Virus record (IMG/VR): IMGVR_UViG_3300032156_000003
Location: 1-64,000 of that record
Length of the DNA stretch: 64,000 bases
Source: a virus
Strand: one strand, 5' to 3'
Shown piece by piece: positions 1-64,000 of this stretch. Positions within the stretch are counted from its first letter, which is position 1, and each line of letters begins with the position of its first letter. Position numbers and translations under genes: made by a program. Under the pieces are notes generated by a model. That model made no database searches. It was not told where the DNA came from and was given only the letters and a program-made list of their open reading frames with translations.

Positions 1-1
1 C

Positions 2-172
2 AAAATTTGCACATCATGTCACAAGAGAAAGCCGGTAGCGGAATTCTACCGCCGAAGTATGGGACGTCCTGGTTGGAATGAATGGTGCAAGAACTGCAAA
101 AACGTCCGCGATTGGGAAGCGAAAAAACAGAAAAGGAGGAAGCAACGTGAAGAGGCTTGCATTCTCGGATGA
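2..172 (+). CDS. Zinc-ribbon protein, 5' partial
   Basis: The reading frame is open from the window edge to a TGA at 170-172, so the start lies outside the window. The visible 56 residues hold C-x2-C (TSCHKRKP), then an E-F-Y step and a second C-x2-C (EWCKNCKNV), followed by a Lys/Arg-rich tail. This order is typical of small phage zinc-ribbon proteins and of the N-terminus of recombination endonuclease VII-like proteins. It overlaps the next gene by 26 bases. A nucleic-acid-binding role is inference; without the missing N-terminus the exact family is open. An internal ATG at 59 would give a 37-residue product with only one Cys pair, which is less convincing. Confidence 0.6.
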   Translation, partial: KICTSCHKRKPVAEFYRRSMGRPGWNEWCKNCKNVRDWEAKKQKRRKQREEACILG

Positions 173-752
173 TATGATGAGAGCGATTTCGTTGGGATTC
201 AAGAGCATGACGAGAAGGCCGGAGAAGCGCGCGACACCGGATGCCAAGGGTCGCATGTTCTGGAAATACTGCCCCAGCGACGCACTTGGATTTCCGGCTC
301 CATCTATTCGATGGGACGACAACAGCGTGCACCTTCGTCCTTGTCACCGCTTCAACGACCTCGTCGCGGCGACGTGCGCGTACTTCCCAGCACAGGTCGG
401 ATGCAGTACATCGTATCGCTTCAAACACATCTCGGTTCATCCGCACGCGAAAATCGGCTGGAAATCCTCTCGCATCATGCCCGCCGCGCTCGCTCCGTTC
501 GTCCTGCGGATCACGTCCGTCCGCGCGGAACGGCTCGGCGAGATCACGGATGAGGACGCGGTACGCGAGGGGATGATGCACTGGGGGACGCGCACCCTGG
601 TCACCATCGGCCCACACGCGCCGCGTGACGTGTTCGGCATCTACTGGAATCGGCTCTACGGCGCACGCCCCCTAGTCGACGCCTGGACGCGCGACCGCGA
701 CAATTGGGTGTGGGTGTACGGGTTCGAAATCGAGGAGAGGAGAATAGGATGA
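147..752 (+). CDS. ASCH/PUA-like domain protein
   Basis: 201 residues from a GTG at 147 chosen because AAAGGAGG lies 7-8 bases upstream; an ATG at 78 is in frame but has no such site. The N-terminus (residues 5-23: F-S-D-D-M-x-R-A-I ... K-S-M-T-R-R) and the C-terminal pattern (R-I-T-S-V-R-A-E-R-L, then E-I-T-D-E-D-A near 132-138, then W-V-W-V-Y-G-F near 187-193) match the ASCH-like proteins common in phage genomes, which carry a PUA-type RNA-binding fold. The substrate is unknown. Its stop overlaps the start of the next gene as ATGA, so the two are probably translationally coupled. Confidence 0.7.
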   Translation: MKRLAFSDDMMRAISLGFKSMTRRPEKRATPDAKGRMFWKYCPSDALGFPAPSIRWDDNSVHLRPCHRFNDLVAATCAYFPAQVGCSTSYRFKHISVHPHAKIGWKSSRIMPAALAPFVLRITSVRAERLGEITDEDAVREGMMHWGTRTLVTIGPHAPRDVFGIYWNRLYGARPLVDAWTRDRDNWVWVYGFEIEERRIG

Positions 753-1327
753 AGGACAACTGGGACAAATTCGTCATCATTTCCGGGGCACTACAGATGG
801 TCGCCTGGATCATCTTACTCGTCACGCTCGTGGTGCTGGTGTCGAGTTGCTCTCCGGTGGCGCACTCCATCACGCCGGTCACTGAGTCGCACTCGCAGAT
901 CACGGCGAGTCAGTACGATGACGCCGAGTATCATTTTGCCGGTGCCGGCAACATGATGCCCATGTCCATCGAACTGCAATCCGAGGCGGACGCCGAGGCG
1001 GATGCCGAATGTCAGCGGATCTTGAACCGCCGGGACACGGCAAGCGCCGTGGTGCTTGGGCTGGTCGGGCTGACCGGTGCAGGCGGGCTGGCGACAATCA
1101 TCCCGAAGGACGCGACGGACGCGGAGCGCAAAGGCTGGGACTTGGGGCTTGGAGTAACGACGCTCGCGGCGGCGACCACGGCCACTATCCTCGGGGCGCT
1201 CGTGCGGAGTTGGAGCGCGGAGTACGAACGGGAGTGCCAGACCGAGACACCCGAACCGGCGGAGCACTTAGCGAGTGATGAGGTGGAGCAAGAGGGAACA
1301 GACGACGCAGGAGGTAGTGAACGATGA
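749..1327 (+). CDS. Membrane lipoprotein-like protein
   Basis: 192 residues. ATG at 749 follows GAGGAGAGG and overlaps the previous stop. A hydrophobic segment at residues 9-31 ends in V-S-S-C (Cys34), a possible lipobox. An Ala/Glu/Asp-rich stretch follows (75-88), then two more hydrophobic segments at about 98-118 and 131-152, and an acidic C-terminal tail. It may be either a lipoprotein with two membrane helices or a three-pass membrane protein. No family recognised. In a phage this could be an envelope-modifying accessory (moron) protein or part of lysis; nothing in the sequence decides. Confidence 0.6.
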   Translation: MKDNWDKFVIISGALQMVAWIILLVTLVVLVSSCSPVAHSITPVTESHSQITASQYDDAEYHFAGAGNMMPMSIELQSEADAEADAECQRILNRRDTASAVVLGLVGLTGAGGLATIIPKDATDAERKGWDLGLGVTTLAAATTATILGALVRSWSAEYERECQTETPEPAEHLASDEVEQEGTDDAGGSER

Positions 1328-1440
1328 TGAGTTCCCATGATACAGTCGTGGTATGTTTGGCGAGGGAATTGTCAGACCTCCTCTACGACGCACTTTCAGG
1401 TGTGGAAAACCAGGTTTGCAAGACGACGTGGTGTTTGTAG
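1324..1440 (+). CDS. Possible 38-residue coupled peptide
   Basis: An ATG at 1324 overlaps the preceding stop as ATGA and opens a 38-codon frame ending in TAG at 1438-1440 (MMSSHDTVVVCLARELSD...). It overlaps the cysteine-rich gene at 1353 in another frame. The start position fits the coupling style of this genome, but there is no other support and the 1353 frame has better evidence. Treat as doubtful. Confidence 0.2.
   Translation: MMSSHDTVVVCLARELSDLLYDALSGVENQVCKTTWCL
1341..1346 (+). promoter_or_regulatory. Possible extended -10 box before the 1353 gene
   Basis: TGATACAGT contains an extended -10 motif (TGn-TACAGT) whose box ends exactly six bases before the ATG at 1353, the spacing seen at several other starts in this window. 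No good -35 element is visible upstream, so this is the weakest of the set. Confidence 0.25.
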
Positions 1441-1580
1441 ATGAAAAGAACTTTTACTACGATGTCGCGTACACTCGAAACTGTAGTTTTCGGGACAATT
1501 TTGGAAACTGTACAAAGCAGTTCACCACCTGTCCTCATCGGGTTATAGATGACGGATACCGAAGTCTAAAAAATGAGTGA
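1353..1580 (+). CDS. Small cysteine-rich protein, paralogue 1
   Basis: 75 residues, base composition more AT-rich than its surroundings. It shares with the protein at 1670 an exact cysteine spacing: C17-x26-C44-[ST]-F-R-D-x2-G-x-C53-T-K-x2-T-T-C60-x-H62. The four Cys plus His suggest metal (zinc) binding or disulfides; there is no signal peptide, which favours metal in the cytoplasm. I found no Shine-Dalgarno sequence; a -10-like box six bases before the ATG suggests a leaderless message. No known family recognised. Retention of the motif in two diverged copies argues that this frame is real. Confidence 0.55.
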   Translation: MFGEGIVRPPLRRTFRCGKPGLQDDVVFVDEKNFYYDVAYTRNCSFRDNFGNCTKQFTTCPHRVIDDGYRSLKNE

Positions 1581-1632
1581 AGGGAATCCATTCCCGCACG
1601 GGAGGAAGGTTCTGTCTCCATACAGTCGGCAC

Positions 1633-1663
1633 TTGAGTTCGGTACCCTGCCACGTGCTACAAT
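1633..1663 (+). promoter_or_regulatory. Promoter before the 1670 gene
   Basis: TTGAGT (1633-1638), a 19-base spacer, then TACAAT (1658-1663) preceded by TGC (extended -10). Six bases separate the -10 box from the GTG at 1670, so the transcript should begin at or next to the start codon. Confidence 0.5.
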
Positions 1664-1669
1664 CCTTCA

Positions 1670-1918
1670 GTGGACCGAGAAGATGAAGTAACCCGTCCTA
1701 TTTCTCTGCCTTCTCCGCGTGGGCCGACGGTTGAGATAGAGTGCCTAACGCAAGACGACGAACCAACCATGCCCATGTTGCTGGTTTCTCGTTGTCGTTG
1801 CGCCAAACCTCCCGAGTCTCCGTGTACGTTTCGGGATGAATCGGGAAGGTGCACCAAGGGCGTCACGACCTGCCGTCATAAAATCGAAGGGAAACAACTT
1901 GACAAGCGCAACCTGTAG
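1670..1918 (+). CDS. Small cysteine-rich protein, paralogue 2
   Basis: 82 residues from GTG. Cysteines at 25, 52, 61 and 68 and His70 repeat the spacing of the 1353 protein, around the conserved core C-T-F-R-D-E-S-G-R-C-T-K and T-T-C-R-H. Two extra Cys (42, 44) are specific to this copy. The N-terminal 20 residues differ completely. It has its own promoter-like sequence and no visible ribosome binding site. Function unknown; a small metal-binding regulatory or host-takeover protein is plausible but unproven. Confidence 0.55.
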   Translation: MDREDEVTRPISLPSPRGPTVEIECLTQDDEPTMPMLLVSRCRCAKPPESPCTFRDESGRCTKGVTTCRHKIEGKQLDKRNL

Positions 1919-1927
1919 CACTATGCT
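1899..1927 (+). promoter_or_regulatory. Promoter for the Asp-rich lipoprotein
   Basis: TTGACA (1899-1904), a 17-base spacer, TATGCT (1922-1927). The start would lie near 1934, leaving a leader of about 13 bases that contains GAGGTG before ATG 1947. An independent promoter in front of a cell-surface gene is typical of a moron. Confidence 0.65.
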
Positions 1928-1946
1928 AAATATAGAGGTGAAGAAA

Positions 1947-2912
1947 ATGAAGACTATCACGACAATTCTAGCGACCTTGATTCTGGGGTGTTCAGCGAAC
2001 CCGGCGACTGTATACGAGCCCGACGGTGGAGATGCGGGCACCGACGTCGATTCGGACTCGGATGTCGACACGGACACCGATAGTGATGGGGACTCGGGGC
2101 CGGACGCTACGACCGACAGCGACACGGGCACGGACACTGACACTGAGAGTATTTGCCTGTACTTGTGCATATCAGTGAGTAACTGCATGGGTATTGGTGG
2201 TACGCAGCACAGCGAATACACCTGTGATACTGAAGAATTTATTTGCTGTCAGATGGCAGGGACGGACACGGATACCGACACGGACACGGACTCAGATGCC
2301 GACTCTGACACCGATACTGATACAGATATCGATACCGATTCTGATTCCGACACGGATACGGATGTCGATTCTGATACGGACTCTGATTCCGACAGCGATA
2401 CCGATACGGACACCGATACGGACTCCGATGCTGACACTGATACCGATACTGAACCCGACCTCAACGCCTGTGGGTTCGTCGAGATGCCCTCCGGCACAGT
2501 GTGCGACCCTGACACTGGGCAGGTCTGGGAGGCCACTGTAAGCCCTTCCAGCGAGGGCAATTGGGCGTGGGGCTTCTGGTACTACTGCGAGCCATTGACG
2601 CTCGGGGGGTTCGATGATTGGCGGATGCCGACAGAGGATGAGATGGCGGCGTTGTGGCGACTCGACGACCCCATTATACTAGATGGATACGAATGTGATT
2701 GGCCCATGTGGGCTGGGACGGATTGCTGGCAACTCATGTGGTCGGATTACGGATATGCGGAGTTGGGGTACATTCCATCCATGTACGGCTCTGACGTATT
2801 TGATTTTCACTGTTCATCAATCGGAGGAACGGATACGACGGCGTATCCATGCAGAATTAGCAACGTGGCCGTTGGGACTCCATCGCTGTTCACCCGTTGC
2901 GTGCGCGGATGA
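1947..2912 (+). CDS. Asp-Thr/Ser repeat lipoprotein with DUF1566-like end
   Basis: 321 residues. ATG 1947 is chosen because it follows GAGGTG and starts a short signal peptide ending in L-I-L-G-C (Cys15), a lipoprotein processing site. Domains in order: Asp-rich block (about 32-67), a six-Cys insert (C70, C74, C80, C93, C100, C101), a second run of D-T/D-S dipeptides (106-168), then a DUF1566/Lcl C-terminal-like domain (about 183-321) with D-P-D-T-G-Q-V-W, G-F-D-D-W-R-M-P-T and a final R-C-V-R-G. The Asp arrays resemble calcium-binding linkers. The protein should be anchored in the host envelope and exposed. It looks host-derived and non-structural; surface modification or superinfection exclusion are possible roles (inference). 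Confidence 0.75.
   Translation: MKTITTILATLILGCSANPATVYEPDGGDAGTDVDSDSDVDTDTDSDGDSGPDATTDSDTGTDTDTESICLYLCISVSNCMGIGGTQHSEYTCDTEEFICCQMAGTDTDTDTDTDSDADSDTDTDTDIDTDSDSDTDTDVDSDTDSDSDSDTDTDTDTDSDADTDTDTEPDLNACGFVEMPSGTVCDPDTGQVWEATVSPSSEGNWAWGFWYYCEPLTLGGFDDWRMPTEDEMAALWRLDDPIILDGYECDWPMWAGTDCWQLMWSDYGYAELGYIPSMYGSDVFDFHCSSIGGTDTTAYPCRISNVAVGTPSLFTRCVRG
2262..2450 (+). repeat. Degenerate hexanucleotide array coding for D-T/D-S
   Basis: About 31 tandem six-base units of GA(C/T) plus a Thr, Ser, Ala, Val or Ile codon. Third positions vary freely while the Asp/Thr/Ser pattern holds, so the array is kept for its protein rather than being a recent slippage expansion. A shorter related block lies at about 2040-2147. 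Confidence 0.8.
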
Positions 2913-3082
2913 ACTTTCAGACCCCATCCGACAACGACGTCTACGTCGACACGCATGTCGAGTGCGATGACGAGCACGGCGTTCCCGTGACGCGCGCAGA
3001 AGCGATTGCCATTGCACGTACAAACCGCGCTCGGATTGATTCGTTGATGCGTTTCGAGGTCGAGCGCGACGCCGACCGCTAG
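2909..3082 (+). CDS. Small hypothetical protein
   Basis: 57 residues from ATG 2909, which overlaps the lipoprotein stop (ATGA). Acidic N-terminal half (N-D-V-Y-V-D-T-H-V-E-C-D-D) and a helical C-terminal half (T-R-A-E-A-I-A-I-A-R-T-N). No transmembrane segment and no recognised family. The coupling to the lipoprotein is the main hint of a shared unit. Confidence 0.5.
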   Translation: MNFQTPSDNDVYVDTHVECDDEHGVPVTRAEAIAIARTNRARIDSLMRFEVERDADR

Positions 3083-3092
3083 CCAATCCCGT

Positions 3093-3121
3093 TTGACATT
3101 TCCAATCGCTAGCCCTATCTT
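3093..3121 (+). promoter_or_regulatory. Promoter before the pre-terminase genes
   Basis: TTGACA (3093-3098), a 17-base spacer, TATCTT (3116-3121). ATG 3128 begins six bases after the -10 box, predicting a leaderless message. The upstream 12 bases ATCCCGTTTGAC recur in the promoter at 58911-58922. Confidence 0.65.
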
Positions 3122-3127
3122 GTGGGC

Positions 3128-3433
3128 ATGGCACGAATCAAGACGACGCGAAATCACCGTCGGATGCAATCCGCGATACTGCGGTTGACGTCCAAGCTAC
3201 CCGGACGCTGGTCGGCGATGGCGCTGACCGAAGCGCTGTGTGCTGACACGAGGTCGACCTATGGCGGGCGCAACCCATACGGCCTGGTATCCACGACTAA
3301 CTGCGCTCTCCTGCGCCTTGTTGAGATGGGCTACATGGAACGCAAGATGGAAACGACGGACCTCGGAAGGGTGCGATACACCTACGCCATCACGTCCAAG
3401 GGGCGCGTGGCGGAGAAGGAGTTTGCGAAGTGA
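3128..3433 (+). CDS. Winged-helix DNA-binding-like protein
   Basis: 101 residues, basic N-terminus (A-R-I-K-T-T-R-N-H-R-R), then a helical region and a C-terminal pattern L-L-R-L-V-E-M-G-Y-M-E-R-K ... Y-A-I-T-S-K-G-R typical of winged-helix proteins (recognition helix, then wing and 'T-x-K-G' strand). A GTG at 3122 in frame would add two residues but falls before the predicted transcript start. Its place upstream of the large terminase makes it a candidate small terminase subunit or a late-gene regulator; neither is proven. Confidence 0.6.
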   Translation: MARIKTTRNHRRMQSAILRLTSKLPGRWSAMALTEALCADTRSTYGGRNPYGLVSTTNCALLRLVEMGYMERKMETTDLGRVRYTYAITSKGRVAEKEFAK

Positions 3434-3636
3434 GCGGCCTGTCCGTTAAGTGGTCGAAGCGCGAGCGCGACTTGATTTTCAATCTTGATGAAGTAAAAGG
3501 CGCAGACGGGCATCTCCTGTATCAGTGCTTGTGTCTTGGGCGAGACGGACTGTCGTTGACGAAGGAATTGAAGGAGCGCGGGTATGACCTAACGACGCTT
3601 CGTTTCTCTGTGAAAAAGTTGGAGGTTTCCAAGTGA
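3430..3636 (+). CDS. Small helical protein, HTH-like
   Basis: 68 residues from GTG overlapping the previous stop (GTGA). Residues 41-65 (S-L-T-K-E-L-K-E-R-G-Y-D-L-T-T-L-R-F) look like a helix-turn-helix. It sits between the winged-helix protein and a zinc-finger protein, two genes before the terminase, so it could act in DNA packaging recognition or regulation. No family recognised. Confidence 0.55.
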   Translation: MSGLSVKWSKRERDLIFNLDEVKGADGHLLYQCLCLGRDGLSLTKELKERGYDLTTLRFSVKKLEVSK

Positions 3637-3905
3637 CTCCAGAATCCGAAACGAGGGGTGTTCAGTCCAAAGTCGTCATCGAGTATCGACCCAAGCGCAC
3701 GTGCAAGAAGTGTGGGGGGCGCGGCATCAACGGCTACCATACGAAACTCGTCACCACGGCGACCGGCAAGGAGTGGCAGCGCCAAGGTCCGGCGCGGTGC
3801 TCGTGTTGCAAGCCCATCAAGGTCGAAACGGTTGAGGTGCCAGGAGGGGCGACGACAGTAACCGAGACGCCAGTGCATCCTCAGTTGACCGAACCGAAGC
3901 CGTGA
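3633..3905 (+). CDS. Zinc-finger protein before the terminase
   Basis: 90 residues from GTG overlapping the previous stop. It holds C-K-K-C-G-G-R-G (about 27-34) and C-S-C-C (about 61-64), the same chemistry as the DnaJ central zinc domain (C-x2-C-G-x-G), so one zinc site is likely. The C-terminal 25 residues are Thr/Pro-rich and probably disordered. It overlaps the terminase start by four bases. Confidence 0.6.
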   Translation: MTPESETRGVQSKVVIEYRPKRTCKKCGGRGINGYHTKLVTTATGKEWQRQGPARCSCCKPIKVETVEVPGGATTVTETPVHPQLTEPKP

Positions 3906-5500
3906 CCCCCCCCGAACTCACCGTTGACCCGCGATACCGTCCCCCTGTCGGGCATCTGTTCACACCGGGACCGTCCATCGAGCCCGCGACGCCAGCCGAG
4001 CAAGACGCCCGCATGGAGTCGATACGGTGGGCTCGCATTCACGCGGCGCGCAACGACTTCGCGGCGTTCATGGAATACTGCATCGAGGACAGCGAAATCG
4101 GCGGGCCTGTCACGTTGCAGTGGTTTCACGACGAATGGATTGCGGCGCTTGAGCAAAACAAGCGCGTGCTGATTATCGCACCTCGCAGTCACGGCAAGTC
4201 GTCCGTCGTAATCGCCCGCGTCATTTGGGAGCTTGGGCGCAATCCGAACCTGCGAATCAAGATAGCTTGCGAGGACCAACCGGCGGCCGTCAAGCGCCTC
4301 GGTGAAATCAAGCGGCACATCGAGAAGAACCCGCATGTACACGAGGTGTTCCCGAACCTCAAGCCGTCTGCCGATAACTGGTCGAAAACGTCCATCACGG
4401 TACAGCGGACGCTCATCGACAAGGACCCGTCTGTTGAGGCGCAAGGCGTGCTCGGTGGCGCGACTGGCGGGCGCGTGGACATCCTCATTGGTGACGACAT
4501 TGTGGGTCGCAGGAACGCGCTCACGACGCCGGCGTTGCGCGAGTCCGTGATTCAGGCGTGGGAGTCGGACTGGTTGAACCTCGGCGGTCCCGAGTCCCGT
4601 GTGTGGTGCATATGTACTCTGTGGCATCGTCTAGATCTCAACCACAAGATGATGGAGAGCGGGAACTGGAACGTCTGTTTCTACGCCATCACGGGGTACG
4701 CTTCTATCTGGCCGGAGCGCCGCAGCACGGCGTGGTTGCGGGACAGGCGAGCACTCATCGGCGCGACCGAATACGCCCGTGGGTTCGCGAATAAGCCGCA
4801 AGATGAATCCGAGTCCCCGGTTCAGCCGAGTTCGATTGAGTACGTGCGACCCGAGGCAATGCCCGACATGTCCGAGTTGGAAATCTTCACGAGTTACGAC
4901 GTGGCGACAGAGACGGCGGAGCGCAACGACTTCACTGCGGAAGTGGTCATTGCGATTCACCAGGCAACAGAAACGGTGTTCGTCGTTGACGCCGAGAAGC
5001 GGAAGATCACGAGGTCGAAACAATCCGATTGGGTTCAGAAGTCGTACCGCACGTGGCGACCGCGGAGGATTCTCATCGAGTCCATCGGCAACGACCTTGC
5101 ACAGTGGGTGCTCAACGACAACCCGGCGTTGCTCGGAATAGTTGAGAGGGTGAAGAACCTCACGACGAAGGGAAACAAGTTGCAGCGGTTGACGGCCGTG
5201 ACTCCATTCCTCGAACGCGGCAACGTCGTGTTTCTCGACCACTTGGACCCGGACAGTCCGAAGTTCAAACCCGAACGCGGAAATCTCATCGAGGAGTTGC
5301 TAGATTTCGGGATAGCGGCTCACGATGATTTATGTGATTCGTGGACGATGGCGATCGATGCGGCTCGGTTCTACGCGCTTGACCGTTGGGCGGCGCGAGG
5401 TGCTACCCTAGTGGGGCGGGCAGGAAGCGGCGACGAATCCAGTCGGCCGGAGGACCAACGTGAAGAAGACACCGAAGACGGCGACGACGAATACAGATAG
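3902..5500 (+). CDS. terL: Terminase large subunit
   Basis: 532 residues, GTG start overlapping the previous stop. ATPase: Walker A A-P-R-S-H-G-K-S-S at 93-101 and Walker B V-D-I-L-I-G-D-D at 192-199. Nuclease: F-T-S-Y-D-V (Asp333), N-D-F (Asp343), V-V-D (about 361-363) and H-D-D-L-C-D-S (474-480), matching the RNase H-like acidic cluster of terminases. It drives ATP-dependent DNA packaging through the portal and cuts the concatemer. Its length is usual. The portal gene begins 41 bases before the stop. I find no clear small subunit by sequence. Confidence 0.93.
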   Translation: MTPPELTVDPRYRPPVGHLFTPGPSIEPATPAEQDARMESIRWARIHAARNDFAAFMEYCIEDSEIGGPVTLQWFHDEWIAALEQNKRVLIIAPRSHGKSSVVIARVIWELGRNPNLRIKIACEDQPAAVKRLGEIKRHIEKNPHVHEVFPNLKPSADNWSKTSITVQRTLIDKDPSVEAQGVLGGATGGRVDILIGDDIVGRRNALTTPALRESVIQAWESDWLNLGGPESRVWCICTLWHRLDLNHKMMESGNWNVCFYAITGYASIWPERRSTAWLRDRRALIGATEYARGFANKPQDESESPVQPSSIEYVRPEAMPDMSELEIFTSYDVATETAERNDFTAEVVIAIHQATETVFVVDAEKRKITRSKQSDWVQKSYRTWRPRRILIESIGNDLAQWVLNDNPALLGIVERVKNLTTKGNKLQRLTAVTPFLERGNVVFLDHLDPDSPKFKPERGNLIEELLDFGIAAHDDLCDSWTMAIDAARFYALDRWAARGATLVGRAGSGDESSRPEDQREEDTEDGDDEYR

Positions 5501-7280
5501 CGAAGCCTCGCTGCAACTGATAGCCCGCGCGAGTTCCGGCGGAGACGAAGAGGTTGCCAAGCAAGCGTTGCAGGCGATGGTTGACCAGAAGGAGGCGTGG
5601 ACCAACTCGGGTGCGTTGACACCTCGGTATCCGCCGGGGTCGTTGCTGTCCATCGTCGAGAAGTCTTCGATTCTGCCTCAGTGTCTCGACGCGATGGCGA
5701 CGGGAATCGACGGGTGGGGGCATCGCTTCAAGCCGTGTATCGACCTCAACGACAAGGATGTTGAAAACCAGGTGCGCGCGGCCATCGTGTTGGAGCGCGA
5801 GGCGGAAGCGCGCGAGGCGTCGCAGGACAGCGGCGATGAAGATTGGGAGACGGATTACGAGGTGCCGGACGAAGAGGTTGCGGAGCGCCTTGAAATCCTG
5901 TCGCGGCAATTGCCCATCCAGAAGTTTCGCGCGGAGGCGTGGTTCGAGTCCGCGCCGACGGGTGCACCGTTCATCGAATTGCGCCAGCGGATGCGGAAGG
6001 ACCAGCACGGGGTAGGCCACGGCGTGTTCGAGTTCGCGCGGGACAAGACCGGCGACCCGACGCAGGTCGGCTACATCGCGGCGCACACCATCCTTCCGAT
6101 GGCAAAGCAGCCGCCTCCGGTCGAGGTGGACGTTCAGATTCCGGTGTCTCCGATTTCGACGCGCGACGTGGCGCGGGACGTTCAGTTCAGCATCTACGTT
6201 CAGCAAGTCGGCGCGGTGCGAAAATACTTCAAGGAGTTCGGCGACCCGCGTTGCATCTCACAAGCGACTGGTAAATGGTACGACAACGAAGCCGCGATGG
6301 TACGTGCCGAGACGGTCAAGGGCGGGAGGGCGGTGGCGAAGCCCATCCCGGCAACCGAGGTGCTATACTTCCCGCTTCACTCTCCGCTGTCCGTATCGGG
6401 CGAGCCACTGTGGATTGGGCAAGTTCCGAACGTGCTCGGGATACGAGCGGCCGAAGAGGTCAACTTCACCTACTTCGACGACAAGTGCATCCCGCCGGGC
6501 GCGTGGATTATCATCGGCGGCATCTTGAGCCAGGACGTGCGGAAAGAACTGGAGAACCACATCCGCACGAAAATCAAGGGGAGGTCCAACTTCCACACGC
6601 CGCTGATTATCGAGCTTGTCGCACCGCCGGGAGCTCGTGGCGAGAAGGTCGAACAACCCAAGGTAGAGTGGATGTCCTTCCGTGGCGACATGAAAGAGGA
6701 CGCGACCCACCTGCTCTACTGCGCTGCGGAGCGAGACAACGTGCGGAGCGCATTCCGTCTTCCTCGCATTCTGACCGGGGACGTGCAAGACGCCTTGGCG
6801 CGGGCGAACGCCTACGCCTCGATTGAGTTCGCGAACACGCATGTTTTCTCGACGCCGCGCTCGGGGTTCGATTGGGTCATGAACACGAGGCTCATGCCGG
6901 AACTCGGTGTCTACTTGTGGAAGTTCGTGAGCAACGGGCCGGACACGACGGACCCGGAACAGCTTGCGCGGGCCACGGACATCTTCGCGAACCGAGGCGG
7001 GCTCATCCCGGCAGACGTGCGCAGTATCGCCGCCAAGGGCCTCAACGTGGAACTCGACCCTATAGACGCGCCTTGGATGACGCAGCCGTTGGCGTTGACG
7101 CTGGCGGGCTTGGCGGCCGAGCAATTCGGCGTCCCGGCGGACCGCGTGGGTGCGGAGTTGCTTGGGGCGTTCGGACCGGACGGCACACCCGAGAAGCGGG
7201 CGCTGGCGCAAGGCATCTTGAAAGACTACTTCGCGCGGTTCGGCTACGAGTTGGCGGCCGTTCGACACCTGGAAGAGTAG
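5460..7280 (+). CDS. Portal protein, PBSX-like
   Basis: 606 residues from GTG with GGAGG just upstream. The N-terminal part has S-S-I-L-P-Q-C-L-D-A-M and G-W-G-H-R-F; the core has L-Y-F-P-L-H-S-P-L-S-V-S-G-E-P-L-W-I-G and then N-F-T-Y-F-D-D-K-C-I-P-P-G-A, the arrangement seen in PBSX-family portals. The portal forms the dodecameric ring at one capsid vertex, is the docking site for the terminase and connects to the neck. Gene order directly after the terminase agrees. It is somewhat long for the family, with an acidic insert (E-D-W-E-T-D-Y-E) near residue 125. Confidence 0.85.
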   Translation: MKKTPKTATTNTDSEASLQLIARASSGGDEEVAKQALQAMVDQKEAWTNSGALTPRYPPGSLLSIVEKSSILPQCLDAMATGIDGWGHRFKPCIDLNDKDVENQVRAAIVLEREAEAREASQDSGDEDWETDYEVPDEEVAERLEILSRQLPIQKFRAEAWFESAPTGAPFIELRQRMRKDQHGVGHGVFEFARDKTGDPTQVGYIAAHTILPMAKQPPPVEVDVQIPVSPISTRDVARDVQFSIYVQQVGAVRKYFKEFGDPRCISQATGKWYDNEAAMVRAETVKGGRAVAKPIPATEVLYFPLHSPLSVSGEPLWIGQVPNVLGIRAAEEVNFTYFDDKCIPPGAWIIIGGILSQDVRKELENHIRTKIKGRSNFHTPLIIELVAPPGARGEKVEQPKVEWMSFRGDMKEDATHLLYCAAERDNVRSAFRLPRILTGDVQDALARANAYASIEFANTHVFSTPRSGFDWVMNTRLMPELGVYLWKFVSNGPDTTDPEQLARATDIFANRGGLIPADVRSIAAKGLNVELDPIDAPWMTQPLALTLAGLAAEQFGVPADRVGAELLGAFGPDGTPEKRALAQGILKDYFARFGYELAAVRHLEE

Positions 7281-7283
7281 ACC

Positions 7284-7670
7284 ATGTACGACGGCCTGTA
7301 CCACGTTCTGCCGATTCCCGAGCGCGCTGGGTACGCACGACCGGGACCGGGCGAAATCATCCGGCACATAGACCCGCACGGGCACCCCACAAACAACTGG
7401 CGCCTGTGCTGTCCGTTCTGCGGAAAGCGGGTGCATGTGTACGCCGCGCAGATAGGCGACCCGGCCGCGCCGACGTTCGACCAACCGATGAGATGCGGTT
7501 GCACGGCGCGGTGCGGTGAATGGTTCTACATCAACGCTGGGCGGGCCGTTACGAGCGCACCACCTGCGAAGATAGGCGAGGACATCATGGAGCGCGCCAT
7601 GGCGATACCTGGCGTGCAAGGAAAACCGAGGGGACCGACCAGTGGCACAGTCGAAGCAACGAAACCGTGA
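7284..7670 (+). CDS. Cys-rich small protein in the head operon
   Basis: 128 residues. Contains C-C-P-F-C-G-K-R-V (about 42-50) and later M-R-C-G-C-T-A-R-C-G-E-W-F-Y (about 73-86), which could form one treble-clef or zinc-ribbon site. No family recognised. It lies between the portal and the Mu F-like gene, three bases after the portal stop, so is expressed with head genes; a role as head assembly accessory is inferred from position only. Confidence 0.6.
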   Translation: MYDGLYHVLPIPERAGYARPGPGEIIRHIDPHGHPTNNWRLCCPFCGKRVHVYAAQIGDPAAPTFDQPMRCGCTARCGEWFYINAGRAVTSAPPAKIGEDIMERAMAIPGVQGKPRGPTSGTVEATKP

Positions 7671-7800
7671 CGAGCAAGACGAGGACCGGCCAAAACCGGT
7701 CACGGACAAGAGAGACGAAGAACCCGAGTTCGTCGAGAAGCCGAAGAAACGTGTGAAGTTCGGCACGTTCGCCGACATCTGGCCGAAGACTGGCCGATGA
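7642..7800 (+). CDS. Small charged protein
   Basis: 52 residues from GTG 7642, preceded by GAGGGGA at a suitable distance. The sequence is almost wholly charged (R-N-R-D-E-Q-D-E-D-R-P-K ... E-F-V-E-K-P-K-K-R-V-K-F) and probably disordered, ending F-A-D-I-W-P-K-T-G-R. It overlaps the end of the preceding gene by 29 bases and the next start as ATGA, so it bridges the two genes. Function unknown; a small scaffold or chaperone is possible. Confidence 0.5.
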   Translation: MAQSKQRNRDEQDEDRPKPVTDKRDEEPEFVEKPKKRVKFGTFADIWPKTGR

Positions 7801-9152
7801 TACGAACCCGTGCAAACGACGGCTACGCTACTCTATGGCCGTTGCGCTACTACCCTCAGAGGATGGTGGCATGTGCCGCGCTCAAGGTCAGGGCTGGCAC
7901 GTGGCGCGCTGCATATGGGTTCGCGATGGTCGTGCGCAGTTCCGATGGCAGGCAGAATCCACAACGGCTGAACGCGGCCAACATCGAATCGGCTAGGCGT
8001 CATGCCATGCTTGCGTTGCCCGCGAAGTCGTGCTCGTGTTGCGAGAAGTCCATGGCGGCACCGGGAGCGACGGTGGACCTGTACCGCGCCTTGACCATCG
8101 GAGAGTCCGACCAAATCCTGTGGCAGCGAATCGAGACGATAGACGAGGTGGACCGGCCGGACCGGAACGATTGGTACGTCGACACGAACGGCGTTCGCAA
8201 AGAGGCGGCGGCAGTCGACGCGCAATCGCTGGCCGTGGCGGAACTCGCGGCGGCGCTTGCCAAGGTGCGTGACGAGTGGTCCGACGAAGAGTTCCACAGG
8301 TTCACTGACCGTCTTAAAAGCGCGGAGTGGGCGAGCATGACGGAGGCGCAACGCGAAGGCGTATGGGCGGCGGCGGTCGCAGCGTTCAGGCAGGCGGACG
8401 TGCGAAGCCTCATCTCCGAATGGCGCAATACCACAACGGCGCACGCCGTGCCGTTCGCTGAACTGACTCGCGAGCGGCTGAAAGAATCCATGCTCCCGCG
8501 CATCTCGGCTACCCTGTCGCAGCCGGACCTTGACGCGGTGAACGCGGTGGGCGACCAAGCCGGGTTGTTCGTGCGTGACCAGCTCGGACTTGAATCGGAA
8601 GCGTTGACGGCGCGGGGCAAGGAAATCGTGGCGCGTGGGTTGCGTGACGGGCTCGGGCGCGAGGCTATTGGGATGGAACTGCGTGCGGAGATTCCCGAAC
8701 TGTGGGCGAAGTATGGGGTGAACTATTCCAATGTCGTGGCGAGCAATTCCATCGAACGGGCGCGGTCGATTTCGCAGACTTCTTCATACCGCGACGCCGA
8801 AGTTACACGATACGAAATCGTTGCACTTGAAGATGAGAGGATGTGCGCGGTCTGCGGTTATCTTAATGGTCAGGTGATTACCGTATCCAACGCGAGCAAG
8901 ATACAAGAGGCGGTTGCAGAAGCGAAGAACATCGCGGAACTCAGAGAGGCAAATCCGTTTGTCGGAGTGAAGCTAGATGCGGAGACGGGGCGTAAGGTTC
9001 TTCGTACCGACCGTGGCGTTGACATCGCGCGCTTCAACGATGCGGGACGTCACGAACCGATCGTGTCAGGCGACGCGCTTGCAACCGAGGCGGGCGTTGC
9101 GCTACCACCATTCCATATGTCGTGCCGTTGCACGACAATTCCGGTAATCTGA
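7797..9152 (+). CDS. Mu F-like head morphogenesis / minor head protein
   Basis: 451 residues, ATGA-coupled start. The C-terminal third carries the signature of the phage Mu gpF/SPP1 gp7-like family: R-M-C-A-V-C-G-Y-L-N-G near 347-357 and P-P-F-H-M-S-C-R-C at 437-445 (C-x2-C ... P-x-H-x2-C-R-C). These proteins are minor head components that sit near the portal and act in head assembly or DNA exit. An N-terminal C-S-C-C-E-K (79-84) adds a second potential metal site, which I have not seen as typical of the family. Confidence 0.8.
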   Translation: MIRTRANDGYATLWPLRYYPQRMVACAALKVRAGTWRAAYGFAMVVRSSDGRQNPQRLNAANIESARRHAMLALPAKSCSCCEKSMAAPGATVDLYRALTIGESDQILWQRIETIDEVDRPDRNDWYVDTNGVRKEAAAVDAQSLAVAELAAALAKVRDEWSDEEFHRFTDRLKSAEWASMTEAQREGVWAAAVAAFRQADVRSLISEWRNTTTAHAVPFAELTRERLKESMLPRISATLSQPDLDAVNAVGDQAGLFVRDQLGLESEALTARGKEIVARGLRDGLGREAIGMELRAEIPELWAKYGVNYSNVVASNSIERARSISQTSSYRDAEVTRYEIVALEDERMCAVCGYLNGQVITVSNASKIQEAVAEAKNIAELREANPFVGVKLDAETGRKVLRTDRGVDIARFNDAGRHEPIVSGDALATEAGVALPPFHMSCRCTTIPVI

Positions 9153-9164
9153 AAGGGGATTGCA

Positions 9165-9497
9165 TTGGAAATCATCATCAAGAAGCCCATCGGACTAGCC
9201 TCTCTTGGCGACCTCAGTCTTGACCCCAAGGCGTTGCAGCGTGCTACCTTGGGGGTGGTAAAGGCCGTCAAGGAGTCATTCGGCGATGCTGAATCGATGT
9301 CGAAAATTGATGCTGAACGGCGAGTCGAGATGGCCGTCCGTTTCATCCTGCGGTGTGTCGGAGACGGCGGCATGTCAGTGACTCGCGCCTTGACGTTTCT
9401 TCCCACGGCCTTGCCGGTCGAACTGGCGGGCCTTGAATTTCCGGTCCCGACCGGAGACGTTTTCAAAGTACCGGAGCCAAGAAGGAGCCATCAATGA
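9165..9497 (+). CDS. Hypothetical protein in the head operon
   Basis: 110 residues from TTG 9165, chosen because GAAAGGGG lies about 8 bases upstream and no ATG or GTG is available. Two helical stretches (A-L-Q-R-A-T-L-G-V-V-K-A-V-K-E-S and I-D-A-E-R-R-V-E-M-A-V-R-F-I-L-R) and a Pro-rich end. No family recognised. It is coupled to the following scaffold-like gene (ATGA). Confidence 0.55.
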   Translation: MEIIIKKPIGLASLGDLSLDPKALQRATLGVVKAVKESFGDAESMSKIDAERRVEMAVRFILRCVGDGGMSVTRALTFLPTALPVELAGLEFPVPTGDVFKVPEPRRSHQ

Positions 9498-10225
9498 AGA
9501 CCGAGAAAAAGACGATGACGCTGGCGAAGTTCACGGAGTTCGCGAAGTCCGAGACGGACGCGCTTCTCGCGAAGCCGAACGCCGACCGTGCCACGGTGCT
9601 CAAGGCCAACTTCGAAAAGGCGTCCAAGGTCGAGAAGGATGACGCGGAGTTCGAAATCGAAGTGCTCGCCGAGGAGCCGGTACCGGTGGACCTCACGGCC
9701 ATCAACACGAAGTTGGACAAGATCGACGCGGCGGTTGCGGCGTTCGCATCGGGTGTCACCGCCAAAGCGGCGTTCGATGCGGTCGTGACAAAGCAGGGTA
9801 TCGCGGTGCAACTGGCAGTCGAGTTGCTATCGGCGAAGTCCGCCGAGGGCGAGTATGACATCAGCGCGGCCGTGGTTGCTGCTTGCGATGCACTCGGCAA
9901 GTCAGAGACACCGCCAGACGCTGCGGTTGTCGCCGAAGTCGGCGAGGCGATGAAGTCGGCGTACACCATGAAGGCCGATGCCGCGAAGGTGGCCGACGAA
10001 GCCGCGAAGAAAGCGGCCGAAGAGGAAGCTGCAAAGAAGGCCAAGGAAGAGGAAGACGCGAATAAGGCCGACACGTGCGAGCAGTGCGGCGCGGCCATGG
10101 GCGGCGATGACGTTTGCCCCGAGTGCGGTTGGAAGAAGGGCACTCCGGTCGACAAGAAAGCTGCGAAGCGTTCGATGGCGGTTGGCTCGTACAAGGACCG
10201 CTACACCGGCAAGGCAGACAAGTAG
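9494..10225 (+). CDS. Scaffold-like protein with zinc ribbon and YKxRYTG tail
   Basis: 243 residues, AAGGAGCC before the start. Helical and Ala/Lys/Glu-rich throughout, with a strong coiled-coil segment at about 165-192, then a zinc ribbon C-E-Q-C ... C-P-E-C-G-W (about 196-215), then a basic end finishing S-Y-K-D-R-Y-T-G-K. The same tail motif ends the protein at 11514. Position just before protease and capsid genes, coiled coil and basic C-terminus fit a scaffolding protein that binds the capsid through its C-terminus. The zinc ribbon is unusual for a scaffold. Assignment is by inference. Confidence 0.5.
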   Translation: MKTEKKTMTLAKFTEFAKSETDALLAKPNADRATVLKANFEKASKVEKDDAEFEIEVLAEEPVPVDLTAINTKLDKIDAAVAAFASGVTAKAAFDAVVTKQGIAVQLAVELLSAKSAEGEYDISAAVVAACDALGKSETPPDAAVVAEVGEAMKSAYTMKADAAKVADEAAKKAAEEEAAKKAKEEEDANKADTCEQCGAAMGGDDVCPECGWKKGTPVDKKAAKRSMAVGSYKDRYTGKADK

Positions 10226-10228
10226 TCC

Positions 10229-10927
10229 ATGTCGCTTTCCATCTACAAAGGGCTCGACAAGGATGGCGCGGATGTCACCGTGTTGTCCGGCGACCCGCTG
10301 ACAGACGCAATCTCCAAGGCGGCGGCGGACTACACGGGCTCTCCGCTCGGTGCGCCGTGCGACGGATGCGTGCTCACGAAGGTCGCTGAAATCGACCTTG
10401 TGCCTAGCGTCAAGAGAGTTGTGTCCGAAGACCTCGTATTCATGGTTCCGAAGGCCGCACCACCTCCGAAGCCGGTTGACGATGCAGTTGCGAAGCGCGT
10501 CGTTCAGATGAACGCGGCAATGCTTGGCGTGCTTTGTAGCCGTCTCACGGTTAAGGCCGAAGAGACGGAGATGGGGCTGGCAACGGGCATCGTCATGGAG
10601 CCCGAAACCGTAGACACACAGAAGCAGAAAACGACTGCCGACGACATTGAGAAGGCCATGATTTACTGGGCCTGCAACGGTGGCTCGGTAGACCTCATGC
10701 ACTCGTTCGAAGCCATCATGGACGAGCGGGTGGACGTCGTTGAGAACTGGATTTGCCGCGCCGAGTTCTTGCTTGGCGAGTACACCGTGAAGGTGGGCAC
10801 ATGGCTGTCCACGACTAAGTGGCAGACGGACGGAAAGTATTGGGCGGCCATCAAGGACGGCACGTTCAATGCCTACAGCATCGGCGGCCTTGGGCAGACG
10901 GTACCATCCGACGGTGAGGGCCCGTAG
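10229..10927 (+). CDS. XkdF-type prohead serine protease
   Basis: 232 residues. Contains the XkdF pattern: G-I-V-M-E-P-E-T-V-D-T-Q (about 119-130), then D-D-I-E-K-A-M-I-Y-W-A, a His in D-L-M-H-S-F near 158, a V-E-N-W-I segment, G-T-W and finally F-N-A-Y-S-I-G-G near 210-217, where the Ser is the likely nucleophile. Such proteases sit before the capsid gene and process scaffold and capsid delta domains during maturation. A Cys pair at the N-terminus (C-D-G-C) is additional. Catalytic residues are assigned by eye. Confidence 0.75.
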   Translation: MSLSIYKGLDKDGADVTVLSGDPLTDAISKAAADYTGSPLGAPCDGCVLTKVAEIDLVPSVKRVVSEDLVFMVPKAAPPPKPVDDAVAKRVVQMNAAMLGVLCSRLTVKAEETEMGLATGIVMEPETVDTQKQKTTADDIEKAMIYWACNGGSVDLMHSFEAIMDERVDVVENWICRAEFLLGEYTVKVGTWLSTTKWQTDGKYWAAIKDGTFNAYSIGGLGQTVPSDGEGP

Positions 10928-10929
10928 CG

Positions 10930-11508
10930 ATGGGATTCACCACTCTCATGTTGATGCCGACCCCGGATGAATTCGAAGACCCGTTCTTCGCAACGATGAA
11001 CAACGCGGGTGGCTACTTCGAAAGAGTAGACCAGTGGGTTCAGGCGTTGCGCGAGGATGCAGACATTCGAATCATAGAGGACGGCGCACCGTGGACTGTG
11101 AATGTCGGTACGAGTACTGTTGCATGGGGAAGCAACATCGTTCTGCGGTCGGGAACCAACGGCGGGACCGTTACCGTCAATGCGGGCTCCATCGTTTGCC
11201 CGACACCTGGCTTGATGTACGTAACGCTTGCGGCGCGTCCGCTCTCGGCTCCGGTCGTGTTGCCGATGACGTCGGCGTCCACAAAGACAGCGCTGTCGAT
11301 AAACGAAGTCGTCGTTGGAATTCGACAAGGTGCCGTGGTGATGCTGCGGGATCTGGTCGCGACGCATGTCCCGAACATCTACACATGGGCCGGGAATCCG
11401 AACCTGAACGTCACGGCGTCCAAGGTTGGTGACCAGTGCGTCGACACGGTGAACAGCCTGACCTACGTGGCCTACGCTGCGGACAACTCGCACTGGCAGA
11501 TAGGGTGA
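10930..11508 (+). CDS. Beta-rich head-region protein, unknown
   Basis: 192 residues. After an N-terminal helical piece the protein is Val/Thr/Gly-rich and beta in character (W-T-V-N-V-G-T-S-T-V-A-W, G-G-T-V-T-V-N-A-G-S), ending in S-L-T-Y-V-A-Y-A-A-D-N-S-H-W-Q-I-G. The end resembles short adhesin or head-fibre closing strands. Possible decoration or head fibre protein placed between protease and scaffold-like genes. No family recognised. Confidence 0.5.
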   Translation: MGFTTLMLMPTPDEFEDPFFATMNNAGGYFERVDQWVQALREDADIRIIEDGAPWTVNVGTSTVAWGSNIVLRSGTNGGTVTVNAGSIVCPTPGLMYVTLAARPLSAPVVLPMTSASTKTALSINEVVVGIRQGAVVMLRDLVATHVPNIYTWAGNPNLNVTASKVGDQCVDTVNSLTYVAYAADNSHWQIG

Positions 11509-11513
11509 CAACG

Positions 11514-12431
11514 ATGGGATGCAAGCCGAAAAAGCCGGAAGAGAAGGACGATGACGTCACGAGGTTGACGAACGTGCGTCCGTTCTACATCTCGTTGGTG
11601 GACTTCGGTGCGAACCACGGAGGTCGTGACCATCACTTCGCGCTCAAGAGCACGAGTGCAATTGCGAAGCGTGTCCCGGCGGCGGACGCCACGGACGAAG
11701 ACAAGCAGAAGGCGTTGGCCGAGCGCGCGGAATCCTACGGTATCGAGGCGCGAGAAGATGCGGCTCTGTCGTATCCGGCCGGAGACCCGACAACGGAAAC
11801 TATGTACGCCGACCCAGTCAATCTCAAGTACCCCATGGGAACCGAAGAGAACTCCGTGGACTTGGGTCGCATCCGCAACGCCCTTGCTCGATTCAAGCAG
11901 AACTTTGCGGAATACACGAAGGACGCATCTCGCGCCCGCGTGTACGCTCGCATCGTGCGCGCCGCTCTCGACAACGGCGTGGAAGTCTCATACGACGAAG
12001 CCGACCCGGTTGACGCCTTGCTTCCAGCCGACCTCAAAGCGGAGTTGCAGAAGCCGAAAGAGGAAGCCGCGAAGAACCATCTGGCGTTTCTTGCAATGCG
12101 TGCGGAACTGGCTGAATTGTCGGCGCGGATTGTAGATAAAGCAGAGACACCCCCGACACCTATACACGACCCGACACTTGACGAGATTGAGCGTCTACAT
12201 GCTACCGTAAAAGCAGCGAACGACAGCGTCGCGACTCTATCGAAAGAGAAATCGGCGCTGGTTGATACCGTGAAGAGCTTGGAGACGAAGTTGAAAATGG
12301 CACTCTCGAAAACATCTCGAATACAACGCCCGGCGACGACACTTGCCGGGATGCATCCGAATGGCGAGGCTGTCGTGGACAAAGGAACCGCCGGGCCATC
12401 ATACAAGGCCCGTTACACAGGGCGGCCATAA
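11514..12431 (+). CDS. DUF6582-like protein with coiled coil and YKxRYTG tail
   Basis: 305 residues from ATG 11514. N-terminal part has F-Y-I-S-L-V-D-F-G-A-N, a phrase common in XkdF-associated proteins. Residues about 80-160 (A-A-L-S-Y-P-A-G-D-P, then K-Y-P-M, then R-I-R-N-A-L-A-R-F) match the pattern I know as DUF6582, often found beside or fused to prohead proteases. A coiled coil follows at about 225-275. The last residues S-Y-K-A-R-Y-T-G-R repeat the tail of the 9494 protein. I infer a scaffold or protease partner expressed just before the capsid. Confidence 0.6.
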   Translation: MGCKPKKPEEKDDDVTRLTNVRPFYISLVDFGANHGGRDHHFALKSTSAIAKRVPAADATDEDKQKALAERAESYGIEAREDAALSYPAGDPTTETMYADPVNLKYPMGTEENSVDLGRIRNALARFKQNFAEYTKDASRARVYARIVRAALDNGVEVSYDEADPVDALLPADLKAELQKPKEEAAKNHLAFLAMRAELAELSARIVDKAETPPTPIHDPTLDEIERLHATVKAANDSVATLSKEKSALVDTVKSLETKLKMALSKTSRIQRPATTLAGMHPNGEAVVDKGTAGPSYKARYTGRP

Positions 12432-12449
12432 CGCCGCACGGAGGAAGAG

Positions 12450-13394
12450 ATGGCACTGTCAAACGCGGAACTCATCCAGAAGGCCGATCTGGCGCACTAT
12501 GCGCTGCGGACCGATGGCGGCGAGTTGGCCCCGACCAAGTTCAACACGTTCATTGACCGTGCGGTTGCAGCGACCGAGTTGCTTCCGCTCGCGCGGACCA
12601 TCACGCAGGGAAGCACACAGGAGTACATCCCGAAGATGAAGTTCGTCGGGCGTGTCGCGCACTACCAGCCCGTTGCTGGCAATGCGTTGTCCCTGGCGCA
12701 GCGAAGCGCCCCGGTGCTGTCCGAAGTAAAACTAGAGACGCACGAGTTTGTAGCGGAGTGCTCTCTGACCTACTCGCAACTCGAAGACAACGTCATGCGG
12801 AACAACCTGGAATCCCATCTCATAGAATACATGGGGAAGCTCATCGGGAAGGACACGCAGGACAACGTGCTCAACGGCGACACCACGTCGGCGACGTTTG
12901 ACCTCACTCCGTTCGACGGTCTGCGGACGCTCGTAACGACCAACGTCGTGGACGCGCTGTCGGCGGCCATCGACATCGACAAGTTCGAAGAGGCTCTGTC
13001 CACGCTTCCCGAGGAGTTCTTGGGACAGATGAACAAGCTCAAGTTCATGATGAGCCACACCGAGATGCGGAAGTACCGCAAGGAACTATCGTCGCGTATC
13101 GGCGCGCTCGGCGATGCTATGCTCACGAAGCTCGGCGGCGGCATGGCGCAGCTCGACGTCGACCTGCTGGCTCTCAGCGGGTGGCCGAACACGCTCGGCA
13201 TCGGCGGGAACCTGACCGACGTCATTCTGACCGACCCGGAGAACATCATCATCTCCTACTGGCGCAAGGTCATGATGGAGATGGAACAGGACAAGCGGGC
13301 TCGCCGTGTCCACTTCATCTGGTCCTATCGCGTCGGTTGCGCGATGGAAGAGGAAGAGGCGGCGGTCAAGATCGAGAACGTGCTTGTCGCGTAG
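12450..13394 (+). CDS. Major capsid protein
   Basis: 314 residues with GGAGGAAGAG before the ATG. N-terminal helix (A-L-S-N-A-E-L-I-Q-K-A-D-L-A), then T-Q-E-Y-I-P-K-M-K-F and L-E-T-H-E-F-V-A-E-C-S-L-T-Y-S-Q-L-E-D-N, which look like the E-loop and spine helix region of HK97-fold capsid proteins, and a C-terminal D-K-R-A-R-R-V-H-F-I-W-S-Y-R-V-G-C-A strand. Position after protease and scaffold candidates and before the decoration-like gene supports the call. Small GC stem lies just upstream of the ribosome binding site. Confidence 0.8.
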   Translation: MALSNAELIQKADLAHYALRTDGGELAPTKFNTFIDRAVAATELLPLARTITQGSTQEYIPKMKFVGRVAHYQPVAGNALSLAQRSAPVLSEVKLETHEFVAECSLTYSQLEDNVMRNNLESHLIEYMGKLIGKDTQDNVLNGDTTSATFDLTPFDGLRTLVTTNVVDALSAAIDIDKFEEALSTLPEEFLGQMNKLKFMMSHTEMRKYRKELSSRIGALGDAMLTKLGGGMAQLDVDLLALSGWPNTLGIGGNLTDVILTDPENIIISYWRKVMMEMEQDKRARRVHFIWSYRVGCAMEEEEAAVKIENVLVA

Positions 13395-13400
13395 TTTGTG

Positions 13401-13421
13401 AGGCGGAATAGTGCCCCGCCT
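13401..13421 (+). other. Hairpin downstream of the capsid gene
   Basis: AGGCGG (13401-13406) pairs perfectly with CCGCCT (13416-13421) around a nine-base loop, seven bases after the capsid stop. No T-tract follows, so it is more likely a 3'-end protector or processing site than a terminator. Confidence 0.4.
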
Positions 13422-13454
13422 AGTGGCACCACCGTTCGAAGGCGAAGTGAATCA

Positions 13455-13478
13455 CGGCGGCGTGACCGCCGATGGAGG
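13455..13478 (+). promoter_or_regulatory. Hairpin plus Shine-Dalgarno cassette (decoration gene)
   Basis: CGGCGG (13455-13460) pairs with CCGCCG (13466-13471), then GGAGG (13474-13478) and ATG 13484. Nearly the same arrangement, including GGAGGATGA before ATG-GC, occurs at 43337-43367. Confidence 0.5.
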
Positions 13479-13483
13479 ATGAA

Positions 13484-14107
13484 ATGGCGATTGTCACGAT
13501 GGCACAGACAAACGAAGCTGGCGACGGCTCCGGTGTTTCCCTCAAGGCGCGCACGGTCCGTTGGACCGGCGATGCGGCATACCCGGACGGCGGGTCGGCA
13601 ATCACGACCATCTTGCAGACGACCTGCGAAGACGGTGGTGTGGTTCCCGTGGCCGCAGTTCCGGGAGACTGCGGAGTATATCGCCCGATCATCACCGAGA
13701 CCCCGGCGACTCTACTCACGCAGGTTGTCGCGTGGCCGGTGGCGGACCAGGACACGAACACCATCATCTACAAACTCAACGGCGCGGTCGCAGCAACGCT
13801 CACGCTGGCCGGTGCGCACACCACGCGGGCGCATCTCGCCGCGAGCATTGATGCCATCGCGGGTTTGCAGGCGTACGACGACGGCGTCCAGGTCACGGTG
13901 AAGACGGACCTCAAAGGACCAACGGCGTCCTTCCAGGTCACGGGCGGCACGGCCAACGCGGTCTACCTGTTCGACACCACGGCTGTCGTGGGTTCGACAG
14001 CGAAGTTGCTCAAGGTGATGACGGAGACCAACGTCGACGTAGGTCACGATGCTCCGTCCACGAACCTGTCCGCGACGGAGTTCAACGCGACGTTCCTCTG
14101 CGAGTAA
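13484..14107 (+). CDS. Capsid decoration-like protein with VTGGTAN module
   Basis: 207 residues; ATG 13484 is preferred over 13472 because GGAGG overlaps the latter. It directly follows the capsid gene, the usual place of a decoration or head-stabilising protein. Residues about 85-170 form a repeat module seen in other virion proteins here: W-P-V-A-D-Q-D-T-N-T-I, a short helix (A-H-L-A-A-S-I-D-A-I), then V-T-V-K-T-D-L-K-G-P and Q-V-T-G-G-T-A-N-A-V-Y-L-F. The W-P-[VI]-A-D-Q-D-T phrase is shared with the tail sheath. Confidence 0.6.
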   Translation: MAIVTMAQTNEAGDGSGVSLKARTVRWTGDAAYPDGGSAITTILQTTCEDGGVVPVAAVPGDCGVYRPIITETPATLLTQVVAWPVADQDTNTIIYKLNGAVAATLTLAGAHTTRAHLAASIDAIAGLQAYDDGVQVTVKTDLKGPTASFQVTGGTANAVYLFDTTAVVGSTAKLLKVMTETNVDVGHDAPSTNLSATEFNATFLCE

Positions 14108-14136
14108 TCGCGATGGGACCTGGGCGACGACCGCAC

Positions 14137-14192
14137 GGGATGTCCGATCCCCTCGGTAACGTGCGGCCGTTTGCCCCTTTACTCAGGGGATC
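14137..14192 (+). other. Leader with two competing stems
   Basis: GGGAT (14137-14141) can pair with ATCCC (14147-14151); alternatively GATCCCCT (14146-14153) pairs with AGGGGATC (14185-14192). The two stems share ATCCC and exclude each other. They lie in the 108-base gap before the 14216 gene. No T-tract; an effect on translation or mRNA stability is possible. Confidence 0.35.
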
Positions 14193-14215
14193 GATCAGAA
14201 ACGGAGAGTAGAGAG

Positions 14216-14938
14216 ATGTCAGAGAAAACCAAGGTCTACGCAGTCCAGATGGTTGAGTACAACCCGCAGGTGGGGAACGTCCGCAAGGGGTTCACCATCT
14301 CGGGTGTCATGTCGTTCCGCGCTGGCATGGCGGCGAAGGGCGCGGCGTTCGTCCCGAGCCCCATCGTACCCATCAAGGAACCGGACAAGCCCATCAAGTT
14401 CGGTGACAAGACGGTGCCGCTGTTTGAGTTGCTGACCGGAAAGAACCCGGACCAGCCGGACTCGTACTACTTCAGCCAGCCGGGGAAGCCGAACCTCCCC
14501 GTGTTCCGCAAGCTGGTTGCCGAGGACATGACGGAACTGAAGACGGCCGTCGACAAGCAGGCGCAGGCGCGGGCGCAGGTCGGGCAGTCGGGCGTTCCAG
14601 CTCCCATCATGGGCGTGCGCGGGACGAACGAGCGCGTGAAGGAACCGCAGGTCAAGACGGTCGAGCAGATTCTTTCGGAAGGACGCAACGCGACTGGGGA
14701 AGATGAGCAGGTCGAGAAGAAGACAGCCGACGTGCCGTCCTTCGATTTCCGCGCCATCGTCGCGGCGGTGACAGACCGTTCGATGCCGAGCCGCATGGGA
14801 GTTGTGGAACTGGAAACCATCAAGGCGTCTCTTTCCGCGGACGACCTCACGTTCGTGCATGAGAACGGTGCGGCGAAGTTGCGCGATTGGGCGCGGCGCG
14901 AGATGGATTCGAGGGCCGCACCGACGAAGACCGAGTAA
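14216..14938 (+). CDS. Hypothetical head/neck region protein
   Basis: 240 residues from ATG 14216, GGAGAG upstream. N-terminal 80 residues are beta-like (K-V-Y-A-V-Q-M-V-E-Y-N-P), followed by Lys/Glu/Gln-rich helical stretches and a low-complexity middle with Pro and Gly. C-terminal helix L-R-D-W-A-R-R-E-M-D-S-R. No family recognised. Expression with virion genes suggests a structural or assembly role. Confidence 0.5.
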   Translation: MSEKTKVYAVQMVEYNPQVGNVRKGFTISGVMSFRAGMAAKGAAFVPSPIVPIKEPDKPIKFGDKTVPLFELLTGKNPDQPDSYYFSQPGKPNLPVFRKLVAEDMTELKTAVDKQAQARAQVGQSGVPAPIMGVRGTNERVKEPQVKTVEQILSEGRNATGEDEQVEKKTADVPSFDFRAIVAAVTDRSMPSRMGVVELETIKASLSADDLTFVHENGAAKLRDWARREMDSRAAPTKTE

Positions 14939-14968
14939 CGCGCGGCGCGGTAGCGACGCGGCGAGGGT

Positions 14969-15811
14969 ATGATGAAGAACTACAACAGCAGCGCAGCCAT
15001 CGCCGACCGCGCGCTCGGGTTCGTTCAGACCGTCACGGGGCTTGTTCCCGTGGCCGCTCCGACCGTCGTCACGCAGGGCACGGACTGTCGGCACCTGGCA
15101 TCTGTAATCGTGCGCTTCACGGCCTCTCAGGCATCCGCGCTCAACTGCCGTGTCGAGGTCACACCGTGGCTGTGGGGACAGACGAGGACCGGCGTAGGGG
15201 CAGTTGCCGCGCTCGGGTGGACGTCGCTTTCTCCTATTCTGGTCGACTGCCTTGTTGGTGGTCCGCTCGGCCAAGTGTTCGAGGTAAATTGTGAAGCCGG
15301 GGACCGCATCTACTTGCAGATGACTGCGACCAACGCGGCTCTCGTCTCCGGAAACGCGGAACTCTTCGCGGGCATGTACCGTGTCGAGATTCAGCCGGTC
15401 AAGATGCACGGGTTCGTGGCGGACATCGTTGCGGCGATGGAGCAAGGTAAGACGCCCGATTTCGTCCAGGTCGCGGCGGTGGTCAACGGCGTCGACAACA
15501 CATACGACTACTACATTTCGCGACGGTTCGGGAATCAGTCGACGGGATTCCAGTTCGTGCTCGGCAACGGGTCTGGCGCGGTGACGGCGACCATTGCGGC
15601 GACCATGCAGGACGATGGGACGGCTCCGGCCGGATGCGTCTACCAGGACGTCACTGTTGCGCTCACGGGCGCGACACCAGTTGCGGCCCCTGGTGGAACC
15701 TACTTCAACGCGAATCTGCTCGCCGTGGCGCGGTACATTCGGGTCAGGGTCGTTGCTGCAACGGGTGGCGCGAACGACGGCGACTGGAATATCCAGTACC
15801 GTAGCGCCTAG
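14969..15811 (+). CDS. Beta-rich virion protein, unknown
   Basis: 280 residues. Start ATG 14969 or 14972, both just after GCGAGGG. Ala/Val/Thr/Gly-rich throughout and beta in character, apparently two halves: residues 1-150 end in M-Y-R-V-E-I-Q-P-V, and 150-280 end in Y-I-R-V-R-V-V-A-A-T-G-G-A-N-D-G-D-W-N. The closing strand pattern resembles decoration or fibre proteins. No family recognised. Confidence 0.5.
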   Translation: MMKNYNSSAAIADRALGFVQTVTGLVPVAAPTVVTQGTDCRHLASVIVRFTASQASALNCRVEVTPWLWGQTRTGVGAVAALGWTSLSPILVDCLVGGPLGQVFEVNCEAGDRIYLQMTATNAALVSGNAELFAGMYRVEIQPVKMHGFVADIVAAMEQGKTPDFVQVAAVVNGVDNTYDYYISRRFGNQSTGFQFVLGNGSGAVTATIAATMQDDGTAPAGCVYQDVTVALTGATPVAAPGGTYFNANLLAVARYIRVRVVAATGGANDGDWNIQYRSA

Positions 15812-15814
15812 GCC

Positions 15815-16822
15815 ATGGCCGCCGTCCGCCTCACGTTCGACGTACCGAGCCCGGACGTGCTCTACGCGGCCGGGTGGACCCGTATCAAGGTCAAGCGCAG
15901 CATCGATGTCGGGTTGACGTGGACCGAGATTTCCAGGGCAACCACGCGCGTTCCGTTGCGTGACGTCGTTGAACGCTACCACTACAGCGATGCGAACGGA
16001 GCGACCACGTACCTGTACCGAGCGGTCTACTACAACCCGGTGACGCTCGCCGACAACCCGGTGCCGCTGTCTATCACGGACATTCAGTTGGACGGGTACG
16101 CGACGGTCGCCGAAATTCGCGCGGAAGGTGTGACCGTTGCGGACGCCTCGGATGCTCGCGTACAGGTGGCTCTCGATTGGGCAACGCGGTACATCGAGCG
16201 CGCGACGAAGCGAGCGTTCGGCCCACGGTTCGCCATTCAGCGGTTCGACGTGCCGCTGACATCGGACACGCTACTACTCCCCGAGCCCTTGATTGCCTTG
16301 CTGTACATGGAAGCGGGCGGTTCCGAAGTAGACCTCACGACGTTGGAGGTCTATAACCGGCACCTCCGGGGCGGCGAGATGTGCGACCTGTCCGCTCCGC
16401 AACTCAAGATTTCAGACGACTTGGATTCGGACGTCTTCTACCGCCTGTGGTACGGGACGTGCACTTTCGAGAAGGGCTCACAGGCCGCAACCATCTACGG
16501 TGTGTGGGGCTACACCGAACTGGCGCGTGGTGCCATCGGAGGCGAGACGAGTGACGGAAGCCAGGTGCCGATCGACTACGGCGTGGTGCCGCCGCTCATC
16601 AATTGGGCGTGCCGGGCGTTGGTGCTGCAACACCTTTTCCCGATGTACACGGCCGATGACTTGGCGGCGCGAGCCAACCAAATCACGTCGCTACGCACGC
16701 GCGATCAGGCGGTCACCTACTCCGACACGTCCGCTGCGGCAAGTTCCGGGTGGGCTGGAAGCGACGCTATTCAGGAAGTGCTCGCGGGGTACGGGAAGTC
16801 GATTGCGTTCGGAAGTCCGTAG
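15815..16822 (+). CDS. Head-tail connector (gp6-like) with N-terminal beta domain
   Basis: 335 residues. Residues 1-90 look like an Ig/fibronectin-type beta domain (K-R-S-I-D-V-G-L-T-W-T-E-I ... Y-R-A-V-Y-Y-N-P). From about 95 on, Y-A-T-V-A-E-I-R-A-E-G-V ... A-L-D-W-A-T-R-Y-I-E-R-A-T-K-R-A-F matches head-tail connector (HK97 gp6-like) proteins, whose N-terminal helices are of this type. These form the ring below the portal. The extra N-terminal beta domain is unusual for the family. Confidence 0.65.
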   Translation: MAAVRLTFDVPSPDVLYAAGWTRIKVKRSIDVGLTWTEISRATTRVPLRDVVERYHYSDANGATTYLYRAVYYNPVTLADNPVPLSITDIQLDGYATVAEIRAEGVTVADASDARVQVALDWATRYIERATKRAFGPRFAIQRFDVPLTSDTLLLPEPLIALLYMEAGGSEVDLTTLEVYNRHLRGGEMCDLSAPQLKISDDLDSDVFYRLWYGTCTFEKGSQAATIYGVWGYTELARGAIGGETSDGSQVPIDYGVVPPLINWACRALVLQHLFPMYTADDLAARANQITSLRTRDQAVTYSDTSAAASSGWAGSDAIQEVLAGYGKSIAFGSP

Positions 16823-16831
16823 GAGGAACCC

Positions 16832-17281
16832 ATGCCCAGAGAAAAAACACAGGAAGTTGTCGAGACCAGCGTGGACAACCTACTCGACAAAACATCGACT
16901 CTGAAAAAGGCAGGTCTACCTACGGCTGCGATCGTTCTCATGGTGGCGATGGGCTTCCCCGGATTTTGGGAGTTCTTCGCAAACCACTCGGGTGAAGAGG
17001 CCAAGGTCAATGCCGAGGTCGCGTATCAGTTGCTCAAGGCGCAGTCGGAAGCTCACGCAAAGCAACTTGCGGATTTCCGTGCTGAGATGAACGACCTTCG
17101 AACTGTCATCAATCAGATGTTGCTTGCACGTGCACAGGTCGGCTATGGAGCGCAGAAGATGCCTGAAATCGTATCTCCACCGAGCATCGCACCGTTGCCT
17201 GCGAACCTGGAAGCGGCGGAGTCGACTCCTATCGGTCAGGCTGCCATGGTGAGTGCTGGCATAGACCCGGACGGGATCTGA
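16832..17281 (+). CDS. Single-pass membrane protein with coiled coil
   Basis: 149 residues, GGAGGA before ATG. A short charged N-terminus, one transmembrane helix at about 28-48 (A-A-I-V-L-M-V-A-M-G-F-P-G-F-W), then a long helical stretch (55-100) that should form a coiled coil, and a Pro-rich tail. The topology (N-in, one helix, periplasmic coiled coil) resembles inner-membrane spanin subunits, yet the gene sits in the neck operon far from the amidase. Function unresolved. Confidence 0.5.
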   Translation: MPREKTQEVVETSVDNLLDKTSTLKKAGLPTAAIVLMVAMGFPGFWEFFANHSGEEAKVNAEVAYQLLKAQSEAHAKQLADFRAEMNDLRTVINQMLLARAQVGYGAQKMPEIVSPPSIAPLPANLEAAESTPIGQAAMVSAGIDPDGI

Positions 17282-17294
17282 AAGGGTCATTGGG

Positions 17295-18530
17295 ATGATT
17301 CTCGTCTACACGAACCCAGCAACTATCTCTCTCCAGACAGTTGCAAAATTGGCAGATGGCTCGCGTAAAATGGATGTCGTTTCGGGCACTGTGCGAGTCT
17401 ATCACCTAAGCGCAGTCGGAGCCGTCGTGGTAGACCTGGCCTCCACGCCGCTCGTCAACGCCCAGCCCTTGTGGCGCTACGTATGGCAGCCTGCGTCACT
17501 TGCAGACGGTCAATATATTGTCGAGTTTACGCTACTCGACGCGGCGCTTACGTTCGTCTCGACAGAAGATCTCTGTGTACGCACTTCGTTGACAGCGGCT
17601 GCTGTAGATCTTATTTGGGACGAATCGTTGACTGCGGCGGCGCATAATGTGCCGAACTCGGCGGGCAGGCGTCTGCGTGCGCTCGCTGCACAAAGCATCA
17701 CTGATGGACAAACGGAAGGAGTAGCCAATAACTCGGTAACTCTGGATGCTGCGGCGAGTTTGCAAAGTCGAGTCTATAACGAAGATCTCATCGCCATAAC
17801 TGGAGGAACTGGCGCGGGGCAGACGCGCATGATCGTCGAGTACGACGGAGCAACCAAGGTGGCGATCGTGGATAGAAATTGGGATATAAATCCACCTATC
17901 GGGAGCGAGTATCAGATAGTCGCGTTCTCCGGAATTCTCCTTACGGGGCACGGGAAGGCACTGGGCGGGTCGCCTTCTTCAGTCGAACTCGCTGCGAATT
18001 CTTCTGCTGATGTTGACGTCTACAACGGTTCAATGATTGTCATCTCGACGGGAACTGGGGATGCGCAGGCGAGGCTCATCACGGCCTATGATGGAGCAAC
18101 GAAAATAGCGACTGTCACACCACCATGGACCACAGAACCTGATACGACTTCGGTGTACAAAATAATTCCAGTTGGTCGCTCCATCGTCGGGCAGGTTCAG
18201 ACGGATGCCATAAACTCCGGTTCTATAGCGGCAGGAGCGATTGGAGTGAGTGAGTCTCCGTTGCTCGCGCATCTCGACGTCGATATTTCGAACGTGGTTT
18301 CCGCAGTGACAACCTCCGAAGCGAATATCAGAGGAGGAACTGAAACACTTGAGACCATATTTAACTCGACAGAAATGATTCGCAAGGTCGTCACGAACAA
18401 GAAAGAGAAAATTCTCAATCAGTACGTCTTCTATGAAGACGACGGGATTACTCCGCTGTTCATATTCAACCTGACCGACGAGATGGGTGCGCCAACCATG
18501 ACGAACATCTTCAGGGTCATTCCGGCATGA
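17295..18530 (+). CDS. Virion protein with two SGTG repeats
   Basis: 411 residues. N-terminal domain of about 115 residues is beta-like (V-R-V-Y-H-L-S-A-V-G). Two repeats follow: one with I-A-I-T-G-G-T-G-A-G-Q-T-R-M-I-V, then Y-D-G-A-T-K-V-A-I-V; the next with I-V-I-S-T-G-T-G-D-A-Q-A-R-L-I-T, then Y-D-G-A-T-K-I-A-T-V. Such repeats occur in phage fibre and neck decoration proteins. Composition is AT-richer than the neighbours. Likely a structural neck or whisker protein (inference). Confidence 0.55.
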   Translation: MILVYTNPATISLQTVAKLADGSRKMDVVSGTVRVYHLSAVGAVVVDLASTPLVNAQPLWRYVWQPASLADGQYIVEFTLLDAALTFVSTEDLCVRTSLTAAAVDLIWDESLTAAAHNVPNSAGRRLRALAAQSITDGQTEGVANNSVTLDAAASLQSRVYNEDLIAITGGTGAGQTRMIVEYDGATKVAIVDRNWDINPPIGSEYQIVAFSGILLTGHGKALGGSPSSVELAANSSADVDVYNGSMIVISTGTGDAQARLITAYDGATKIATVTPPWTTEPDTTSVYKIIPVGRSIVGQVQTDAINSGSIAAGAIGVSESPLLAHLDVDISNVVSAVTTSEANIRGGTETLETIFNSTEMIRKVVTNKKEKILNQYVFYEDDGITPLFIFNLTDEMGAPTMTNIFRVIPA

Positions 18531-19315
18531 ACCTAATCATTCCATTTCTGGCCGACATCCGTCGCGTGTGGACGGGCGCTATGGCGCGAGCGAGTCTTGC
18601 GAGCGCCACTATGGAGCCGTGGAATTTCTCAGCATCTCCGACGTGGACTCTTCTCGTCCAGGTCAACGGAGGAGCTGTTCAGACCGTGACGATTCCGATA
18701 ACGGCGTTAGCAGACCCCGCCATGGCAACGGCGAGTGAACTTGCATCTGTCATTAGCGTTGCACTTCCGGATGCGGGCGCGTATGCCATGTCGGACGGAA
18801 CGATTGTTATCGAAGCGGACCTCGTGACTGCGACGACATCGTTGCGAGTGACCGGAGGAACCGCAAACGCTCTGCTTATCTTCTCTACCATCGCCGAAAC
18901 CCAAGGTGGGTACAACGATTTGCTAGGCGGTGTCAGGGCCGTCGTCGATTCAACGCAGACGGGCATCCAGGGGAGGCGCGAACACGCAACTGTCACGGTC
19001 AGGTGCCAGGTGGACCGCTCGAATTGGGGCGAACAACAGATGACTCCCGGAGGAGCGTTCAACGTTGCCGAGTTGGTGCTGACACTAGACATGCGAGAAC
19101 TCGAACGACGCGGGCTCACAAGGTCCGATGGTGCGCCACGATTCACGCGCGGTGACCGACTAGAGAGAATTCGCACGATACATAGTGTCAGTGTGGAAGC
19201 GTTCACAGACGTTCGAGTCGAGAATATCGAACGCGCAGGGCACGGGTTGTCGTTGACGAACCCACGGCCGAACCTCGTGTATCTGCATTGCACGCGGGAC
19301 AGGGTGACACCGTGA
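18527..19315 (+). CDS. Neck-region protein with VTGGTAN module
   Basis: 262 residues, start overlapping the previous stop (ATGA). Residues about 35-125 are the shared module: V-Q-V-N-G-G-A-V-Q-T-V-T-I, a helix (A-S-E-L-A-S-V-I-S-V), T-I-V-I-E-A-D, then R-V-T-G-G-T-A-N-A-L-L-I-F-S-T. The remaining half (H-A-T-V-T-V-R-C-Q-V-D-R-S-N-W ... F-T-D-V-R-V-E-N-I-E-R) may be a head-closure or tail-joining fold. It is followed directly by the tail completion gene. Confidence 0.5.
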   Translation: MNLIIPFLADIRRVWTGAMARASLASATMEPWNFSASPTWTLLVQVNGGAVQTVTIPITALADPAMATASELASVISVALPDAGAYAMSDGTIVIEADLVTATTSLRVTGGTANALLIFSTIAETQGGYNDLLGGVRAVVDSTQTGIQGRREHATVTVRCQVDRSNWGEQQMTPGGAFNVAELVLTLDMRELERRGLTRSDGAPRFTRGDRLERIRTIHSVSVEAFTDVRVENIERAGHGLSLTNPRPNLVYLHCTRDRVTP

Positions 19316-19926
19316 CGGCGCTCAAGATTTACGGCATGTCCGAGGCAGAGCGCATGACGACGGGCATGGCTAAGAAGATGGACAAGGCGGTCAACACGGC
19401 CGTCGCGCAAGAAGCGCAACTTCTGCGGTCCATGATAGTTAAGGGACTCCGTGACCAAGCTCCCGGCGGACACAAGATTCTGCCGCTGTCGCCGATGACA
19501 ATTGCCATGCGAAAGTTGCCGCGAAAGGGTGCGAAAAGCGGCAAGCGCGGGAGCACGAAGGCGCTCATCTACAACGGCGACTTGATTGGAAGTGTCAACG
19601 CGAAACGGCAGCAACCGGCATGGTGGACGGTGGGAGTGCATCGCGAGGCGCGTTCGACAAACGGGGCGAGCCTTGCCAACATCGCGGCGATTCAAGAACA
19701 GGGGACGCGGGCGTACAAGATAACGGTCACTCCGAAGATGCACCGCTTCTCAATTTTTCTCATGATGCAAGGCGTTCTCAACGCACCGTGGCCCGTGGGG
19801 AAAACGCTCAACTGCAAGATTCCGGCGCGTCCGTTCTTGGAGCCCGCCTATGTCGAATGGGGAGAAGAGGCTGAAAAGAGATTCCAGGGGCGTGTTGATG
19901 CGAGCATCGGATTGAAGGCGTCATAG
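19312..19926 (+). CDS. Tail completion / virion morphogenesis protein (gpS/gpG-like)
   Basis: 204 residues from GTG 19312, overlapping the previous stop; an ATG at 19288 in frame lies inside the previous gene. Pattern fits the phage virion morphogenesis family (P2 gpS, Mu gpG): L-P-L-S-P-M-T at about 57-63, L-I-Y-N-G-D-L-I-G-S, W-T-V-G-V-H, and near the end I-P-A-R-P-F-L-E-P-A. Such proteins join or finish the tail at the neck. The gene order (connector, closure, completion, terminator, sheath) agrees. Confidence 0.72.
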   Translation: MTALKIYGMSEAERMTTGMAKKMDKAVNTAVAQEAQLLRSMIVKGLRDQAPGGHKILPLSPMTIAMRKLPRKGAKSGKRGSTKALIYNGDLIGSVNAKRQQPAWWTVGVHREARSTNGASLANIAAIQEQGTRAYKITVTPKMHRFSIFLMMQGVLNAPWPVGKTLNCKIPARPFLEPAYVEWGEEAEKRFQGRVDASIGLKAS

Positions 19927-20895
19927 ATGGCCGTTCCTACCCTCACCACGGTCACACCGTCCACCGGCCCTACGATGGGGCGCAATCAGATTACGTTGAC
20001 GGGCACTGGGTTCCGGATCGCACCTGTGCCGCCTCCGACTGGCTACACGAGCACGGACGAACAGCAGACCGTGGCGGTGTGGGTCAACGGCGTTCGGTGT
20101 TCCGAGGCGTTCTCTTCGAGTGCAACGACGGCCGTTGCCGAGGTGCCGGAGTGGCGCGGGTTGCACAGTGCAACGACACCGTATTCCGTGGACGTCACGA
20201 TTGCCAACCTCACGGATTCGGGAGCGCTCATCGCGGGTGAGACGGTCACGAAGTCAAACGGATACATCTACGACCGCCCTTCGATGGTTGCAGTGACGCC
20301 GTTCCAACGAGTCATTGAAGAGACAATCGCTTTATTCCGGCGGCACATCCTACCGAATACAAATTGGATAAAGTCTCGTGACTACGACGACAGTCCGACA
20401 GACCACTTTGATATTCCACAGGTCGCATGCGTGCCGCGCATTGACCTGGTTGGGCCTACGCTTACAGAAGCGAAGGATTGGGGCAACGTCACTGCCACGG
20501 ATGAGTTCAATACGGGTTCGACAACAGAGTGGCATCGACACCAACGGCAGAAGACGGTTCACCTCGTTTGGCAACTGGACGGGTATACGAGCGACCGAAG
20601 CGATAACGAAGCCATCAACCTCGCCAACGCAGTGTCGGATTTCTTCACCATCGTCAAGTGGGTGCGCATCCCGGCGGACTCGGCCGCGCCGACTGGAACG
20701 CAATGGAATCACGAGATGGAGATGACGGGAGCTCCGGCGTTTGACGTAGCCCCACAAGGAGACGGATTGCGACATTTCCGAGTTGAATTCGAGGTGCGTG
20801 GCGTCGACATGGGCGCTCAAGACTTGCCGGTTACGGAAACGGGATGGACGGCATTCGACCCAGACGGGCCGACTGTTACGACGGACGGTCTGTGA
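19927..20895 (+). CDS. IPT/TIG domain plus tail terminator-like protein
   Basis: 322 residues. Residues 1-115 read as an IPT/TIG Ig-like domain: P-T-L-T-T-V-T-P-S-T-G-P-T-M-G, then I-T-L-T-G-T-G-F, then V-W-V-N-G-V-R-C. From about 125 on, F-Q-R-V-I-E-E-T-I-A-L-F-R-R and later Q-K-T-V-H-L-V-W-Q-L-D-G-Y and H-F-R-V-E-F-E-V-R-G-V-D resemble tail or neck terminator proteins. The gene precedes the sheath. The fused Ig domain is probably surface-exposed on the neck. Confidence 0.6.
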   Translation: MAVPTLTTVTPSTGPTMGRNQITLTGTGFRIAPVPPPTGYTSTDEQQTVAVWVNGVRCSEAFSSSATTAVAEVPEWRGLHSATTPYSVDVTIANLTDSGALIAGETVTKSNGYIYDRPSMVAVTPFQRVIEETIALFRRHILPNTNWIKSRDYDDSPTDHFDIPQVACVPRIDLVGPTLTEAKDWGNVTATDEFNTGSTTEWHRHQRQKTVHLVWQLDGYTSDRSDNEAINLANAVSDFFTIVKWVRIPADSAAPTGTQWNHEMEMTGAPAFDVAPQGDGLRHFRVEFEVRGVDMGAQDLPVTETGWTAFDPDGPTVTTDGL

Positions 20896-20945
20896 CGGCG
20901 CGACTCTTCCCGTTTTGCGGGGTGGCGTGCTACCGTTTAAATGCG

Positions 20946-20966
20946 ACGCGGAAACCGCGTAGGAGG
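20946..20966 (+). promoter_or_regulatory. Hairpin plus Shine-Dalgarno cassette (sheath gene)
   Basis: ACGCGG (20946-20951), AAA loop, CCGCGT (20955-20960), followed at once by AGGAGG (20961-20966) and ATG 20975. Small GC stem abutting the ribosome binding site, as at 13455 and 43337. Confidence 0.5.
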
Positions 20967-20974
20967 CAGCTACA

Positions 20975-23245
20975 ATGGCTAAAACCGGGCGTGCACGAAT
21001 CGATACCGTCTTCAAGCAGGGCACTCGCAACGTGGCGGGTGTGCCGACTTCCATTTGCGGCGTCGTTGGCATCTTCGAACGCGGACCGTTCACTAGAACT
21101 CCGGTCACCTCTCCAGAGGAGTTCCGGCGCTACTTCGGCGATTCGTTCTCGAACACCTATATCATCCCGCAGTGCATCAAGGATTTCTTCCAGCTCGGCG
21201 GCGGCAAGGGGATGCAGTTGGACGTCGTGCGGACGTGCCATTATGTAAACCCAGCGAACCCGCTTACTCTCACGGCCGTCAAGGCGGCCGTGACGCTTCC
21301 GACCGATGCTATTGCGGCGACTCCGGCCATCGTGACGAGCACTGGCGCGCAGCCGTATCTCACGCTCGTCAACGGCGACGACCTGGATGTTGACCTTGAT
21401 GCTCCTGGCGCTCCAGTCAACGTCGTGTTCGACGCTTCGGCGGCGTTCCGCGATTCGGCACCGGTCGGGTGGCCAATCGCCGACCAGGATACAAAAACTA
21501 TCACCGTGAAGATCAACGCTGGCCTAGTTCAGACGGTTACCTTCGCAGGTGTCACTACCACGGCGGCATCAGTTGCCGCGCAGATGAACACGCAACTCGT
21601 CAACTGCCACGTCTTCGAGACAGGCGGACAAGTTCGAATCGAATCCGACAAGGAAGGTCTTGCGAGTTGGGTTGAGGTTACCGGCGGAACGGCTAACGGA
21701 GTTATTCTCTTCAACACCGCGGCGGTTCAGGGCACTTCGGTGTCGCACTTTGATGATATCTCCAACGTGACGAATGCGGAACTCAAGGCCGCTATTGAGG
21801 CGACGGCCGGACTGGTTGGCGAGGTTGTGGTGACTTCTCTCGGTTCCGGTGCCTTCCAGATCGCAACAGTTCACACAGGTGCGGCGGCTGGAATTCAGAT
21901 AACAGGCGGCACGGCGCGGCTTAAGTTGAGCCTCGACAACATCGCTCATATCGGAGCGAACGCAACGGCGCTGAACACGCTGACCGTAACGGGCAAGTAC
22001 GAGGGCACCTACGCACAGTCGTACACGCCGGTCGTGTCGGCGGCATCGAACGGGTCGGTGGACTACTGGAATCTGGCGTTCGTGAAATCGGGCGTCACTC
22101 AGGAGATGTTCACGAATCTGTCGAGCGACCCGACGAACGCGCGCTTCGTCAACACCATCGTGAACGCGGCTGGCACGGGTTCCGAATTGTTCACGGTCGC
22201 GGACCTTGGTCTCGTTGGCGTCTATACGGCAACACAGGCACGGCCGCAGCGTATCACGCACGCCGCCCCAGCCGGCGGGAACGATGGTCTCGCGGCACTC
22301 GCGGACGCGGATTTCATCGGCGATCCGGCGGGACACACGGGTCTGTACGCCCTCGACACGCAGCCCGATCTTCGGATGTTTACCATCCCCGGCCAGGCGA
22401 GTGCGGCCATACACGCGGCCATAAATTCCTATGCGCTGTACCGCGACTACACGTGCTACGGATTGCACCCGACGCCGACGCTAGTCCAGGCAGCGACGGC
22501 CGACCTCATGGTGGCGTGGGCGACATCCAACACTTTCGGAACCACAGAATTCGCTGCTGGTCCGGCTTGGCCGCGCGTCGCCATCGCCAACCCGAACACG
22601 ACCGTCTTCGGCACCGGCCCGACAATCTATGTCGACCCGGTAATGTTTAAGATGGCCAAATTCTGCTACGTGGACGCGAACCACCCGGACAGCACGTTCA
22701 CGAGCGCGGCTGGAATTAACCAGGATTCCGGAACTATGACAAACGTCATCGGTCTGGAAGCTCCCGACACCGAACTGATACCCGGTCTCAGGGATCGACT
22801 CGCCGACGTCAATGTGGACCACATCAACAAAGATGTGGGTACGCCGTACTACTTCGATGGTGGAGACAACTGCAAGACGACCGGAGACTGGCCTCGCCAG
22901 TGGCACGCTCGTGCTGCCATCCTGGTCAAAGAGACCATCAAGAAGAACTGGGCTTGGGTCAAGCACTCCAAGAACACGTCTTCGATGCGGCAGTCGGCAG
23001 GTAGGCAGGCGAATCAGTACCTGCGCACCACGCCGGCCGAAGCCTTCGAAATCAGCACAGGAGCGGAAGACCCGAGCATCCCGGCGGGAGAACCGCTGCG
23101 CTACTGCGACACAAGCGACGCGCTGAACCCTATCGAGGTGAGGCGCGCTGGCGAGTTCCACGCTACCGTGGGGCTCGGGTTCTGTGACGATGCCAAGTGG
23201 ACGACCATCACCATCACTCGCACGACAGTTGCGAGCGCTAGCTAA
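20975..23245 (+). CDS. Tail sheath protein with inserted modules
   Basis: 756 residues. N-terminus V-P-T-S-I-C-G-V-V-G-I-F-E-R-G-P followed by S-P-E-E-F-R-R-Y-F-G-D is the classical start of contractile sheath proteins; the C-terminal third (V-D-P-V-M-F-K-M-A-K-F ... H-I-N-K-D-V-G-T-P-Y ... I-K-K-N-W-A-W-V-K-H) fits the sheath core. Between about 95 and 350 lie extra beta modules, one complete VTGGTAN copy (166-252) and one diverged copy ending I-T-G-G-T-A-R (309-315). These should decorate the outside of the sheath. The protein forms the contracting layer around the tube. Confidence 0.88.
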   Translation: MAKTGRARIDTVFKQGTRNVAGVPTSICGVVGIFERGPFTRTPVTSPEEFRRYFGDSFSNTYIIPQCIKDFFQLGGGKGMQLDVVRTCHYVNPANPLTLTAVKAAVTLPTDAIAATPAIVTSTGAQPYLTLVNGDDLDVDLDAPGAPVNVVFDASAAFRDSAPVGWPIADQDTKTITVKINAGLVQTVTFAGVTTTAASVAAQMNTQLVNCHVFETGGQVRIESDKEGLASWVEVTGGTANGVILFNTAAVQGTSVSHFDDISNVTNAELKAAIEATAGLVGEVVVTSLGSGAFQIATVHTGAAAGIQITGGTARLKLSLDNIAHIGANATALNTLTVTGKYEGTYAQSYTPVVSAASNGSVDYWNLAFVKSGVTQEMFTNLSSDPTNARFVNTIVNAAGTGSELFTVADLGLVGVYTATQARPQRITHAAPAGGNDGLAALADADFIGDPAGHTGLYALDTQPDLRMFTIPGQASAAIHAAINSYALYRDYTCYGLHPTPTLVQAATADLMVAWATSNTFGTTEFAAGPAWPRVAIANPNTTVFGTGPTIYVDPVMFKMAKFCYVDANHPDSTFTSAAGINQDSGTMTNVIGLEAPDTELIPGLRDRLADVNVDHINKDVGTPYYFDGGDNCKTTGDWPRQWHARAAILVKETIKKNWAWVKHSKNTSSMRQSAGRQANQYLRTTPAEAFEISTGAEDPSIPAGEPLRYCDTSDALNPIEVRRAGEFHATVGLGFCDDAKWTTITITRTTVASAS

Positions 23246-23264
23246 GGGATAGGAGGGTCATAAC

Positions 23265-23720
23265 ATGGCCGACCCGAAATCGTTTTTCGACCCGTTCAAC
23301 TGGCGTCTCGAAGGTGGCGGTGGTGAGGTCATCGGCTGGGCTTGGGAGGCCGGTCCCTTCAAGCTGACCACGGCGACCACGGAAATCCCGGCGGGCGCGG
23401 GCGAGCTTCGTGACGTGCCGGGCACCACGAAGATGGCACAGATCGTCGTGACGGCTCCGCTGTCGACGAACCTGTCGCTGTACAACCGCTTCAAGGCGCA
23501 GCATGACGCGAGCACTGGCAAGGGCGTATCTGAGCCCGATGTCTACGAGGACATCGACTTCGTCCAGATCGACCGCGACGGTGACGAGTTGGAGCGCATT
23601 CGCGTGTACGATTGCGTGGCCATCGATTACGAGATGGACAACTTCAACAAGAAGTCGAACGACAAGCGCACCGAGAAGTTGACGCTGGCCGGGCGTCGGT
23701 TCGAGCGCATTCCGGCCTAG
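23265..23720 (+). CDS. Tail tube protein
   Basis: 151 residues with AGGAGGG upstream. N-terminal F-F-D-P-F-N-W-R-L-E and the run of beta strands ending in Y-E-M-D-N-F-N-K-K-S-N-D-K-R-T-E-K-L-T-L-A-G match the T4 gp19-like tail tube family; the length is usual. It polymerises into the inner tube inside the sheath. Position directly after the sheath gene is standard for myoviruses. Confidence 0.85.
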   Translation: MADPKSFFDPFNWRLEGGGGEVIGWAWEAGPFKLTTATTEIPAGAGELRDVPGTTKMAQIVVTAPLSTNLSLYNRFKAQHDASTGKGVSEPDVYEDIDFVQIDRDGDELERIRVYDCVAIDYEMDNFNKKSNDKRTEKLTLAGRRFERIPA

Positions 23721-23768
23721 TTCGTTGCCGTCTTCCCGAGGGGATCGTGAGGACAGGAGGACAATTCG

Positions 23769-24686
23769 ATGAACCCGCAAACCTTTCCGTTCAAGGTGAC
23801 TCTAGACAATGGCGACGTCGTATTGTCGGTAACGCTACGGCGTCCGACAATTGATGACCAGTTCGCGTTCCGTGCGTCGTTCAGTGACGGGCTCGGCAAG
23901 GCCATCACGGGCATCCTCACGGCGTGTACGGTTTCCGTTGAAGACCCAGGACCGTGGAGGGTCAAGCCGGGCTCAGAAGGCAAGGAGACGTCTTGCGACA
24001 TCGATTGGGAGCGCGTGACGTCCGGGCTCCGCATGTGGGCGATGCTCACGCTGCGAATCAAGGGCAAGGAAGGCGGGCATCTGATACCCGTGGAACTGCT
24101 CTGCCCCATGTGCAAGCGCGGTGAAGACGAGTTCTCCGTAGACGTGGATGCGCGGCCCATAGAAGAGGGCGGAGAGTTGCTGTGGTTTGAGCCGGAGGAC
24201 GGTGTGGCAGTCATCGATTCCATCATCTCGGGCACTCCGATGTCGGCTGAAATCGGTGGCATTCCCATAAAGGTCAAGCCGCCGAGCGGAACGACGGAGT
24301 TGAAACTTCAAGTCGTGTCGAAAGAGTTGCACAAGTCGCGGTCGAAGGATGCGCCGGTCAACGAGCAGACCATCTCCAACGACGTGTCGTTGCGAGGGCG
24401 TGCGTTACAAATCGCGAGCGTCGAAGGGCAGCACCCGAACGACTTGGGGCGGTGGGTCAAGACCTTACCAGAAGACCTGTATGATGAACTTGAGGCCGCC
24501 ATAGAGGCGAGCGATTGGGGTGTCGATTTGTCCTTCGCGGCATCATGTCCGCGCGGTCACTCGGTAGCAGGTGAAGTCCCTTTCGTCTACCTGTTTGGAC
24601 AGCCGAACACGGCCATGAAGTCGCTGCGAGACAGGCAGCGGGAGAGGGCGAAAGCGAAGAAGAATCGCCCTGTATCACCGGAATGA
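23769..24686 (+). CDS. Tail assembly chaperone / T4 gp26-gp51-like protein with zinc site
   Basis: 305 residues. The region between tube and tape measure normally encodes tail assembly chaperones. The sequence has the gp26/gp51-like features F-P-F-K-V-T-L-D-N-G, L-R-R-P-T-I-D-D-Q, W-A-M-L-T-L-R-I and V-E-L-L-C-P-M-C-K-R-G-E-D-E-F, plus a second C-P-R-G-H near 258-262, so a zinc site is likely. Basic C-terminal tail. Longer than the T4 proteins. Next gene is in the -1 frame. Confidence 0.6.
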   Translation: MNPQTFPFKVTLDNGDVVLSVTLRRPTIDDQFAFRASFSDGLGKAITGILTACTVSVEDPGPWRVKPGSEGKETSCDIDWERVTSGLRMWAMLTLRIKGKEGGHLIPVELLCPMCKRGEDEFSVDVDARPIEEGGELLWFEPEDGVAVIDSIISGTPMSAEIGGIPIKVKPPSGTTELKLQVVSKELHKSRSKDAPVNEQTISNDVSLRGRALQIASVEGQHPNDLGRWVKTLPEDLYDELEAAIEASDWGVDLSFAASCPRGHSVAGEVPFVYLFGQPNTAMKSLRDRQRERAKAKKNRPVSPE

Positions 24687-24961
24687 TGATACCGACGACA
24701 CACGGCAGCGCAGACCGCCGCGCCGTTGTCGTCGCATGTGGACCTCTGTTTCAGATTCTCGGCGAGTCGCTAGAACGCAAGGTACGTTTCCGACTGTCGT
24801 ATCGGTCGGGAATCTCCGGCGGCATCATGGACTATGACAAGACGGGGGATGTGCCAGTAGGTGAGGCGCTGAAACTGTGTGAGATGACAAGCGAACGCGA
24901 GGTGGAAGACTTCAAGACCTACATGGAGTGCATTCGCGTGAGCATGTGGGGAAAGAACTAG
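24683..24961 (+). CDS. Small protein between chaperone and tape measure
   Basis: 92 residues, ATGA overlap with the previous gene and in its -1 frame. The arrangement resembles the frameshifted second chaperone cistron of many tailed phages, but I see no canonical slippery heptamer near 24650-24686, so independent reinitiation at ATG 24683 is simpler. Ends in E-V-E-D-F-K-T-Y-M-E-C-I-R-V-S-M-W. No family recognised. Confidence 0.6.
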   Translation: MMIPTTHGSADRRAVVVACGPLFQILGESLERKVRFRLSYRSGISGGIMDYDKTGDVPVGEALKLCEMTSEREVEDFKTYMECIRVSMWGKN

Positions 24962-27496
24962 ATGCGTACCATCTTCGACATCATAGCGCGAGACAACGCT
25001 AGCGGAACGCTAAACAAAGTGGACCGCTCCATGAAGAACCTGGGGAATAGCGCGCGGACTACTGAGAAGAGTATGGGCGCAGGCGGGGCAGCGAAGGGTG
25101 GGATGTTCGGTCCCGGTGTCGGTGGTCCGATTGGGAAGATGCTGACTGGCGGAGCTATGATGGCGGGTGGCGACAAGATGGCGGACTTCGCCGTCAACGT
25201 CGCGCGCAGTTCTCGTACCATGGAGAACGCGATCGGCACGATGAAAGCCTACGGGGCAACCGAGGCGGACATCAACCGCGTGAGGGACGCGGCGTTCAAG
25301 TCGGGTTTCAATATCGACCGAGCGGCTGAATCGATGGCTCAGTTTGCGCGAGAAGGGTACAACGCTACGCAGTCGGCTCAAATGCTGACACCGGCAATGC
25401 AAATGATGAAGTTCGGTCAGATGGGAGCGGAGGAGTCTTCGAAGTTCCTCGCCGATACACTCGACCAATTCAGCCTTTCGGCGGACCACGGGCAGGACAT
25501 CACGAACAAGATGGCCGTGGCGATGAAAATGTTCGGAGTTCAGGGGCCGGAACTCGCGGAGATGTTCAAGGGCGCGGCGTCCGGTGCTCAATTGGCCGGA
25601 GCCGGATTCGAAGACGTGCTGCTCACCACGGGCATGATAAAGAAGGTGTTCCCGAGCGCGACGAAAGCGGCGATGGCGGCCGGACAAGCGTTCACGCAAC
25701 TCGCCGATAAGAAGGTCCGCAAGGAGCTTCACGCACAAGGAGTGGAAGTTCTCGACGCAAACAAGAAGTTCAAGCCGTTGACGACAATCCTCGCCGAACT
25801 GCTCACGAAGACGTCGAAGATGACGGAATCGCAGCGGGCGTCCGCGTTGGCCTCTGTGTTTTCCAAGCGCTCCGCCGGTGGTCTCTCCGTCATCATGGAC
25901 CAACTGGCGAACGGTGTGACGGACGCCACGGGGAAGATTTACAAGGGCGCGGATGCGGCAACCTACCTCGCTTCGCAGATGGCCAATTCAGAGGGAGCGG
26001 CAGCGGCGATGCGTGAAGCTATCCTGAACACGACAGCCGGGGCAGACGAAGCGTTCGCCAACTCTAAAACACGCATGAACGAGACGTTTGGCAGCGCCAC
26101 CCAAGGCATCTACATCAAGGCCATGCGGGCGCTCGCGGGCGGGGTGAACGCCACGGCCGATGCGATGAACTCGCTTCCGCCTATCGCGCGCACCATCGTT
26201 GTCGGGCTGACCGGTGTCACGGGAGTCTTCATCAAGGCGCTCGGCGCGTGCATCCTTCTCGGGGGTGCCATGCGGATGCTCGGAATTACGTTCCGAGGAT
26301 TGCTGTTCACGGTGGGCAAGGTGCTTCTAGTTGGAATTCCATTGCTAGGGTTGCTTGGAGCCATCGGTGTCGGGTTCTATGGGATGCATCGTGCGGCTGA
26401 AAAGAACGTCGGCGGTACTGGTGGTTTCTTCACGGGTCTGTGGTCGAAAATAAAACTCGGGTTCAAGGGCACGCTTGACCTCATCTCTGGTGGTGGATTG
26501 AGCGAGGCGGTCAAGAAGGACTTGCAGAAGTCTGAAAACAGCGGTGTGGCGAAGTTTCTCGTGTGGGTCACGGGTGCTATCGGGCGCGCAAAGGCGTTCT
26601 TCCAAGGCATGGTAGAAGGGTTTGATGCAGGTTTGGCAAAACTGGACGGACCGTTCTCTCGTTTCAAGTCAACGCTCATGGGGATCTTTGGTTTTAGCGA
26701 TACGAGCGACCCAGCAAAGCAGATGGACGAATGGAAGAATGCTGGGGCTAGTCTAGGAGGTGGACTCGCCGAGTTGTCGGCGACTGTCATGGACCTTTCA
26801 ACGCGTGCGCTTGGTTCTCTCAAGCAAGTTTTCAAGGACATCTCACTCAAGGACGTAGCGTCTGGACTGAAAACCATCGTGAGTCTTTTTCAAACAATGG
26901 CCAAGGCGGCGCAGTGGGTTGCGGATGCTTTCACAACAGTCGTCGATATGAAGAACGCAGCCTTCACTATCGGCAAGGGTGCTGAGAACATGAGCGCCGC
27001 CGAAATGCTTGGAGTAACGCGCGGGGCAGGAGGATTGCAGGCTAGAAAGAATCTGGCTATGTCCTTCGAAAACACGGACATGATGGTCCAGTTGGGTTTG
27101 ATCGACAAGGCCGCCGGACAGGCGCAGAAAGTGTCGGCGTACAAATTTCAGTCCGGTGTATCCACGGTTGGGAATATCGAAACACTAAAAGGTATCGGAG
27201 ATTTTTTCAAAGGTCCATCTGACAAGATAGCTTCTAAACTTACTGGAATACCAGTTGAACAATTTGGTGGAAATCGCGGTGGTCCAAACAATACGGCGGA
27301 ACTAGCGCAGAAAAAAATAGGCGACGGTCTAATGAGCACGGCAGCCGCGTTGAGCAAACTTGCAGATATGGGATTCCAGGTAAATGTTGATGGTCAGACA
27401 TTTGGCAAGGTTGTGTCCAACGTAAAACATGAATCTGATGAACGTAGTTATCAAGAAGATCCTTTTCCGTCCGAACCTGTTACGGTTTGGAGATAG
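24962..27496 (+). CDS. Tape measure protein
   Basis: 844 residues. Starts I-F-D-I-I-A-R-D-N-A-S-G-T-L-N-K-V-D-R-S, typical of TP901-type tape measures, with long helical Ala/Met/Lys-rich stretches and a hydrophobic region of about three helices at 401-475. It sets tail length and leaves the tail with the DNA; at about 1.5 A per residue the tail would be near 125 nm (inference). The final 100 codons (27180-27490) are clearly AT-richer than the rest. Confidence 0.85.
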   Translation: MRTIFDIIARDNASGTLNKVDRSMKNLGNSARTTEKSMGAGGAAKGGMFGPGVGGPIGKMLTGGAMMAGGDKMADFAVNVARSSRTMENAIGTMKAYGATEADINRVRDAAFKSGFNIDRAAESMAQFAREGYNATQSAQMLTPAMQMMKFGQMGAEESSKFLADTLDQFSLSADHGQDITNKMAVAMKMFGVQGPELAEMFKGAASGAQLAGAGFEDVLLTTGMIKKVFPSATKAAMAAGQAFTQLADKKVRKELHAQGVEVLDANKKFKPLTTILAELLTKTSKMTESQRASALASVFSKRSAGGLSVIMDQLANGVTDATGKIYKGADAATYLASQMANSEGAAAAMREAILNTTAGADEAFANSKTRMNETFGSATQGIYIKAMRALAGGVNATADAMNSLPPIARTIVVGLTGVTGVFIKALGACILLGGAMRMLGITFRGLLFTVGKVLLVGIPLLGLLGAIGVGFYGMHRAAEKNVGGTGGFFTGLWSKIKLGFKGTLDLISGGGLSEAVKKDLQKSENSGVAKFLVWVTGAIGRAKAFFQGMVEGFDAGLAKLDGPFSRFKSTLMGIFGFSDTSDPAKQMDEWKNAGASLGGGLAELSATVMDLSTRALGSLKQVFKDISLKDVASGLKTIVSLFQTMAKAAQWVADAFTTVVDMKNAAFTIGKGAENMSAAEMLGVTRGAGGLQARKNLAMSFENTDMMVQLGLIDKAAGQAQKVSAYKFQSGVSTVGNIETLKGIGDFFKGPSDKIASKLTGIPVEQFGGNRGGPNNTAELAQKKIGDGLMSTAAALSKLADMGFQVNVDGQTFGKVVSNVKHESDERSYQEDPFPSEPVTVWR

Positions 27497-27499
27497 ACT

Positions 27500-28024
27500 A
27501 TGCCGATAGCAGCCGATGACGAACGAAGCGAGTTGGTGAACCTCGAAACGATGGACAGCATCTCGTTTCAGCTGACTCCCCATGTCATCTCGCCGAGTGT
27601 CAGCGTGAATTACAACGACCAGGGCGGAATCGGCGCTTCGTCTGTCAATCAGGTCTACAGCAACACGAGCGCAGAAGAAATTACGGTTGAGTTCCCGTAC
27701 TACCGAGTGGGTTTGGCGAACGCGGGTGGGATGTCCGTTGAGGCGGCAACTGCGGCGATGGATAGGCACCGCGACTTCGTGCGCTCGCTCACGTTGCCGG
27801 GTACGCGGTCGGATGGCTTGAGCAAGGGCGCACCACCTCTGTGTCTTCTCACGATACCGGGTCACCTTGTGTGGAAGTGCCGCGTGCGGTCGTTTAAGTA
27901 CGACCGCCGCATCGGGCAAGACGGGAAGGCCATGGAACTGAAACTGAACATCACGTTCCGCGAAGAGTGGACCACGGCGCTGTCGAGCGAAGACATCTTG
28001 GAGAAGGGCTACAACCGTGGCTGA
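27500..28024 (+). CDS. Tube-initiator / baseplate hub tube protein
   Basis: 174 residues. I-S-P-S-V-S-V-N-Y-N-D-Q-G-G-I-G, then I-T-V-E-F-P-Y-Y, then P-P-L-C-L-L-T-I-P-G-H-L-V-W-K-C-R-V-R-S-F and L-K-L-N-I-T-F-R-E-E-W follow the pattern of the contractile-injection tube and XkdP/gp54-like proteins that nucleate the tail tube on the baseplate. A LysM-like gene follows directly, which is the common pairing. Confidence 0.65.
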   Translation: MPIAADDERSELVNLETMDSISFQLTPHVISPSVSVNYNDQGGIGASSVNQVYSNTSAEEITVEFPYYRVGLANAGGMSVEAATAAMDRHRDFVRSLTLPGTRSDGLSKGAPPLCLLTIPGHLVWKCRVRSFKYDRRIGQDGKAMELKLNITFREEWTTALSSEDILEKGYNRG

Positions 28025-28361
28025 GAACGTCAAAACCTACAGCCGATTTCGAAGTTGCTTCGAGACGACCGACGATGACGGCGTGCTATTCACGGTGGAC
28101 GACACGCCGTTCTCGTACACGGACCTCGCGGACAACTCGACTTACGAGGTAAAGGCGGGCGATACGTGGTGGTCCATCGCGGATGAAGTCTTCGCCCCAC
28201 TCGACTACTCGTTTCAACTTTGGTGGGTCATCATGGACTTTCAGCCGGAGCCGTACCTTGACCCCACGGTAATGCCGACGGCGGGCACGGTGCTCTACAT
28301 CCCGAGCGTCAAGACGGTCACGTCCAAGATTCTTAGTCCCGAGCGCAGGCGGTATTCGTAA
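28017..28361 (+). CDS. LysM-like baseplate wedge protein (gp53-like)
   Basis: 114 residues from GTG, eight bases inside the previous gene. Residues 40-95 (Y-E-V-K-A-G-D-T-W-W-S-I-A-D-E-V-F, then W-W-V-I-M-D-F-Q, then P-T-A-G-T-V-L-Y-I-P) form a LysM-type fold, as in T4 gp53 and XkdP C-terminal domains. In baseplates this fold links hub and wedges rather than binding peptidoglycan. Confidence 0.72.
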   Translation: MAENVKTYSRFRSCFETTDDDGVLFTVDDTPFSYTDLADNSTYEVKAGDTWWSIADEVFAPLDYSFQLWWVIMDFQPEPYLDPTVMPTAGTVLYIPSVKTVTSKILSPERRRYS

Positions 28362-29734
28362 TGGCGACACTCGGAGGACCGGCGCTGTGGGTTGAACTCA
28401 TCCAATCGGATGAGGGCGACCGCGTCATCGAAATCCCGGTGAACGCGCTGGCGTCTTTCGAGTTCACGGACACGGACGAAGGGACGGACGTCGCGAAGCT
28501 GTCGCTCCGAAACGATGACATGCGGTGGTACGACGAAGAGGCGTTCCGAGCCGGGCAGAAAATCAACCTCACGTGGGGGTGGGAATCCGGCATGTGTACG
28601 CCTCGGCGCATGGTCGTCAAGAAGCCTTCGCAGGGGTCCAACCCCATCACCATCACCATGCACGACGAAGGCGCGTTGCTCGACATCGTGCCGAAGAAAC
28701 GCCACTGGGCGGGCATGACGGACGGTCAGATAGCGTCGGCAATCGCCGACGAAAACGGGTACTCTGGAATCCTTCAAGACATCTCGATAACGACCGCCGT
28801 GCGTGAGGGGACAACGCAGGTCGGTACCGACGCAGCGTTTCTCACGACGCTCGCACGGCGCAACGGGTTCAAGTGGTGGGTGGATGGTACGGGGTTGCAT
28901 TGGGGCAACCGACCGACGGGCGCAACGCCGTCTGCGTTCTTCATCTATCGAAACGACCTGAGCGGGAACGTACTGTCGCAACCTGAAATCGAGGCGAATC
29001 TTTCGAAGGACGTCGCCAAGGTCAAGGTCGTGGCAATCGACCCGCTCACACGCAAGGAAGTCTCGGCGACGGTCGGAGTTGATGAAGGTGACGAGACGCT
29101 TGGTGACTACGTCAACAACATCATTTCACTAGGCAACGAAGACGAGGTGAGCAACCCGGATTCACCGGATGGCGCGCGGTCGGCTCGCGTATCTCGCGCC
29201 GTAGAGTTCAACCTTGGGTCCGCAACCGAAGAGGAAGTGGCCACCGAGGCGGAGCGCATATACCGCGAGACGGCGATGAACCGCTACAAGATGTCCACCT
29301 CGGTGCTCGGCGACGTCGCGCTAGGTGCGAAGCAGCTTCACCACTGGACCATGCCGAGCGAGACGATGACGGGGCTCTGGTACTGTAAGAAAGCCATCAC
29401 CAGTATCGAGCCGGGCAAGTACACGATCGGCCTGCACTACGTGAAGGACGCGCTCGGCAAGTTGTTCCTGTCGAAGATTCATCCGGTGTCGCGAAAGAAG
29501 AACGAACTGGACGAAAACGGAGTGCCGATCGACAAGGACGGGCTCACGAAAAAGGCGACCTACTTCGAGGAAAATGGTAAGCCGACTGCGGCATGGCACT
29601 ATGTTGACTCAAAAGACCAAACCGTCGGAAACGCCACCAAGATGAGCGTCGAGGACGTCGCTGCTCTGTCGCAGGCGGACCGCCTCGCGTTGGCGAACGC
29701 CAGCGCAGGGGCCATCATGTTGCCGGGTAAGTGA
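28361..29734 (+). CDS. Baseplate hub protein (gpD/gp27-like)
   Basis: 457 residues. Beta-barrel start (A-S-F-E-F-T-D-T-D-E-G-T-D-V-A-K-L-S-L-R-N-D), I-N-L-T-W-G-W-E, and H-W-A-G-M-T-D-G-Q-I-A-S-A-I-A followed by T-D-A-A-F-L-T-T-L-A-R-R-N-G-F-K-W-W are characteristic of late control D / gp27 hub proteins. The trimeric hub carries the spike and joins tube to baseplate. It lies directly before the spike gene as expected. Confidence 0.8.
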   Translation: MATLGGPALWVELIQSDEGDRVIEIPVNALASFEFTDTDEGTDVAKLSLRNDDMRWYDEEAFRAGQKINLTWGWESGMCTPRRMVVKKPSQGSNPITITMHDEGALLDIVPKKRHWAGMTDGQIASAIADENGYSGILQDISITTAVREGTTQVGTDAAFLTTLARRNGFKWWVDGTGLHWGNRPTGATPSAFFIYRNDLSGNVLSQPEIEANLSKDVAKVKVVAIDPLTRKEVSATVGVDEGDETLGDYVNNIISLGNEDEVSNPDSPDGARSARVSRAVEFNLGSATEEEVATEAERIYRETAMNRYKMSTSVLGDVALGAKQLHHWTMPSETMTGLWYCKKAITSIEPGKYTIGLHYVKDALGKLFLSKIHPVSRKKNELDENGVPIDKDGLTKKATYFEENGKPTAAWHYVDSKDQTVGNATKMSVEDVAALSQADRLALANASAGAIMLPGK

Positions 29735-29735
29735 C

Positions 29736-30290
29736 ATGAGCGACGCACTTCACGGCACCTACGAGGGCTTCGTTATCAAGCGCGAAGAGGGCGACGCGGC
29801 GACTGATACCCCGCTCGGACGCATCAAGATTCGCATCCCCGGCATGATGGAAGAGACGTCGTGGGCCTACCCGAGCGGATGGGGGAAGAACCAAAACGGA
29901 CCCGTTCCGCAACTCGGCGACATGGTCGAGGTATTCTTCATCGCGGGGCGGCGCGACTCCCCACGGTGGCGGCCGTCGCATCCAGGGCAGGGCGAGACGT
30001 TCCCCGAGTTCGTGCATCCCGACGTCGCGGTATGGGGAGATGATAACCTCCGAATCATCCGCGACCCGCGCGACGGGCAGAAGTACACGTGCATCCGCGC
30101 GATGGAGAAGGTGAACGGCGTTGACGATGTGCTCGTCGAAATCTTCATCTCTCACGAAGGGCGCGCGCTTCGCATATACGGAGGTGCAGGGATAAAAATC
30201 GAGAGTGAGGGGGAGTTGTCCATAGATTCGAGTGGCGACGTTGACGTGCAAGGTCGGAAGGTCTTGCCGCGCAACAAGCCGCTCGCGTGA
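29736..30290 (+). CDS. Baseplate spike protein with OB domain (gpV/gp5-like)
   Basis: 184 residues. Residues about 8-85 (Y-E-G-F-V-I-K-R-E, then L-G-R-I-K-I-R-I-P-G, then P-Q-L-G-D-M-V-E-V-F-F) form the OB fold of gp5/gpV spikes; the end (I-K-I-E-S-E-G-E-L-S-I-D-S-S-G-D-V-D-V) is a short beta-helix repeat. No lysozyme domain is present, unlike T4 gp5. It punctures the outer membrane on contraction. Confidence 0.78.
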   Translation: MSDALHGTYEGFVIKREEGDAATDTPLGRIKIRIPGMMEETSWAYPSGWGKNQNGPVPQLGDMVEVFFIAGRRDSPRWRPSHPGQGETFPEFVHPDVAVWGDDNLRIIRDPRDGQKYTCIRAMEKVNGVDDVLVEIFISHEGRALRIYGGAGIKIESEGELSIDSSGDVDVQGRKVLPRNKPLA

Positions 30291-30298
30291 GGTAGAAC

Positions 30299-31087
30299 GT
30301 GGCAGCGCCGAACGTCTGGAAGCCGGTCAACGATTTGGTGTGTCCGTTCCTGACACCCGTTGGGAGCATCGATGACATCTGCTTTCCGGGCGGTCTGTGT
30401 CTCTCTGCAATTCGCCCGCCGGACGATTACCCGCGCATCTCCGATCTAGTCATGGCGCAGTTGGCGCAGATCGGCCCGGCGATGGCACCGCTCAAGCCGT
30501 TCTTCGACGTGCTCGATACGGCGCTGGCCATCTTCAAGTGCATCGAGGCGATACCGGATTGCATCACCAAACTGGACCCAAGCGGGCTCATTAATTGCAT
30601 TCCAGACCTCGTGGAGAAAATCAACCAACTGCTCTCGCTGATACCACAGCTGACGATACCGCGCCTCATCATCCAGTTGATTCGCAACCTCGCGGCGTTT
30701 CTGCGGTCGCTTGCCGATGACCTGGACTACCTCAAGCAACGGCTGGCGATGGTGGCACAGGCTATCAGCCGTGCGGCGGACCTGAACGACGTGACGTGGA
30801 GCGGTTTTCTGCAATGTGCAGAGCAAACCGTTACGGATGAATTGGATGCGTTGGCGCAGGCGTTACAGATGCTGGGCCGTATCATTCTGCTCGCCAATAT
30901 CATGCTCTCTTTGATTTCCGGTGCGCCTGAGATTCCGTGCTTTGGTACAATGATGCAAGACATTGCCGTGCTTGATGATGTCATCGCGGCGATTCGCGCT
31001 CTGGCTGCGTTGCTCGAAGAATTGGCGAACAAGATACCTGACCCGGAGATGGCAATAACTCTGCTGCTCAAGGGCGAGAAATGTTGA
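30299..31087 (+). CDS. Hydrophobic helical baseplate-region protein
   Basis: 262 residues from GTG 30299 (GAGGTAGAAC upstream). Rich in Leu, Ile and Ala, predicted almost all-helical, with repeated L-x2-L-I-P-Q-L patterns (I-N-Q-L-L-S-L-I-P-Q-L-T-I-P) and scattered Cys. Not clearly transmembrane; more like a bundle of amphipathic helices. No family recognised. Gene position between spike and gp25-like wedge suggests a baseplate component. Confidence 0.55.
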   Translation: MAAPNVWKPVNDLVCPFLTPVGSIDDICFPGGLCLSAIRPPDDYPRISDLVMAQLAQIGPAMAPLKPFFDVLDTALAIFKCIEAIPDCITKLDPSGLINCIPDLVEKINQLLSLIPQLTIPRLIIQLIRNLAAFLRSLADDLDYLKQRLAMVAQAISRAADLNDVTWSGFLQCAEQTVTDELDALAQALQMLGRIILLANIMLSLISGAPEIPCFGTMMQDIAVLDDVIAAIRALAALLEELANKIPDPEMAITLLLKGEKC

Positions 31088-31094
31088 GGTCGAC

Positions 31095-31481
31095 ATGAGC
31101 GACGAGGAAGGACGGTTTGGGGTTGGATTGGCGATGCCGTTTGGCTTCGCATCCACTGACTTAAAGCAGGCTACGGGGACGCGGTTGCTTGAGATGAACC
31201 TCACCTTGGAGGTCGGAACGAAGCGTGGAGAACTCCCGTGGGATATGCACAGAGGTTCTCGCCTACACTTGCTCAAGCACACGAAAGTAGGGAAGACGGC
31301 TCGTATCGCATTGGCCGGATACCTCATGCAAGAAGCGCTTGCGTCTGACAATCGGATACGAGCTGGTGCAACCGAAGTGACCGGAACGGGTGGAGAGTTG
31401 CGGGTATCGACGGCATACGTTGAGCGTCGGTACAATGGAAGTGGCGGCGAGGGTCGGATAGATTACGAGGTGCCTGCGTGA
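31095..31481 (+). CDS. Baseplate wedge protein, gp25-like
   Basis: 128 residues. L-E-V-G-T-K-R-G-E-L-P-W-D-M-H-R-G-S-R-L-H at about 38-58 matches the T-x2-G-E-x-P-x3-x2-G-S core of the gp25/gpW family of baseplate wedge proteins, which carry a lysozyme-like fold and link sheath to baseplate. It is followed by the J-like gene in the normal order. Confidence 0.82.
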   Translation: MSDEEGRFGVGLAMPFGFASTDLKQATGTRLLEMNLTLEVGTKRGELPWDMHRGSRLHLLKHTKVGKTARIALAGYLMQEALASDNRIRAGATEVTGTGGELRVSTAYVERRYNGSGGEGRIDYEVPA

Positions 31482-32986
31482 CATTCGAAGCCGAAAATTA
31501 CGACCACACGGGGCGCGATCAACCAGCTCTTGACGCTCGTCTGCAAAGTTTGTTTTTGTCCGTGTTCCCGGCGTGGACTGATACGACAACCCGCAACATG
31601 GCAAACGTCATTCGCAGTGGTTCTGCGTGGGTCAGTTCCGTCAACGACTACTACATGACGCGCAAGGCGCGCGGTGCATACGTCCCAACGGCAACAGAAC
31701 GCCGGGATATGATAGCACTCGGGAAACGCCAGAGTTACGAGATGTCGGGAGCACAGGCCGCGACGTGCGACTTGACCGCAACGCTACTCAACGGGCCTCT
31801 CGCTGGCGACGTGACGTTCTCAATTAACGACAAGGTGCAAACCGAAGATGTCGTCAACCCTGTCATCGGTGAGGTGCAAGCGACGGTCGTCATGGCAGCA
31901 GGCGCGACCACGGCAACTCTTTCGTGGAGGCACTGTCAGTCGAAAACGCAGACGTACACCGCGACAATCAACGCGAACCAAGAAGTATTCCTATCGGAAG
32001 GTCCGTACCTTGAAGATTCAGTGGCGTTCTCCACTGGACTCGGCGCGTGGACCGAAGTCGATTCGCTCGCTCTGTCTGGACCGACAGACCGTAACTTCGA
32101 GGTGTTGGTTGACCAGAACGACCGCGCAACGGTGCGGTTTGGCGACGGCGTTAACGGCGCCGTGCCGACCGGTACGTTCACCATCTCCTACAAGACGGGA
32201 GGAGGGTTGACCGGGAATGTCGCCGAGAATACCATCAAGAAGTTCGGCAAGACCTACGCCGACACGTTCGGGACACAGGCCATCTTTTCGGTTACGAACG
32301 CGGCGAAGGCGTCCGGAGGACTTGCACGCGAGACTGTCAATGCAGCTCGACAGCAAATCCCGTTGTCGAACACGTCTCCACGAACGACCGTAACCAGGTC
32401 CGATTTCGAGGTGCACGCTCTTGAAGTGCCGTCTGTTGCCCGAGCTCTCATGCTGTCGAGTGACGAGGACCTTGCAATCCCGGAAGTGGAAGGACGATTA
32501 TACGTCGTTCCGGCGGGAGGTGGTGTGGCGAGTCAGGCTCTTCTCGACTCGGTCGAGACGATGGTCACAGTCACGTATCCTATGCTCACGAACTACAGCG
32601 TGCTCATCTCGACAGCAAGCTACCTCACAGTGAACGTGCGCGCCGTCATCTGGATTGCGGCGAACTACTCGGCGACGGCTGTCAAGACGGCTATACTCGC
32701 GGCGCTCGCTGCCTACTTCAACCCACTGTCCACGGACGGTAGCGCAAACACGCTAATCGATTTCGGCTACAACTATCGCGACGTCAACGACCTACCGTGT
32801 GGTGAAATTGCTCTATCGGATCTGTTCAACCTCATCCGCGATATTCCTGGAGTGAGGAAAATCGGCACGGGACTAGACGATTTCACGCTGAACGGCGCGC
32901 ACTCGGACCCGCCGATCTCAAATTGGCAGTTTCCAGAACTCGGTTCTGTCGTGTTGGTCAACGGCGCGACTGGAAATGTGATTTGA
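31478..32986 (+). CDS. Baseplate J-like protein
   Basis: 502 residues from GTG overlapping the previous stop. Pattern of the J family: V-L-V-D-Q-N-D-R-A-T-V-R-F-G-D-G-V-N-G-A-V-P (about 203-224), Y-K-T-G-G-G-L-T-G-N-V, then T-V-T-R-S-D-F-E-V-H-A and a C-terminal alpha/beta domain with V-N-V-R-A-V-I-W-I. It forms the wedge ring around the hub (XkdT, P2 gpJ, T4 gp6). Length is standard. Confidence 0.85.
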   Translation: MTFEAENYDHTGRDQPALDARLQSLFLSVFPAWTDTTTRNMANVIRSGSAWVSSVNDYYMTRKARGAYVPTATERRDMIALGKRQSYEMSGAQAATCDLTATLLNGPLAGDVTFSINDKVQTEDVVNPVIGEVQATVVMAAGATTATLSWRHCQSKTQTYTATINANQEVFLSEGPYLEDSVAFSTGLGAWTEVDSLALSGPTDRNFEVLVDQNDRATVRFGDGVNGAVPTGTFTISYKTGGGLTGNVAENTIKKFGKTYADTFGTQAIFSVTNAAKASGGLARETVNAARQQIPLSNTSPRTTVTRSDFEVHALEVPSVARALMLSSDEDLAIPEVEGRLYVVPAGGGVASQALLDSVETMVTVTYPMLTNYSVLISTASYLTVNVRAVIWIAANYSATAVKTAILAALAAYFNPLSTDGSANTLIDFGYNYRDVNDLPCGEIALSDLFNLIRDIPGVRKIGTGLDDFTLNGAHSDPPISNWQFPELGSVVLVNGATGNVI

Positions 32987-32987
32987 C

Positions 32988-35522
32988 ATGGCGAATGTCG
33001 TTCTCAATCCGCTCTTCGCGACAGCCGACCCGCTTGGTGAGCCTGGAGAGGCGGAGAACTGGGATCGAGTCTCGCACCAACACTATCCGGGCTTCGCTAA
33101 ATTCCGACAGCCGCATTCGTTCTACGCGACCTCAGAGCGGTTTCAGTTCGAGGACGCACCGGCGCGGGTTGTGGGTACTGAGCCGTTTGAGTACGGGCGC
33201 GCGACGGCTGTCGGGTTAACGACAACGCTGACCGATTCGACGAAGAGTTGGACGGTCAACGAGTGGACGGGGCATACTTTCCGCATCGTCTCCGGTACTG
33301 GGTTCGGCTATGCGGACGTCACGGTTGCGACAAACGACGCTACTACTCTGACATATGCAGCGCAGTTGTTCACACCCGACACGACGTCGCGCTACATCAT
33401 GAACAAGCCGTTCGTGTTGCCCACAACTCCGCAGTGGACGTTCCCCGTGGCTGCCGTCTTCGTATTGCCGACGAACGCAATCCAATTCAACGGCGTTGAC
33501 CTGCGGGCGGCCATCCCACCGGGTTCGAGTTTCCAGGTCGTCGGCACCCCACCGGATACGCAACTGGACGGGTACTGGACCGTAGTCAGCATCTCGCTTG
33601 TCGGCGCGGATTCCGTTGTCTATGTGTCGGAAGACGTGCTCGCCATGGCACCGGGCGCGGTCGCAAACCTCCCGCCTGTCCTCGCGTGTACGGCGCACGA
33701 ACACGCGTCCCAGGCGAGCGTCACGGACACGACGGCGTACCCGGTTGCCCCGCTCGGGGCAGGTCAGACAATCGAGGTGCGGATAGACCGTGGCGACGCG
33801 CAGATGATAGCATTTCTCGGTGGCGAGACAACGGCGCAGAACGTTGCGGAAGTCATTGATGAACTTCTAGTTGGCGGATGGGCTCGCGTCACGGGTGGGC
33901 AGGTGCAAGTCTACTCGGATGCTCGCGGGCCGACGTCGTTTGTTCAGGTCGAACCAATTACTGCCGGACTAACGTTCGATATTCATGAGTCGCGCGGTTA
34001 CGGACAGTGGGCGCAAATGTGGCCGCTGTATTTCGTCAACGCGGCGGATGCCACGACGGCAGAAATCGCGGACGTCCTCGGTGAGCACTGGCACCACATT
34101 CGGGTACGGTATCCGGGCGGCGCGGCCGGTGACGCGGTGCATGTCGAGACGGACCGCAAGGGCGCGACGGCGACACTGTTCATCAATGACACTGTTGGAG
34201 GATTCCATGACGCGGCGGTTTGGCCGATTCCGGCGAGAATCACGGTCGGTCCATTTGCGAACAACATTCTCACGTTCGATGTTGATGGTTCTGGAGTTGT
34301 TATCACTTTGCTTGCTGGCGATGTCACCCCGGAACTCGTGTCAGGGGCGATCTCGGCAGATTTCGTTGCGGCCGGTGTAGACGCCACTTCGACCTACAGC
34401 GCCGATCGCGTGTACGTCGACAGCCGACTCCCGCTGGTTTGCACAGGGGGAACGGCGAACCCGGACATCGGATTCCCCGCGACGTTCACGACTTACGGTG
34501 GCGGGACGACTGCGCGCATTGTCGGGCTTGCTGGTGCGACGGCGGTAGGTGTTGACGATGTCGGTTGGTTCTCAGATTTCAGCGACGTGACGAGCGTCTT
34601 TGCACTGTTCTCTGCGGATTCTCCGGTCGCGTTAAATGCGGACACGTTCGCGTGGTCCGAGATTTATGCGACGATGGACTCGGTAACTAACTACTACGCT
34701 CCGTTTGCGAGTTTCTACGGACCCACCTGGACCGTCCTTCGCGAGTCGTTTGACGAGGCGTGGGCAAACGAATGGATCGAAACATACAATCCGTTCACGC
34801 CGGTTGCGGGCGCATGGAAGCCACCTGGCATGTCACCATCCGCCCAGATTATCGGGCGCGAGTTGACGTTCCCGCTGACAGTGCGGAGCAACGCGAATAA
34901 ACTGACCATCCGCAGTGAGACGGACGCGATGTGGTACACCGTGACGCTGACAGGTGGAATATACGCGACGATTGCAGCATTGGTGGCGCATCTCAATGTG
35001 CAACTGGTCGTGACTGGCATCACAGACGACGTAATTTTTGGATACCACGGGAATTCATTGACTCTTGGATGGGACGGCACGGCGAACGCGGACGGAGCAC
35101 TCCATTTGGCGAGCGGGATTGGCCTTGTGGCAGGAGCGGACGTGCGGACTACATTAGGGCTGTGGCCCCTCGCCCCGGACACTGGCGCTGCGTCTGTTGC
35201 CGTTCCAGGTGGGTTCTACGATGGCGACCCTGTCGGTACGTGGGATGCCAGCAACCAGTACGGTGTGGACCCGTTCTCCAGGTTGGTGTTCGACACGGTG
35301 CAAGACCCGGACTTGGCGACGTGGCATCCGCAAACAAACGGGGACCTGTCAGCGCTGTTCAACACGACGAAGCCATCGCCAGATTCCTACGCCGAAAGGT
35401 TCGCGTTCCCGAACTGGTACGGGGCCTACGTGACTCCTGGGGCGGGTTCCATTTGGACGGCGGCGATTTTCGACGCGACGATTGCACCTGAAATCTACGA
35501 AGATTTCGAGGAAGGTTGGTAG
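32988..35522 (+). CDS. Large modular virion protein with repeated beta modules
   Basis: 844 residues, probably a mosaic baseplate or fibre component. Residues 75-140 resemble the SGTG repeat of the 17295 protein (F-R-I-V-S-G-T-G-F-G-Y). Then several copies of the shared beta module: about 257-335 (I-E-V-R-I-D-R-G-D, V-Q-V-Y-S-D-A-R-G-P), about 340-405 (V-H-V-E-T-D-R-K-G-A), about 424-500 (V-Y-V-D-S-R, C-T-G-G-T-A-N-P-D-I-G-F), and a fourth diverged copy after 640 (L-T-L-G-W-D-G-T-A-N). No enzyme motif. Located after gpJ, where P2-like phages encode gpI and fibre proteins. Confidence 0.6.
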   Translation: MANVVLNPLFATADPLGEPGEAENWDRVSHQHYPGFAKFRQPHSFYATSERFQFEDAPARVVGTEPFEYGRATAVGLTTTLTDSTKSWTVNEWTGHTFRIVSGTGFGYADVTVATNDATTLTYAAQLFTPDTTSRYIMNKPFVLPTTPQWTFPVAAVFVLPTNAIQFNGVDLRAAIPPGSSFQVVGTPPDTQLDGYWTVVSISLVGADSVVYVSEDVLAMAPGAVANLPPVLACTAHEHASQASVTDTTAYPVAPLGAGQTIEVRIDRGDAQMIAFLGGETTAQNVAEVIDELLVGGWARVTGGQVQVYSDARGPTSFVQVEPITAGLTFDIHESRGYGQWAQMWPLYFVNAADATTAEIADVLGEHWHHIRVRYPGGAAGDAVHVETDRKGATATLFINDTVGGFHDAAVWPIPARITVGPFANNILTFDVDGSGVVITLLAGDVTPELVSGAISADFVAAGVDATSTYSADRVYVDSRLPLVCTGGTANPDIGFPATFTTYGGGTTARIVGLAGATAVGVDDVGWFSDFSDVTSVFALFSADSPVALNADTFAWSEIYATMDSVTNYYAPFASFYGPTWTVLRESFDEAWANEWIETYNPFTPVAGAWKPPGMSPSAQIIGRELTFPLTVRSNANKLTIRSETDAMWYTVTLTGGIYATIAALVAHLNVQLVVTGITDDVIFGYHGNSLTLGWDGTANADGALHLASGIGLVAGADVRTTLGLWPLAPDTGAASVAVPGGFYDGDPVGTWDASNQYGVDPFSRLVFDTVQDPDLATWHPQTNGDLSALFNTTKPSPDSYAERFAFPNWYGAYVTPGAGSIWTAAIFDATIAPEIYEDFEEGW

Positions 35523-35525
35523 GCT

Positions 35526-36233
35526 ATGGCCGATGCAGATTGGGCCGCGCTGGACAATGAACTCGGATTTGCGGACGTCGCGCAGGACACAACCGCTGGG
35601 GTCACGCCTCCGAACGGTGGCGGGACGCACGTCTACGCCTTCAACTGTCTAGACGGGACGGTGACTGGTGCTGCGGGGAAATACTGCATCATCGCCAACT
35701 ACTCTCCGACGGTGAGCGGTGCGTGGATCGCCGGGGCGGTCAAGCGGCTGTCGAGTGCACAGAACACGGGATTCTCTCCGTTCCTGTGCGTCGCGGCGAC
35801 TGGGCACGATACTGCCGACAACGGCTACCTCATCGGATTAGAGGACGCGGACCCGTACAGGATTGTTCTGCGCAAGGGGACAATCATCGGCGGGATTCCC
35901 GTGGCGGCCGACGGGGAATACCTGCGGCGGTCCTCGTCTCAGTACCAGATCTCGGACGACCTGTGGCACCACATCGCAGTCGAGGCGGTGGAGCAGCCGA
36001 ACGGAGAAATCTACCTGAACTGTTGGGAGTCCGACCTCGTGGCTCACGCGGTGACGGCTCCCGTGTGGACGGCCATCTCCGGCATGACGCAGTTCATAGA
36101 CGACGCGGTTGGAATCAACTCGGGCACGTTGCCGTTGAGCGGCGGTGGGTACTGCGGCTATGCGATGGCGGTTGCAGAGGCAATCGGCACGCGGGCGGCA
36201 TTTGACCACATACAGATTCGGCGACAGGTCTGA
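35526..36233 (+). CDS. Lectin-like (ConA-fold) tail protein
   Basis: 235 residues. Strand patterns L-W-H-H-I-A-V-E-A-V and I-Y-L-N-C-W-E-S-D-L and a closing A-F-D-H-I-Q-I-R-R resemble ConA-like lectin/glucanase jelly-roll domains. The whole protein would be a single domain. A carbohydrate-binding role in adsorption is inferred from fold and location among tail genes. Confidence 0.55.
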   Translation: MADADWAALDNELGFADVAQDTTAGVTPPNGGGTHVYAFNCLDGTVTGAAGKYCIIANYSPTVSGAWIAGAVKRLSSAQNTGFSPFLCVAATGHDTADNGYLIGLEDADPYRIVLRKGTIIGGIPVAADGEYLRRSSSQYQISDDLWHHIAVEAVEQPNGEIYLNCWESDLVAHAVTAPVWTAISGMTQFIDDAVGINSGTLPLSGGGYCGYAMAVAEAIGTRAAFDHIQIRRQV

Positions 36234-36236
36234 TAG

Positions 36237-37391
36237 GTGTCGAGCGCGCCGACACTTCCGGGACCGGCTCCGGCGGCAACGTCACTTGTCCGAGAGGACG
36301 GGACGTGGTTCGACGCGGGAGTTGGTACGTTGTGCGGACGCATCTCTGCGGCGGGGTACGTGCTCGGGCTGTCGGCGAGCGTTGACCGACCGACGTTGTA
36401 TCCAGGTGACTACATCGAAAACACGCAGGTTGTGGACCTCACGGGACAAGACATCGTTGCGCTTGCGGCCGAGATGACGGGTCTTGTAGTGCCGACCGGT
36501 ATTGAGATGCCGGGGTACACGACTGGCACGGACTCACTTTTGCACTACCGAATGGACGAGGTGAGCGGCGGGGCGCGCGATGAAGTCGATTGGAGTCACG
36601 ACCTGCGGATGGCGGACGGCCTCATATCACCGTCGGTGCCTGCGTACAATCTCGGGTATGGACTCGCGCGCACGTGGGGTGCGGGCGCAGGTGATATGGT
36701 CGGCGAGAACGACCCGCAGATTATACCTGCTGCTGGACTGCCGTCGTATACCGTCGATTGGTGGCAGAATTTCGACGTCGCTAGCATCGCGACAAGCAAC
36801 GGAGTGAGCCCGACAGTGTTTCAGTTGAGGTCCGTGACGGCGGGAGGATTTCGGATTCTGTGGGGTGGACTCTCGGGCATGGGTGCGCATACGTGGCGGC
36901 TCTACATTGAGCACTGGAACTCCGGGGTCTACTCGGCACAGAACCTCATCGCTACGGCGCGAGCGGCGAACCAAGGCAACGAGTTCTTTTCGGTTGCGTT
37001 TGACGATACGACGATGGCGGCGCGGGTCTACATCAACGGCGCGCTGGTCGCGACCACCGGGGCGTTCGCCGTAGCACCTGGACAGCCTCTTGTCGGCGCG
37101 CGAATTCATGTCGGCGACCCTCTGTACAGGGGCGTCATAGATGACGTGCGGCTGTCGAACACGAACCACAATCTGGCTACGCATCAAGCAGCATACGCTA
37201 CGCGGTTGAACGCGCCGGTTATCTACGACGTTAGTTGGTGGCTTCATATCGACATAGATGATGAGCACTACGCGAGCTGCAAAATCACGGCGGACTCCAG
37301 CGGACGCCCGGCGTACCTGAACGCACCGACTGGAATCGTTCTCGGCGTGCACACATTGTCGTGTCGTCTCGAATTAGGGGCCGGTGCATGA
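36237..37391 (+). CDS. LamG/ConA-like lectin tail protein
   Basis: 384 residues from GTG. The first 90 residues are a beta domain. Residues about 98-325 form a laminin-G-like jelly roll: L-L-H-Y-R-M-D-E-V-S-G-G at the start, F-F-S-V-A-F-D-D-T-T-M-A-A-R-V-Y-I-N-G in the middle, and G-V-I-D-D-V-R-L-S-N at the end, the usual closing motif of this fold. The C-terminal part contains W-W-L-H-I-D-I-D-D-E-H-Y. Likely receptor or glycan binding at the baseplate. Coupled to the gpI-like gene. Confidence 0.65.
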   Translation: MSSAPTLPGPAPAATSLVREDGTWFDAGVGTLCGRISAAGYVLGLSASVDRPTLYPGDYIENTQVVDLTGQDIVALAAEMTGLVVPTGIEMPGYTTGTDSLLHYRMDEVSGGARDEVDWSHDLRMADGLISPSVPAYNLGYGLARTWGAGAGDMVGENDPQIIPAAGLPSYTVDWWQNFDVASIATSNGVSPTVFQLRSVTAGGFRILWGGLSGMGAHTWRLYIEHWNSGVYSAQNLIATARAANQGNEFFSVAFDDTTMAARVYINGALVATTGAFAVAPGQPLVGARIHVGDPLYRGVIDDVRLSNTNHNLATHQAAYATRLNAPVIYDVSWWLHIDIDDEHYASCKITADSSGRPAYLNAPTGIVLGVHTLSCRLELGAGA

Positions 37392-39739
37392 CCGTGCATC
37401 CACACATCCCCGAGGCGTTGCTCGAAAGCATTCTGTCCGACGTCGTGACGTTTCCCCTTGTGCTGGTCGTGGCAAATCCGGGTGAGGACGCGGTGGAAGT
37501 CGCGACGTCGTTGCACCCGACCTTGCGAATTGCGCACATTCACGGCGACCCAACCGTTGCTCCCGCGCCATACTTCACACTGCTTGTTGAGGTGAACGTT
37601 GGCGGCACGGGATGGGTGACGGCGTACACGACGGCGGGTGGGTTCTTCGCGCCATGGAACGGCGCGGCGTGCGCGGTGTCGTACCACACGCCGATATCTC
37701 CTTATGTGTTTACTGAGTTGACCTTCGAATACACGGGCGGCGTGATGCCGCACGACACGACCATAGAATTTCGAGTTACCGGAACAACGCTCACGACGGG
37801 ATGGGGTCACTTCTCGTGGGGACATATGCCGTGGGGGCACGTCACGGGGACGTCAACCTCCATGATTGTGACCTACTCGTTTGCCACAGCAGATGAGGAA
37901 GCGCCTCAACTCCTGAGCGCCGTGGCGACCGTCAAGGACGTTTTACGCCTCGTGTACGATGACACCATGAGGGTATCGACACCGGACGGCAGAGCGGTTG
38001 TGACGACGGTTACGAATGAAACCGCGTGGGGCGCGCTGCCGGTGCCTGGAACTCTCATCGTCTCTGTGGACGGTGGCGCGGCGACTCTCTACACGATAAA
38101 CGCAACGATGCTATCTCTGTTCTACCCAGTCACGGCGGTGGACATCGCGAATCTACTCCCGAGCCTGATAGACGGCACGACCGCACACGCCAACGACGAC
38201 GGCACGGTGTCTCTCTACAGCGAGACGGTGGGAGACGCGGCGACGTTGCAGGTCATGGGTGGGACCATGAACGCCGTACTTCAATTCCCGACCACGCTGG
38301 TCACCGGTAACGATTCATCAGCGTTGTCCGCGAGCAACTACACCATCGCGCGGAACAACGTGTATCCGGCCGTGGCGGTGCATCTCACTCCGCAGTCCGT
38401 GGAAGCGGTGGACGTGGCGCTCACGACGTTCGACCTCGCGGTCCAATGGCCGATGACACCGCAAGCGCCATACGAGGTGACGGTTGCGGCGGACGTCACG
38501 GACCACGCGGGGAACGTGATCGATGCAACGGCAGACTCGGCGACGTTCTCTGGATTTCAACCTCCCATCCCGGCGGGGCGCGTGACGAAGTTCCCGATTC
38601 CGCAAGCGGCCTATAGCGTGGACGATACGCAGGAGTTGCGAGCGTTCGTCAACGCGCTTGAAGAGGTTTGGAATCTGCAACTGACCGACATCGATTCTCT
38701 GTCGGACGTGTGGGACCCGGACATTGTTGACGAGACACGGCTCGCCTTGCATCTCAAAGACCAGGGCAACCCGTTCACGTGGGCGGAATTGGACCTCACG
38801 TTGGCGGAGCGTAAGAAGTTGCTTCGCATGTTGCCCGACCTCTACAACTACCGAGGCACGGACCCTGGTATCGAGGCGGCGATTCTGACCTTGCTCGGAA
38901 TCGAGTGCCATGTTGCCCCTGCCATGATGGACGTATGGACGCTCGGCGTATCGTTGCTTGGAGACTACTACCCAGCGCAGGTTGTTGCCGTGAATCCTGA
39001 GACGTATAACCTTGCGGCGGCTGGTCGGGACCTGTGGGTCATCGTCGACAACGGGCATGCGGTCAACACCGTGAGCACAACGGCACAGACGTTCACGCTC
39101 GCTGGGCGCAACGCGGCGCAGTACGTCGCGGGATACCAATTCCGAATCTACGGGTCGACTGGAAACGACGCGCGGTACACGGTCGTTTCTTCTGTCGAGT
39201 CCGGGGATGATACGGTGGTAACGGTTGTCGAGGCGATCCCAAGTGCGGTTGCAGACGGCACGGCAATCCAGACAATGCAGTTCAGCAACGTTGCCGGTGT
39301 AGACTTCGCTGTACCAGCGGCGGCCACGGCAGACGAGGTTGCAGATGCTGTTGCGGTGGACATCTACGGCGGAGCGGCCACAGGACTGAATCCAGGAGGC
39401 GGTAATACAGTAGCGGTTGCTTCGATGAATCCTGCGGGAACGATTCAAGTCGTCGGAGGCACGGCGAACGTCGCGCTCGCGTTCAACACGGTTTTGCATT
39501 CGTCGACAGGAGGTTGCGTGCTCGGCCCCGGAACGGCACGCGAGCGCCGAACCTTTGACCTCGTAGTGACTGGCGCGCTACCATCGGCACAGGAGGAGGC
39601 ATTGATGCGTCGCATCGCTAACTGGGCCAAGCCGGTCAACACACACCTCGGTCGCATACGAAACGAGTATGTGGTCGAGGACGATGGCATCTGGCGGCTA
39701 GGCCGCAGTCGACTCGGCGCGGATACCGTGCTGGGCTAG
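37388..39739 (+). CDS. gpI-like tail protein embedded in beta modules
   Basis: 783 residues from ATG 37388 (ATGA overlap). The first 390 residues are beta domains, including a module copy ending Q-V-M-G-G-T-M-N-A-V-L-Q-F. Residues about 406-521 match P2 gpI / phage tail protein I: L-R-A-F-V-N-A-L-E-E-V-W, then D-P-D-I-V-D-E-T-R-L-A-L-H-L, K-K-L-L-R-M-L-P-D-L-Y-N-Y-R-G-T-D-P-G-I. A second module copy near 631-706 ends V-V-G-G-T-A-N-V-A-L-A-F-N-T. gpI attaches fibres to the baseplate, which fits the fibre genes that follow. The flanking modules are unusual. Confidence 0.72.
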   Translation: MTVHPHIPEALLESILSDVVTFPLVLVVANPGEDAVEVATSLHPTLRIAHIHGDPTVAPAPYFTLLVEVNVGGTGWVTAYTTAGGFFAPWNGAACAVSYHTPISPYVFTELTFEYTGGVMPHDTTIEFRVTGTTLTTGWGHFSWGHMPWGHVTGTSTSMIVTYSFATADEEAPQLLSAVATVKDVLRLVYDDTMRVSTPDGRAVVTTVTNETAWGALPVPGTLIVSVDGGAATLYTINATMLSLFYPVTAVDIANLLPSLIDGTTAHANDDGTVSLYSETVGDAATLQVMGGTMNAVLQFPTTLVTGNDSSALSASNYTIARNNVYPAVAVHLTPQSVEAVDVALTTFDLAVQWPMTPQAPYEVTVAADVTDHAGNVIDATADSATFSGFQPPIPAGRVTKFPIPQAAYSVDDTQELRAFVNALEEVWNLQLTDIDSLSDVWDPDIVDETRLALHLKDQGNPFTWAELDLTLAERKKLLRMLPDLYNYRGTDPGIEAAILTLLGIECHVAPAMMDVWTLGVSLLGDYYPAQVVAVNPETYNLAAAGRDLWVIVDNGHAVNTVSTTAQTFTLAGRNAAQYVAGYQFRIYGSTGNDARYTVVSSVESGDDTVVTVVEAIPSAVADGTAIQTMQFSNVAGVDFAVPAAATADEVADAVAVDIYGGAATGLNPGGGNTVAVASMNPAGTIQVVGGTANVALAFNTVLHSSTGGCVLGPGTARERRTFDLVVTGALPSAQEEALMRRIANWAKPVNTHLGRIRNEYVVEDDGIWRLGRSRLGADTVLG

Positions 39740-39751
39740 GGGATAAAGCGC

Positions 39752-42190
39752 ATGGACTCACTCAATTTCTACTATCTTCAGAGGGTGCTCGAATCCGAGC
39801 TTGACCTTGTAGAGACGAACACGTCAACGGCGCTCAAGAAGGCGCGGCAAGACCTCGGCATCGTCGGGATGCACGACGGCGGAGTGGTGACGCAGAACGC
39901 ACCACCAGACCTATCTGTGCTCGTGAGCGGCCCGGCGCTTGGCACAGACCCAGACGGCGAGCGGTTGTACTGGGCGGCGGCGCAGACGGTGGATTGCACA
40001 CAAGACCATCTAGGCGCTCCAACAACCGTCGTTGGAGCTGGCAACGAACGTTGGATTTCAGTCATCGCCGAATACGACCAGACGCTTGCGCTACCAGTCA
40101 CGGATGGGAACGGCGTCACGGTCTATACGCGCGTCTACGATTCGTTCAATCTGTACGTGACAATGGCGACAGAGCAGGCGTTCGGCGCGAACGTAAAACC
40201 GGCTCTCCCATCCGACGGCGTGTTACTCGCGGACATCCGGTTGGTGTTCGGTGGAGTTCAGATTCTCGCGGCGGACATAAATATTGTCGCGGCAGGAATC
40301 ACGAATCGTCGGCAAGATCTCGTGCGGTACGCGGGAACTTCCATCCCTACGGCGGACTACGGCAACCTAGTCGACGCTGTGTTAGCGTTGTTTGGCTACG
40401 TGGACGCTCTATCGACGGGAGTAGGGGTCGTGTTTGCGGCGACCGGAGCATGGCGTGACGCTTCTGCAATTGCAGCCGTCACGGTCAGCGGGGCCATCAA
40501 CGAAATCGTATCTGACCTTCAGGTAGATGCCGGTGCGGCGCGCACGGGTTCGGCTGCGCACGTCACGGCCGGAGGCTTCTGCGACCTTGCGAATGCGGCG
40601 TTGCAAACGAACCTAAACACAATCGCCGATAATGTCGCGGGGCACATCAACGGTGGTGCTCCGGCGCATCCAGCGACTTCTATTACGACGGCTGCCATTC
40701 CCGGTGCTCCGGAATCCGAGGCCGGTCCGTCAACGGTCCAGGCTGTGCTATCTGATGTGTTTGGGCATCTGAATGCTAGAACCGAACGCGCGAGCGATGA
40801 AGACATTAGTGGCGCATGGATGTTCAGCAATGGTTTGACGGGCAACAACAGAGCAAGAGCAGAAGAGAACCTACTCCTAACGAATGCTCCGTGGGTCAAT
40901 TCGTTGGAAGGAGGTTCCATACCTCCCAAAGATGATATGACAAATGTGGCATCAGGATTGTATTCAGGTGCTAACGCATGGTGTCATTCTTTTTCAGGTT
41001 ACAATTCCGTAAATTCCACACAGATCGCAGATATGTGTACCGTTTTCGAACCGGCCAGTGGAAGAAGATATATAATCCTGTTAATCACGGATACATGCTC
41101 AATTGAGGTTAGACGCGCAGAGAATCCGAATGAAGGTGTGACTACAATCGCATTGGCAGGTCTACCGGCAGGAGCATGGATTCCGGATTCGTGTTGTTCA
41201 GACGGTACTAATATATATGTTCTTTTCCACAAGGACGCCGGAGCTGCTACCGTTCATCAAGTTCAAGCTTACAACATGGATGGCTCGGTCAAGGCCGGAT
41301 GGCTGGCGTTTGGTTTGGGGACTGGTTCCGCGCTCGCGGGGACCGGATATTTTGGAGGAGGAGCAACGCCATCTTTGGCGGCCAGCGACCGAATCAAAGT
41401 GGTATCGATGACGAGCCTAGGTCATGCAACGTCCAGGCTTGCTGTAGCATGTTCCTGGGTCCCGTCGGTAGTCGGTGGATTAGGTGCATCTCCTTGTATT
41501 CAGATGCTGAATCTCGCAGACGGTTCTACTTTCGCGAACAGCGCTGGATGCGGGGATCAACCGGAACTAGCCACGAGGTATCCCTGCGGAGGTCTTGCAT
41601 CGGATGGCATTCGCGTGTTCTGGTCGAATTATTCAGTGGCCGGTGGCACATCTTATGTGTCACATTGTAACATTGCGGATGCAACAGTGGACCCAGGTCT
41701 CACCGATTTTCCATTTTCGAATGGAGGAGAAGAGTGTAGAGAAATAATAAATGATGGAACTTGTCTATGGACCAGCAATGTAGATTTGAACACGCATCTT
41801 ACTTGTTATCACTTAGACAGAGAAATAAAATTTTTACATTCAATTCCTTCTTGCGCCCCAGTTCACATGACGTTTGATGGTCTAAACATATGGCTCCAGG
41901 AACTTAGAGATGTCGATTTTGCAGGGACAACTTTTGCGACTCAACTTTTGAAAATACCTTGTGCATCTGCAAGAAATCACGACAGTGTATCCACTGACAC
42001 ATGGGAATTGAGTCAATTGGTAAGCAATTTGATGACTCATGAAGAAGTGGATACTGTAGTCCCTGACTCTGAATTCTTCGGTCATATGATGTTTGATGGC
42101 GCAGACATTTGGACAATACTGGACAACAGGTTACATGGGGCGAATCTTGGTGGTATTGTGCGAAAAATTCCTCGCGCCGGGATGAGGTAA
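39752..42190 (+). CDS. Tail fibre with AT-rich propeller-like C-terminus
   Basis: 812 residues. N-terminal part (1-340) is a fibre shaft and attachment region with normal GC. From about residue 345 (near 40780) composition and codon use change, reaching roughly 40-45% GC by eye, and the protein becomes a repeated-blade sequence: W-I-P-D-S-C-C-S-D-G-T-N-I-Y-V-L, C-G-G-L-A-S-D-G-I-R-V-F-W, I-N-D-G-T-C-L-W-T-S, M-T-F-D-G-L-N-I-W-L, M-M-F-D-G-A-D-I-W-T. The repeated D-G-x-x-[IV]-[WY] looks like a beta-propeller. Probably the receptor-binding head, acquired by exchange. Confidence 0.7.
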   Translation: MDSLNFYYLQRVLESELDLVETNTSTALKKARQDLGIVGMHDGGVVTQNAPPDLSVLVSGPALGTDPDGERLYWAAAQTVDCTQDHLGAPTTVVGAGNERWISVIAEYDQTLALPVTDGNGVTVYTRVYDSFNLYVTMATEQAFGANVKPALPSDGVLLADIRLVFGGVQILAADINIVAAGITNRRQDLVRYAGTSIPTADYGNLVDAVLALFGYVDALSTGVGVVFAATGAWRDASAIAAVTVSGAINEIVSDLQVDAGAARTGSAAHVTAGGFCDLANAALQTNLNTIADNVAGHINGGAPAHPATSITTAAIPGAPESEAGPSTVQAVLSDVFGHLNARTERASDEDISGAWMFSNGLTGNNRARAEENLLLTNAPWVNSLEGGSIPPKDDMTNVASGLYSGANAWCHSFSGYNSVNSTQIADMCTVFEPASGRRYIILLITDTCSIEVRRAENPNEGVTTIALAGLPAGAWIPDSCCSDGTNIYVLFHKDAGAATVHQVQAYNMDGSVKAGWLAFGLGTGSALAGTGYFGGGATPSLAASDRIKVVSMTSLGHATSRLAVACSWVPSVVGGLGASPCIQMLNLADGSTFANSAGCGDQPELATRYPCGGLASDGIRVFWSNYSVAGGTSYVSHCNIADATVDPGLTDFPFSNGGEECREIINDGTCLWTSNVDLNTHLTCYHLDREIKFLHSIPSCAPVHMTFDGLNIWLQELRDVDFAGTTFATQLLKIPCASARNHDSVSTDTWELSQLVSNLMTHEEVDTVVPDSEFFGHMMFDGADIWTILDNRLHGANLGGIVRKIPRAGMR

Positions 42191-42196
42191 TCGGAG

Positions 42197-42826
42197 ATGG
42201 TTGCGGAGTTGAAGGTAATTATGGAACAAGAAGAAAGAATGCCGGGTGCCTGCTCTGGCCATCCATACCTTATGGCTAAAATCGATGTACTCGCGAGCGA
42301 CATGAAGATCGGGTTCAAGGAACTCGGTAAAAAAATTGAGGACATGCGAGTAGAGCAGGCGGAAACGAATGCCTCTCTCAAAGGTGCGTGGTATCGAGTA
42401 AACGAACTCGACCGGCAGGTTGTCGACGTCCCAACAAAGATCGCCAATGCCGTGCATGTTCATATGCGCGGTTGTCCTATTAACGACGTCACAGAGGTGG
42501 GCATTAAAAGTTCAAAGCGCCATCACTCGGACGAACCTGCGGCCCCATACCACTCCCGAAAACCGTCGATTGGTCCATCTCAAATCCTTAGTGCTCCGAA
42601 GTGGGCCATTGGTGTAGGAATCGGAGTGGTTCTCGCGATAGTTCTAGTCGGTATTTTTGTCGGCGTTTTTATGTCGACTGGTAATTCAGATAAGGCTTCC
42701 AAAACGGTTCGCGGACTTGCCGAACAGGTAGGCTCGCATGCTACGATAGAAAACGAAACGGGCGATAGCCCGCAGGCCGCGACGGCCGCTACAGGAGGAA
42801 GCTATGACGACCCTGACCGTAATTAA
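42197..42826 (+). CDS. Coiled-coil protein with C-terminal membrane helix
   Basis: 209 residues. Helical and coiled-coil from about 25 to 85 (I-D-V-L-A-S-D-M-K-I-G-F-K-E-L-G-K-K-I-E), a linker, one transmembrane helix at 135-158 (A-I-G-V-G-I-G-V-V-L-A-I-V-L-V), then a polar tail. A coiled coil followed by one helix is the layout of XhlA-type lysis helpers, although this protein is much longer. It overlaps the following gene by 23 bases. Possible lysis or membrane-contact function; unproven. Confidence 0.5.
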   Translation: MVAELKVIMEQEERMPGACSGHPYLMAKIDVLASDMKIGFKELGKKIEDMRVEQAETNASLKGAWYRVNELDRQVVDVPTKIANAVHVHMRGCPINDVTEVGIKSSKRHHSDEPAAPYHSRKPSIGPSQILSAPKWAIGVGIGVVLAIVLVGIFVGVFMSTGNSDKASKTVRGLAEQVGSHATIENETGDSPQAATAATGGSYDDPDRN

Positions 42827-43310
42827 TCCTGCCAAGGAATTTCGCGGCGGAATGAACATCGTTCCCGATGCGGACACAGAAAAGGAACTCGGCGACCTCA
42901 TCTACGACATCCAGACCGCCGTGAATACCATCGGCAACGCGGCTGTCGAGAGCACGCACGCGGGCCTTGCTCTGCGGACGCTGAATAACGAAGTGGCGGC
43001 GGTGCTCAACGGCACGGCCGCAAAGAAGTTCATTCCCGAGGGGATCGACTTCGTTGTAACCGCAATCACGGGCGCTCCGGCTGGGAATGCTATCGTGACG
43101 GTGGGAACCACGGCGGGCGGCACGCAGATTCTTCCGGCAACTTCTCTGACCGGACTCAACGCCGTCGGTGAGACGTTCCCGGTTCAGATCACCGGAATCC
43201 TGCCGAGCATCGCGGGCACGGCGACTCTGTACGTTAAGTGCACCACGGCGGACACTGGTGCGGGTTCGACACTGACGGCGACCGCCCGCATCTACGGGCG
43301 CGAGAACTGA
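42804..43310 (+). CDS. Fibre-region structural protein
   Basis: 168 residues; AGGAGG lies before ATG 42804, inside the previous gene. First 70 residues are helical (E-L-G-D-L-I-Y-D-I-Q-T-A-V-N-T-I), the rest a beta sandwich (A-I-V-T-V-G-T-T-A-G-G-T-Q, then G-S-T-L-T-A-T-A-R-I-Y-G-R). The layout of a trimerising helix plus a beta domain fits a short fibre or fibre tip. No family recognised. Confidence 0.55.
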   Translation: MTTLTVINPAKEFRGGMNIVPDADTEKELGDLIYDIQTAVNTIGNAAVESTHAGLALRTLNNEVAAVLNGTAAKKFIPEGIDFVVTAITGAPAGNAIVTVGTTAGGTQILPATSLTGLNAVGETFPVQITGILPSIAGTATLYVKCTTADTGAGSTLTATARIYGREN

Positions 43311-43336
43311 TAGTCGAGTGACGGAGTAACAAATCG

Positions 43337-43359
43337 CGGCGGACATCCGCCGACGGAGG
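43337..43359 (+). promoter_or_regulatory. Hairpin plus Shine-Dalgarno cassette (fibre gene)
   Basis: CGGCGG (43337-43342) pairs with CCGCCG (43347-43352), then GGAGG (43355-43359) and ATG 43365. Nearly identical to the cassette before the decoration-like gene at 13484, about 30 kb away. Confidence 0.5.
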
Positions 43360-43364
43360 ATGAG

Positions 43365-44492
43365 ATGGCAATCAGGGTAAGTGCGACACGAGTTCTCACG
43401 GCGCTCGACACGACCAAACTGGACGGCATCGAGGCGGGCGCAGATATCACCGACGCGGCAAACGTCGCGGCTGCTGGCGCGGTCATGGACGCGGACATGG
43501 CGGGTGTGACGGTCGGTCACATGATGCGCACGGGGGCCGGTGCCTACGCCGTGATTCAGGATAACATGGCGGCTGTTGTAGCCCCGGCTGTCGGCGACGA
43601 CAGCGTGGCGGGCTACGCGGTCGGTTCGCGGTGGGTGGACAACGCACTCAACAACACCTACGAGTGTGCGGACGCGGCGGTTGGCGCGGCGGTGTGGCGG
43701 CTCACGCTGAACGCGGCGGCTGCCGGTGGGGAACTCGCGGGCACGTACCCGAACCCGACCGTGGCGGACGGCGTCATCGACGCGGCGAACGGCCTCGCGG
43801 GTGCGGTGGCTGGCATCGTCGTCGACAAGGGCACGCCGAGTTCGTGTGTTATCGCGTTTGACGTTGGAGGCGCGGCACAGCGTCCAGCAGACGGCGCGTC
43901 CTATACGTTCAGCATCGGTGGCGTTCCGCTCGCGGCCATCGAAGCGCGGGATGTCGTGGTCGACCAGTACGACTTTCTGCGGTCGTCTGTCGGTGCCGAA
44001 GAGGCCGATACCATCCTCATGGCGGCGGCTTTCGCGGCGGCCATCAACGCGAACACGGTTATTGGCTTGCGGATTCGCGCGGCCATCTACGGCGGTGCGG
44101 GAGATGGTCGCTGGTACGTCCAGTGCTACACGCGGCTCCAGGCGGACATCACGGCGGGATCGGCCCTCACGTGCGCGCTCGCGGGTGGACAGCCGGGCGT
44201 GTACCAGGCTCGCGCGACGGCGGTCGCGGCGTCCAAACGCCAGATGTTCCCGATTCGCTACGCGGTCACCGCGCAGGACGTTCTCGCGGGTGAGATACGG
44301 TTCGACTTCGGCGGGTCGGATGTTGTAGCCTACGGGCTCGACATCCTGACTGCCGCTGCGAACTACACGCGCATCGCCTGGACCGGAGCCGTGACGCTGG
44401 CCGGTGGTCAGTTGACCGTCGACAACAGCGCTGGAACGGATTGGGCGGCGGGCAACGTCATCACCGGTTGGATGCTCTGCACCGTCCTGTAG
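43365..44492 (+). CDS. Tail fibre protein
   Basis: 375 residues. Contains the widespread fibre phrase K-L-D-G-I-E-A-G-A-D-I-T-D-A-A-N near 23-38 and later G-G-E-L-A-G-T-Y-P-N-P-T-V-A-D-G, both standard in trimeric phage fibres. The C-terminal 200 residues are a beta domain (S-Y-T-F-S-I-G-G-V-P, then W-Y-V-Q-C-Y-T-R). Very high GC. Probably one of several receptor-binding fibres. Confidence 0.65.
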   Translation: MAIRVSATRVLTALDTTKLDGIEAGADITDAANVAAAGAVMDADMAGVTVGHMMRTGAGAYAVIQDNMAAVVAPAVGDDSVAGYAVGSRWVDNALNNTYECADAAVGAAVWRLTLNAAAAGGELAGTYPNPTVADGVIDAANGLAGAVAGIVVDKGTPSSCVIAFDVGGAAQRPADGASYTFSIGGVPLAAIEARDVVVDQYDFLRSSVGAEEADTILMAAAFAAAINANTVIGLRIRAAIYGGAGDGRWYVQCYTRLQADITAGSALTCALAGGQPGVYQARATAVAASKRQMFPIRYAVTAQDVLAGEIRFDFGGSDVVAYGLDILTAAANYTRIAWTGAVTLAGGQLTVDNSAGTDWAAGNVITGWMLCTVL

Positions 44493-44499
44493 TCTCTTG

Positions 44500-44513
44500 G
44501 CCCCGGCGGGGGC
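44500..44513 (+). terminator. Possible weak terminator hairpin
   Basis: GCCCC (44500-44504) and GGGGC (44509-44513) form a tight stem in the 110-base gap between two fibre genes, followed only by TTCCCTGTT. A further GC-rich inverted repeat lies near 44530-44560. Lacking a U-tract, this may be partial termination or simply a structured leader. Confidence 0.25.
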
Positions 44514-44602
44514 TTCCCTGTTAGCGTAGCGGCCCCAAGCCGCCGGTCGGGGCGGACAGCGAAGAACCGCGCCCCCTTGCGCGCGTCGATTAGGAGGTCC
44601 AC

Positions 44603-47590
44603 GTGGCAGGTTACAGTACCCCGTATGCGTTCGCGAACTACCTCGGCGAATGGGCCAACGACGCGGCGGCTCTGATAGAACTTCGGGCGCGCAAATGGGA
44701 CTCGACTGCGGACGGTTTGGGTTTGCCTCGCAATGGAATGACCTACTACGCCACGGGAACAAACACGTACAGAGGCTACCAGGGCGGTGCATGGGCGAAC
44801 TTTGTGACTCCGGGCGCCTCTACCCTCGACTTTGCCTACGACGCGGGTGGAGCGGGGCTGGGGCGTTCCATTACGGCGGACGCGGGTGCGGTAACAATTA
44901 CCGTACCTGACAACTCCAGTTGTCGTGTTCTTGAGTTGACGCAGAATGATACGACCAACGACCCGGATGCGTTGCTCATTACAAACGCAGGGACAAACGC
45001 AAGTATCCAGTTGGCCGGTGCTACTCGCTGGATTGAGTCTGACTCCGGGAGTTTGCGGATTCAGATGACGGCCAATGACGCGAATGCGTACAACCTGCAA
45101 TTCTTCGCAGAAAATCTAGGGGTGGGCGGAACTGCCGATATAGGTATCAAGGCCGACAACGAAATCATCATTAATTCAACTACCGGGAAATTGAGCCTGC
45201 ATGGATACAACTCGGGTGGCATCGGAGTTGAGGTTGAAGCAACGGCTGGCGGTGGATCGGTAAACATTGGTGGCACAGCACTGACAAATCAGATCAACCT
45301 TGGTACCAACGGTGCGCGCAACATCTATGTGGGAAGTGCTGTGGCGGCCACTTTGACGTTGGAGGCTGTCGGTGCGTCGAGTTGGGTGGTGGACGGTGCT
45401 GGTGCAACTCCTGCAACTCCCCTGATCCTCCGTTCTGGAGCTGCGGGTTCCAAGTCCGCGACATTGGAACTTCTTAGCGGTGGCGACGTCGGACTGACCT
45501 GTGTTGCAACATCGGCGCTGGCCCAGCGACTTGTCATCGCTGCGGCGAATGCAGGAGTCGGGACAGCGATCATTGACATCGACGCAGACGACGCCATCAC
45601 GATTGATTCGTTGGCAGCCGGTATTTCTCTCGACGCGGCTGGCGCGTCGAACTTCTCAACGTCGACAGGGGCGCTCACGCTGTCCGGTGTCGGGCTCGAC
45701 TTGAATTCGACCGGTCCCGTTACGATAGATGCCAGTGCGGCAAACTCAATTACTATCGGCGGGGATGCGAACACCGGATCGATGAACTTTGGAACGGGTG
45801 CGTCACAAAGAACGATAACGGTTGGCAACGCAACTCTGGCGACGTCGGTTCTGGTGAACACGGGCACCGGGAATTTCAATGTCAACACCACGCAACTGGT
45901 TGTGGAACAAGCCAACGGGAACATCGGTATTGGGCTCTCCACATGGGGAACAGCCTCTGCGAAAGTCATCGGTCTCGCATCGGGGACGGCTCCAACGACG
46001 TCTCCGGCTGATGCTGTTCAGGTGTGGTCCGCAGATCGTGGTGGTGTTGCGCTCAAGGCGGCGCTGCACATGCGAACCGAAAACGGGTTTACAAACGTCC
46101 TCGGTGATTTCTGCGGGTTCGGTACTGCGACTCCGCTCCAGAAGATCGACGTCCAATCCGGTGCCATCCGGTTCGACTACGTTCCGACGATCAGCGCGGC
46201 GGGCGTGACCTTCGCGGACGGCGCTGGCGGGTCGAACACGGCAGGCGATCACAGACTCAAGTTCACTGCGGTCAATCCTCTTGGAGAAACAGAACTTGGG
46301 ACACAAAGTGGGATCTATACTGTACATACGAATGAGAAAATTGATGTATCCAATATCCCTGTGTCTCCCGATCCAACGGTCACGAGCAGGAATGTCTATG
46401 CGACGAGAACAGGACCGGGTGCAACGTGGTATTTGATCGCGGGACTGCTTCCCAACAACACGGCAACGACTTGTACGATTGACGTAGCGGATGTGAGTCT
46501 GGTGACGGCTGGTTCGGCATTTAACAATACGTCTGGGTATCTGTATGCAGGTACCACGCAATTGTTCAGGTCGGATAGTGCTGGGAATTGGAGTTTGGGA
46601 AAATCTCCGACTCCACTGGTTTCTGGTTATAATTTCATATCCATCGGGTCAAATTTCCTGTCCTTTATGGATTCAGTTGGTAACTGGAAAGGAAATGTTT
46701 CTGCGGCCGGAAACTGGCATCTTGGGAACGCATCCTCGGCAGGAACGCAGTTGCTCAGTCTTGAGGGCGAGGGTGCGCGGCAGGTATTCATGGATCGTCG
46801 CACCGTTGCCGACTCTGCAGGAAATTCGTTGTCTGTTGTCGGTGGTGGCGCAACTCTTGGGGCAACGAACAGGGCCGGTGGACCGCTCTATCTCATTCCA
46901 GGTACCGCGACAGGCGCAGCTTCGGCGGCGTCGTCTCTGTGGTGTTCTCCTGTAGGCGCAGCAGGAGTTACCGACAACACACCGGTCCAGGTGTTGACGG
47001 CTGGCCCAAAGTCTGGAGGTGCGGCGGGTTCAATCGCCGTTGGTATTGGAACGATTCTACCGACGTCGTTACTCGATCTCGAACGTCCGGGGTCAGCAAA
47101 ATCAATTGTCGATTTCCTTGAAATAACCAATAGTGCCAACGCCGCCGACATGGATGGTACTGGTACAGGAATTCTGTTTAATCAGTGGTACTACGACGCG
47201 GCTACCCCAGCAGTTGCGGATGCGGGGAGAATCGCCGTCGTGGCTGAAAAGGATTGGCTCGCAGCATCTAACCAGGACGCTTGTATGACCTTCTGCACGG
47301 CCCTGAACGGTACCGTTGCAGAGGGTTGGAGAATCGCATCTAGTAAGGCGTTTAGCAATACAGGAGCCACAGGCACCGCGTACATCCACATGAAAGCGGG
47401 AACGACTACTGCATCTCAGGCTCCTATGAAGTATACGATGGGAAGTTTGCTGGCTACCGCAGAGGAGGGTACGCGTGAGTATAGCGTGTCAACCATGTGG
47501 ATGACACCCATTGGTACGCAACGCGAGTCGATTGTGGGGTGTGCGTTTTCTCAGTACGAGACAATCAGACTCGGATCAAATCCGGCGTAG
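44603..47590 (+). CDS. Long repetitive tail fibre
   Basis: 995 residues from GTG (TAGGAGG upstream). N-terminus W-A-N-D-A-A-A-L-I-E-L-R-A-R-K-W resembles fibre attachment regions. Most of the protein is a run of short beta repeats with S-x-T-G-x-L-x-L and I-T-I-G-G-D-A-N-T-G-S type units (residues 150-450), compatible with a beta-helical or triple beta-spiral shaft. The last third is AT-richer and lacks obvious repeats. No intramolecular chaperone motif recognised. Likely a long side fibre. Confidence 0.65.
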   Translation: MAGYSTPYAFANYLGEWANDAAALIELRARKWDSTADGLGLPRNGMTYYATGTNTYRGYQGGAWANFVTPGASTLDFAYDAGGAGLGRSITADAGAVTITVPDNSSCRVLELTQNDTTNDPDALLITNAGTNASIQLAGATRWIESDSGSLRIQMTANDANAYNLQFFAENLGVGGTADIGIKADNEIIINSTTGKLSLHGYNSGGIGVEVEATAGGGSVNIGGTALTNQINLGTNGARNIYVGSAVAATLTLEAVGASSWVVDGAGATPATPLILRSGAAGSKSATLELLSGGDVGLTCVATSALAQRLVIAAANAGVGTAIIDIDADDAITIDSLAAGISLDAAGASNFSTSTGALTLSGVGLDLNSTGPVTIDASAANSITIGGDANTGSMNFGTGASQRTITVGNATLATSVLVNTGTGNFNVNTTQLVVEQANGNIGIGLSTWGTASAKVIGLASGTAPTTSPADAVQVWSADRGGVALKAALHMRTENGFTNVLGDFCGFGTATPLQKIDVQSGAIRFDYVPTISAAGVTFADGAGGSNTAGDHRLKFTAVNPLGETELGTQSGIYTVHTNEKIDVSNIPVSPDPTVTSRNVYATRTGPGATWYLIAGLLPNNTATTCTIDVADVSLVTAGSAFNNTSGYLYAGTTQLFRSDSAGNWSLGKSPTPLVSGYNFISIGSNFLSFMDSVGNWKGNVSAAGNWHLGNASSAGTQLLSLEGEGARQVFMDRRTVADSAGNSLSVVGGGATLGATNRAGGPLYLIPGTATGAASAASSLWCSPVGAAGVTDNTPVQVLTAGPKSGGAAGSIAVGIGTILPTSLLDLERPGSAKSIVDFLEITNSANAADMDGTGTGILFNQWYYDAATPAVADAGRIAVVAEKDWLAASNQDACMTFCTALNGTVAEGWRIASSKAFSNTGATGTAYIHMKAGTTTASQAPMKYTMGSLLATAEEGTREYSVSTMWMTPIGTQRESIVGCAFSQYETIRLGSNPA

Positions 47591-47607
47591 GCTATAGGAG
47601 AAGACGA

Positions 47608-48048
47608 ATGACAACATTACTATCGGCGGCAAATTTTCGTGGCTCAAAAACGTTGGTGGCCAACTTCTTCGGCCAGCCAGGTAAAGGGTTTTGTTTTCAC
47701 GCGAAGGGGTACTCTTCTGCCCTTAACCCGGAACCGGAGTTTATATTCACATTGGGGGGAACGACTATTTGGGACAGTGGTTCGGTGACTGGATGGCGCA
47801 TGTGGTCTCTGGAATTGGATGTCATCTGCGTCACCACGGGCGCGCCGGGTTCGGTTCGAGCGACGGGAAAGTTCTTAATACAGGAAACCGCTGGAGGTGG
47901 CGTGCTATGGTTGTCAGGCAGCAACTTACACGCGAGTTACATCGCCGTCACGACTACTGGGGCGTTGGCAATAGATCTGGACTGCACACTTGCAGGTGCT
48001 ACCGGGTATGTATATTGCTCAAGCGCGTGGCTGGAGGAGTTCGACTGA
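47608..48048 (+). CDS. Fibre-associated beta protein
   Basis: 146 residues from ATG 47608, preceded by TAGGAGAAG; a longer in-frame reading into the previous gene is not needed. Single beta-rich domain: F-I-F-T-L-G-G-T-T-I-W-D-S-G, W-S-L-E-L-D-V-I-C-V-T-T, and a closing Y-C-S-S-A-W-L-E-E-F. It follows the long fibre and may be its tip or a chaperone-like cap. No family recognised. Confidence 0.55.
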   Translation: MTTLLSAANFRGSKTLVANFFGQPGKGFCFHAKGYSSALNPEPEFIFTLGGTTIWDSGSVTGWRMWSLELDVICVTTGAPGSVRATGKFLIQETAGGGVLWLSGSNLHASYIAVTTTGALAIDLDCTLAGATGYVYCSSAWLEEFD

Positions 48049-48053
48049 TTACC

Positions 48054-48082
48054 TTGATTTTTCTCGTCGAAAGTATTACATT
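48054..48082 (+). promoter_or_regulatory. Promoter after the fibre genes
   Basis: TTGATT (48054-48059), 17-base spacer, TACATT (48077-48082). It lies in the 74-base gap before the gene at 48123 and marks the change from virion to early-type genes. The -10 box is identical to that at 58941. Confidence 0.55.
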
Positions 48083-48122
48083 GACGGTTGCAATCGAAAC
48101 ACACCAACCAAGGGGATAGACG

Positions 48123-48710
48123 ATGCTGACACACCGGAAGATTGAGGGATTCAACCAGTTTCTCACCAAGATGGCCGGGGCCTACTTCACGTCGACAGAC
48201 CAGACGGAGCAGGCGGGAAACAAAGCCGCCGCTGCGGACCTAGTAGAGAAAGTCCGCCTCCACACTCGTTACGCTTATGGCATCGCTCGTAACCAGCGCA
48301 TTATTGAGGGTGTCATAAAGTCCATGAGTGACGCTCTGAAAAATGAGAAGCTGGAAGCGTGGCAGAAGGCGCATCAGGCGCTCGTCGCCGAGAAGCTGGA
48401 CGCCGAAAAGATGGAGAAACGATACACCGCGCTAAAGATGGAGCACGACGTCGATAACCTCATCGCAGAAGCCAACCGTCGGCACAACGAATTGATGGAG
48501 TTGGAAGTTCTAGCTGACGACGGAACTCCGCTTAAACTGTACCGAATTCTCGTGACTGACCTTCCTGGTTGGAACGACCCAGCGGATGCTCCCGGCGACA
48601 AGCGCAACGGAATCGTGACGCCCATAGATATCGCGTTCTTGTTCGACATCGGCGTGCTGTTCGACCCGTCCGATGCCGAAGCCGCTAAGCCAGCCGGACC
48701 AGCGAACTAA
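48123..48710 (+). CDS. Helical protein of unknown function
   Basis: 195 residues, AAGGGG before ATG. Mostly alpha-helical, with a strong coiled coil from about 80 to 145 (K-N-E-K-L-E-A-W-Q-K-A-H-Q-A-L-V-A-E-K-L). The remaining end has Y-R-I-L-V-T-D-L-P-G-W-N and a Pro/Ala-rich finish. No family recognised; own promoter upstream and next to a regulator gene. Confidence 0.55.
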   Translation: MLTHRKIEGFNQFLTKMAGAYFTSTDQTEQAGNKAAAADLVEKVRLHTRYAYGIARNQRIIEGVIKSMSDALKNEKLEAWQKAHQALVAEKLDAEKMEKRYTALKMEHDVDNLIAEANRRHNELMELEVLADDGTPLKLYRILVTDLPGWNDPADAPGDKRNGIVTPIDIAFLFDIGVLFDPSDAEAAKPAGPAN

Positions 48711-48740
48711 CCAGCCCACGTCGATTTTCGAACAACTCGC

Positions 48741-48769
48741 TTGACAATCGCAACGGCAAGGCGCAAGCT
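48741..48769 (+). promoter_or_regulatory. Possible promoter before the XRE regulator
   Basis: A perfect TTGACA (48741-48746) in the gap before 48826, but the position 17 bases on (CAAGCT) is a poor -10. May need an activator or be inactive. Confidence 0.3.
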
Positions 48770-48825
48770 GTCCCTTGAGGTGGGCGGTGACGAGTGCACA
48801 ACCCAATCGAGAGGAGTTGAAGTAG

Positions 48826-49095
48826 ATGCCAAGGTACTACACGCCTGAATATGCTCGCGTTAAAGTCCGAGCAGCCACGCACGGCATGACGTTCGCGCAA
48901 CTCGCGGGGAAGTGTGGGGTGTCGCGACAGGCGCTTGAGATGTCGCTCAAGGCCGGGCGTCCCGCGCTGGCCGGGCTGGAACGTCTCGCCGGGGCGCTCA
49001 ACATGGACCGTGACGCCGTGCTCGCGCCGCTCAAGAACTCGGAACTCATTGCGGCGGCCCTGTGGTACGCCGGGTTGACGGGAGGACAGCGTTGA
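48826..49095 (+). CDS. XRE-family HTH regulator
   Basis: 89 residues with GAGGAG upstream. Residues about 20-66 form an XRE/Cro-type helix-turn-helix: M-T-F-A-Q-L-A-G-K-C-G-V-S-R-Q-A-L-E followed by L-A-G-L-E-R-L-A-G-A-L-N-M-D-R-D-A-V-L. It is the first gene of the nuclease/replication group and coupled to it (TTGA), so is likely an early-gene regulator. No opposing repressor gene is visible, so a lysogeny switch is not evident. Confidence 0.75.
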   Translation: MPRYYTPEYARVKVRAATHGMTFAQLAGKCGVSRQALEMSLKAGRPALAGLERLAGALNMDRDAVLAPLKNSELIAAALWYAGLTGGQR

Positions 49096-49907
49096 CGACC
49101 TTGGACCACCTGTCGGCGTCGTCCTATGGCCAGTTCTTCAAGTGCCCGGCACAGTGGGACTACGTGCACAACCAGGGAATCAAGATTCCTCCCGGAATCG
49201 CGGCGCACGTCGGGAGCGGGTTGCACGGCGCGGCGGAAGTGAACTTCCGGCAGAAGATTGTCACGGGGGTAGACCTACCGGCATCCGACCTTGCCGACGC
49301 GGCTGTCACCAAGTACCGCGAGCGAGTCGAGAAGGACGGCGTGCTCTGTACGCGCGAAGAACGGCCCGCCCTTGGTCGTCTGCTGTCCGAGGGGGTAGAC
49401 AGAGCGGTGAAATTCTCCCGCGTACTGGCGGCCACGGTAGCGCCCTTGTATCGCCCCGCCTCGGTTGAGCAGTTCGTCAAGTACCAGGGGCCGGATTCGC
49501 CGGTCCCGTGGGTGGGGTATATCGATCTCACGACGGCGGACAACAAACTCGTCGACTGGAAAACAGCGGGCAAGCGGTGGCCGAAGGGGCGGGAGCACCG
49601 CGAGTCGCAAGCGACGGTGTACAGAAAGTTATTCCGCGCCGACCGTGGCATCGAACCGGCCTCGACGGTGTTCGAAGTGTTCTTCGATTCGAAGGACGGG
49701 GCGAAGCGAGACGACCGGACCACGGTGCGGGACGACGCGGATTGGGTGGCGTTGCAGCACGGAGCGGGAATCATGCTGCGGATGATAGACCACGGGGACT
49801 TCCCACCGTGTGTGCCGGGGTCGTGGAATTGCTCGCCCACGTGGTGTGGCTTATTTTGGGTGTGTCGACACGTGTCCGAGCGGGTTCGGAGATTGCCGAA
49901 TGTGTGA
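49092..49907 (+). CDS. RecB/Cas4-type exonuclease with Cys cluster
   Basis: 271 residues from TTG overlapping the regulator stop. PD-(D/E)XK features: G-S-G-L-H (His45), V-G-Y-I-D-L (Asp145), L-V-D-W-K-T (Asp155, Lys157), S-Q-A-T-V-Y (Gln173, Tyr177). Cys18 (F-K-C-P-A-Q-W) and a C-terminal set C240-x6-C247-x4-C252-x5-C258 match the iron-sulfur cluster layout of Cas4/AddB-like nucleases. It should resect DNA ends to give single strands for the protein at 50048. Confidence 0.8.
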   Translation: MTTLDHLSASSYGQFFKCPAQWDYVHNQGIKIPPGIAAHVGSGLHGAAEVNFRQKIVTGVDLPASDLADAAVTKYRERVEKDGVLCTREERPALGRLLSEGVDRAVKFSRVLAATVAPLYRPASVEQFVKYQGPDSPVPWVGYIDLTTADNKLVDWKTAGKRWPKGREHRESQATVYRKLFRADRGIEPASTVFEVFFDSKDGAKRDDRTTVRDDADWVALQHGAGIMLRMIDHGDFPPCVPGSWNCSPTWCGLFWVCRHVSERVRRLPNV

Positions 49908-49986
49908 GGTCTGGCATGGTTTTTCTTTGTTCGGTGCGGCATGGCATGGCGAAGTGCTGCTGAGTTGAGTGTCGCAAAGTATAGAA

Positions 49987-50020
49987 ACCGCTCGGTGAGA
50001 TCACGTTCAACCCGAGTGGT
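49987..50020 (+). promoter_or_regulatory. Leader hairpin before the recombination gene
   Basis: ACCGCTCGG (49987-49995) pairs with CCGAGTGGT (50012-50020) as a nine-pair stem with one G-U. It lies 27 bases before ATG 50048 in a 140-base gap. A TATAGA at 49980-49985 could be a -10 box but has no good -35. The stem may tune translation. Confidence 0.4.
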
Positions 50021-50047
50021 CTAGGGAAACGAAGAAAGGGGATTCCA

Positions 50048-51295
50048 ATGGCAGACAAGAATCAGGAATGGCAGGGGAACGTCAAGGTCGTGGACCCGCA
50101 GGCGCTCGCGCCGGTCGCGCCGATTCAGGCGCTCGCGCAGTCGGCGGCCGTCGACGCGGCGCGTGTGCTGTCGGAAACGCAGGCCATGGTGCTCATGGCG
50201 AGGTCCAACCCGCGCAACGAGTTCGCGGTGCTCAAGAAAATCAAGGCGATGTGCTCGCGGTTGCGGCTCGCCGAGAAGGCGCTCTACTCGTTTCCGCGCA
50301 GCAACAAGACCGTCACCGGCCCTAGCATCGATCTCATGGAGGCCATCGCCACGGCCTACGGCAACCTGGACCACGGGTGGCGGATGCTCGAAGAGGACGG
50401 CGAGTCCGTGCGCGTGGAAACCTACGCTTGGGACATGGAGACGAACTCGCGGACCCGTATCGAATTCTGGATGCGCCGCGTCCGCGACACGAAGCAGGGG
50501 GAGAAGGAACTCCATGACGAGCGCGACAAATACGAGATCGTGGCGAACTACGCCAGCCGTCGCAAGCGCGCGTGCCTGGAGAAAATCATCCCCGTCGACA
50601 TCGTTGAGCAGGCTGTCGAGTGGTGCATGAAGACCATCGAAAAGGGCGATGACGAGATGCCGCTGGTAGACCGCATCCGGGGTATGGTGTTGCAGTTCGC
50701 GGAACTCGGTGTCAGCCAAGTCATGTTGGAAAAGCGACTCGGGCACACGGTGGACACGACCATCGCGAAGGAACTGCCAGAGCTTCGCGCCATCGCCAAC
50801 GGGTTGAAGGGTGGACGCGGGCGGGAGGAGTTCTTTGACCTCGCGCTGGCCGGGCAGGCTCCCGCGACGAAGGCCGCCCCGTCCGCGAAGGCAGACCCCG
50901 CGCCGGTCGAACTGCCCAAGGCTGCGGACCCGCCGACGGTCGCCGAGAAGCCCAAGGCCGAACCGACCCCGGCCGCCGTCCACGTTGTGACGAAGCCCGA
51001 GACGTCCGAGCCCGCGAGCACGGCCACGCATCGGCTGTTCGATACGTTGCTCGGCCGGTTGCACAACACCTACAAGATGACCGACGAGATGATTCGCGCG
51101 GCCCTTGGAGGACCCATCGAAGGTGCTCCCGTAGATGAATTAGAGCGGGTCATCACTGAAACCGAACTACGAAACAAGAGGACGCGCAAGGGGAAGAACC
51201 CGCCGCCGCTGAATCTCGTGCCGCAGGGCGAACCCGAGACGGGCGGACCTCCCGAGATGGAAATGCCGCCGAACGACCAGGATGAAGAATTCTAG
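50048..51295 (+). CDS. Recombination-associated protein, possible ssDNA annealing protein
   Basis: 415 residues, AAAGGGG before ATG. Core motifs Y-S-F-P-R-S-N-K-T-V-T-G-P-S-I-D-L-M-E-A-I-A (about 77-98), A-W-D-M-E-T-N, then R-D-K-Y-E-I-V-A-N-Y-A-S-R-R-K-R-A-C (about 159-176) and I-P-V-D-I-V-E-Q-A-V recur in a phage family that travels with RecB-type exonucleases. A RecT/SSAP-like annealing role is my inference; I do not know a proven activity. The C-terminal 150 residues are an Ala/Pro/Lys-rich linker and an acidic end, as in proteins that recruit partners. Confidence 0.6.
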   Translation: MADKNQEWQGNVKVVDPQALAPVAPIQALAQSAAVDAARVLSETQAMVLMARSNPRNEFAVLKKIKAMCSRLRLAEKALYSFPRSNKTVTGPSIDLMEAIATAYGNLDHGWRMLEEDGESVRVETYAWDMETNSRTRIEFWMRRVRDTKQGEKELHDERDKYEIVANYASRRKRACLEKIIPVDIVEQAVEWCMKTIEKGDDEMPLVDRIRGMVLQFAELGVSQVMLEKRLGHTVDTTIAKELPELRAIANGLKGGRGREEFFDLALAGQAPATKAAPSAKADPAPVELPKAADPPTVAEKPKAEPTPAAVHVVTKPETSEPASTATHRLFDTLLGRLHNTYKMTDEMIRAALGGPIEGAPVDELERVITETELRNKRTRKGKNPPPLNLVPQGEPETGGPPEMEMPPNDQDEEF

Positions 51296-51305
51296 GAGGT
51301 ACCCC

Positions 51306-51914
51306 GTGGCGTTTATCAAACGAGGTGGATACTCGCAACCGAGCGGTCCGCCGGCCAACCCCGTGCCGCCGTCACAACGCGCACAACTGGCGCTCGGGTT
51401 TCGACACTACGAGGACAGCGACAAGGCCCGGAGCGAGTTCGAGACGACGGAGCGGGACCACGTCGTGAAGCAACTCCGCGCCGAGGTCCAGGCCGGTGCC
51501 GAGGCCGGTTGTCGTTGCCCCGCGTGCGACCGCCTCGTGAAGTCGTACCGTCGCGCGATGAACGCCGATATGGCGCGGTTCCTCATCCTGCTCTGTCGCG
51601 AGTACCTCGCCAAGCCGCCGGACACGTTCGTCGACATCCGCACAATCTCGGTCCGTGGCGGCGACTATGCGAAGCTCACCCATTGGGGACTGGTAGAGCA
51701 GGCGCACAACGACGACCCCGCCAAACGCTCCAGCGGCCTCTGGCGTCCGACTCCGCGCGGGCTGGCATTCGCCCAAGGGACGGCAACGGAGCCGGGTCAC
51801 GTGGTGCTTCTCGACAACCAGGTGAGGGGCTTTACCGATGACCGCGTGAACATCTGGGAAGCGCTCGGGACTCACTTCAACTTTGAGGTGCTGTGGAGAG
51901 GAGAGAAGAAATGA
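51306..51914 (+). CDS. Zinc-finger / winged-helix phage protein
   Basis: 202 residues from GTG 51306 with TAGGAGGT upstream. C-R-C-P-A-C-D-R (about 69-76) gives a zinc site; the second half (D-Y-A-K-L-T-H-W-G-L-V, then S-G-L-W-R-P-T-P-R-G-L-A-F) looks like a winged helix. I have seen this arrangement in phage early regions without known function. A DNA-binding role in replication or transcription is plausible. Confidence 0.6.
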   Translation: MAFIKRGGYSQPSGPPANPVPPSQRAQLALGFRHYEDSDKARSEFETTERDHVVKQLRAEVQAGAEAGCRCPACDRLVKSYRRAMNADMARFLILLCREYLAKPPDTFVDIRTISVRGGDYAKLTHWGLVEQAHNDDPAKRSSGLWRPTPRGLAFAQGTATEPGHVVLLDNQVRGFTDDRVNIWEALGTHFNFEVLWRGEKK

Positions 51915-52213
51915 GAATCGATAAAACCTATACCGCCGAATTCGAATTCGAAGTGGACAAGCTAACTGAGAGAGTCCACAGGCTTGACGGTGTTCTTATA
52001 ATGCCGTGCGGGCCAGATTTCTTGATGTTCGCCGTGGACGAAATGCTCGACATAAATGGAGAGAAGATAGACGTCACGGAACACCACTGCGATGAGTTGG
52101 CCTCTGGACATCAATTCGGGGAACTCAAATTCCCAGAGGAGTATCAGTTGTGTCTTGTGCGTCGAATGGATTCCGCGAAGATGATCGAATACGACAAAAG
52201 GAACAAAGAATGA
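51911..52213 (+). CDS. Hypothetical protein
   Basis: 100 residues from ATG overlapping the previous stop. Locally AT-richer. Mixed alpha/beta, acidic (F-E-F-E-V-D-K-L-T-E-R-V, later D-V-T-E-H-H-C-D-E-L). No family recognised. Confidence 0.5.
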   Translation: MRIDKTYTAEFEFEVDKLTERVHRLDGVLIMPCGPDFLMFAVDEMLDINGEKIDVTEHHCDELASGHQFGELKFPEEYQLCLVRRMDSAKMIEYDKRNKE

Positions 52214-52258
52214 CCGGTACGACGAATCGAGGTGTCGAACCGTTTGGAGGGTTCCGAG

Positions 52259-52426
52259 ATGTCCGAATCACAAGCTGAAATTCAGGCACAACTCGAAGCC
52301 GCAAACCTGCGCTTGATGGAGAGGCGGCGGGCGCTCGGGATACGAGACGACCGGCCGGTCCACGTCGGCGACGTCGTTGATGGCGTGCTCGCGGACCTGC
52401 GGCGGGAAGCGGAGGCGGCGAGATGA
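52259..52426 (+). CDS. Small helical protein
   Basis: 55 residues; GGAGGG lies before ATG 52259. One long helix (A-E-I-Q-A-Q-L-E-A-A-N-L-R-L-M-E-R-R-R) and a short end. It overlaps the next start by four bases. It may pair with the replication protein downstream. A 22-codon frame at 52210-52278 overlaps it and is probably not a gene. Confidence 0.5.
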   Translation: MSESQAEIQAQLEAANLRLMERRRALGIRDDRPVHVGDVVDGVLADLRREAEAAR

Positions 52427-53514
52427 CCTCCCAACGCGAGCCGTTCACCTGTCTCTATCGGGGCATCTGGAACGATGACAAATTCTGGCTGCGCTCGGAA
52501 CTCGGGCAGCGTGTTTACCTCTACGTCCTGTCCACCCCTCTCGGTAACGGGCTCGGCTGTTTCAAGGCCGGGATGGCAGCGATGGCCGAAGACCTCCGAA
52601 TGTTGCCGTCAAGGTTCGCCGAAGGTTTCGGGGAAGGTTTCGATGAACGTTACGGTGAACCTTTGTTCAACTATGACGAAGGGGCTCGGGTAGTTTTCAT
52701 CCCGAAGTATTTGGAGCGCAACCCGCCGAGCAACCCGAACGGTATCCGGGCGCTCGCCAAGGCGTTCGTATCCATCCCGGACTGCAAACTGAAACACGAT
52801 TGCTATCAAACGGTTAAGGCATTTGTCGAGAGAAAAAACCCAACAACCGAGGGTGGCGGGAAAACGTTCGCGCAAGCATTCGAGGAATCATTCGCTGAAC
52901 CTTCATTGAACCATGCCGCCAACGTTGACCGAACCATGCCGCTATGGTTCGAGGACTCACCAGGAATAAATACCGTTCCCGTTCCCCTTCCCGTTCCCTT
53001 GGCCGTTCCCGATACCTGTACCGGGAGCGCGAGCCGCGCTCCTCGCACACCCGCGCGTGTCGTATACGACCTAGAAGATCCAAGGGGATTTGAAGACGAT
53101 TGGGATTGGGAGAACCTACCGGAAGAACTAACCGACCAACTATCGGCATCCCTGTCGGATGTCTCACACGAACTCGCGGTGCGGTTGCTATGGTACTGGC
53201 CGATGGTCGGACCGCAGTGGGCAGAAGAGACGGCCGTCCAAACCCTAAAACTCTACGTCGACAAGGGGGTGGACGTGAAGTTTGCGCTGGCACAGGCGGC
53301 GGCGAGATACCATCGCTCGGACACGATGGTGCATTCTCTTCGCGGCTCACTGTCGTCATGGATGTCCAACGACCTTGACAAGCTGAAAAAGACCAACGGA
53401 AAAGGTGGCGGATACGTCGAACCTCCGAAAAAACAAGCGGCGTGGGAAATCGAGGCGACTCGGATGCAAAAACTGTGGGACGAAAAACATGGCAAAAAAC
53501 CCGCAGCCGGTTGA
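52423..53514 (+). CDS. Replication initiator / helicase loader-like protein
   Basis: 363 residues, ATGA-type overlap at the start. N-terminal winged-helix style region (residues 8-100: W-N-D-D-K-F-W-L-R-S-E-L-G-Q-R, then V-V-F-I-P-K-Y-L-E-R-N-P-P-S-N), followed by a low-complexity linker with V-P-V-P-L-P-V-P and a C-terminal helical domain (after 290). The layout and position directly before DnaB resemble phage O/DnaD-type proteins. Tetrapeptide repeats (R-F-A-E/G-F-G-E/G-F-D-E/R-Y-G-E at 64-79, F-A-Q-A/F-E-E-S/F-A-E-P at 149-160) are encoded by 12-base tandem repeats that may act as origin iterons. Confidence 0.65.
   Translation: MTSQREPFTCLYRGIWNDDKFWLRSELGQRVYLYVLSTPLGNGLGCFKAGMAAMAEDLRMLPSRFAEGFGEGFDERYGEPLFNYDEGARVVFIPKYLERNPPSNPNGIRALAKAFVSIPDCKLKHDCYQTVKAFVERKNPTTEGGGKTFAQAFEESFAEPSLNHAANVDRTMPLWFEDSPGINTVPVPLPVPLAVPDTCTGSASRAPRTPARVVYDLEDPRGFEDDWDWENLPEELTDQLSASLSDVSHELAVRLLWYWPMVGPQWAEETAVQTLKLYVDKGVDVKFALAQAAARYHRSDTMVHSLRGSLSSWMSNDLDKLKKTNGKGGGYVEPPKKQAAWEIEATRMQKLWDEKHGKKPAAG
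52611..52669 (+). repeat. 12-base tandem repeats, possible origin iterons
   Basis: Five units of 11-12 bases beginning at 52611, 52622, 52634, 52646 and 52658, consensus AAGGTTTCGgtG with decay towards the end. A second set with a TTCGxxxAA core lies at 52867-52914. Being inside a replication-initiator gene recalls lambdoid origins in gene O. Confidence 0.4.
52975..53010 (+). repeat. GTTCCC hexamer repeat
   Basis: GTTCCC occurs at 52975, 52981, 52993 and 53005, with CTTCCC at 52987, encoding a Val-Pro-rich linker in the replication protein. It could be a plain linker or part of an origin. Confidence 0.5.
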
Positions 53515-54895
53515 CGGACAGCGCGTCCCGCCGCACAACCTGGAAGCCGAAGCGGCCGTGCTCGGGGCGGTGCTCCTCAACAACGCGGCGTTTCACGTGG
53601 CGGCCCCGCGTATCACGTCGGCGGACTTTTACGCCTGGAAACATAGGTACATTTGGGATGCCATGTCCCGGCTGTCCAAGTTGGGCGAACCGATAGACGC
53701 CGTGACGGTCGGCAACGACCTGATACAAGCGGGGAACCTGGAGAAGTGCGGTGGTGCGCTTGCCCTGGACGGCCTGATAGAAGAGGTGGCGACCGTCGCC
53801 AACATCGAGCACTACGCGAAAATCATCGCGCGCAAGGCGGCGCTTCGGCGTGTCATCTACGCGGCGCAGACCATCGTGGCGGAAGCGTTCGCGAACGGCG
53901 GCGAGGACGAAACCGTTGAGGAGTTTCTGGCGCAGTCCCGCGCCGACTTCACTGTGGCGTCTCTGTCGCTGGCGTCCACGGGTAGCGTGTGCCAGTCGGC
54001 GAGCCAGGGGATGCACGATTTGTTCAACGCCTTGGAGGCTGGAAGGCCCATCGTCGACACCATGCCGATCGGGTTCGGTGGAATCAAGATTCCGAGAGGT
54101 ACGCCGACGGTCATCGGTGGCCGCCCATCGAACGGAAAGAGTGTCGTGGCCATGACGGCAGCCCGCAACCTTGCGGCACAGGGGCGGAGTGGCATCTACT
54201 TCTCGCTGGAAGAGACGTCACGGGTTCAGTGGGCGCGGCTCGCGTGCCAGATGTCGGGCATCGCTGCGAAGCGGATCATCGAGTGCGACGTGCGAGGAAA
54301 CGAATTCAAGGTGCTCGCGGACGCGGCGAGCGATGCGGCCCGGTTCAATCTCTACCTGTGCGACAGGACGGGTGTCGACTCCATGTTCATCCGGCAGGAA
54401 GCGGCGGCGCACAAGGAACGGCACGGCCTGGATTTCGTGGTCGTCGACTACATCCAACTGATTCGCGAGAAGGTGCGGTCGGGACAGGCGCGACACGAGA
54501 GGTACGCCGAGGCCATGCAAGGACTTGTGGACCTCGCCCGCGAACTGGACATCGCGGTTATCGTCGTCTCGCAGATTCGACGGAGCGAGTTCAAACCTGA
54601 AAAAGAGCCGTCTCCGCCGTCAATTGAGCAACTGAAAGAGACGGGCGAAATCGAGCAAGCGGCGAAGCTCATTCTGCTTTTGCACTACCCGTATTTCTAC
54701 ACGAAGAACATCGAGGGCGCGGAGCAAAAGCCGAACATCTTGCGGATGGACATCGCCAAGGACAGCATCGGAGAGGGCGGGGTACGGATGCTTCACGCCA
54801 TCATGCCGCGCCTGTGGGTTGGGGACGTGGAAGCGGTGTACGAACCGGGTCAGCCGGACGAGGCGTATCGAGAGAATCGGCCAGGGGAGTATTGA
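53489..54895 (+). CDS. dnaB: Replicative DNA helicase, DnaB-like
   Basis: 468 residues from ATG 53489, 26 bases inside the previous gene. N-terminal domain P-P-H-N-L-E-A-E-A-A-V-L-G-A-V-L is classic DnaB. RecA-type ATPase: Walker A G-G-R-P-S-N-G-K-S near 210-218, Y-F-S-L-E-E-T, Walker B V-V-V-D-Y-I-Q-L near 317-324, then V-S-Q-I-R-R-S. It unwinds DNA at the replication fork as a hexamer. Full length and without an intein. No primase gene is visible in the window. Confidence 0.92.
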   Translation: MAKNPQPVDGQRVPPHNLEAEAAVLGAVLLNNAAFHVAAPRITSADFYAWKHRYIWDAMSRLSKLGEPIDAVTVGNDLIQAGNLEKCGGALALDGLIEEVATVANIEHYAKIIARKAALRRVIYAAQTIVAEAFANGGEDETVEEFLAQSRADFTVASLSLASTGSVCQSASQGMHDLFNALEAGRPIVDTMPIGFGGIKIPRGTPTVIGGRPSNGKSVVAMTAARNLAAQGRSGIYFSLEETSRVQWARLACQMSGIAAKRIIECDVRGNEFKVLADAASDAARFNLYLCDRTGVDSMFIRQEAAAHKERHGLDFVVVDYIQLIREKVRSGQARHERYAEAMQGLVDLARELDIAVIVVSQIRRSEFKPEKEPSPPSIEQLKETGEIEQAAKLILLLHYPYFYTKNIEGAEQKPNILRMDIAKDSIGEGGVRMLHAIMPRLWVGDVEAVYEPGQPDEAYRENRPGEY

Positions 54896-54905
54896 GGTCT
54901 CGGGA

Positions 54906-54935
54906 CTGACACCGCGTCCCCTCCCGTGGTAGAAT
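54906..54935 (+). promoter_or_regulatory. Promoter before the amidase
   Basis: CTGACA (54906-54911), an 18-base spacer, TAGAAT (54930-54935). The transcript would start near 54942, leaving GAAAGG as ribosome binding site before ATG 54955. Confidence 0.45.
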
Positions 54936-54954
54936 CGCCCGAAAGGTAAAGCGG

Positions 54955-55746
54955 ATGACGAACACTAGCATCATGGTTGGCGGCTCCCCGGTGGACATCG
55001 GCATCCCTGTTATTCGGTGGACCGACCACGGCGGGTTTGACGGCTACACGACCAAGGCCGTGACCGTGGAAGACCGCAAGACGGGGAAGGACCGGACCAT
55101 CAAGGGACCGCGCTACAGCGCCCGCAAGGCTGGGCTGGCCTCGGTGTCGCAGTTGTTCGTGCACCACTCGGGCGGCGACGGGAAGAACCCCTCCGGCATG
55201 TACCAGACCTTGTGGATGGACCGGGGGTTGAGCGTCCAGTTCGCCATTGAGGATGACGGCCGGGTGTACCAGTTCCTTGACGCGGTGGAATGCGCCTGGC
55301 ACGCCGGGGCTCACAACGGGATTTCGGTGGGCGCGGAGCTGTGCCTGTTCCCGGACGCGGCGGCTGACCCGGACTACTACAGCCCGGCGAACTGCAAGCG
55401 GCGGAACAACCTGCCCCACGCCATCCGGTACGAGACGTTGCAGGGCTCGCCGCGCAAGGTATACGTCATGCCCGACGTTCAGGTGGACGCCTGCGCTCGG
55501 GTCATGGGAGGCGTGTGGGCGGCCGTGACGAAGGCGCGGGGCGAGGCGACAACAGCCCCGATGTTCCCGCGCGTCAGCGGGGTGATACCGCGAGAGGTCA
55601 TCGCGAACCCGAAAGAGCACGTCGGGATGATAGCCCACCTTCACACGACCACCCACAAGTGGGATTGTGCGGGCTTCAACTATGAGGAAGCGGAGCGCCT
55701 TTGCGGCTTGTACGCATCGGCGTTTCGCACAGCGCTAGGAGGTTAG
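54955..55746 (+). CDS. N-acetylmuramoyl-L-alanine amidase (endolysin)
   Basis: 263 residues. Amidase_2/PGRP fold: L-F-V-H-H-S (His70), A-W-H-A-G-A-H-N and I-S-V-G-A-E-L (about 114-129), and H-L-H-T-T-T-H-K-W-D-C (His230, Cys238). His70, His230 and Cys238 give a zinc triad as in T7 lysozyme, where the last two ligands are also eight residues apart. It cleaves the peptide from the glycan strand of peptidoglycan. There is no signal peptide, so a holin or membrane partner is needed; the next gene encodes a membrane-anchored protein. Confidence 0.85.
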   Translation: MTNTSIMVGGSPVDIGIPVIRWTDHGGFDGYTTKAVTVEDRKTGKDRTIKGPRYSARKAGLASVSQLFVHHSGGDGKNPSGMYQTLWMDRGLSVQFAIEDDGRVYQFLDAVECAWHAGAHNGISVGAELCLFPDAAADPDYYSPANCKRRNNLPHAIRYETLQGSPRKVYVMPDVQVDACARVMGGVWAAVTKARGEATTAPMFPRVSGVIPREVIANPKEHVGMIAHLHTTTHKWDCAGFNYEEAERLCGLYASAFRTALGG

Positions 55747-55751
55747 TTTTG

Positions 55752-56588
55752 TTGGACGAATACTTGAAGCAACAGAGGCAGGTGGAGCACGAACGGCGCG
55801 TCAAGCGCGAGAAGCGCGAGATGCTGATTACGGGGTTGGTATTGCTCGCGGCGGCCATCGTCGCGGCGGCGTTGCTGTGGGCGTCGAATGTGCACGCGGC
55901 GGCCGAAACAGAGTTGACCCACAAGGGCAAGGCGTGGGTGGTTAGTGCAGGGCGCGCATTCGCGGCGATTACGCGGCGGGAGTCTCCGAAACATTGGTAC
56001 GACTGCGGCGAGTTGACACCGGCTGGCGAGTGGAACGCTCGCGGCGAGCGCATAGCAGAAGCCGCCTTGCTCGCGATGAAACACCATGGGTTACACGTTG
56101 ACCCCATGGGTTTACTCGCCGTCGCCTGGAATGAGAGTCGTGGAAACGCTTGCTCGATTGGCCCACGGACGCGGGCGCGAGCCGAGAAGATGGGACTCCT
56201 ACCGGTTGGGAAGACTTGGCGAGAGTACACCCGAGCGGACGTGCTCGCCGTGCTCGACAACCCCAAGTGGAAGGAACGCGGCAACGTGGCGGACGTCGGG
56301 GTGTGGCAGGATGTCTACCCGCCCTACGCGCGCATCCTCGACGACAGCGGCGACTTGACGTGTCTGCGACCGAAAAACGTCCGCTGTCGCATCCCACGGA
56401 CGCATGAACTTGTGACCGTCGAGACGAGCGCGGAAGTGGGGGTTCACGGGATGCTAGTACGCTACTTCCATTTTCGGACTCGCGAGCCGTGGCTGTACTG
56501 GCCTTGGACGATTCGAGACAGCTACAGCCGAGCGGTCGAGGCGACAATCAAGGCGCTGAACGACGAAATGAAGAAGGGGAGAACATGA
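55752..56588 (+). CDS. Membrane-anchored lysozyme/transglycosylase-like protein
   Basis: 278 residues from TTG 55752, eight bases after AGGAGG (TTG 55749 also possible). A charged cytoplasmic N-terminus (H-E-R-R-V-K-R-E-K-R) precedes one membrane helix (about 24-45) that could be a signal-anchor, ending S-N-V-H-A-A-A. The outer domain has L-L-A-V-A-W-N-E-S-R-G-N-A (Glu128) and V-A-D-V-G-V-W-Q-D-V-Y-P-P-Y-A (about 179-193), like the catalytic Glu-Ser and Gly-x-x-Q motifs of SLT-type transglycosylases. It probably attacks glycan strands, complementing the amidase. Confidence 0.65.
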   Translation: MDEYLKQQRQVEHERRVKREKREMLITGLVLLAAAIVAAALLWASNVHAAAETELTHKGKAWVVSAGRAFAAITRRESPKHWYDCGELTPAGEWNARGERIAEAALLAMKHHGLHVDPMGLLAVAWNESRGNACSIGPRTRARAEKMGLLPVGKTWREYTRADVLAVLDNPKWKERGNVADVGVWQDVYPPYARILDDSGDLTCLRPKNVRCRIPRTHELVTVETSAEVGVHGMLVRYFHFRTREPWLYWPWTIRDSYSRAVEATIKALNDEMKKGRT

Positions 56589-56926
56589 GCGAAACCATCG
56601 AAATCATCGTGTCCGAAGACCTGCCTTGGGTGAACCGCAACGCGCCGCATCCGGGGCACCGGGAGATTGAGCGCATCGTGGCGACGTGCGAGGACAACCC
56701 GCGCGGGAACCATCCGAAGCGAGTTGTGGCCGCCAAGGTCGCGCTCGAAACGTGGATTGCCGAGAACGGCGGTCGCGTGCGGTCGCTGAACCCGACGAAG
56801 ACCGACGACGGGTCGCCGGGGTTCCTCGCCGTCATCGAGGGGTACAAGCCGTTGCCGAGACAACGGCCCGTGGCGAGGGCTGGCGTCCATGCTCCGGCGG
56901 CGAACCGACTGGTCAAGGGCCGGTAG
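56585..56926 (+). CDS. Hypothetical protein
   Basis: 113 residues from ATG overlapping the previous stop. Starts E-T-I-E-I-I-V-S-E-D-L-P-W, contains H-P-G-H-R-E-I-E-R-I and a basic, Pro-rich end (P-L-P-R-Q-R-P-V-A-R). No family recognised. Separated from its neighbours by no gap, so it belongs to the lysis-region operon by position only. Confidence 0.5.
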   Translation: MSETIEIIVSEDLPWVNRNAPHPGHREIERIVATCEDNPRGNHPKRVVAAKVALETWIAENGGRVRSLNPTKTDDGSPGFLAVIEGYKPLPRQRPVARAGVHAPAANRLVKGR

Positions 56927-57199
56927 ATGACCGAGACCACCGCTGTCATCTTGCAAACGCCCGTGATATACGGCCCGACCGTGGTCTACGCACCCGGAAC
57001 GTTCGGACATCCGTGCACGGTGGCGGGCGCGATGCAGGCGCAGAACCCGTGCGGCTGGGAGTTCTTCGCGTGCGAGACGTGCCTTCACTGGAAGGGCGGA
57101 TGCGGGTGCAAGCGCAACGTGTTCATCTCGGTTGTCGGCGCGAACATGAGCGGGTGCAGGTTCTACGAGGCTGAGCGCAGAAAGCGGGAGACGCGATGA
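56927..57199 (+). CDS. Cysteine-rich small protein
   Basis: 90 residues. Cysteines in C-E-T-C-L-H-W-K-G-G-C-G-C-K near 49-62 and C-R-F-Y-E near 77 could bind one zinc. The pattern C-x2-C-x-H-W ... C ... N-M-S-G-C-R-F-Y occurs in small phage proteins of unknown role. Coupled to the next gene. Confidence 0.55.
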   Translation: MTETTAVILQTPVIYGPTVVYAPGTFGHPCTVAGAMQAQNPCGWEFFACETCLHWKGGCGCKRNVFISVVGANMSGCRFYEAERRKRETR

Positions 57200-57630
57200 C
57201 AACCGACCCCAACCGCCTTGACCACCTGCGCCGCCTGTGCGACCTCGTGAGCGACCCGGAAGCTCCATACGCCTACTCCACCCACGCGCAACCGGGGCAG
57301 GTCTACGCGAGCAACGGGCCGCCCTACCCGCCGCTCACGGTGATTGACTCGACAACGACGCCCATCAAAGAGTTGCTGTACCACCGGCAAACCGTGGCCG
57401 TGGACATCCACCCCGGCGAGGAACCCGAGCGCATCTCGGTCAACCGCATGGTAGGCGTGCTAGAGGACGGCCGCGAGGTGTGTATGGGCGAGGTGTGGGC
57501 GCTCCCGGACGTCATGTTGACGGCAGCCGAGCGCGGGCCGGTGAAGTGCGCGGCGTGCGGGATACTGGTCCGGGAGCTCCCGGTGTTCGACGATGCGGGG
57601 CTGGCCTATCACAAGGGGTGCGCGGGATGA
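57196..57630 (+). CDS. Small protein with C-terminal zinc ribbon
   Basis: 144 residues, start overlapping the previous stop. Body is mixed alpha/beta; the C-terminus has V-K-C-A-A-C-G-I-L-V near 115-124 and Y-H-K-G-C near 138-142, giving C-x2-C ... H-x2-C, a LIM- or ribbon-like zinc site. Function unknown. Confidence 0.55.
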   Translation: MTTDPNRLDHLRRLCDLVSDPEAPYAYSTHAQPGQVYASNGPPYPPLTVIDSTTTPIKELLYHRQTVAVDIHPGEEPERISVNRMVGVLEDGREVCMGEVWALPDVMLTAAERGPVKCAACGILVRELPVFDDAGLAYHKGCAG

Positions 57631-57977
57631 CGACCAAAGCGGACATCATCGCGGCGCAGCAAGCGGCGGCCGATGCCTACTACATCGCCGACCCCGTGAC
57701 GGGCGCGTCGATCAAGCTCGGGCTCGGGTCCACCGGGACGGTCGTGACGATCGCGGGGCAGAAGTTCGACAGCGGCGCGGCGTGGGGACCGGAGCCAGCT
57801 GCCATCCCGTGTCAGGTGGAAGGGCTCGCGGACTACCTGGATACGCTCGGTATCTCAGAGACGGCGGCAATCAAGGGCAAGGTGAACGACCTGTGCGCAT
57901 CTCTGAATCAGTTGATTGCCGACTTCGATTCGAGTACGATTCCGACCACCGCGCCGACCGTTCCGCCCCTCCCGTAG
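57627..57977 (+). CDS. Hypothetical protein
   Basis: 116 residues from ATG 57627 (ATGA overlap). Ala-rich helix at the start (I-I-A-A-Q-Q-A-A-A-D-A-Y-Y-I), beta middle (G-T-V-V-T-I-A-G-Q-K-F), Pro/Thr tail. Longer in-frame upstream sequence overlaps the previous gene and is not supported. A possible terminator follows. Confidence 0.5.
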   Translation: MTTKADIIAAQQAAADAYYIADPVTGASIKLGLGSTGTVVTIAGQKFDSGAAWGPEPAAIPCQVEGLADYLDTLGISETAAIKGKVNDLCASLNQLIADFDSSTIPTTAPTVPPLP

Positions 57978-58013
57978 CGTCCCGACCAGCAACAGTGCGG
58001 GTTCCCGGGGCTG

Positions 58014-58042
58014 AAAAAAACGACATAGGCCCTGTCGATTTT
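58014..58042 (+). terminator. Terminator-like hairpin before an early promoter
   Basis: A run of seven A, then CGACA (58021-58025) pairing with TGTCG (58033-58037) around a seven-base loop, then ATTTT. Short stem but flanked by A and T tracts in the usual way; could work in both directions. It separates the lysis-region genes from the promoter at 58055. Confidence 0.4.
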
Positions 58043-58054
58043 GCTGTCTTCGGC

Positions 58055-58083
58055 TTGACACGCGCAATGAGAGGCGCTATATA
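58055..58083 (+). promoter_or_regulatory. Promoter before the 58118 gene
   Basis: TTGACA (58055-58060), 17-base spacer, TATATA (58078-58083): the strongest consensus match in the window. Leader of about 28 bases with AAAAGGGG before GTG 58118. Confidence 0.75.
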
Positions 58084-58117
58084 TAGAGTAGGCGGACGGA
58101 AACAAAAGGGGAACGCG

Positions 58118-58825
58118 GTGGTTATCAGGGCAAAATACGACGGCAAGTGCAGGAAGTGCGGACAGTCGATTCGGGCGGGAGAGCAAATCGAGTGGAGTCG
58201 CGAGAGCGGTGCCGGGCACGTCACATGCCCGGCGAAAAAGGAGACCGCCCCAACGTTCGACGGCCCGACGTATAAGTTGTACGGCGGGTCGGGATACGGG
58301 TGCCGAGGCTGGCGCGTCGGCTCCGTGTTCGCAGCGAACCCGAAGCACCGCGCGGAGGGATGGCCGGAATTCGTCACGATTTTGACCGCCTCGTCTCGGT
58401 GCGTCTACGAGGACGGACTGTCGTTCGGCGTCGGAGATGACGAGGGGACGCTCTACTCCGCGACGGCACGGGCGGCAACGGAAGAGGAAGCAGTTCCGGT
58501 GCGTGAGAAGCTCGCGGCGGTGGAGAAAGCGGCGACGGCGACGGCAGTTCGCGACGCGGCGCTCAAGGAGCTGTGCGGACTGTGCCGCGCCGGCCTCCGC
58601 GTCGGAAACGACAGCGTGGATATACCGATCGGAGAGCAGATAGTGGTGCTTACAGGAAGCGGTGGCAGTGGTCGCGAAGTCGTGGTGGTCGACGACGTCC
58701 AGGTGTCGTGGTGGTGCTCAGGATACTACGACGATTACCGCCGGTCGCTGTACACGACGACGGCCGCGCGGGCCGTCGAGTTGGCTCGGATGCTGAAGGA
58801 GATGGGAACAGGAGCAGGAGCATGA
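58118..58825 (+). CDS. Zinc-finger protein with unknown C-terminal domain
   Basis: 235 residues from GTG 58118. N-terminal PARP-type-like finger: C-R-K-C-G-Q-S-I-R-A-G-E-Q-I ... G-H-V-T-C (about 11-38). The middle has W-P-E-F-V-T-I-L-T-A-S; then a coiled-coil-prone Ala/Glu stretch, C-G-L-C, and a beta-like end with repeated Tyr (Y-Y-D-D-Y-R-R-S-L-Y). Its strong promoter suggests early, high expression. Function unknown. Confidence 0.6.
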   Translation: MVIRAKYDGKCRKCGQSIRAGEQIEWSRESGAGHVTCPAKKETAPTFDGPTYKLYGGSGYGCRGWRVGSVFAANPKHRAEGWPEFVTILTASSRCVYEDGLSFGVGDDEGTLYSATARAATEEEAVPVREKLAAVEKAATATAVRDAALKELCGLCRAGLRVGNDSVDIPIGEQIVVLTGSGGSGREVVVVDDVQVSWWCSGYYDDYRRSLYTTTAARAVELARMLKEMGTGAGA

Positions 58826-58905
58826 AGAACCTAAAAAAAGACCACCGATTGCAGGTCCAGTTTGACCGCCAGATGGTGCGTTGGCTCGCGACCGAGGCCG
58901 CCTAG
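58822..58905 (+). CDS. 27-residue peptide gene
   Basis: ATG 58822 overlaps the previous stop and follows AGGAGCAGGAG. Codes K-N-L-K-K-D-H-R-L-Q-V-Q-F-D then R-Q-M-V-R-W-L-A-T-E-A-A. A basic amphipathic peptide; coupling and ribosome site are its only support. Confidence 0.35.
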   Translation: MKNLKKDHRLQVQFDRQMVRWLATEAA

Positions 58906-58917
58906 TCTCCATCCCGT

Positions 58918-58946
58918 TTGACTTTCTCAATCATCGGCCGTACATT
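58918..58946 (+). promoter_or_regulatory. Promoter before the structured RNA
   Basis: TTGACT (58918-58923), 17-base spacer, TACATT (58941-58946). The next ATG (58953) is six bases on. The 12 bases ATCCCGTTTGAC (58911-58922) repeat the upstream half of the promoter at 3093. Confidence 0.65.
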
Positions 58947-58952
58947 CCCTAC

Positions 58953-58976
58953 ATGATGCTTCACACCTCCAAGTGA
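58953..58976 (+). CDS. Possible seven-codon leader peptide
   Basis: ATG-ATG-CTT-CAC-ACC-TCC-AAG-TGA begins six bases after the -10 box, so would be read from the very 5' end of the message, and stops two bases before the structured element. Possibly a leader peptide whose translation affects the RNA fold. Confidence 0.3.
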   Translation: MMLHTSK

Positions 58977-58978
58977 AT

Positions 58979-59046
58979 CGCCGAGAGGTCAATCGAGAGT
59001 CCCCCCACTCTCACTGTCCACCTCATCTCGGCGGTTCTCTTGGGGG
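58979..59046 (+). ncRNA. Structured leader RNA with C6 loop, possible pseudoknot
   Basis: Outer stem CGCCGA+GAGGT (58979-58989) with ACCTC (59020-59024) and TCGGCG (59028-59033), interrupted by a three-base bulge. Inside it, GAGAGT (58995-59000) pairs with ACTCTC (59007-59012) around a CCCCCC loop. GGGGG at 59042-59046 could pair with that loop. It lies between a promoter and the 59072 gene. Whether it acts in cis or is a separate small RNA cannot be told. Confidence 0.5.
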
Positions 59047-59071
59047 TGCGAGGTGTCGAGAGGAATGAAAC

Positions 59072-59323
59072 ATGGAATTGTCGGCAGAAGGAATCCAGTG
59101 TCTAGACGAATTGCTACGGGCCGTCGCGTCGGCGAAGAGCAACACGGAAGATGAACTCGCTTCCAGTCGAGATGAAATTGATAGACTTCGTGGCGAGGTG
59201 AAAGTTCTCACCATCGCCCTGAAACACAAGCGCGACGAATTGAAGTTGAAGGGCAAGTCGCCTTGGCAGAAAATCTGCGATTGGATTGCGAGCATTTTTA
59301 GGCGTTCGAACCGAACGGCGTGA
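59072..59323 (+). CDS. Coiled-coil protein with amphipathic tail
   Basis: 83 residues, GAGAGGAATGAAAC before ATG. One long helix with heptad pattern (E-D-E-L-A-S-S-R-D-E-I-D-R-L-R-G-E-V) to about residue 57, then W-Q-K-I-C-D-W-I-A-S-I-F-R-R, an amphipathic end that could bind membrane or a partner. Expressed from the structured leader. Function unknown. Confidence 0.5.
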   Translation: MELSAEGIQCLDELLRAVASAKSNTEDELASSRDEIDRLRGEVKVLTIALKHKRDELKLKGKSPWQKICDWIASIFRRSNRTA

Positions 59324-59442
59324 TTCGCGCTGTTTGCCGTGTCTCGGAGTTGCCGTTTGCTGACATCCTTTCCGTGCCGCATTCGGATCGACCTTCTCCG
59401 GGACACGGTCAACCGCGCGACAGCGCAGAACCGAGGGGAAAC

Positions 59443-59730
59443 ATGGCAACACCGATTTTTGTTCCGCAGTTGGGAGACTCCGTCCGCGACAGCATCTCGG
59501 GATTCGAGGGTGTTGTCATCGGCATCACCGAGTGGCTGTACGGATGCCGACGTTGCGGCGTCCAGTCGACGGCGCTTCACGAGGGCAAGCCGATTTCCGC
59601 CGAGTGGTTCGACAGTCCGCAACTCCGTGTCACCTTGTCCGCCAGAGACGGCGACAACGCGGCGGAGCCGGGGAAACCGGGCGGACAGCGAGACGACAAG
59701 GCGAGTGCGCGTAAGGACCCGACGCGATAG
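59443..59730 (+). CDS. Conserved phage protein (beta-barrel, KOW-like)
   Basis: 95 residues from ATG 59443, preceded by GAGGGG. F-V-P-Q-L-G-D-S-V-R-D-S-I-S-G-F-E-G-V-V, then W-L-Y-G-C-R-R-C-G-V-Q and E-W-F-D-S-P-Q-L are typical of a small phage family of SH3/KOW-type proteins. Disordered charged tail. Role unknown. A GTG at 59320 in frame would extend it by 41 unlikely residues; the 119 bases before the gene hold nothing else I can support. Confidence 0.6.
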   Translation: MATPIFVPQLGDSVRDSISGFEGVVIGITEWLYGCRRCGVQSTALHEGKPISAEWFDSPQLRVTLSARDGDNAAEPGKPGGQRDDKASARKDPTR

Positions 59731-59733
59731 CCG

Positions 59734-60264
59734 ATGCCCTACCGCGACAAAGACTTCCTCGCCTTCGTCCACACCGCACGTCGCGACGGTCTGTGTGTTG
59801 CGTGCGAGTCGCGGCCGTGGAGCCAACTTCACCATTGCGGCTCCGATGGTGGTGTGGGGCTCAAGCCGTCGGACTACCTAGTTGCGCGCATCTGCGGCGA
59901 ATGCCACCGGACCGCGCCGTACAACTTGAAACTGCGGTCGCTTTTGAAGGCGCACCACGAAGGGCTCGCAGCGACCTACCTCTCCGACGCGGCCGACTCC
60001 CTGTCCCTATGGTCCGCCCACCTCGAAAGCCGCCTGGCCGAATTCGAGGCGAACGGTTGTGCGCGTGACGAGTTGGTCACCTGGCTCATGGATTACGACG
60101 CAACCGACCTGGCAGGCGCGGAGGCGTGGCTTCTCGCGTGGGCGCACCGTCGGCACGCGAACGCGCTGGAAGGGCTCTGCGAGGCGTTGGGCGAGGTCAC
60201 GAGGGCGACAGATTTGGAAGGCGCGCGGTTCATCGCGGACCGGGCGCTCAAGGCGTGGGGGTAG
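59734..60264 (+). CDS. HNH-like nuclease (DUF968/Ref-like) with helical tail
   Basis: 176 residues. Zinc/HNH pattern: L-C-V-A-C near 20-24, L-H-H-C-G-S-D-G-G-V-G-L-K-P-S-D (32-47), and C-G-E-C-H-R (about 54-59). This C-x2-C / H-H / C-x2-C-H arrangement is that of DUF968 and Ref-like HNH proteins used in phage recombination and junction processing. The C-terminal 100 residues are all helical and without a known match. Confidence 0.65.
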   Translation: MPYRDKDFLAFVHTARRDGLCVACESRPWSQLHHCGSDGGVGLKPSDYLVARICGECHRTAPYNLKLRSLLKAHHEGLAATYLSDAADSLSLWSAHLESRLAEFEANGCARDELVTWLMDYDATDLAGAEAWLLAWAHRRHANALEGLCEALGEVTRATDLEGARFIADRALKAWG

Positions 60265-60287
60265 ACATGAACAGAAAGGAAGGGGAT

Positions 60288-60584
60288 ATGCGAAAGGTAA
60301 GAATCGGAGAGGTGACGGTAGACAACTGCAACATCAAACGGGCTGTTCTCGACGATGAGACGGGAGACGCACTTCGTTGCTGGCACCGGGTCGACGTGGT
60401 TTGCACAAGGGTCTGTGCCGCTTGCCATGTTGAGCGCGGCGCTTGCCATCAACGCGATCCGCGATACGGGCACACCGAATTCGAGAAGGACACGGTTGCG
60501 ACGATGGTTCACTGTTTGGCGAACGGTGGATTTCTGATTGGTATCTTTGACGAAGAGGTTCAGCCTCCCACGTCCGAAACTTGA
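60288..60584 (+). CDS. Small Cys/His-rich protein
   Basis: 98 residues from ATG 60288 (AAGGAAGGGG upstream); ATG 60267 is an alternative. Cysteines in N-C-N-I near the start and in C-T-R-V-C-A-A-C-H ... G-A-C-H-Q-R near 38-55 could bind metal. A second half of E-F-E-K-D-T-V-A-T-M-V-H-C-L. The -35 box of the next promoter overlaps its stop codon. Confidence 0.5.
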   Translation: MRKVRIGEVTVDNCNIKRAVLDDETGDALRCWHRVDVVCTRVCAACHVERGACHQRDPRYGHTEFEKDTVATMVHCLANGGFLIGIFDEEVQPPTSET

Positions 60585-60609
60585 AAATCAATTTCGCTTC
60601 TGATATACA
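60581..60609 (+). promoter_or_regulatory. Promoter before the 60616 gene
   Basis: TTGAAA (60581-60586), 17-base spacer, TATACA (60604-60609). ATG 60616 follows after exactly six bases, so the message should be leaderless. Confidence 0.6.
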
Positions 60610-60615
60610 TTGAAA

Positions 60616-61059
60616 ATGGAGTCCGTAATCAGTCCCGTGGACGTGCGTCAACTGCTTCTGTCCATTCTGCGCGCCGACGCGACTCCTCCGAAAATCCGAC
60701 CGGGTCACGTAGCGACATGCGAGGGGATCAACGTGGCCCGGCGGTCATTAACTGGCGAGTTGTCCCTGAGATGCTTTCGCGCGGCGCACGGGACGGCACC
60801 TCAATACGCCTCGATTCAGTCGGCGCTCTGCAAGCTCGTAGGAGGCTTTCCGAAGTGCACGACGTGTGGCGGCAAGGGTTGGCTGGCTATCGACGGCAAG
60901 GAAGCTCGGGAGGCGGCCTTGAAGTCGCTGGCGTTCGGCGCGTTCCGGGGGATACGATTCGAGTCGCTGTCTTCGGCAGATGAACTACTCAAGCAGTCGA
61001 GCATGTTGGACCTAATATCAGACGGGACGAATTGTGGCAAAAAAACAGTCACCATCTGA
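60616..61059 (+). CDS. Small protein with CxxC motif
   Basis: 147 residues from ATG 60616 (a TTG at 60610 lies upstream of the predicted transcript start). Helical N-terminus (S-P-V-D-V-R-Q-L-L-L-S-I-L-R-A), a basic middle, and C-T-T-C-G-G-K-G-W near 77-85, half a zinc ribbon. No ribosome binding site. Function unknown. Confidence 0.5.
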   Translation: MESVISPVDVRQLLLSILRADATPPKIRPGHVATCEGINVARRSLTGELSLRCFRAAHGTAPQYASIQSALCKLVGGFPKCTTCGGKGWLAIDGKEAREAALKSLAFGAFRGIRFESLSSADELLKQSSMLDLISDGTNCGKKTVTI

Positions 61060-61642
61060 GTTGCGCGCACGTCGAGCTGCTCTGTTCGAGGCATTATGCT
61101 CAATCGTGCGAGAAGAATGCCAACCTCCAACAATGACCGCGTTGAAGTCGCGCACTGGTACTGGGAAGAACACTCTTCTCGCCGACCTCGCGATACTGAT
61201 ACAGAACGGAATGGTCAAGCGAATCTCGAACCTCTACAGCAAGGGCACGACCGGATATTCATGGGTGCCCACCTCTCGCCATCTCGCGCACGGAATCGGC
61301 TTCTGTTCGAGTGATGGGTGTGACGCGGACCCTGTTCTTGTCGTAGCGGGGCATGCTCTGTGCTCTCAATGCTCGCACGGGCCGGTGGACCGGGAGCACG
61401 GCGGAGGGCAGTTTCGCAGTGACGTAGACGAGGACCGCACGGCGCGGGAAATGGTCGCGTCGGGCTACAACGCGGCGTGCTACGCTGGCGGGTGGGAGCC
61501 ATCGGACGGAGAGAAAGAAACGCGGGCGGTCGCTATCCCGAGGATGAAAAGTGCGCTGTACCCTCGCAAGTGTTCGGCCCGAATTCCCGGCCTGTCGCTC
61601 CCCACGATGACCCCGTCCGAGGTTGAGGTGGAGTTCGGCTAG
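61034..61642 (+). CDS. Winged-helix regulator with zinc ribbon
   Basis: 202 residues from GTG, overlapping the previous gene by 26 bases. Residues about 18-65 (A-L-C-S-I-V-R-E-E-C, M-T-A-L-K-S-R-T-G-T-G-K-N-T-L-L-A-D-L, then G-M-V-K-R-I-S) read as a winged helix. G-T-G-K-N-T looks like a P-loop but is part of the recognition helix. C-S-S-D-G-C ... C-S-Q-C near 91-112 is a zinc site. Likely a transcriptional regulator of early or middle genes (inference). Confidence 0.6.
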   Translation: MAKKQSPSELRARRAALFEALCSIVREECQPPTMTALKSRTGTGKNTLLADLAILIQNGMVKRISNLYSKGTTGYSWVPTSRHLAHGIGFCSSDGCDADPVLVVAGHALCSQCSHGPVDREHGGGQFRSDVDEDRTAREMVASGYNAACYAGGWEPSDGEKETRAVAIPRMKSALYPRKCSARIPGLSLPTMTPSEVEVEFG

Positions 61643-61650
61643 CCCGAACT
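61632..61650 (+). other. Hairpin spanning a stop codon
   Basis: AGTTCGG (61632-61638) pairs perfectly with CCGAACT (61644-61650); the five-base loop CTAGC contains the TAG stop of the preceding gene. It is followed by GCGCTTAAAAAAAG, not a T-tract, so it is not a standard terminator on this strand. Confidence 0.4.
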
Positions 61651-61675
61651 GCGCTTAAAAAAAGAAATACAAAAC

Positions 61676-61704
61676 TTGACACGGGCAAGCGGCCGTGCTA
61701 CATC
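61676..61704 (+). promoter_or_regulatory. Promoter before the 61749 gene
   Basis: TTGACA (61676-61681), 17-base spacer, TACATC (61699-61704) with TGC just upstream (extended -10). The leader contains a GCGGG/CCCGC hairpin with a GAAG loop (61717-61730), then GAGGAG before ATG 61749. Confidence 0.65.
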
Positions 61705-61748
61705 TATTCTCAGACAGCGGGGAAGCCCGCACAGCGAGGAGAGAGAAG

Positions 61749-61949
61749 ATGCGAGCGGCGGCGGTAGCGATGGACACGCGGCGTGAAACGGCGTTGAGGG
61801 CCGTTCCGAGCGGAGAAGTCGAGCGGTTGCGGTTGCACGTTGAGCGGCAAGCGGCGGTCATCCGTCGGCAAGAGCAGCGCATCGCGGACCTCATCGATTT
61901 GGCCGAGCGGCAGCGTGACGAACTGGACCGGATGAAGGCGCGCGACTAG
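61749..61949 (+). CDS. Small coiled-coil protein
   Basis: 66 residues, GAGGAGAGAGAAG before ATG. Almost a single Arg/Glu-rich helix (V-E-R-L-R-L-H-V-E-R-Q-A-A-V-I-R-R-Q-E-Q) with heptad Leu/Ile. Probably oligomeric. No family recognised. Confidence 0.55.
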   Translation: MRAAAVAMDTRRETALRAVPSGEVERLRLHVERQAAVIRRQEQRIADLIDLAERQRDELDRMKARD

Positions 61950-61951
61950 CG

Positions 61952-62122
61952 ATGGTTGCGATGTACCTTCTCGCGGCGCTCGCCGTCGCGGTGCTCGTGT
62001 TGACCCTCGCGGACCTCGTGAGGAACGTTCGGAAACCTTCGAGCCTTGGGGATGGGAGGCGGTCTTGGCGAAAAGCAAAAGTAGGAATCTGTCGTGTCCG
62101 AAGTGTGACGGCCCGCTCGTAG
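61952..62122 (+). CDS. Small single-pass membrane protein
   Basis: 56 residues starting two bases after the previous stop. M-Y-L-L-A-A-L-A-V-A-V-L-V-L-T-L is a membrane helix at about 4-20, followed by a strongly basic tail (R-K-P ... R-R-S-W-R-K-A-K). No strong ribosome site, so translation would depend on coupling. Could be a small holin-like or host-membrane protein; uncertain. Confidence 0.35.
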   Translation: MVAMYLLAALAVAVLVLTLADLVRNVRKPSSLGDGRRSWRKAKVGICRVRSVTARS

Positions 62123-62301
62123 TCGAGCACCGGCACGAGATGATCGAAACGGACATGGGGTCATGCCCCACGGTATTCGCCGCGCAGGCCACGTGCCCCG
62201 CCTGTGGGCGCAAGGTATCGGCGCACCTATTCGGGCTCGGGCCGTCTCCGGTGGCGGCGCAAGCGGCGATGGAGCGACGGGTTGAGGAGGCGAGGGGATG
62301 A
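62065..62301 (+). CDS. Zinc-ribbon protein
   Basis: 78 residues from TTG 62065, after GGGAGG. Two knuckles: C-P-K-C-D-G-P-L-V-V near 11-20 and C-P-A-C-G-R-K-V near 44-51, with an H-R-H between them: a complete zinc ribbon. Helical Ala/Glu end. Overlaps both neighbours. Likely nucleic-acid binding. Confidence 0.55.
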   Translation: MAKSKSRNLSCPKCDGPLVVEHRHEMIETDMGSCPTVFAAQATCPACGRKVSAHLFGLGPSPVAAQAAMERRVEEARG

Positions 62302-62624
62302 GCGGCGAGACGTGCACGCGAATCGTTCACGCCGGGGTCTCGTGGCGTCGGACTCACGAAGAGTGCTGCAAGCCCGCCAAGGGCATCGGCAAAGACGGCA
62401 AGCCTCTGTGCGGCCTTCACCTCGCGGCCGAGCGCAGGCGGGCGGCGACGGACGCAAAGCACACGGCGAAGTGGGATGCTGACAAAGCGTTCCGCGCCGA
62501 GGTCGCCGACTTCGCGAAGGCTCACGCGCTCGCGTCACTATCGGCAGGGGAAGCCGTACACCGTTCGGTGTCGCTGTCGTTGGACGAACTGGCGAAACTG
62601 GTCGAGAGGGCGGAGCGCGCGTAA
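62298..62624 (+). CDS. Small Cys-containing helical protein
   Basis: 108 residues, start overlapping the previous stop. C-T-R-I near the start, E-E-C-C-K-P and L-C-G-L-H near 37-41 could bind zinc (the C-G-L-H-L-A-A phrase is common in small phage proteins). The rest is a long Ala-rich helix. Function unknown. Confidence 0.5.
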   Translation: MSGETCTRIVHAGVSWRRTHEECCKPAKGIGKDGKPLCGLHLAAERRRAATDAKHTAKWDADKAFRAEVADFAKAHALASLSAGEAVHRSVSLSLDELAKLVERAERA

Positions 62625-62654
62625 CTGAGGTGGACAAGTCGGAAGGGGATTGCA

Positions 62655-64000
62655 GTGTCGAACTATCTCGAATTTCTGTCGGCGAAAATGCACCGGGGGT
62701 GTGACCATGGGTTTGAACCGCTGTCTCTGAATGACGACCTGTTTGATTTTCAAAAAGCACTGACCGAGTGGGCATTGATAAAGGGGCGCGCTGCGATCTG
62801 GGCTGACTGTGGTTTGGGCAAAACGCTCATGCAACTCGTCTGGGCAGACAACGTTGCGCGCAAGACGAACAAGAAAGTTTTGATTCTTACTCCGTTGGCC
62901 GTCGGTTCTCAGACGGTCAGGGAAGGAGAGAAGTTCGGCATTGAATGTGTGCAATCGCGAGACGGAAACATAGAGCACGAGAAGCACATCATAGTAACGA
63001 ATTATGAGAAGTTACATCTTTTCAACTCGGAAGACTTCACGGCTTGCGTGTGTGATGAAAGTTCTATTTTGAAGCACTTTACGGGGGCAACTCAAAAACA
63101 AGTGACGAGGTTTATGAGCAAGTTGCCGTACCGTCTTCTGTGCACGGCGACTGCGGCACCGAATGATTACGTTGAACTCGGCACGTCGAGTGAGGCGCTT
63201 GGATGGCTGAGTCATTCCGACATGCTAACGAGGTTTTTCAAGCAACTTGATGACAAGGGGCAGAAACGCGAGCGACAGAAACTCGGCGAGAATGAAAAAC
63301 TCGCGAACCACTTTGCGAAGCTGTCGTTCAGGGTTCATCAGTCGATAGGCCAATGGAGAATCAAGCACCACGCGGAGTCCGAATTCTGGCGATGGGTTTG
63401 CTCATGGGCTCGCGCGTGTAGGAAGCCGAGCGACCTTGGGTTCGACGATATAAACTTCATCTTACCGGAGTTGGTGCAACACAACCACGTCATCAAGCCG
63501 AACTCACCACCGGAGGGGATGCTGTTCACGATGCCCGCCGTCGGTCTGTCAGAAGAGAGGGCGGAGCGCAGGCGCACGTTGACGCAGAGATGCGAATACG
63601 TTGCCGAACTCGTGAACCACGACAGACCCGCCGTCGTATGGTGTCACATGAACAACGAAGGCGACTTGCTTGAGAAGATGATACCGGGAGCTCGGCAAGT
63701 TGCGGGCAAGACACCGGACGAAGAGAAGGAAGAAATATACAAGGACTTTGCTTCTGGCACTCTAAAGAAGCTGGTCATCAAGCCGAAGATTGGAGCATGG
63801 GGACTAAATTGGCCCCACTGTGCGCACGTCGTCACTTTCGCAAGTCATAGTTATGAACAATTCTACCAATCGGTCAGACGATGTTGGAGGTTCGGACAGA
63901 AGAACGAAGTGCGCCTTGACGTCATCGCGACAGAGGGCGAGGGCGGTGTGATCTCCAACATGCTGCGCAAGGCAGAGCAGGCGGACGCTATGTTCACCGA
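62655..64000 (+). CDS. DEAD/SNF2-type helicase, 3' partial
   Basis: At least 448 residues from GTG 62655 (GGAAGGGG upstream); the frame runs off the window. Walker A A-D-C-G-L-G-K-T near 50-57, motif II C-D-E-S-S near 133-137, motif III C-T-A-T-A-A-P, and in the C-terminal half A-V-V-W-C-H, G-A-W-G-L-N-W and Q-S-V-R-R-C-W-R-F-G-Q (motif VI). This superfamily-2 helicase is common in phages, often next to a DNA methyltransferase. It may act in replication, recombination or anti-restriction. Somewhat AT-richer than its neighbours. Confidence 0.82.
   Translation, partial: MSNYLEFLSAKMHRGCDHGFEPLSLNDDLFDFQKALTEWALIKGRAAIWADCGLGKTLMQLVWADNVARKTNKKVLILTPLAVGSQTVREGEKFGIECVQSRDGNIEHEKHIIVTNYEKLHLFNSEDFTACVCDESSILKHFTGATQKQVTRFMSKLPYRLLCTATAAPNDYVELGTSSEALGWLSHSDMLTRFFKQLDDKGQKRERQKLGENEKLANHFAKLSFRVHQSIGQWRIKHHAESEFWRWVCSWARACRKPSDLGFDDINFILPELVQHNHVIKPNSPPEGMLFTMPAVGLSEERAERRRTLTQRCEYVAELVNHDRPAVVWCHMNNEGDLLEKMIPGARQVAGKTPDEEKEEIYKDFASGTLKKLVIKPKIGAWGLNWPHCAHVVTFASHSYEQFYQSVRRCWRFGQKNEVRLDVIATEGEGGVISNMLRKAEQADAMFT

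Follow-up and report, generated by a model that had tools for sequence, protein, structure and literature searches.

Two small open reading frames lie side by side just upstream of the terminase gene in a virus record, and raise the question of whether they are genuine members of one protein family, how they are expressed and what they might do. The stretch analysed, called the window, comprises bases 1-64000 of the 86,329-base record. It encodes a tailed phage, with a terminase large subunit (terL, 3902-5500; phrog_38, E=3e-73), a portal protein (5460-7280) and a tape measure protein (24962-27496).

Two small genes and their common core

Both open reading frames were found on the plus strand where the initial annotation had placed them. 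P1 (1353..1580) encodes a Cys4-His mini-protein of 75 residues with the sequence RCGKP-x23-C-S-F-R-D-N-F-G-N-C-T-K-Q-F-T-T-C-P-H, and P2 (1670..1918), which starts with GTG, encodes one of 82 residues with RCAKP-x4-C-T-F-R-D-E-S-G-R-C-T-K-G-V-T-T-C-R-H. They share a core of 21 residues, C-[ST]-F-R-D-x2-G-x-C-T-K-x2-T-T-C-x-H, that is identical at 12 positions (BLASTP E=6e-8). The local alignment score of 77 was reached by 0 of 2000 shuffled versions of P2 (shuffle maximum 46), which bears out the common core proposed for these paralogues. The core pattern, written after both genes had been seen, occurs twice in the window and in none of 100 shuffles, and a profile search of the entire record returned P1 and P2 as the sole two copies. 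Their 21 core codons differ at 5, 6 and 12 first, second and third positions, a mild bias to the third. Because outside the core R-C-x-K-P alone is convincingly common to both, P1 and P2 appear to be distantly related, and a recent duplication is not indicated.

A further member was found when IMG/VR was scanned with the terminase. This gave three loci, among which only L007 reaches the upstream region. In this record of 93,507 bases, whose TerL is 88% identical, an orthologue of P2 of 59 residues (4135-4314) lies between the same two lipoprotein genes, and its start aligns with the GTG of P2. A profile search of the complete L007 record returned this orthologue as a single copy; P1 was absent. 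Over 53 aligned codons the dN/dS of P2 and its orthologue was 0.07-0.10 by three methods (dN and dS of 0.115 and 1.675 by NG86, 0.129 and 1.299 by YN00, and 0.104 and 1.365 by LWL85), and the differences at the three codon positions numbered 7, 5 and 27. These values show that P2 codes for protein and evolves under purifying selection.

The two mini-proteins had been described as keeping an identical spacing C-x26-C-x8-C-x6-C-x-H while all other residues differ. When P1, P2 and the L007 orthologue were aligned with one another, the His and four of the Cys fell in register in 3/3 members, and the first conserved Cys is that of R-C-x-K-P. It precedes the core by 7 residues in P2 and the L007 orthologue and by 26 in P1, the spacer between R-C-x-K-P and the core Cys being 4 residues in P2 and 23 in P1. 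The pattern that holds for all three members is R-C-x-K-P-x(4 or 23)-C-x-F-R-D-x2-G-x-C-x-K-x2-T-T-C-x-H. Counted from the core Cys, upstream Cys lie at offsets of 27, 10 and 8 in P2, 27 in P1 and 8 in the L007 orthologue. C-x26-C was rejected as a homologous spacing: C25 of P2 sits in a P2-specific insertion (1730..1795, plus strand; about residues 21-42, ends approximate) that is missing from the L007 orthologue, and the aligned Cys is C44. The chance that one of the three upstream Cys of P2 falls on the matching offset is roughly 6%. Thus C-x8-C-x6-C-x-H stands and C-x26-C is a coincidence; likewise, the L007 orthologue, a homologue in which the same spacing was sought, has the former and lacks the latter. 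The claim that the remaining residues all differ goes too far, since R-C-x-K-P matches as well and the N-terminus does so weakly. When the N-terminus of P1 (IVRP---PLRRTFRCGKP) was compared with that of the L007 orthologue (LTRPITLPPRQPPRCAKP), 43 of 5000 shuffles were as good, and this likeness supports the ATG at 1353. Between P1 and P2 the N-terminal likeness is not significant (437/5000 shuffles reach the score).

P1 and P2 differ from their surroundings in composition. Their GC contents are 44.3% and 54.6%, respectively, against 59.3% for the window, and 0.94% of the 228-bp windows are as low in GC as P1 or lower. Neither has a GC3 as high as that of terL, lipoprotein A and a winged-helix gene (GC3 of P2, 0.54). 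The lowest-GC stretch of the window lies elsewhere, at 41611-42128 (37-41%), inside an ORF (39752-42190) with no PHROG match at 0.01.

Could P2 alone be functional, P1 being an incidental paralogue, or one in decay, with a frame that is open by chance? P1 is absent from L007, has in common with P2 just the 21 residues and R-C-x-K-P, and is devoid of a GC3 rise (0.51/0.40/0.43 by codon position vs 0.61/0.45/0.74 in terL). However, GC3 is low in P2 also, the differences between the two cores lean to third codon positions, and P1 has retained all five of the residues proposed as ligands, F-R-D/G/T-K/T-T of the core, and a TGnTAnnnT placed exactly 6 nt from its start. A chance frame is therefore unlikely, and we regard both P1 and P2 as real genes.

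Start-adjacent -10 boxes

Each gene had been credited with its own promoter-like start. An extended -10-like sequence, TGaTACAGT (1338..1352, plus strand), places a -10 at 1341-1346, exactly 6 nt before the ATG of P1, where a Shine-Dalgarno sequence is lacking; TGcTACAAT (1655..1669, plus strand) places a -10 at 1658-1663, again exactly 6 nt before the GTG of P2. TGnTAnnnT at exactly 6 nt was found at 3 of the 3,096 ATG, GTG and TTG triplets on the plus strand of the window (1353, 1670 and 33820), so that the reported boxes, TACAGT and TACAAT, make up two of the three sites. At that rate one would expect about 5e-5 adjacent pairs in a set of 60 starts, by a test devised after the boxes had been seen. 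TAnnnT at 5-8 nt was present at three of the 60 start positions tested, those of P1, P2 and ATG 3128; a Shine-Dalgarno-like sequence was found at 0/3 of these vs 24/60 of the starts tested. No good -35-like hexamer was detected at 16-18 nt before P1 or P2. ATG 3128 belongs to a winged-helix-like gene with a weak PadR-like match, and is preceded at exactly 6 nt by the promoter TTGACA-17-TATCTT (promoter and gene, 3093..3433, plus strand).

The signal recurs in L007. The P2 orthologue there has TGcTAGACT-6-ATG, in the same place as the P2 box, and its start is the one among 658 start triplets of L007 with an extended site at 6 nt. Between the two phages the -10 has drifted from TACAAT to TAGACT with its position unchanged, as expected of a functional -10. 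The start-adjacent -10 of the winged-helix gene is conserved too (TTGACA-17-TACATT-6-ATG 5448 in L007). A TAnnnT at about 6 nt and the lack of a Shine-Dalgarno sequence, the signature of leaderless genes, are thus common to P1, P2, the winged-helix gene at 3128 and the two L007 orthologues. Judged by these signals, P1, P2, the L007 orthologue and the winged-helix gene look leaderless, and the separate promoter-like starts claimed for P1 and P2 are supported, the L007 orthologue of P2 keeping the signal. Both the start-adjacent -10 and the P1/P2 family can be considered well supported.

Leaderless genes with a start-adjacent -10 are described in the literature (PMC12340547, PMC3160421), where a distance of about 6-7 bp is reported for Deinococcus. 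P1 and P2 resemble such genes in that TAnnnT lies 6 nt ahead of the start and a Shine-Dalgarno sequence is missing, but they are phage genes, and the arrangement concerns 3/60 tested starts. A -10 that stays fixed at 6 nt while its letters drift between two phages offers a direct test case for leaderless expression in an uncultured phage.

By their sequence, the flanking genes look like envelope lipoproteins. Lipoprotein-like protein A (749..1327, plus strand; L007 counterpart 3477-4103) has an N-terminal hydrophobic segment and LVSSC. Lipoprotein B (1947..2912, plus strand) has a signal/lipobox-like LILGC, long DTD/DSD (Asp-Thr/Ser-Asp) repeats and a partial Lcl_C domain match (PF07603) below the cut-off. 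A sigma70-like promoter, TTGACA-17-TATGCT (1899..1927, plus strand), lies ahead of lipoprotein B, within the 3' end of P2, and is followed by GAGGTG and a leader, unlike the start-adjacent boxes of P1 and P2; its hexamers and spacing are identical in L007. The envelope-protein neighbours named by the initial annotation are therefore retained in the sense that both flanking genes carry lipobox-like sequences (LVSSC and LILGC). In L007, an RRXRR-domain protein (979-2151; PF14239, E 3e-32) that is IscB/IsrB-like by eye is encoded upstream of the P2 orthologue.

Phage morons are accessory genes with their own promoter. P1 and P2 resemble them in being inserted between conserved genes, in their low GC, in having their own promoter-like signal and in varying between relatives, and differ from them in that no terminator-like site was found after either gene, a -10 box being present before each. 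P1 is moron-like because of its low GC and its absence from the same place in L007, whereas P2 is present in both phages. No tyrosine integrase (PF00589) was detected in either of the two records, so that a moron acting in a lysogen is a conjecture.

Search for relatives

No relatives of P1 or P2 were found in the family libraries, the PDB, 50,697 phages or 84,980 genomes, and IMG/VR gave one doubtful candidate. In Pfam, no family reached E<=10 with P1, P2 or the L007 orthologue; PHROGs, NCBIfam and PADLOC gave nothing beyond noise, and the best E in a PDB profile search was 0.77. With no convincing match in any family library, the family is indeed unrecognised. By tblastn against INPHARED, P2 matched 25 records (best E 2) and P1 matched 12 (best E 0.3), all judged to be chance, though not each was read. 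The top match of P2, in Pseudomonas phage Kremar, lies opposite annotated genes; the remaining ones came from parts of integrases and tail fibres and from other records, and were treated as chance, as were two weak plasmid records.

When IMG/VR was scanned with P2, a single locus (L003) was returned, a 9-residue match that was read as DNA only and judged spurious. The scans with P1 alone and with the core pair A2 gave none, and the scan with the L007 orthologue gave its own contig only. A pattern requiring C-T yielded two stretches of one sequence, in which the match is a 28-residue frame inside a long ORF on the opposite strand. A relaxed core pattern yielded five stretches (L032-L036). Among these, L033 is the L007 contig already described, which makes it the positive control of the scan; L032 and L034 share a single sequence that lies under a frame of 1130 residues, and in L035 the motif is interrupted by a stop. 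The fifth, L036 6210-6398, is a gene-like ORF of 62 residues amid small genes of an AT-rich phage (CIYRDKRGNCYFEGTRCWH). It keeps the spacing C-x8-C-x6-C-x-H and lacks the K, the T-T and R-C-x-K-P. It has 10/21 identities with P1 (E about 1e-5 for a single comparison with an ORF selected by the pattern itself), and itself found nothing convincing in INPHARED, Pfam or PHROG. Possibly it is a distant relative, or else convergent.

Among 84,980 species the relaxed pattern gave 17 stretches, which were judged to be chance; a longer frame overlaps 17/17 and four have stops in the motif. This pattern is strict, and distant relatives of P1 and P2 could escape it. A profile search of 608 genomes from three phyla (297, 294 and 17), which may not be those of the host and for which often only 25 candidates were scored per genome, gave 0 matches at 1e-4. 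In the literature, searched with queries other than the motif letters, no paper on such a protein was found. P1 and P2 thus represent an undescribed family that is so far confined to two phage records.

Proposed role of the mini-proteins

No signal-like hydrophobic segment was seen by eye at the N-terminus of the mini-proteins. This, together with the invariant four Cys and His and the short length of the proteins, suggests one cytosolic zinc site. Zinc binding by P1 and P2 is likely on these features; that there is a single site is less certain because CxxC pairs are lacking and the spacing of the first Cys is variable. In the reading proposed here, P1 and P2 would have a promoter each and yield leaderless mRNAs whose synthesis does not depend on the late operon. 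In the cytosol, a single zinc ion would be coordinated by the His and the four Cys, and the C-x8-C pair may close a hairpin over F-R-D-x2-G. The resulting compact module might bind to a protein or a nucleic acid, the likeliest partner being a regulatory factor of the phage or the host. A net charge close to zero (-0.5 to +1.6) makes nucleic acid the less favoured partner. The two AlphaFold2 models had a mean pLDDT of 47.6 and 48.8 and are not usable as structures. P1 would be an extra copy, dating from an ancient tandem duplication or acquired by exchange with a related phage. Taken as a whole, the picture of an orphan family (59-82 residues) in an accessory, moron-like slot, whose members are cytosolic, zinc-knuckle-like, zinc-binding, leaderless and independently expressed, with P1 as an extra copy, has in our estimate an even chance of being correct. 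Rather doubtful is the bolder version, in which the pre-terminase block forms a separate leaderless expression class and the Cys4-His mini-proteins are a new metal-binding fold working with the winged-helix regulator, independent of the late operon.

Perhaps the nearest working analogue is Com of phage Mu, a small zinc finger that activates translation of the mom mRNA (PMC6483171). Like Com, P1 and P2 are phage-encoded, small, single-domain and Cys-rich proteins proposed to bind zinc and to regulate. P1 and P2 differ from it in that they have no Pfam match at E<=10 and no CxxC pairs, and no mom-like neighbour was seen; a sequence link does not exist. The SWIM zinc finger has the motif C-x-C-x(n)-C-x-H. 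P2 alone fits it (C42-x-C44-x23-C68-x-H70); SWIM was rejected for the family, as the first Cys is missing in P1 and the L007 orthologue (2/3 members) and there is no Pfam match.

The lipoprotein-like genes on both sides, the abundance of Cys and the lack of a match to any metal-binding family would also agree with small redox or disulfide proteins that act outside the cytosol alongside the lipoproteins, for example in superinfection exclusion, and do not bind zinc. This is improbable, as the N-terminus is not signal peptide-like by eye, the core ends with C-x-H in 3/3 members, as would rather be expected of a metal ligand, and P1 and P2 have expression signals distinct from those of the lipoproteins.

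Phage inhibitors of host functions are typically small, lineage-restricted, separately promoted accessory genes. P1 and P2 share these traits, and cellular relatives were not found in the genomes searched, but that they are Cys-rich counter-defence or host-takeover inhibitors, the two copies blocking two host proteins, is just as improbable, since PADLOC gave no match, L007 has a single copy, and the genes lie near the terminase, away from the defence-like genes to the right of the window. The initial annotation had argued from the duplication for two targets or two conditions and for a host-directed role; neither is supported, L007 managing with one copy. The finding brings one more small-protein family, undescribed and open to test, to the many accessory proteins of phages. 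Apart from the leaderless case and a tractable small-protein target, it is one orphan Cys-rich phage family among many.

The part of the record to the right of the window was found to contain a type IV CRISPR-like module (L046 5963-9606, equal to record 69963-73606) with Csf1/Cas8-like (E 8e-19), Csf2/Cas7-like (5e-65) and Csf3/Cas5-like (6e-37) genes. A CysH-like PAPS reductase (PF01507) adjoins these Csf genes; an adjacent CysH is known for type IV-B. Two more PAPS-reductase-like (CysH/DndC/BrxP-like) genes at L046 3593-4438 and 11313-12395 bring their number to three, and a helicase-like ORF (L046 12963-14741) is similar to the ZorD and DpdE models. Near the record end, an IS1-type transposase (L046 15267-16094, minus strand) is accompanied by a TnpB/Cas12f-like C-terminal fragment (L047 1567-2115).
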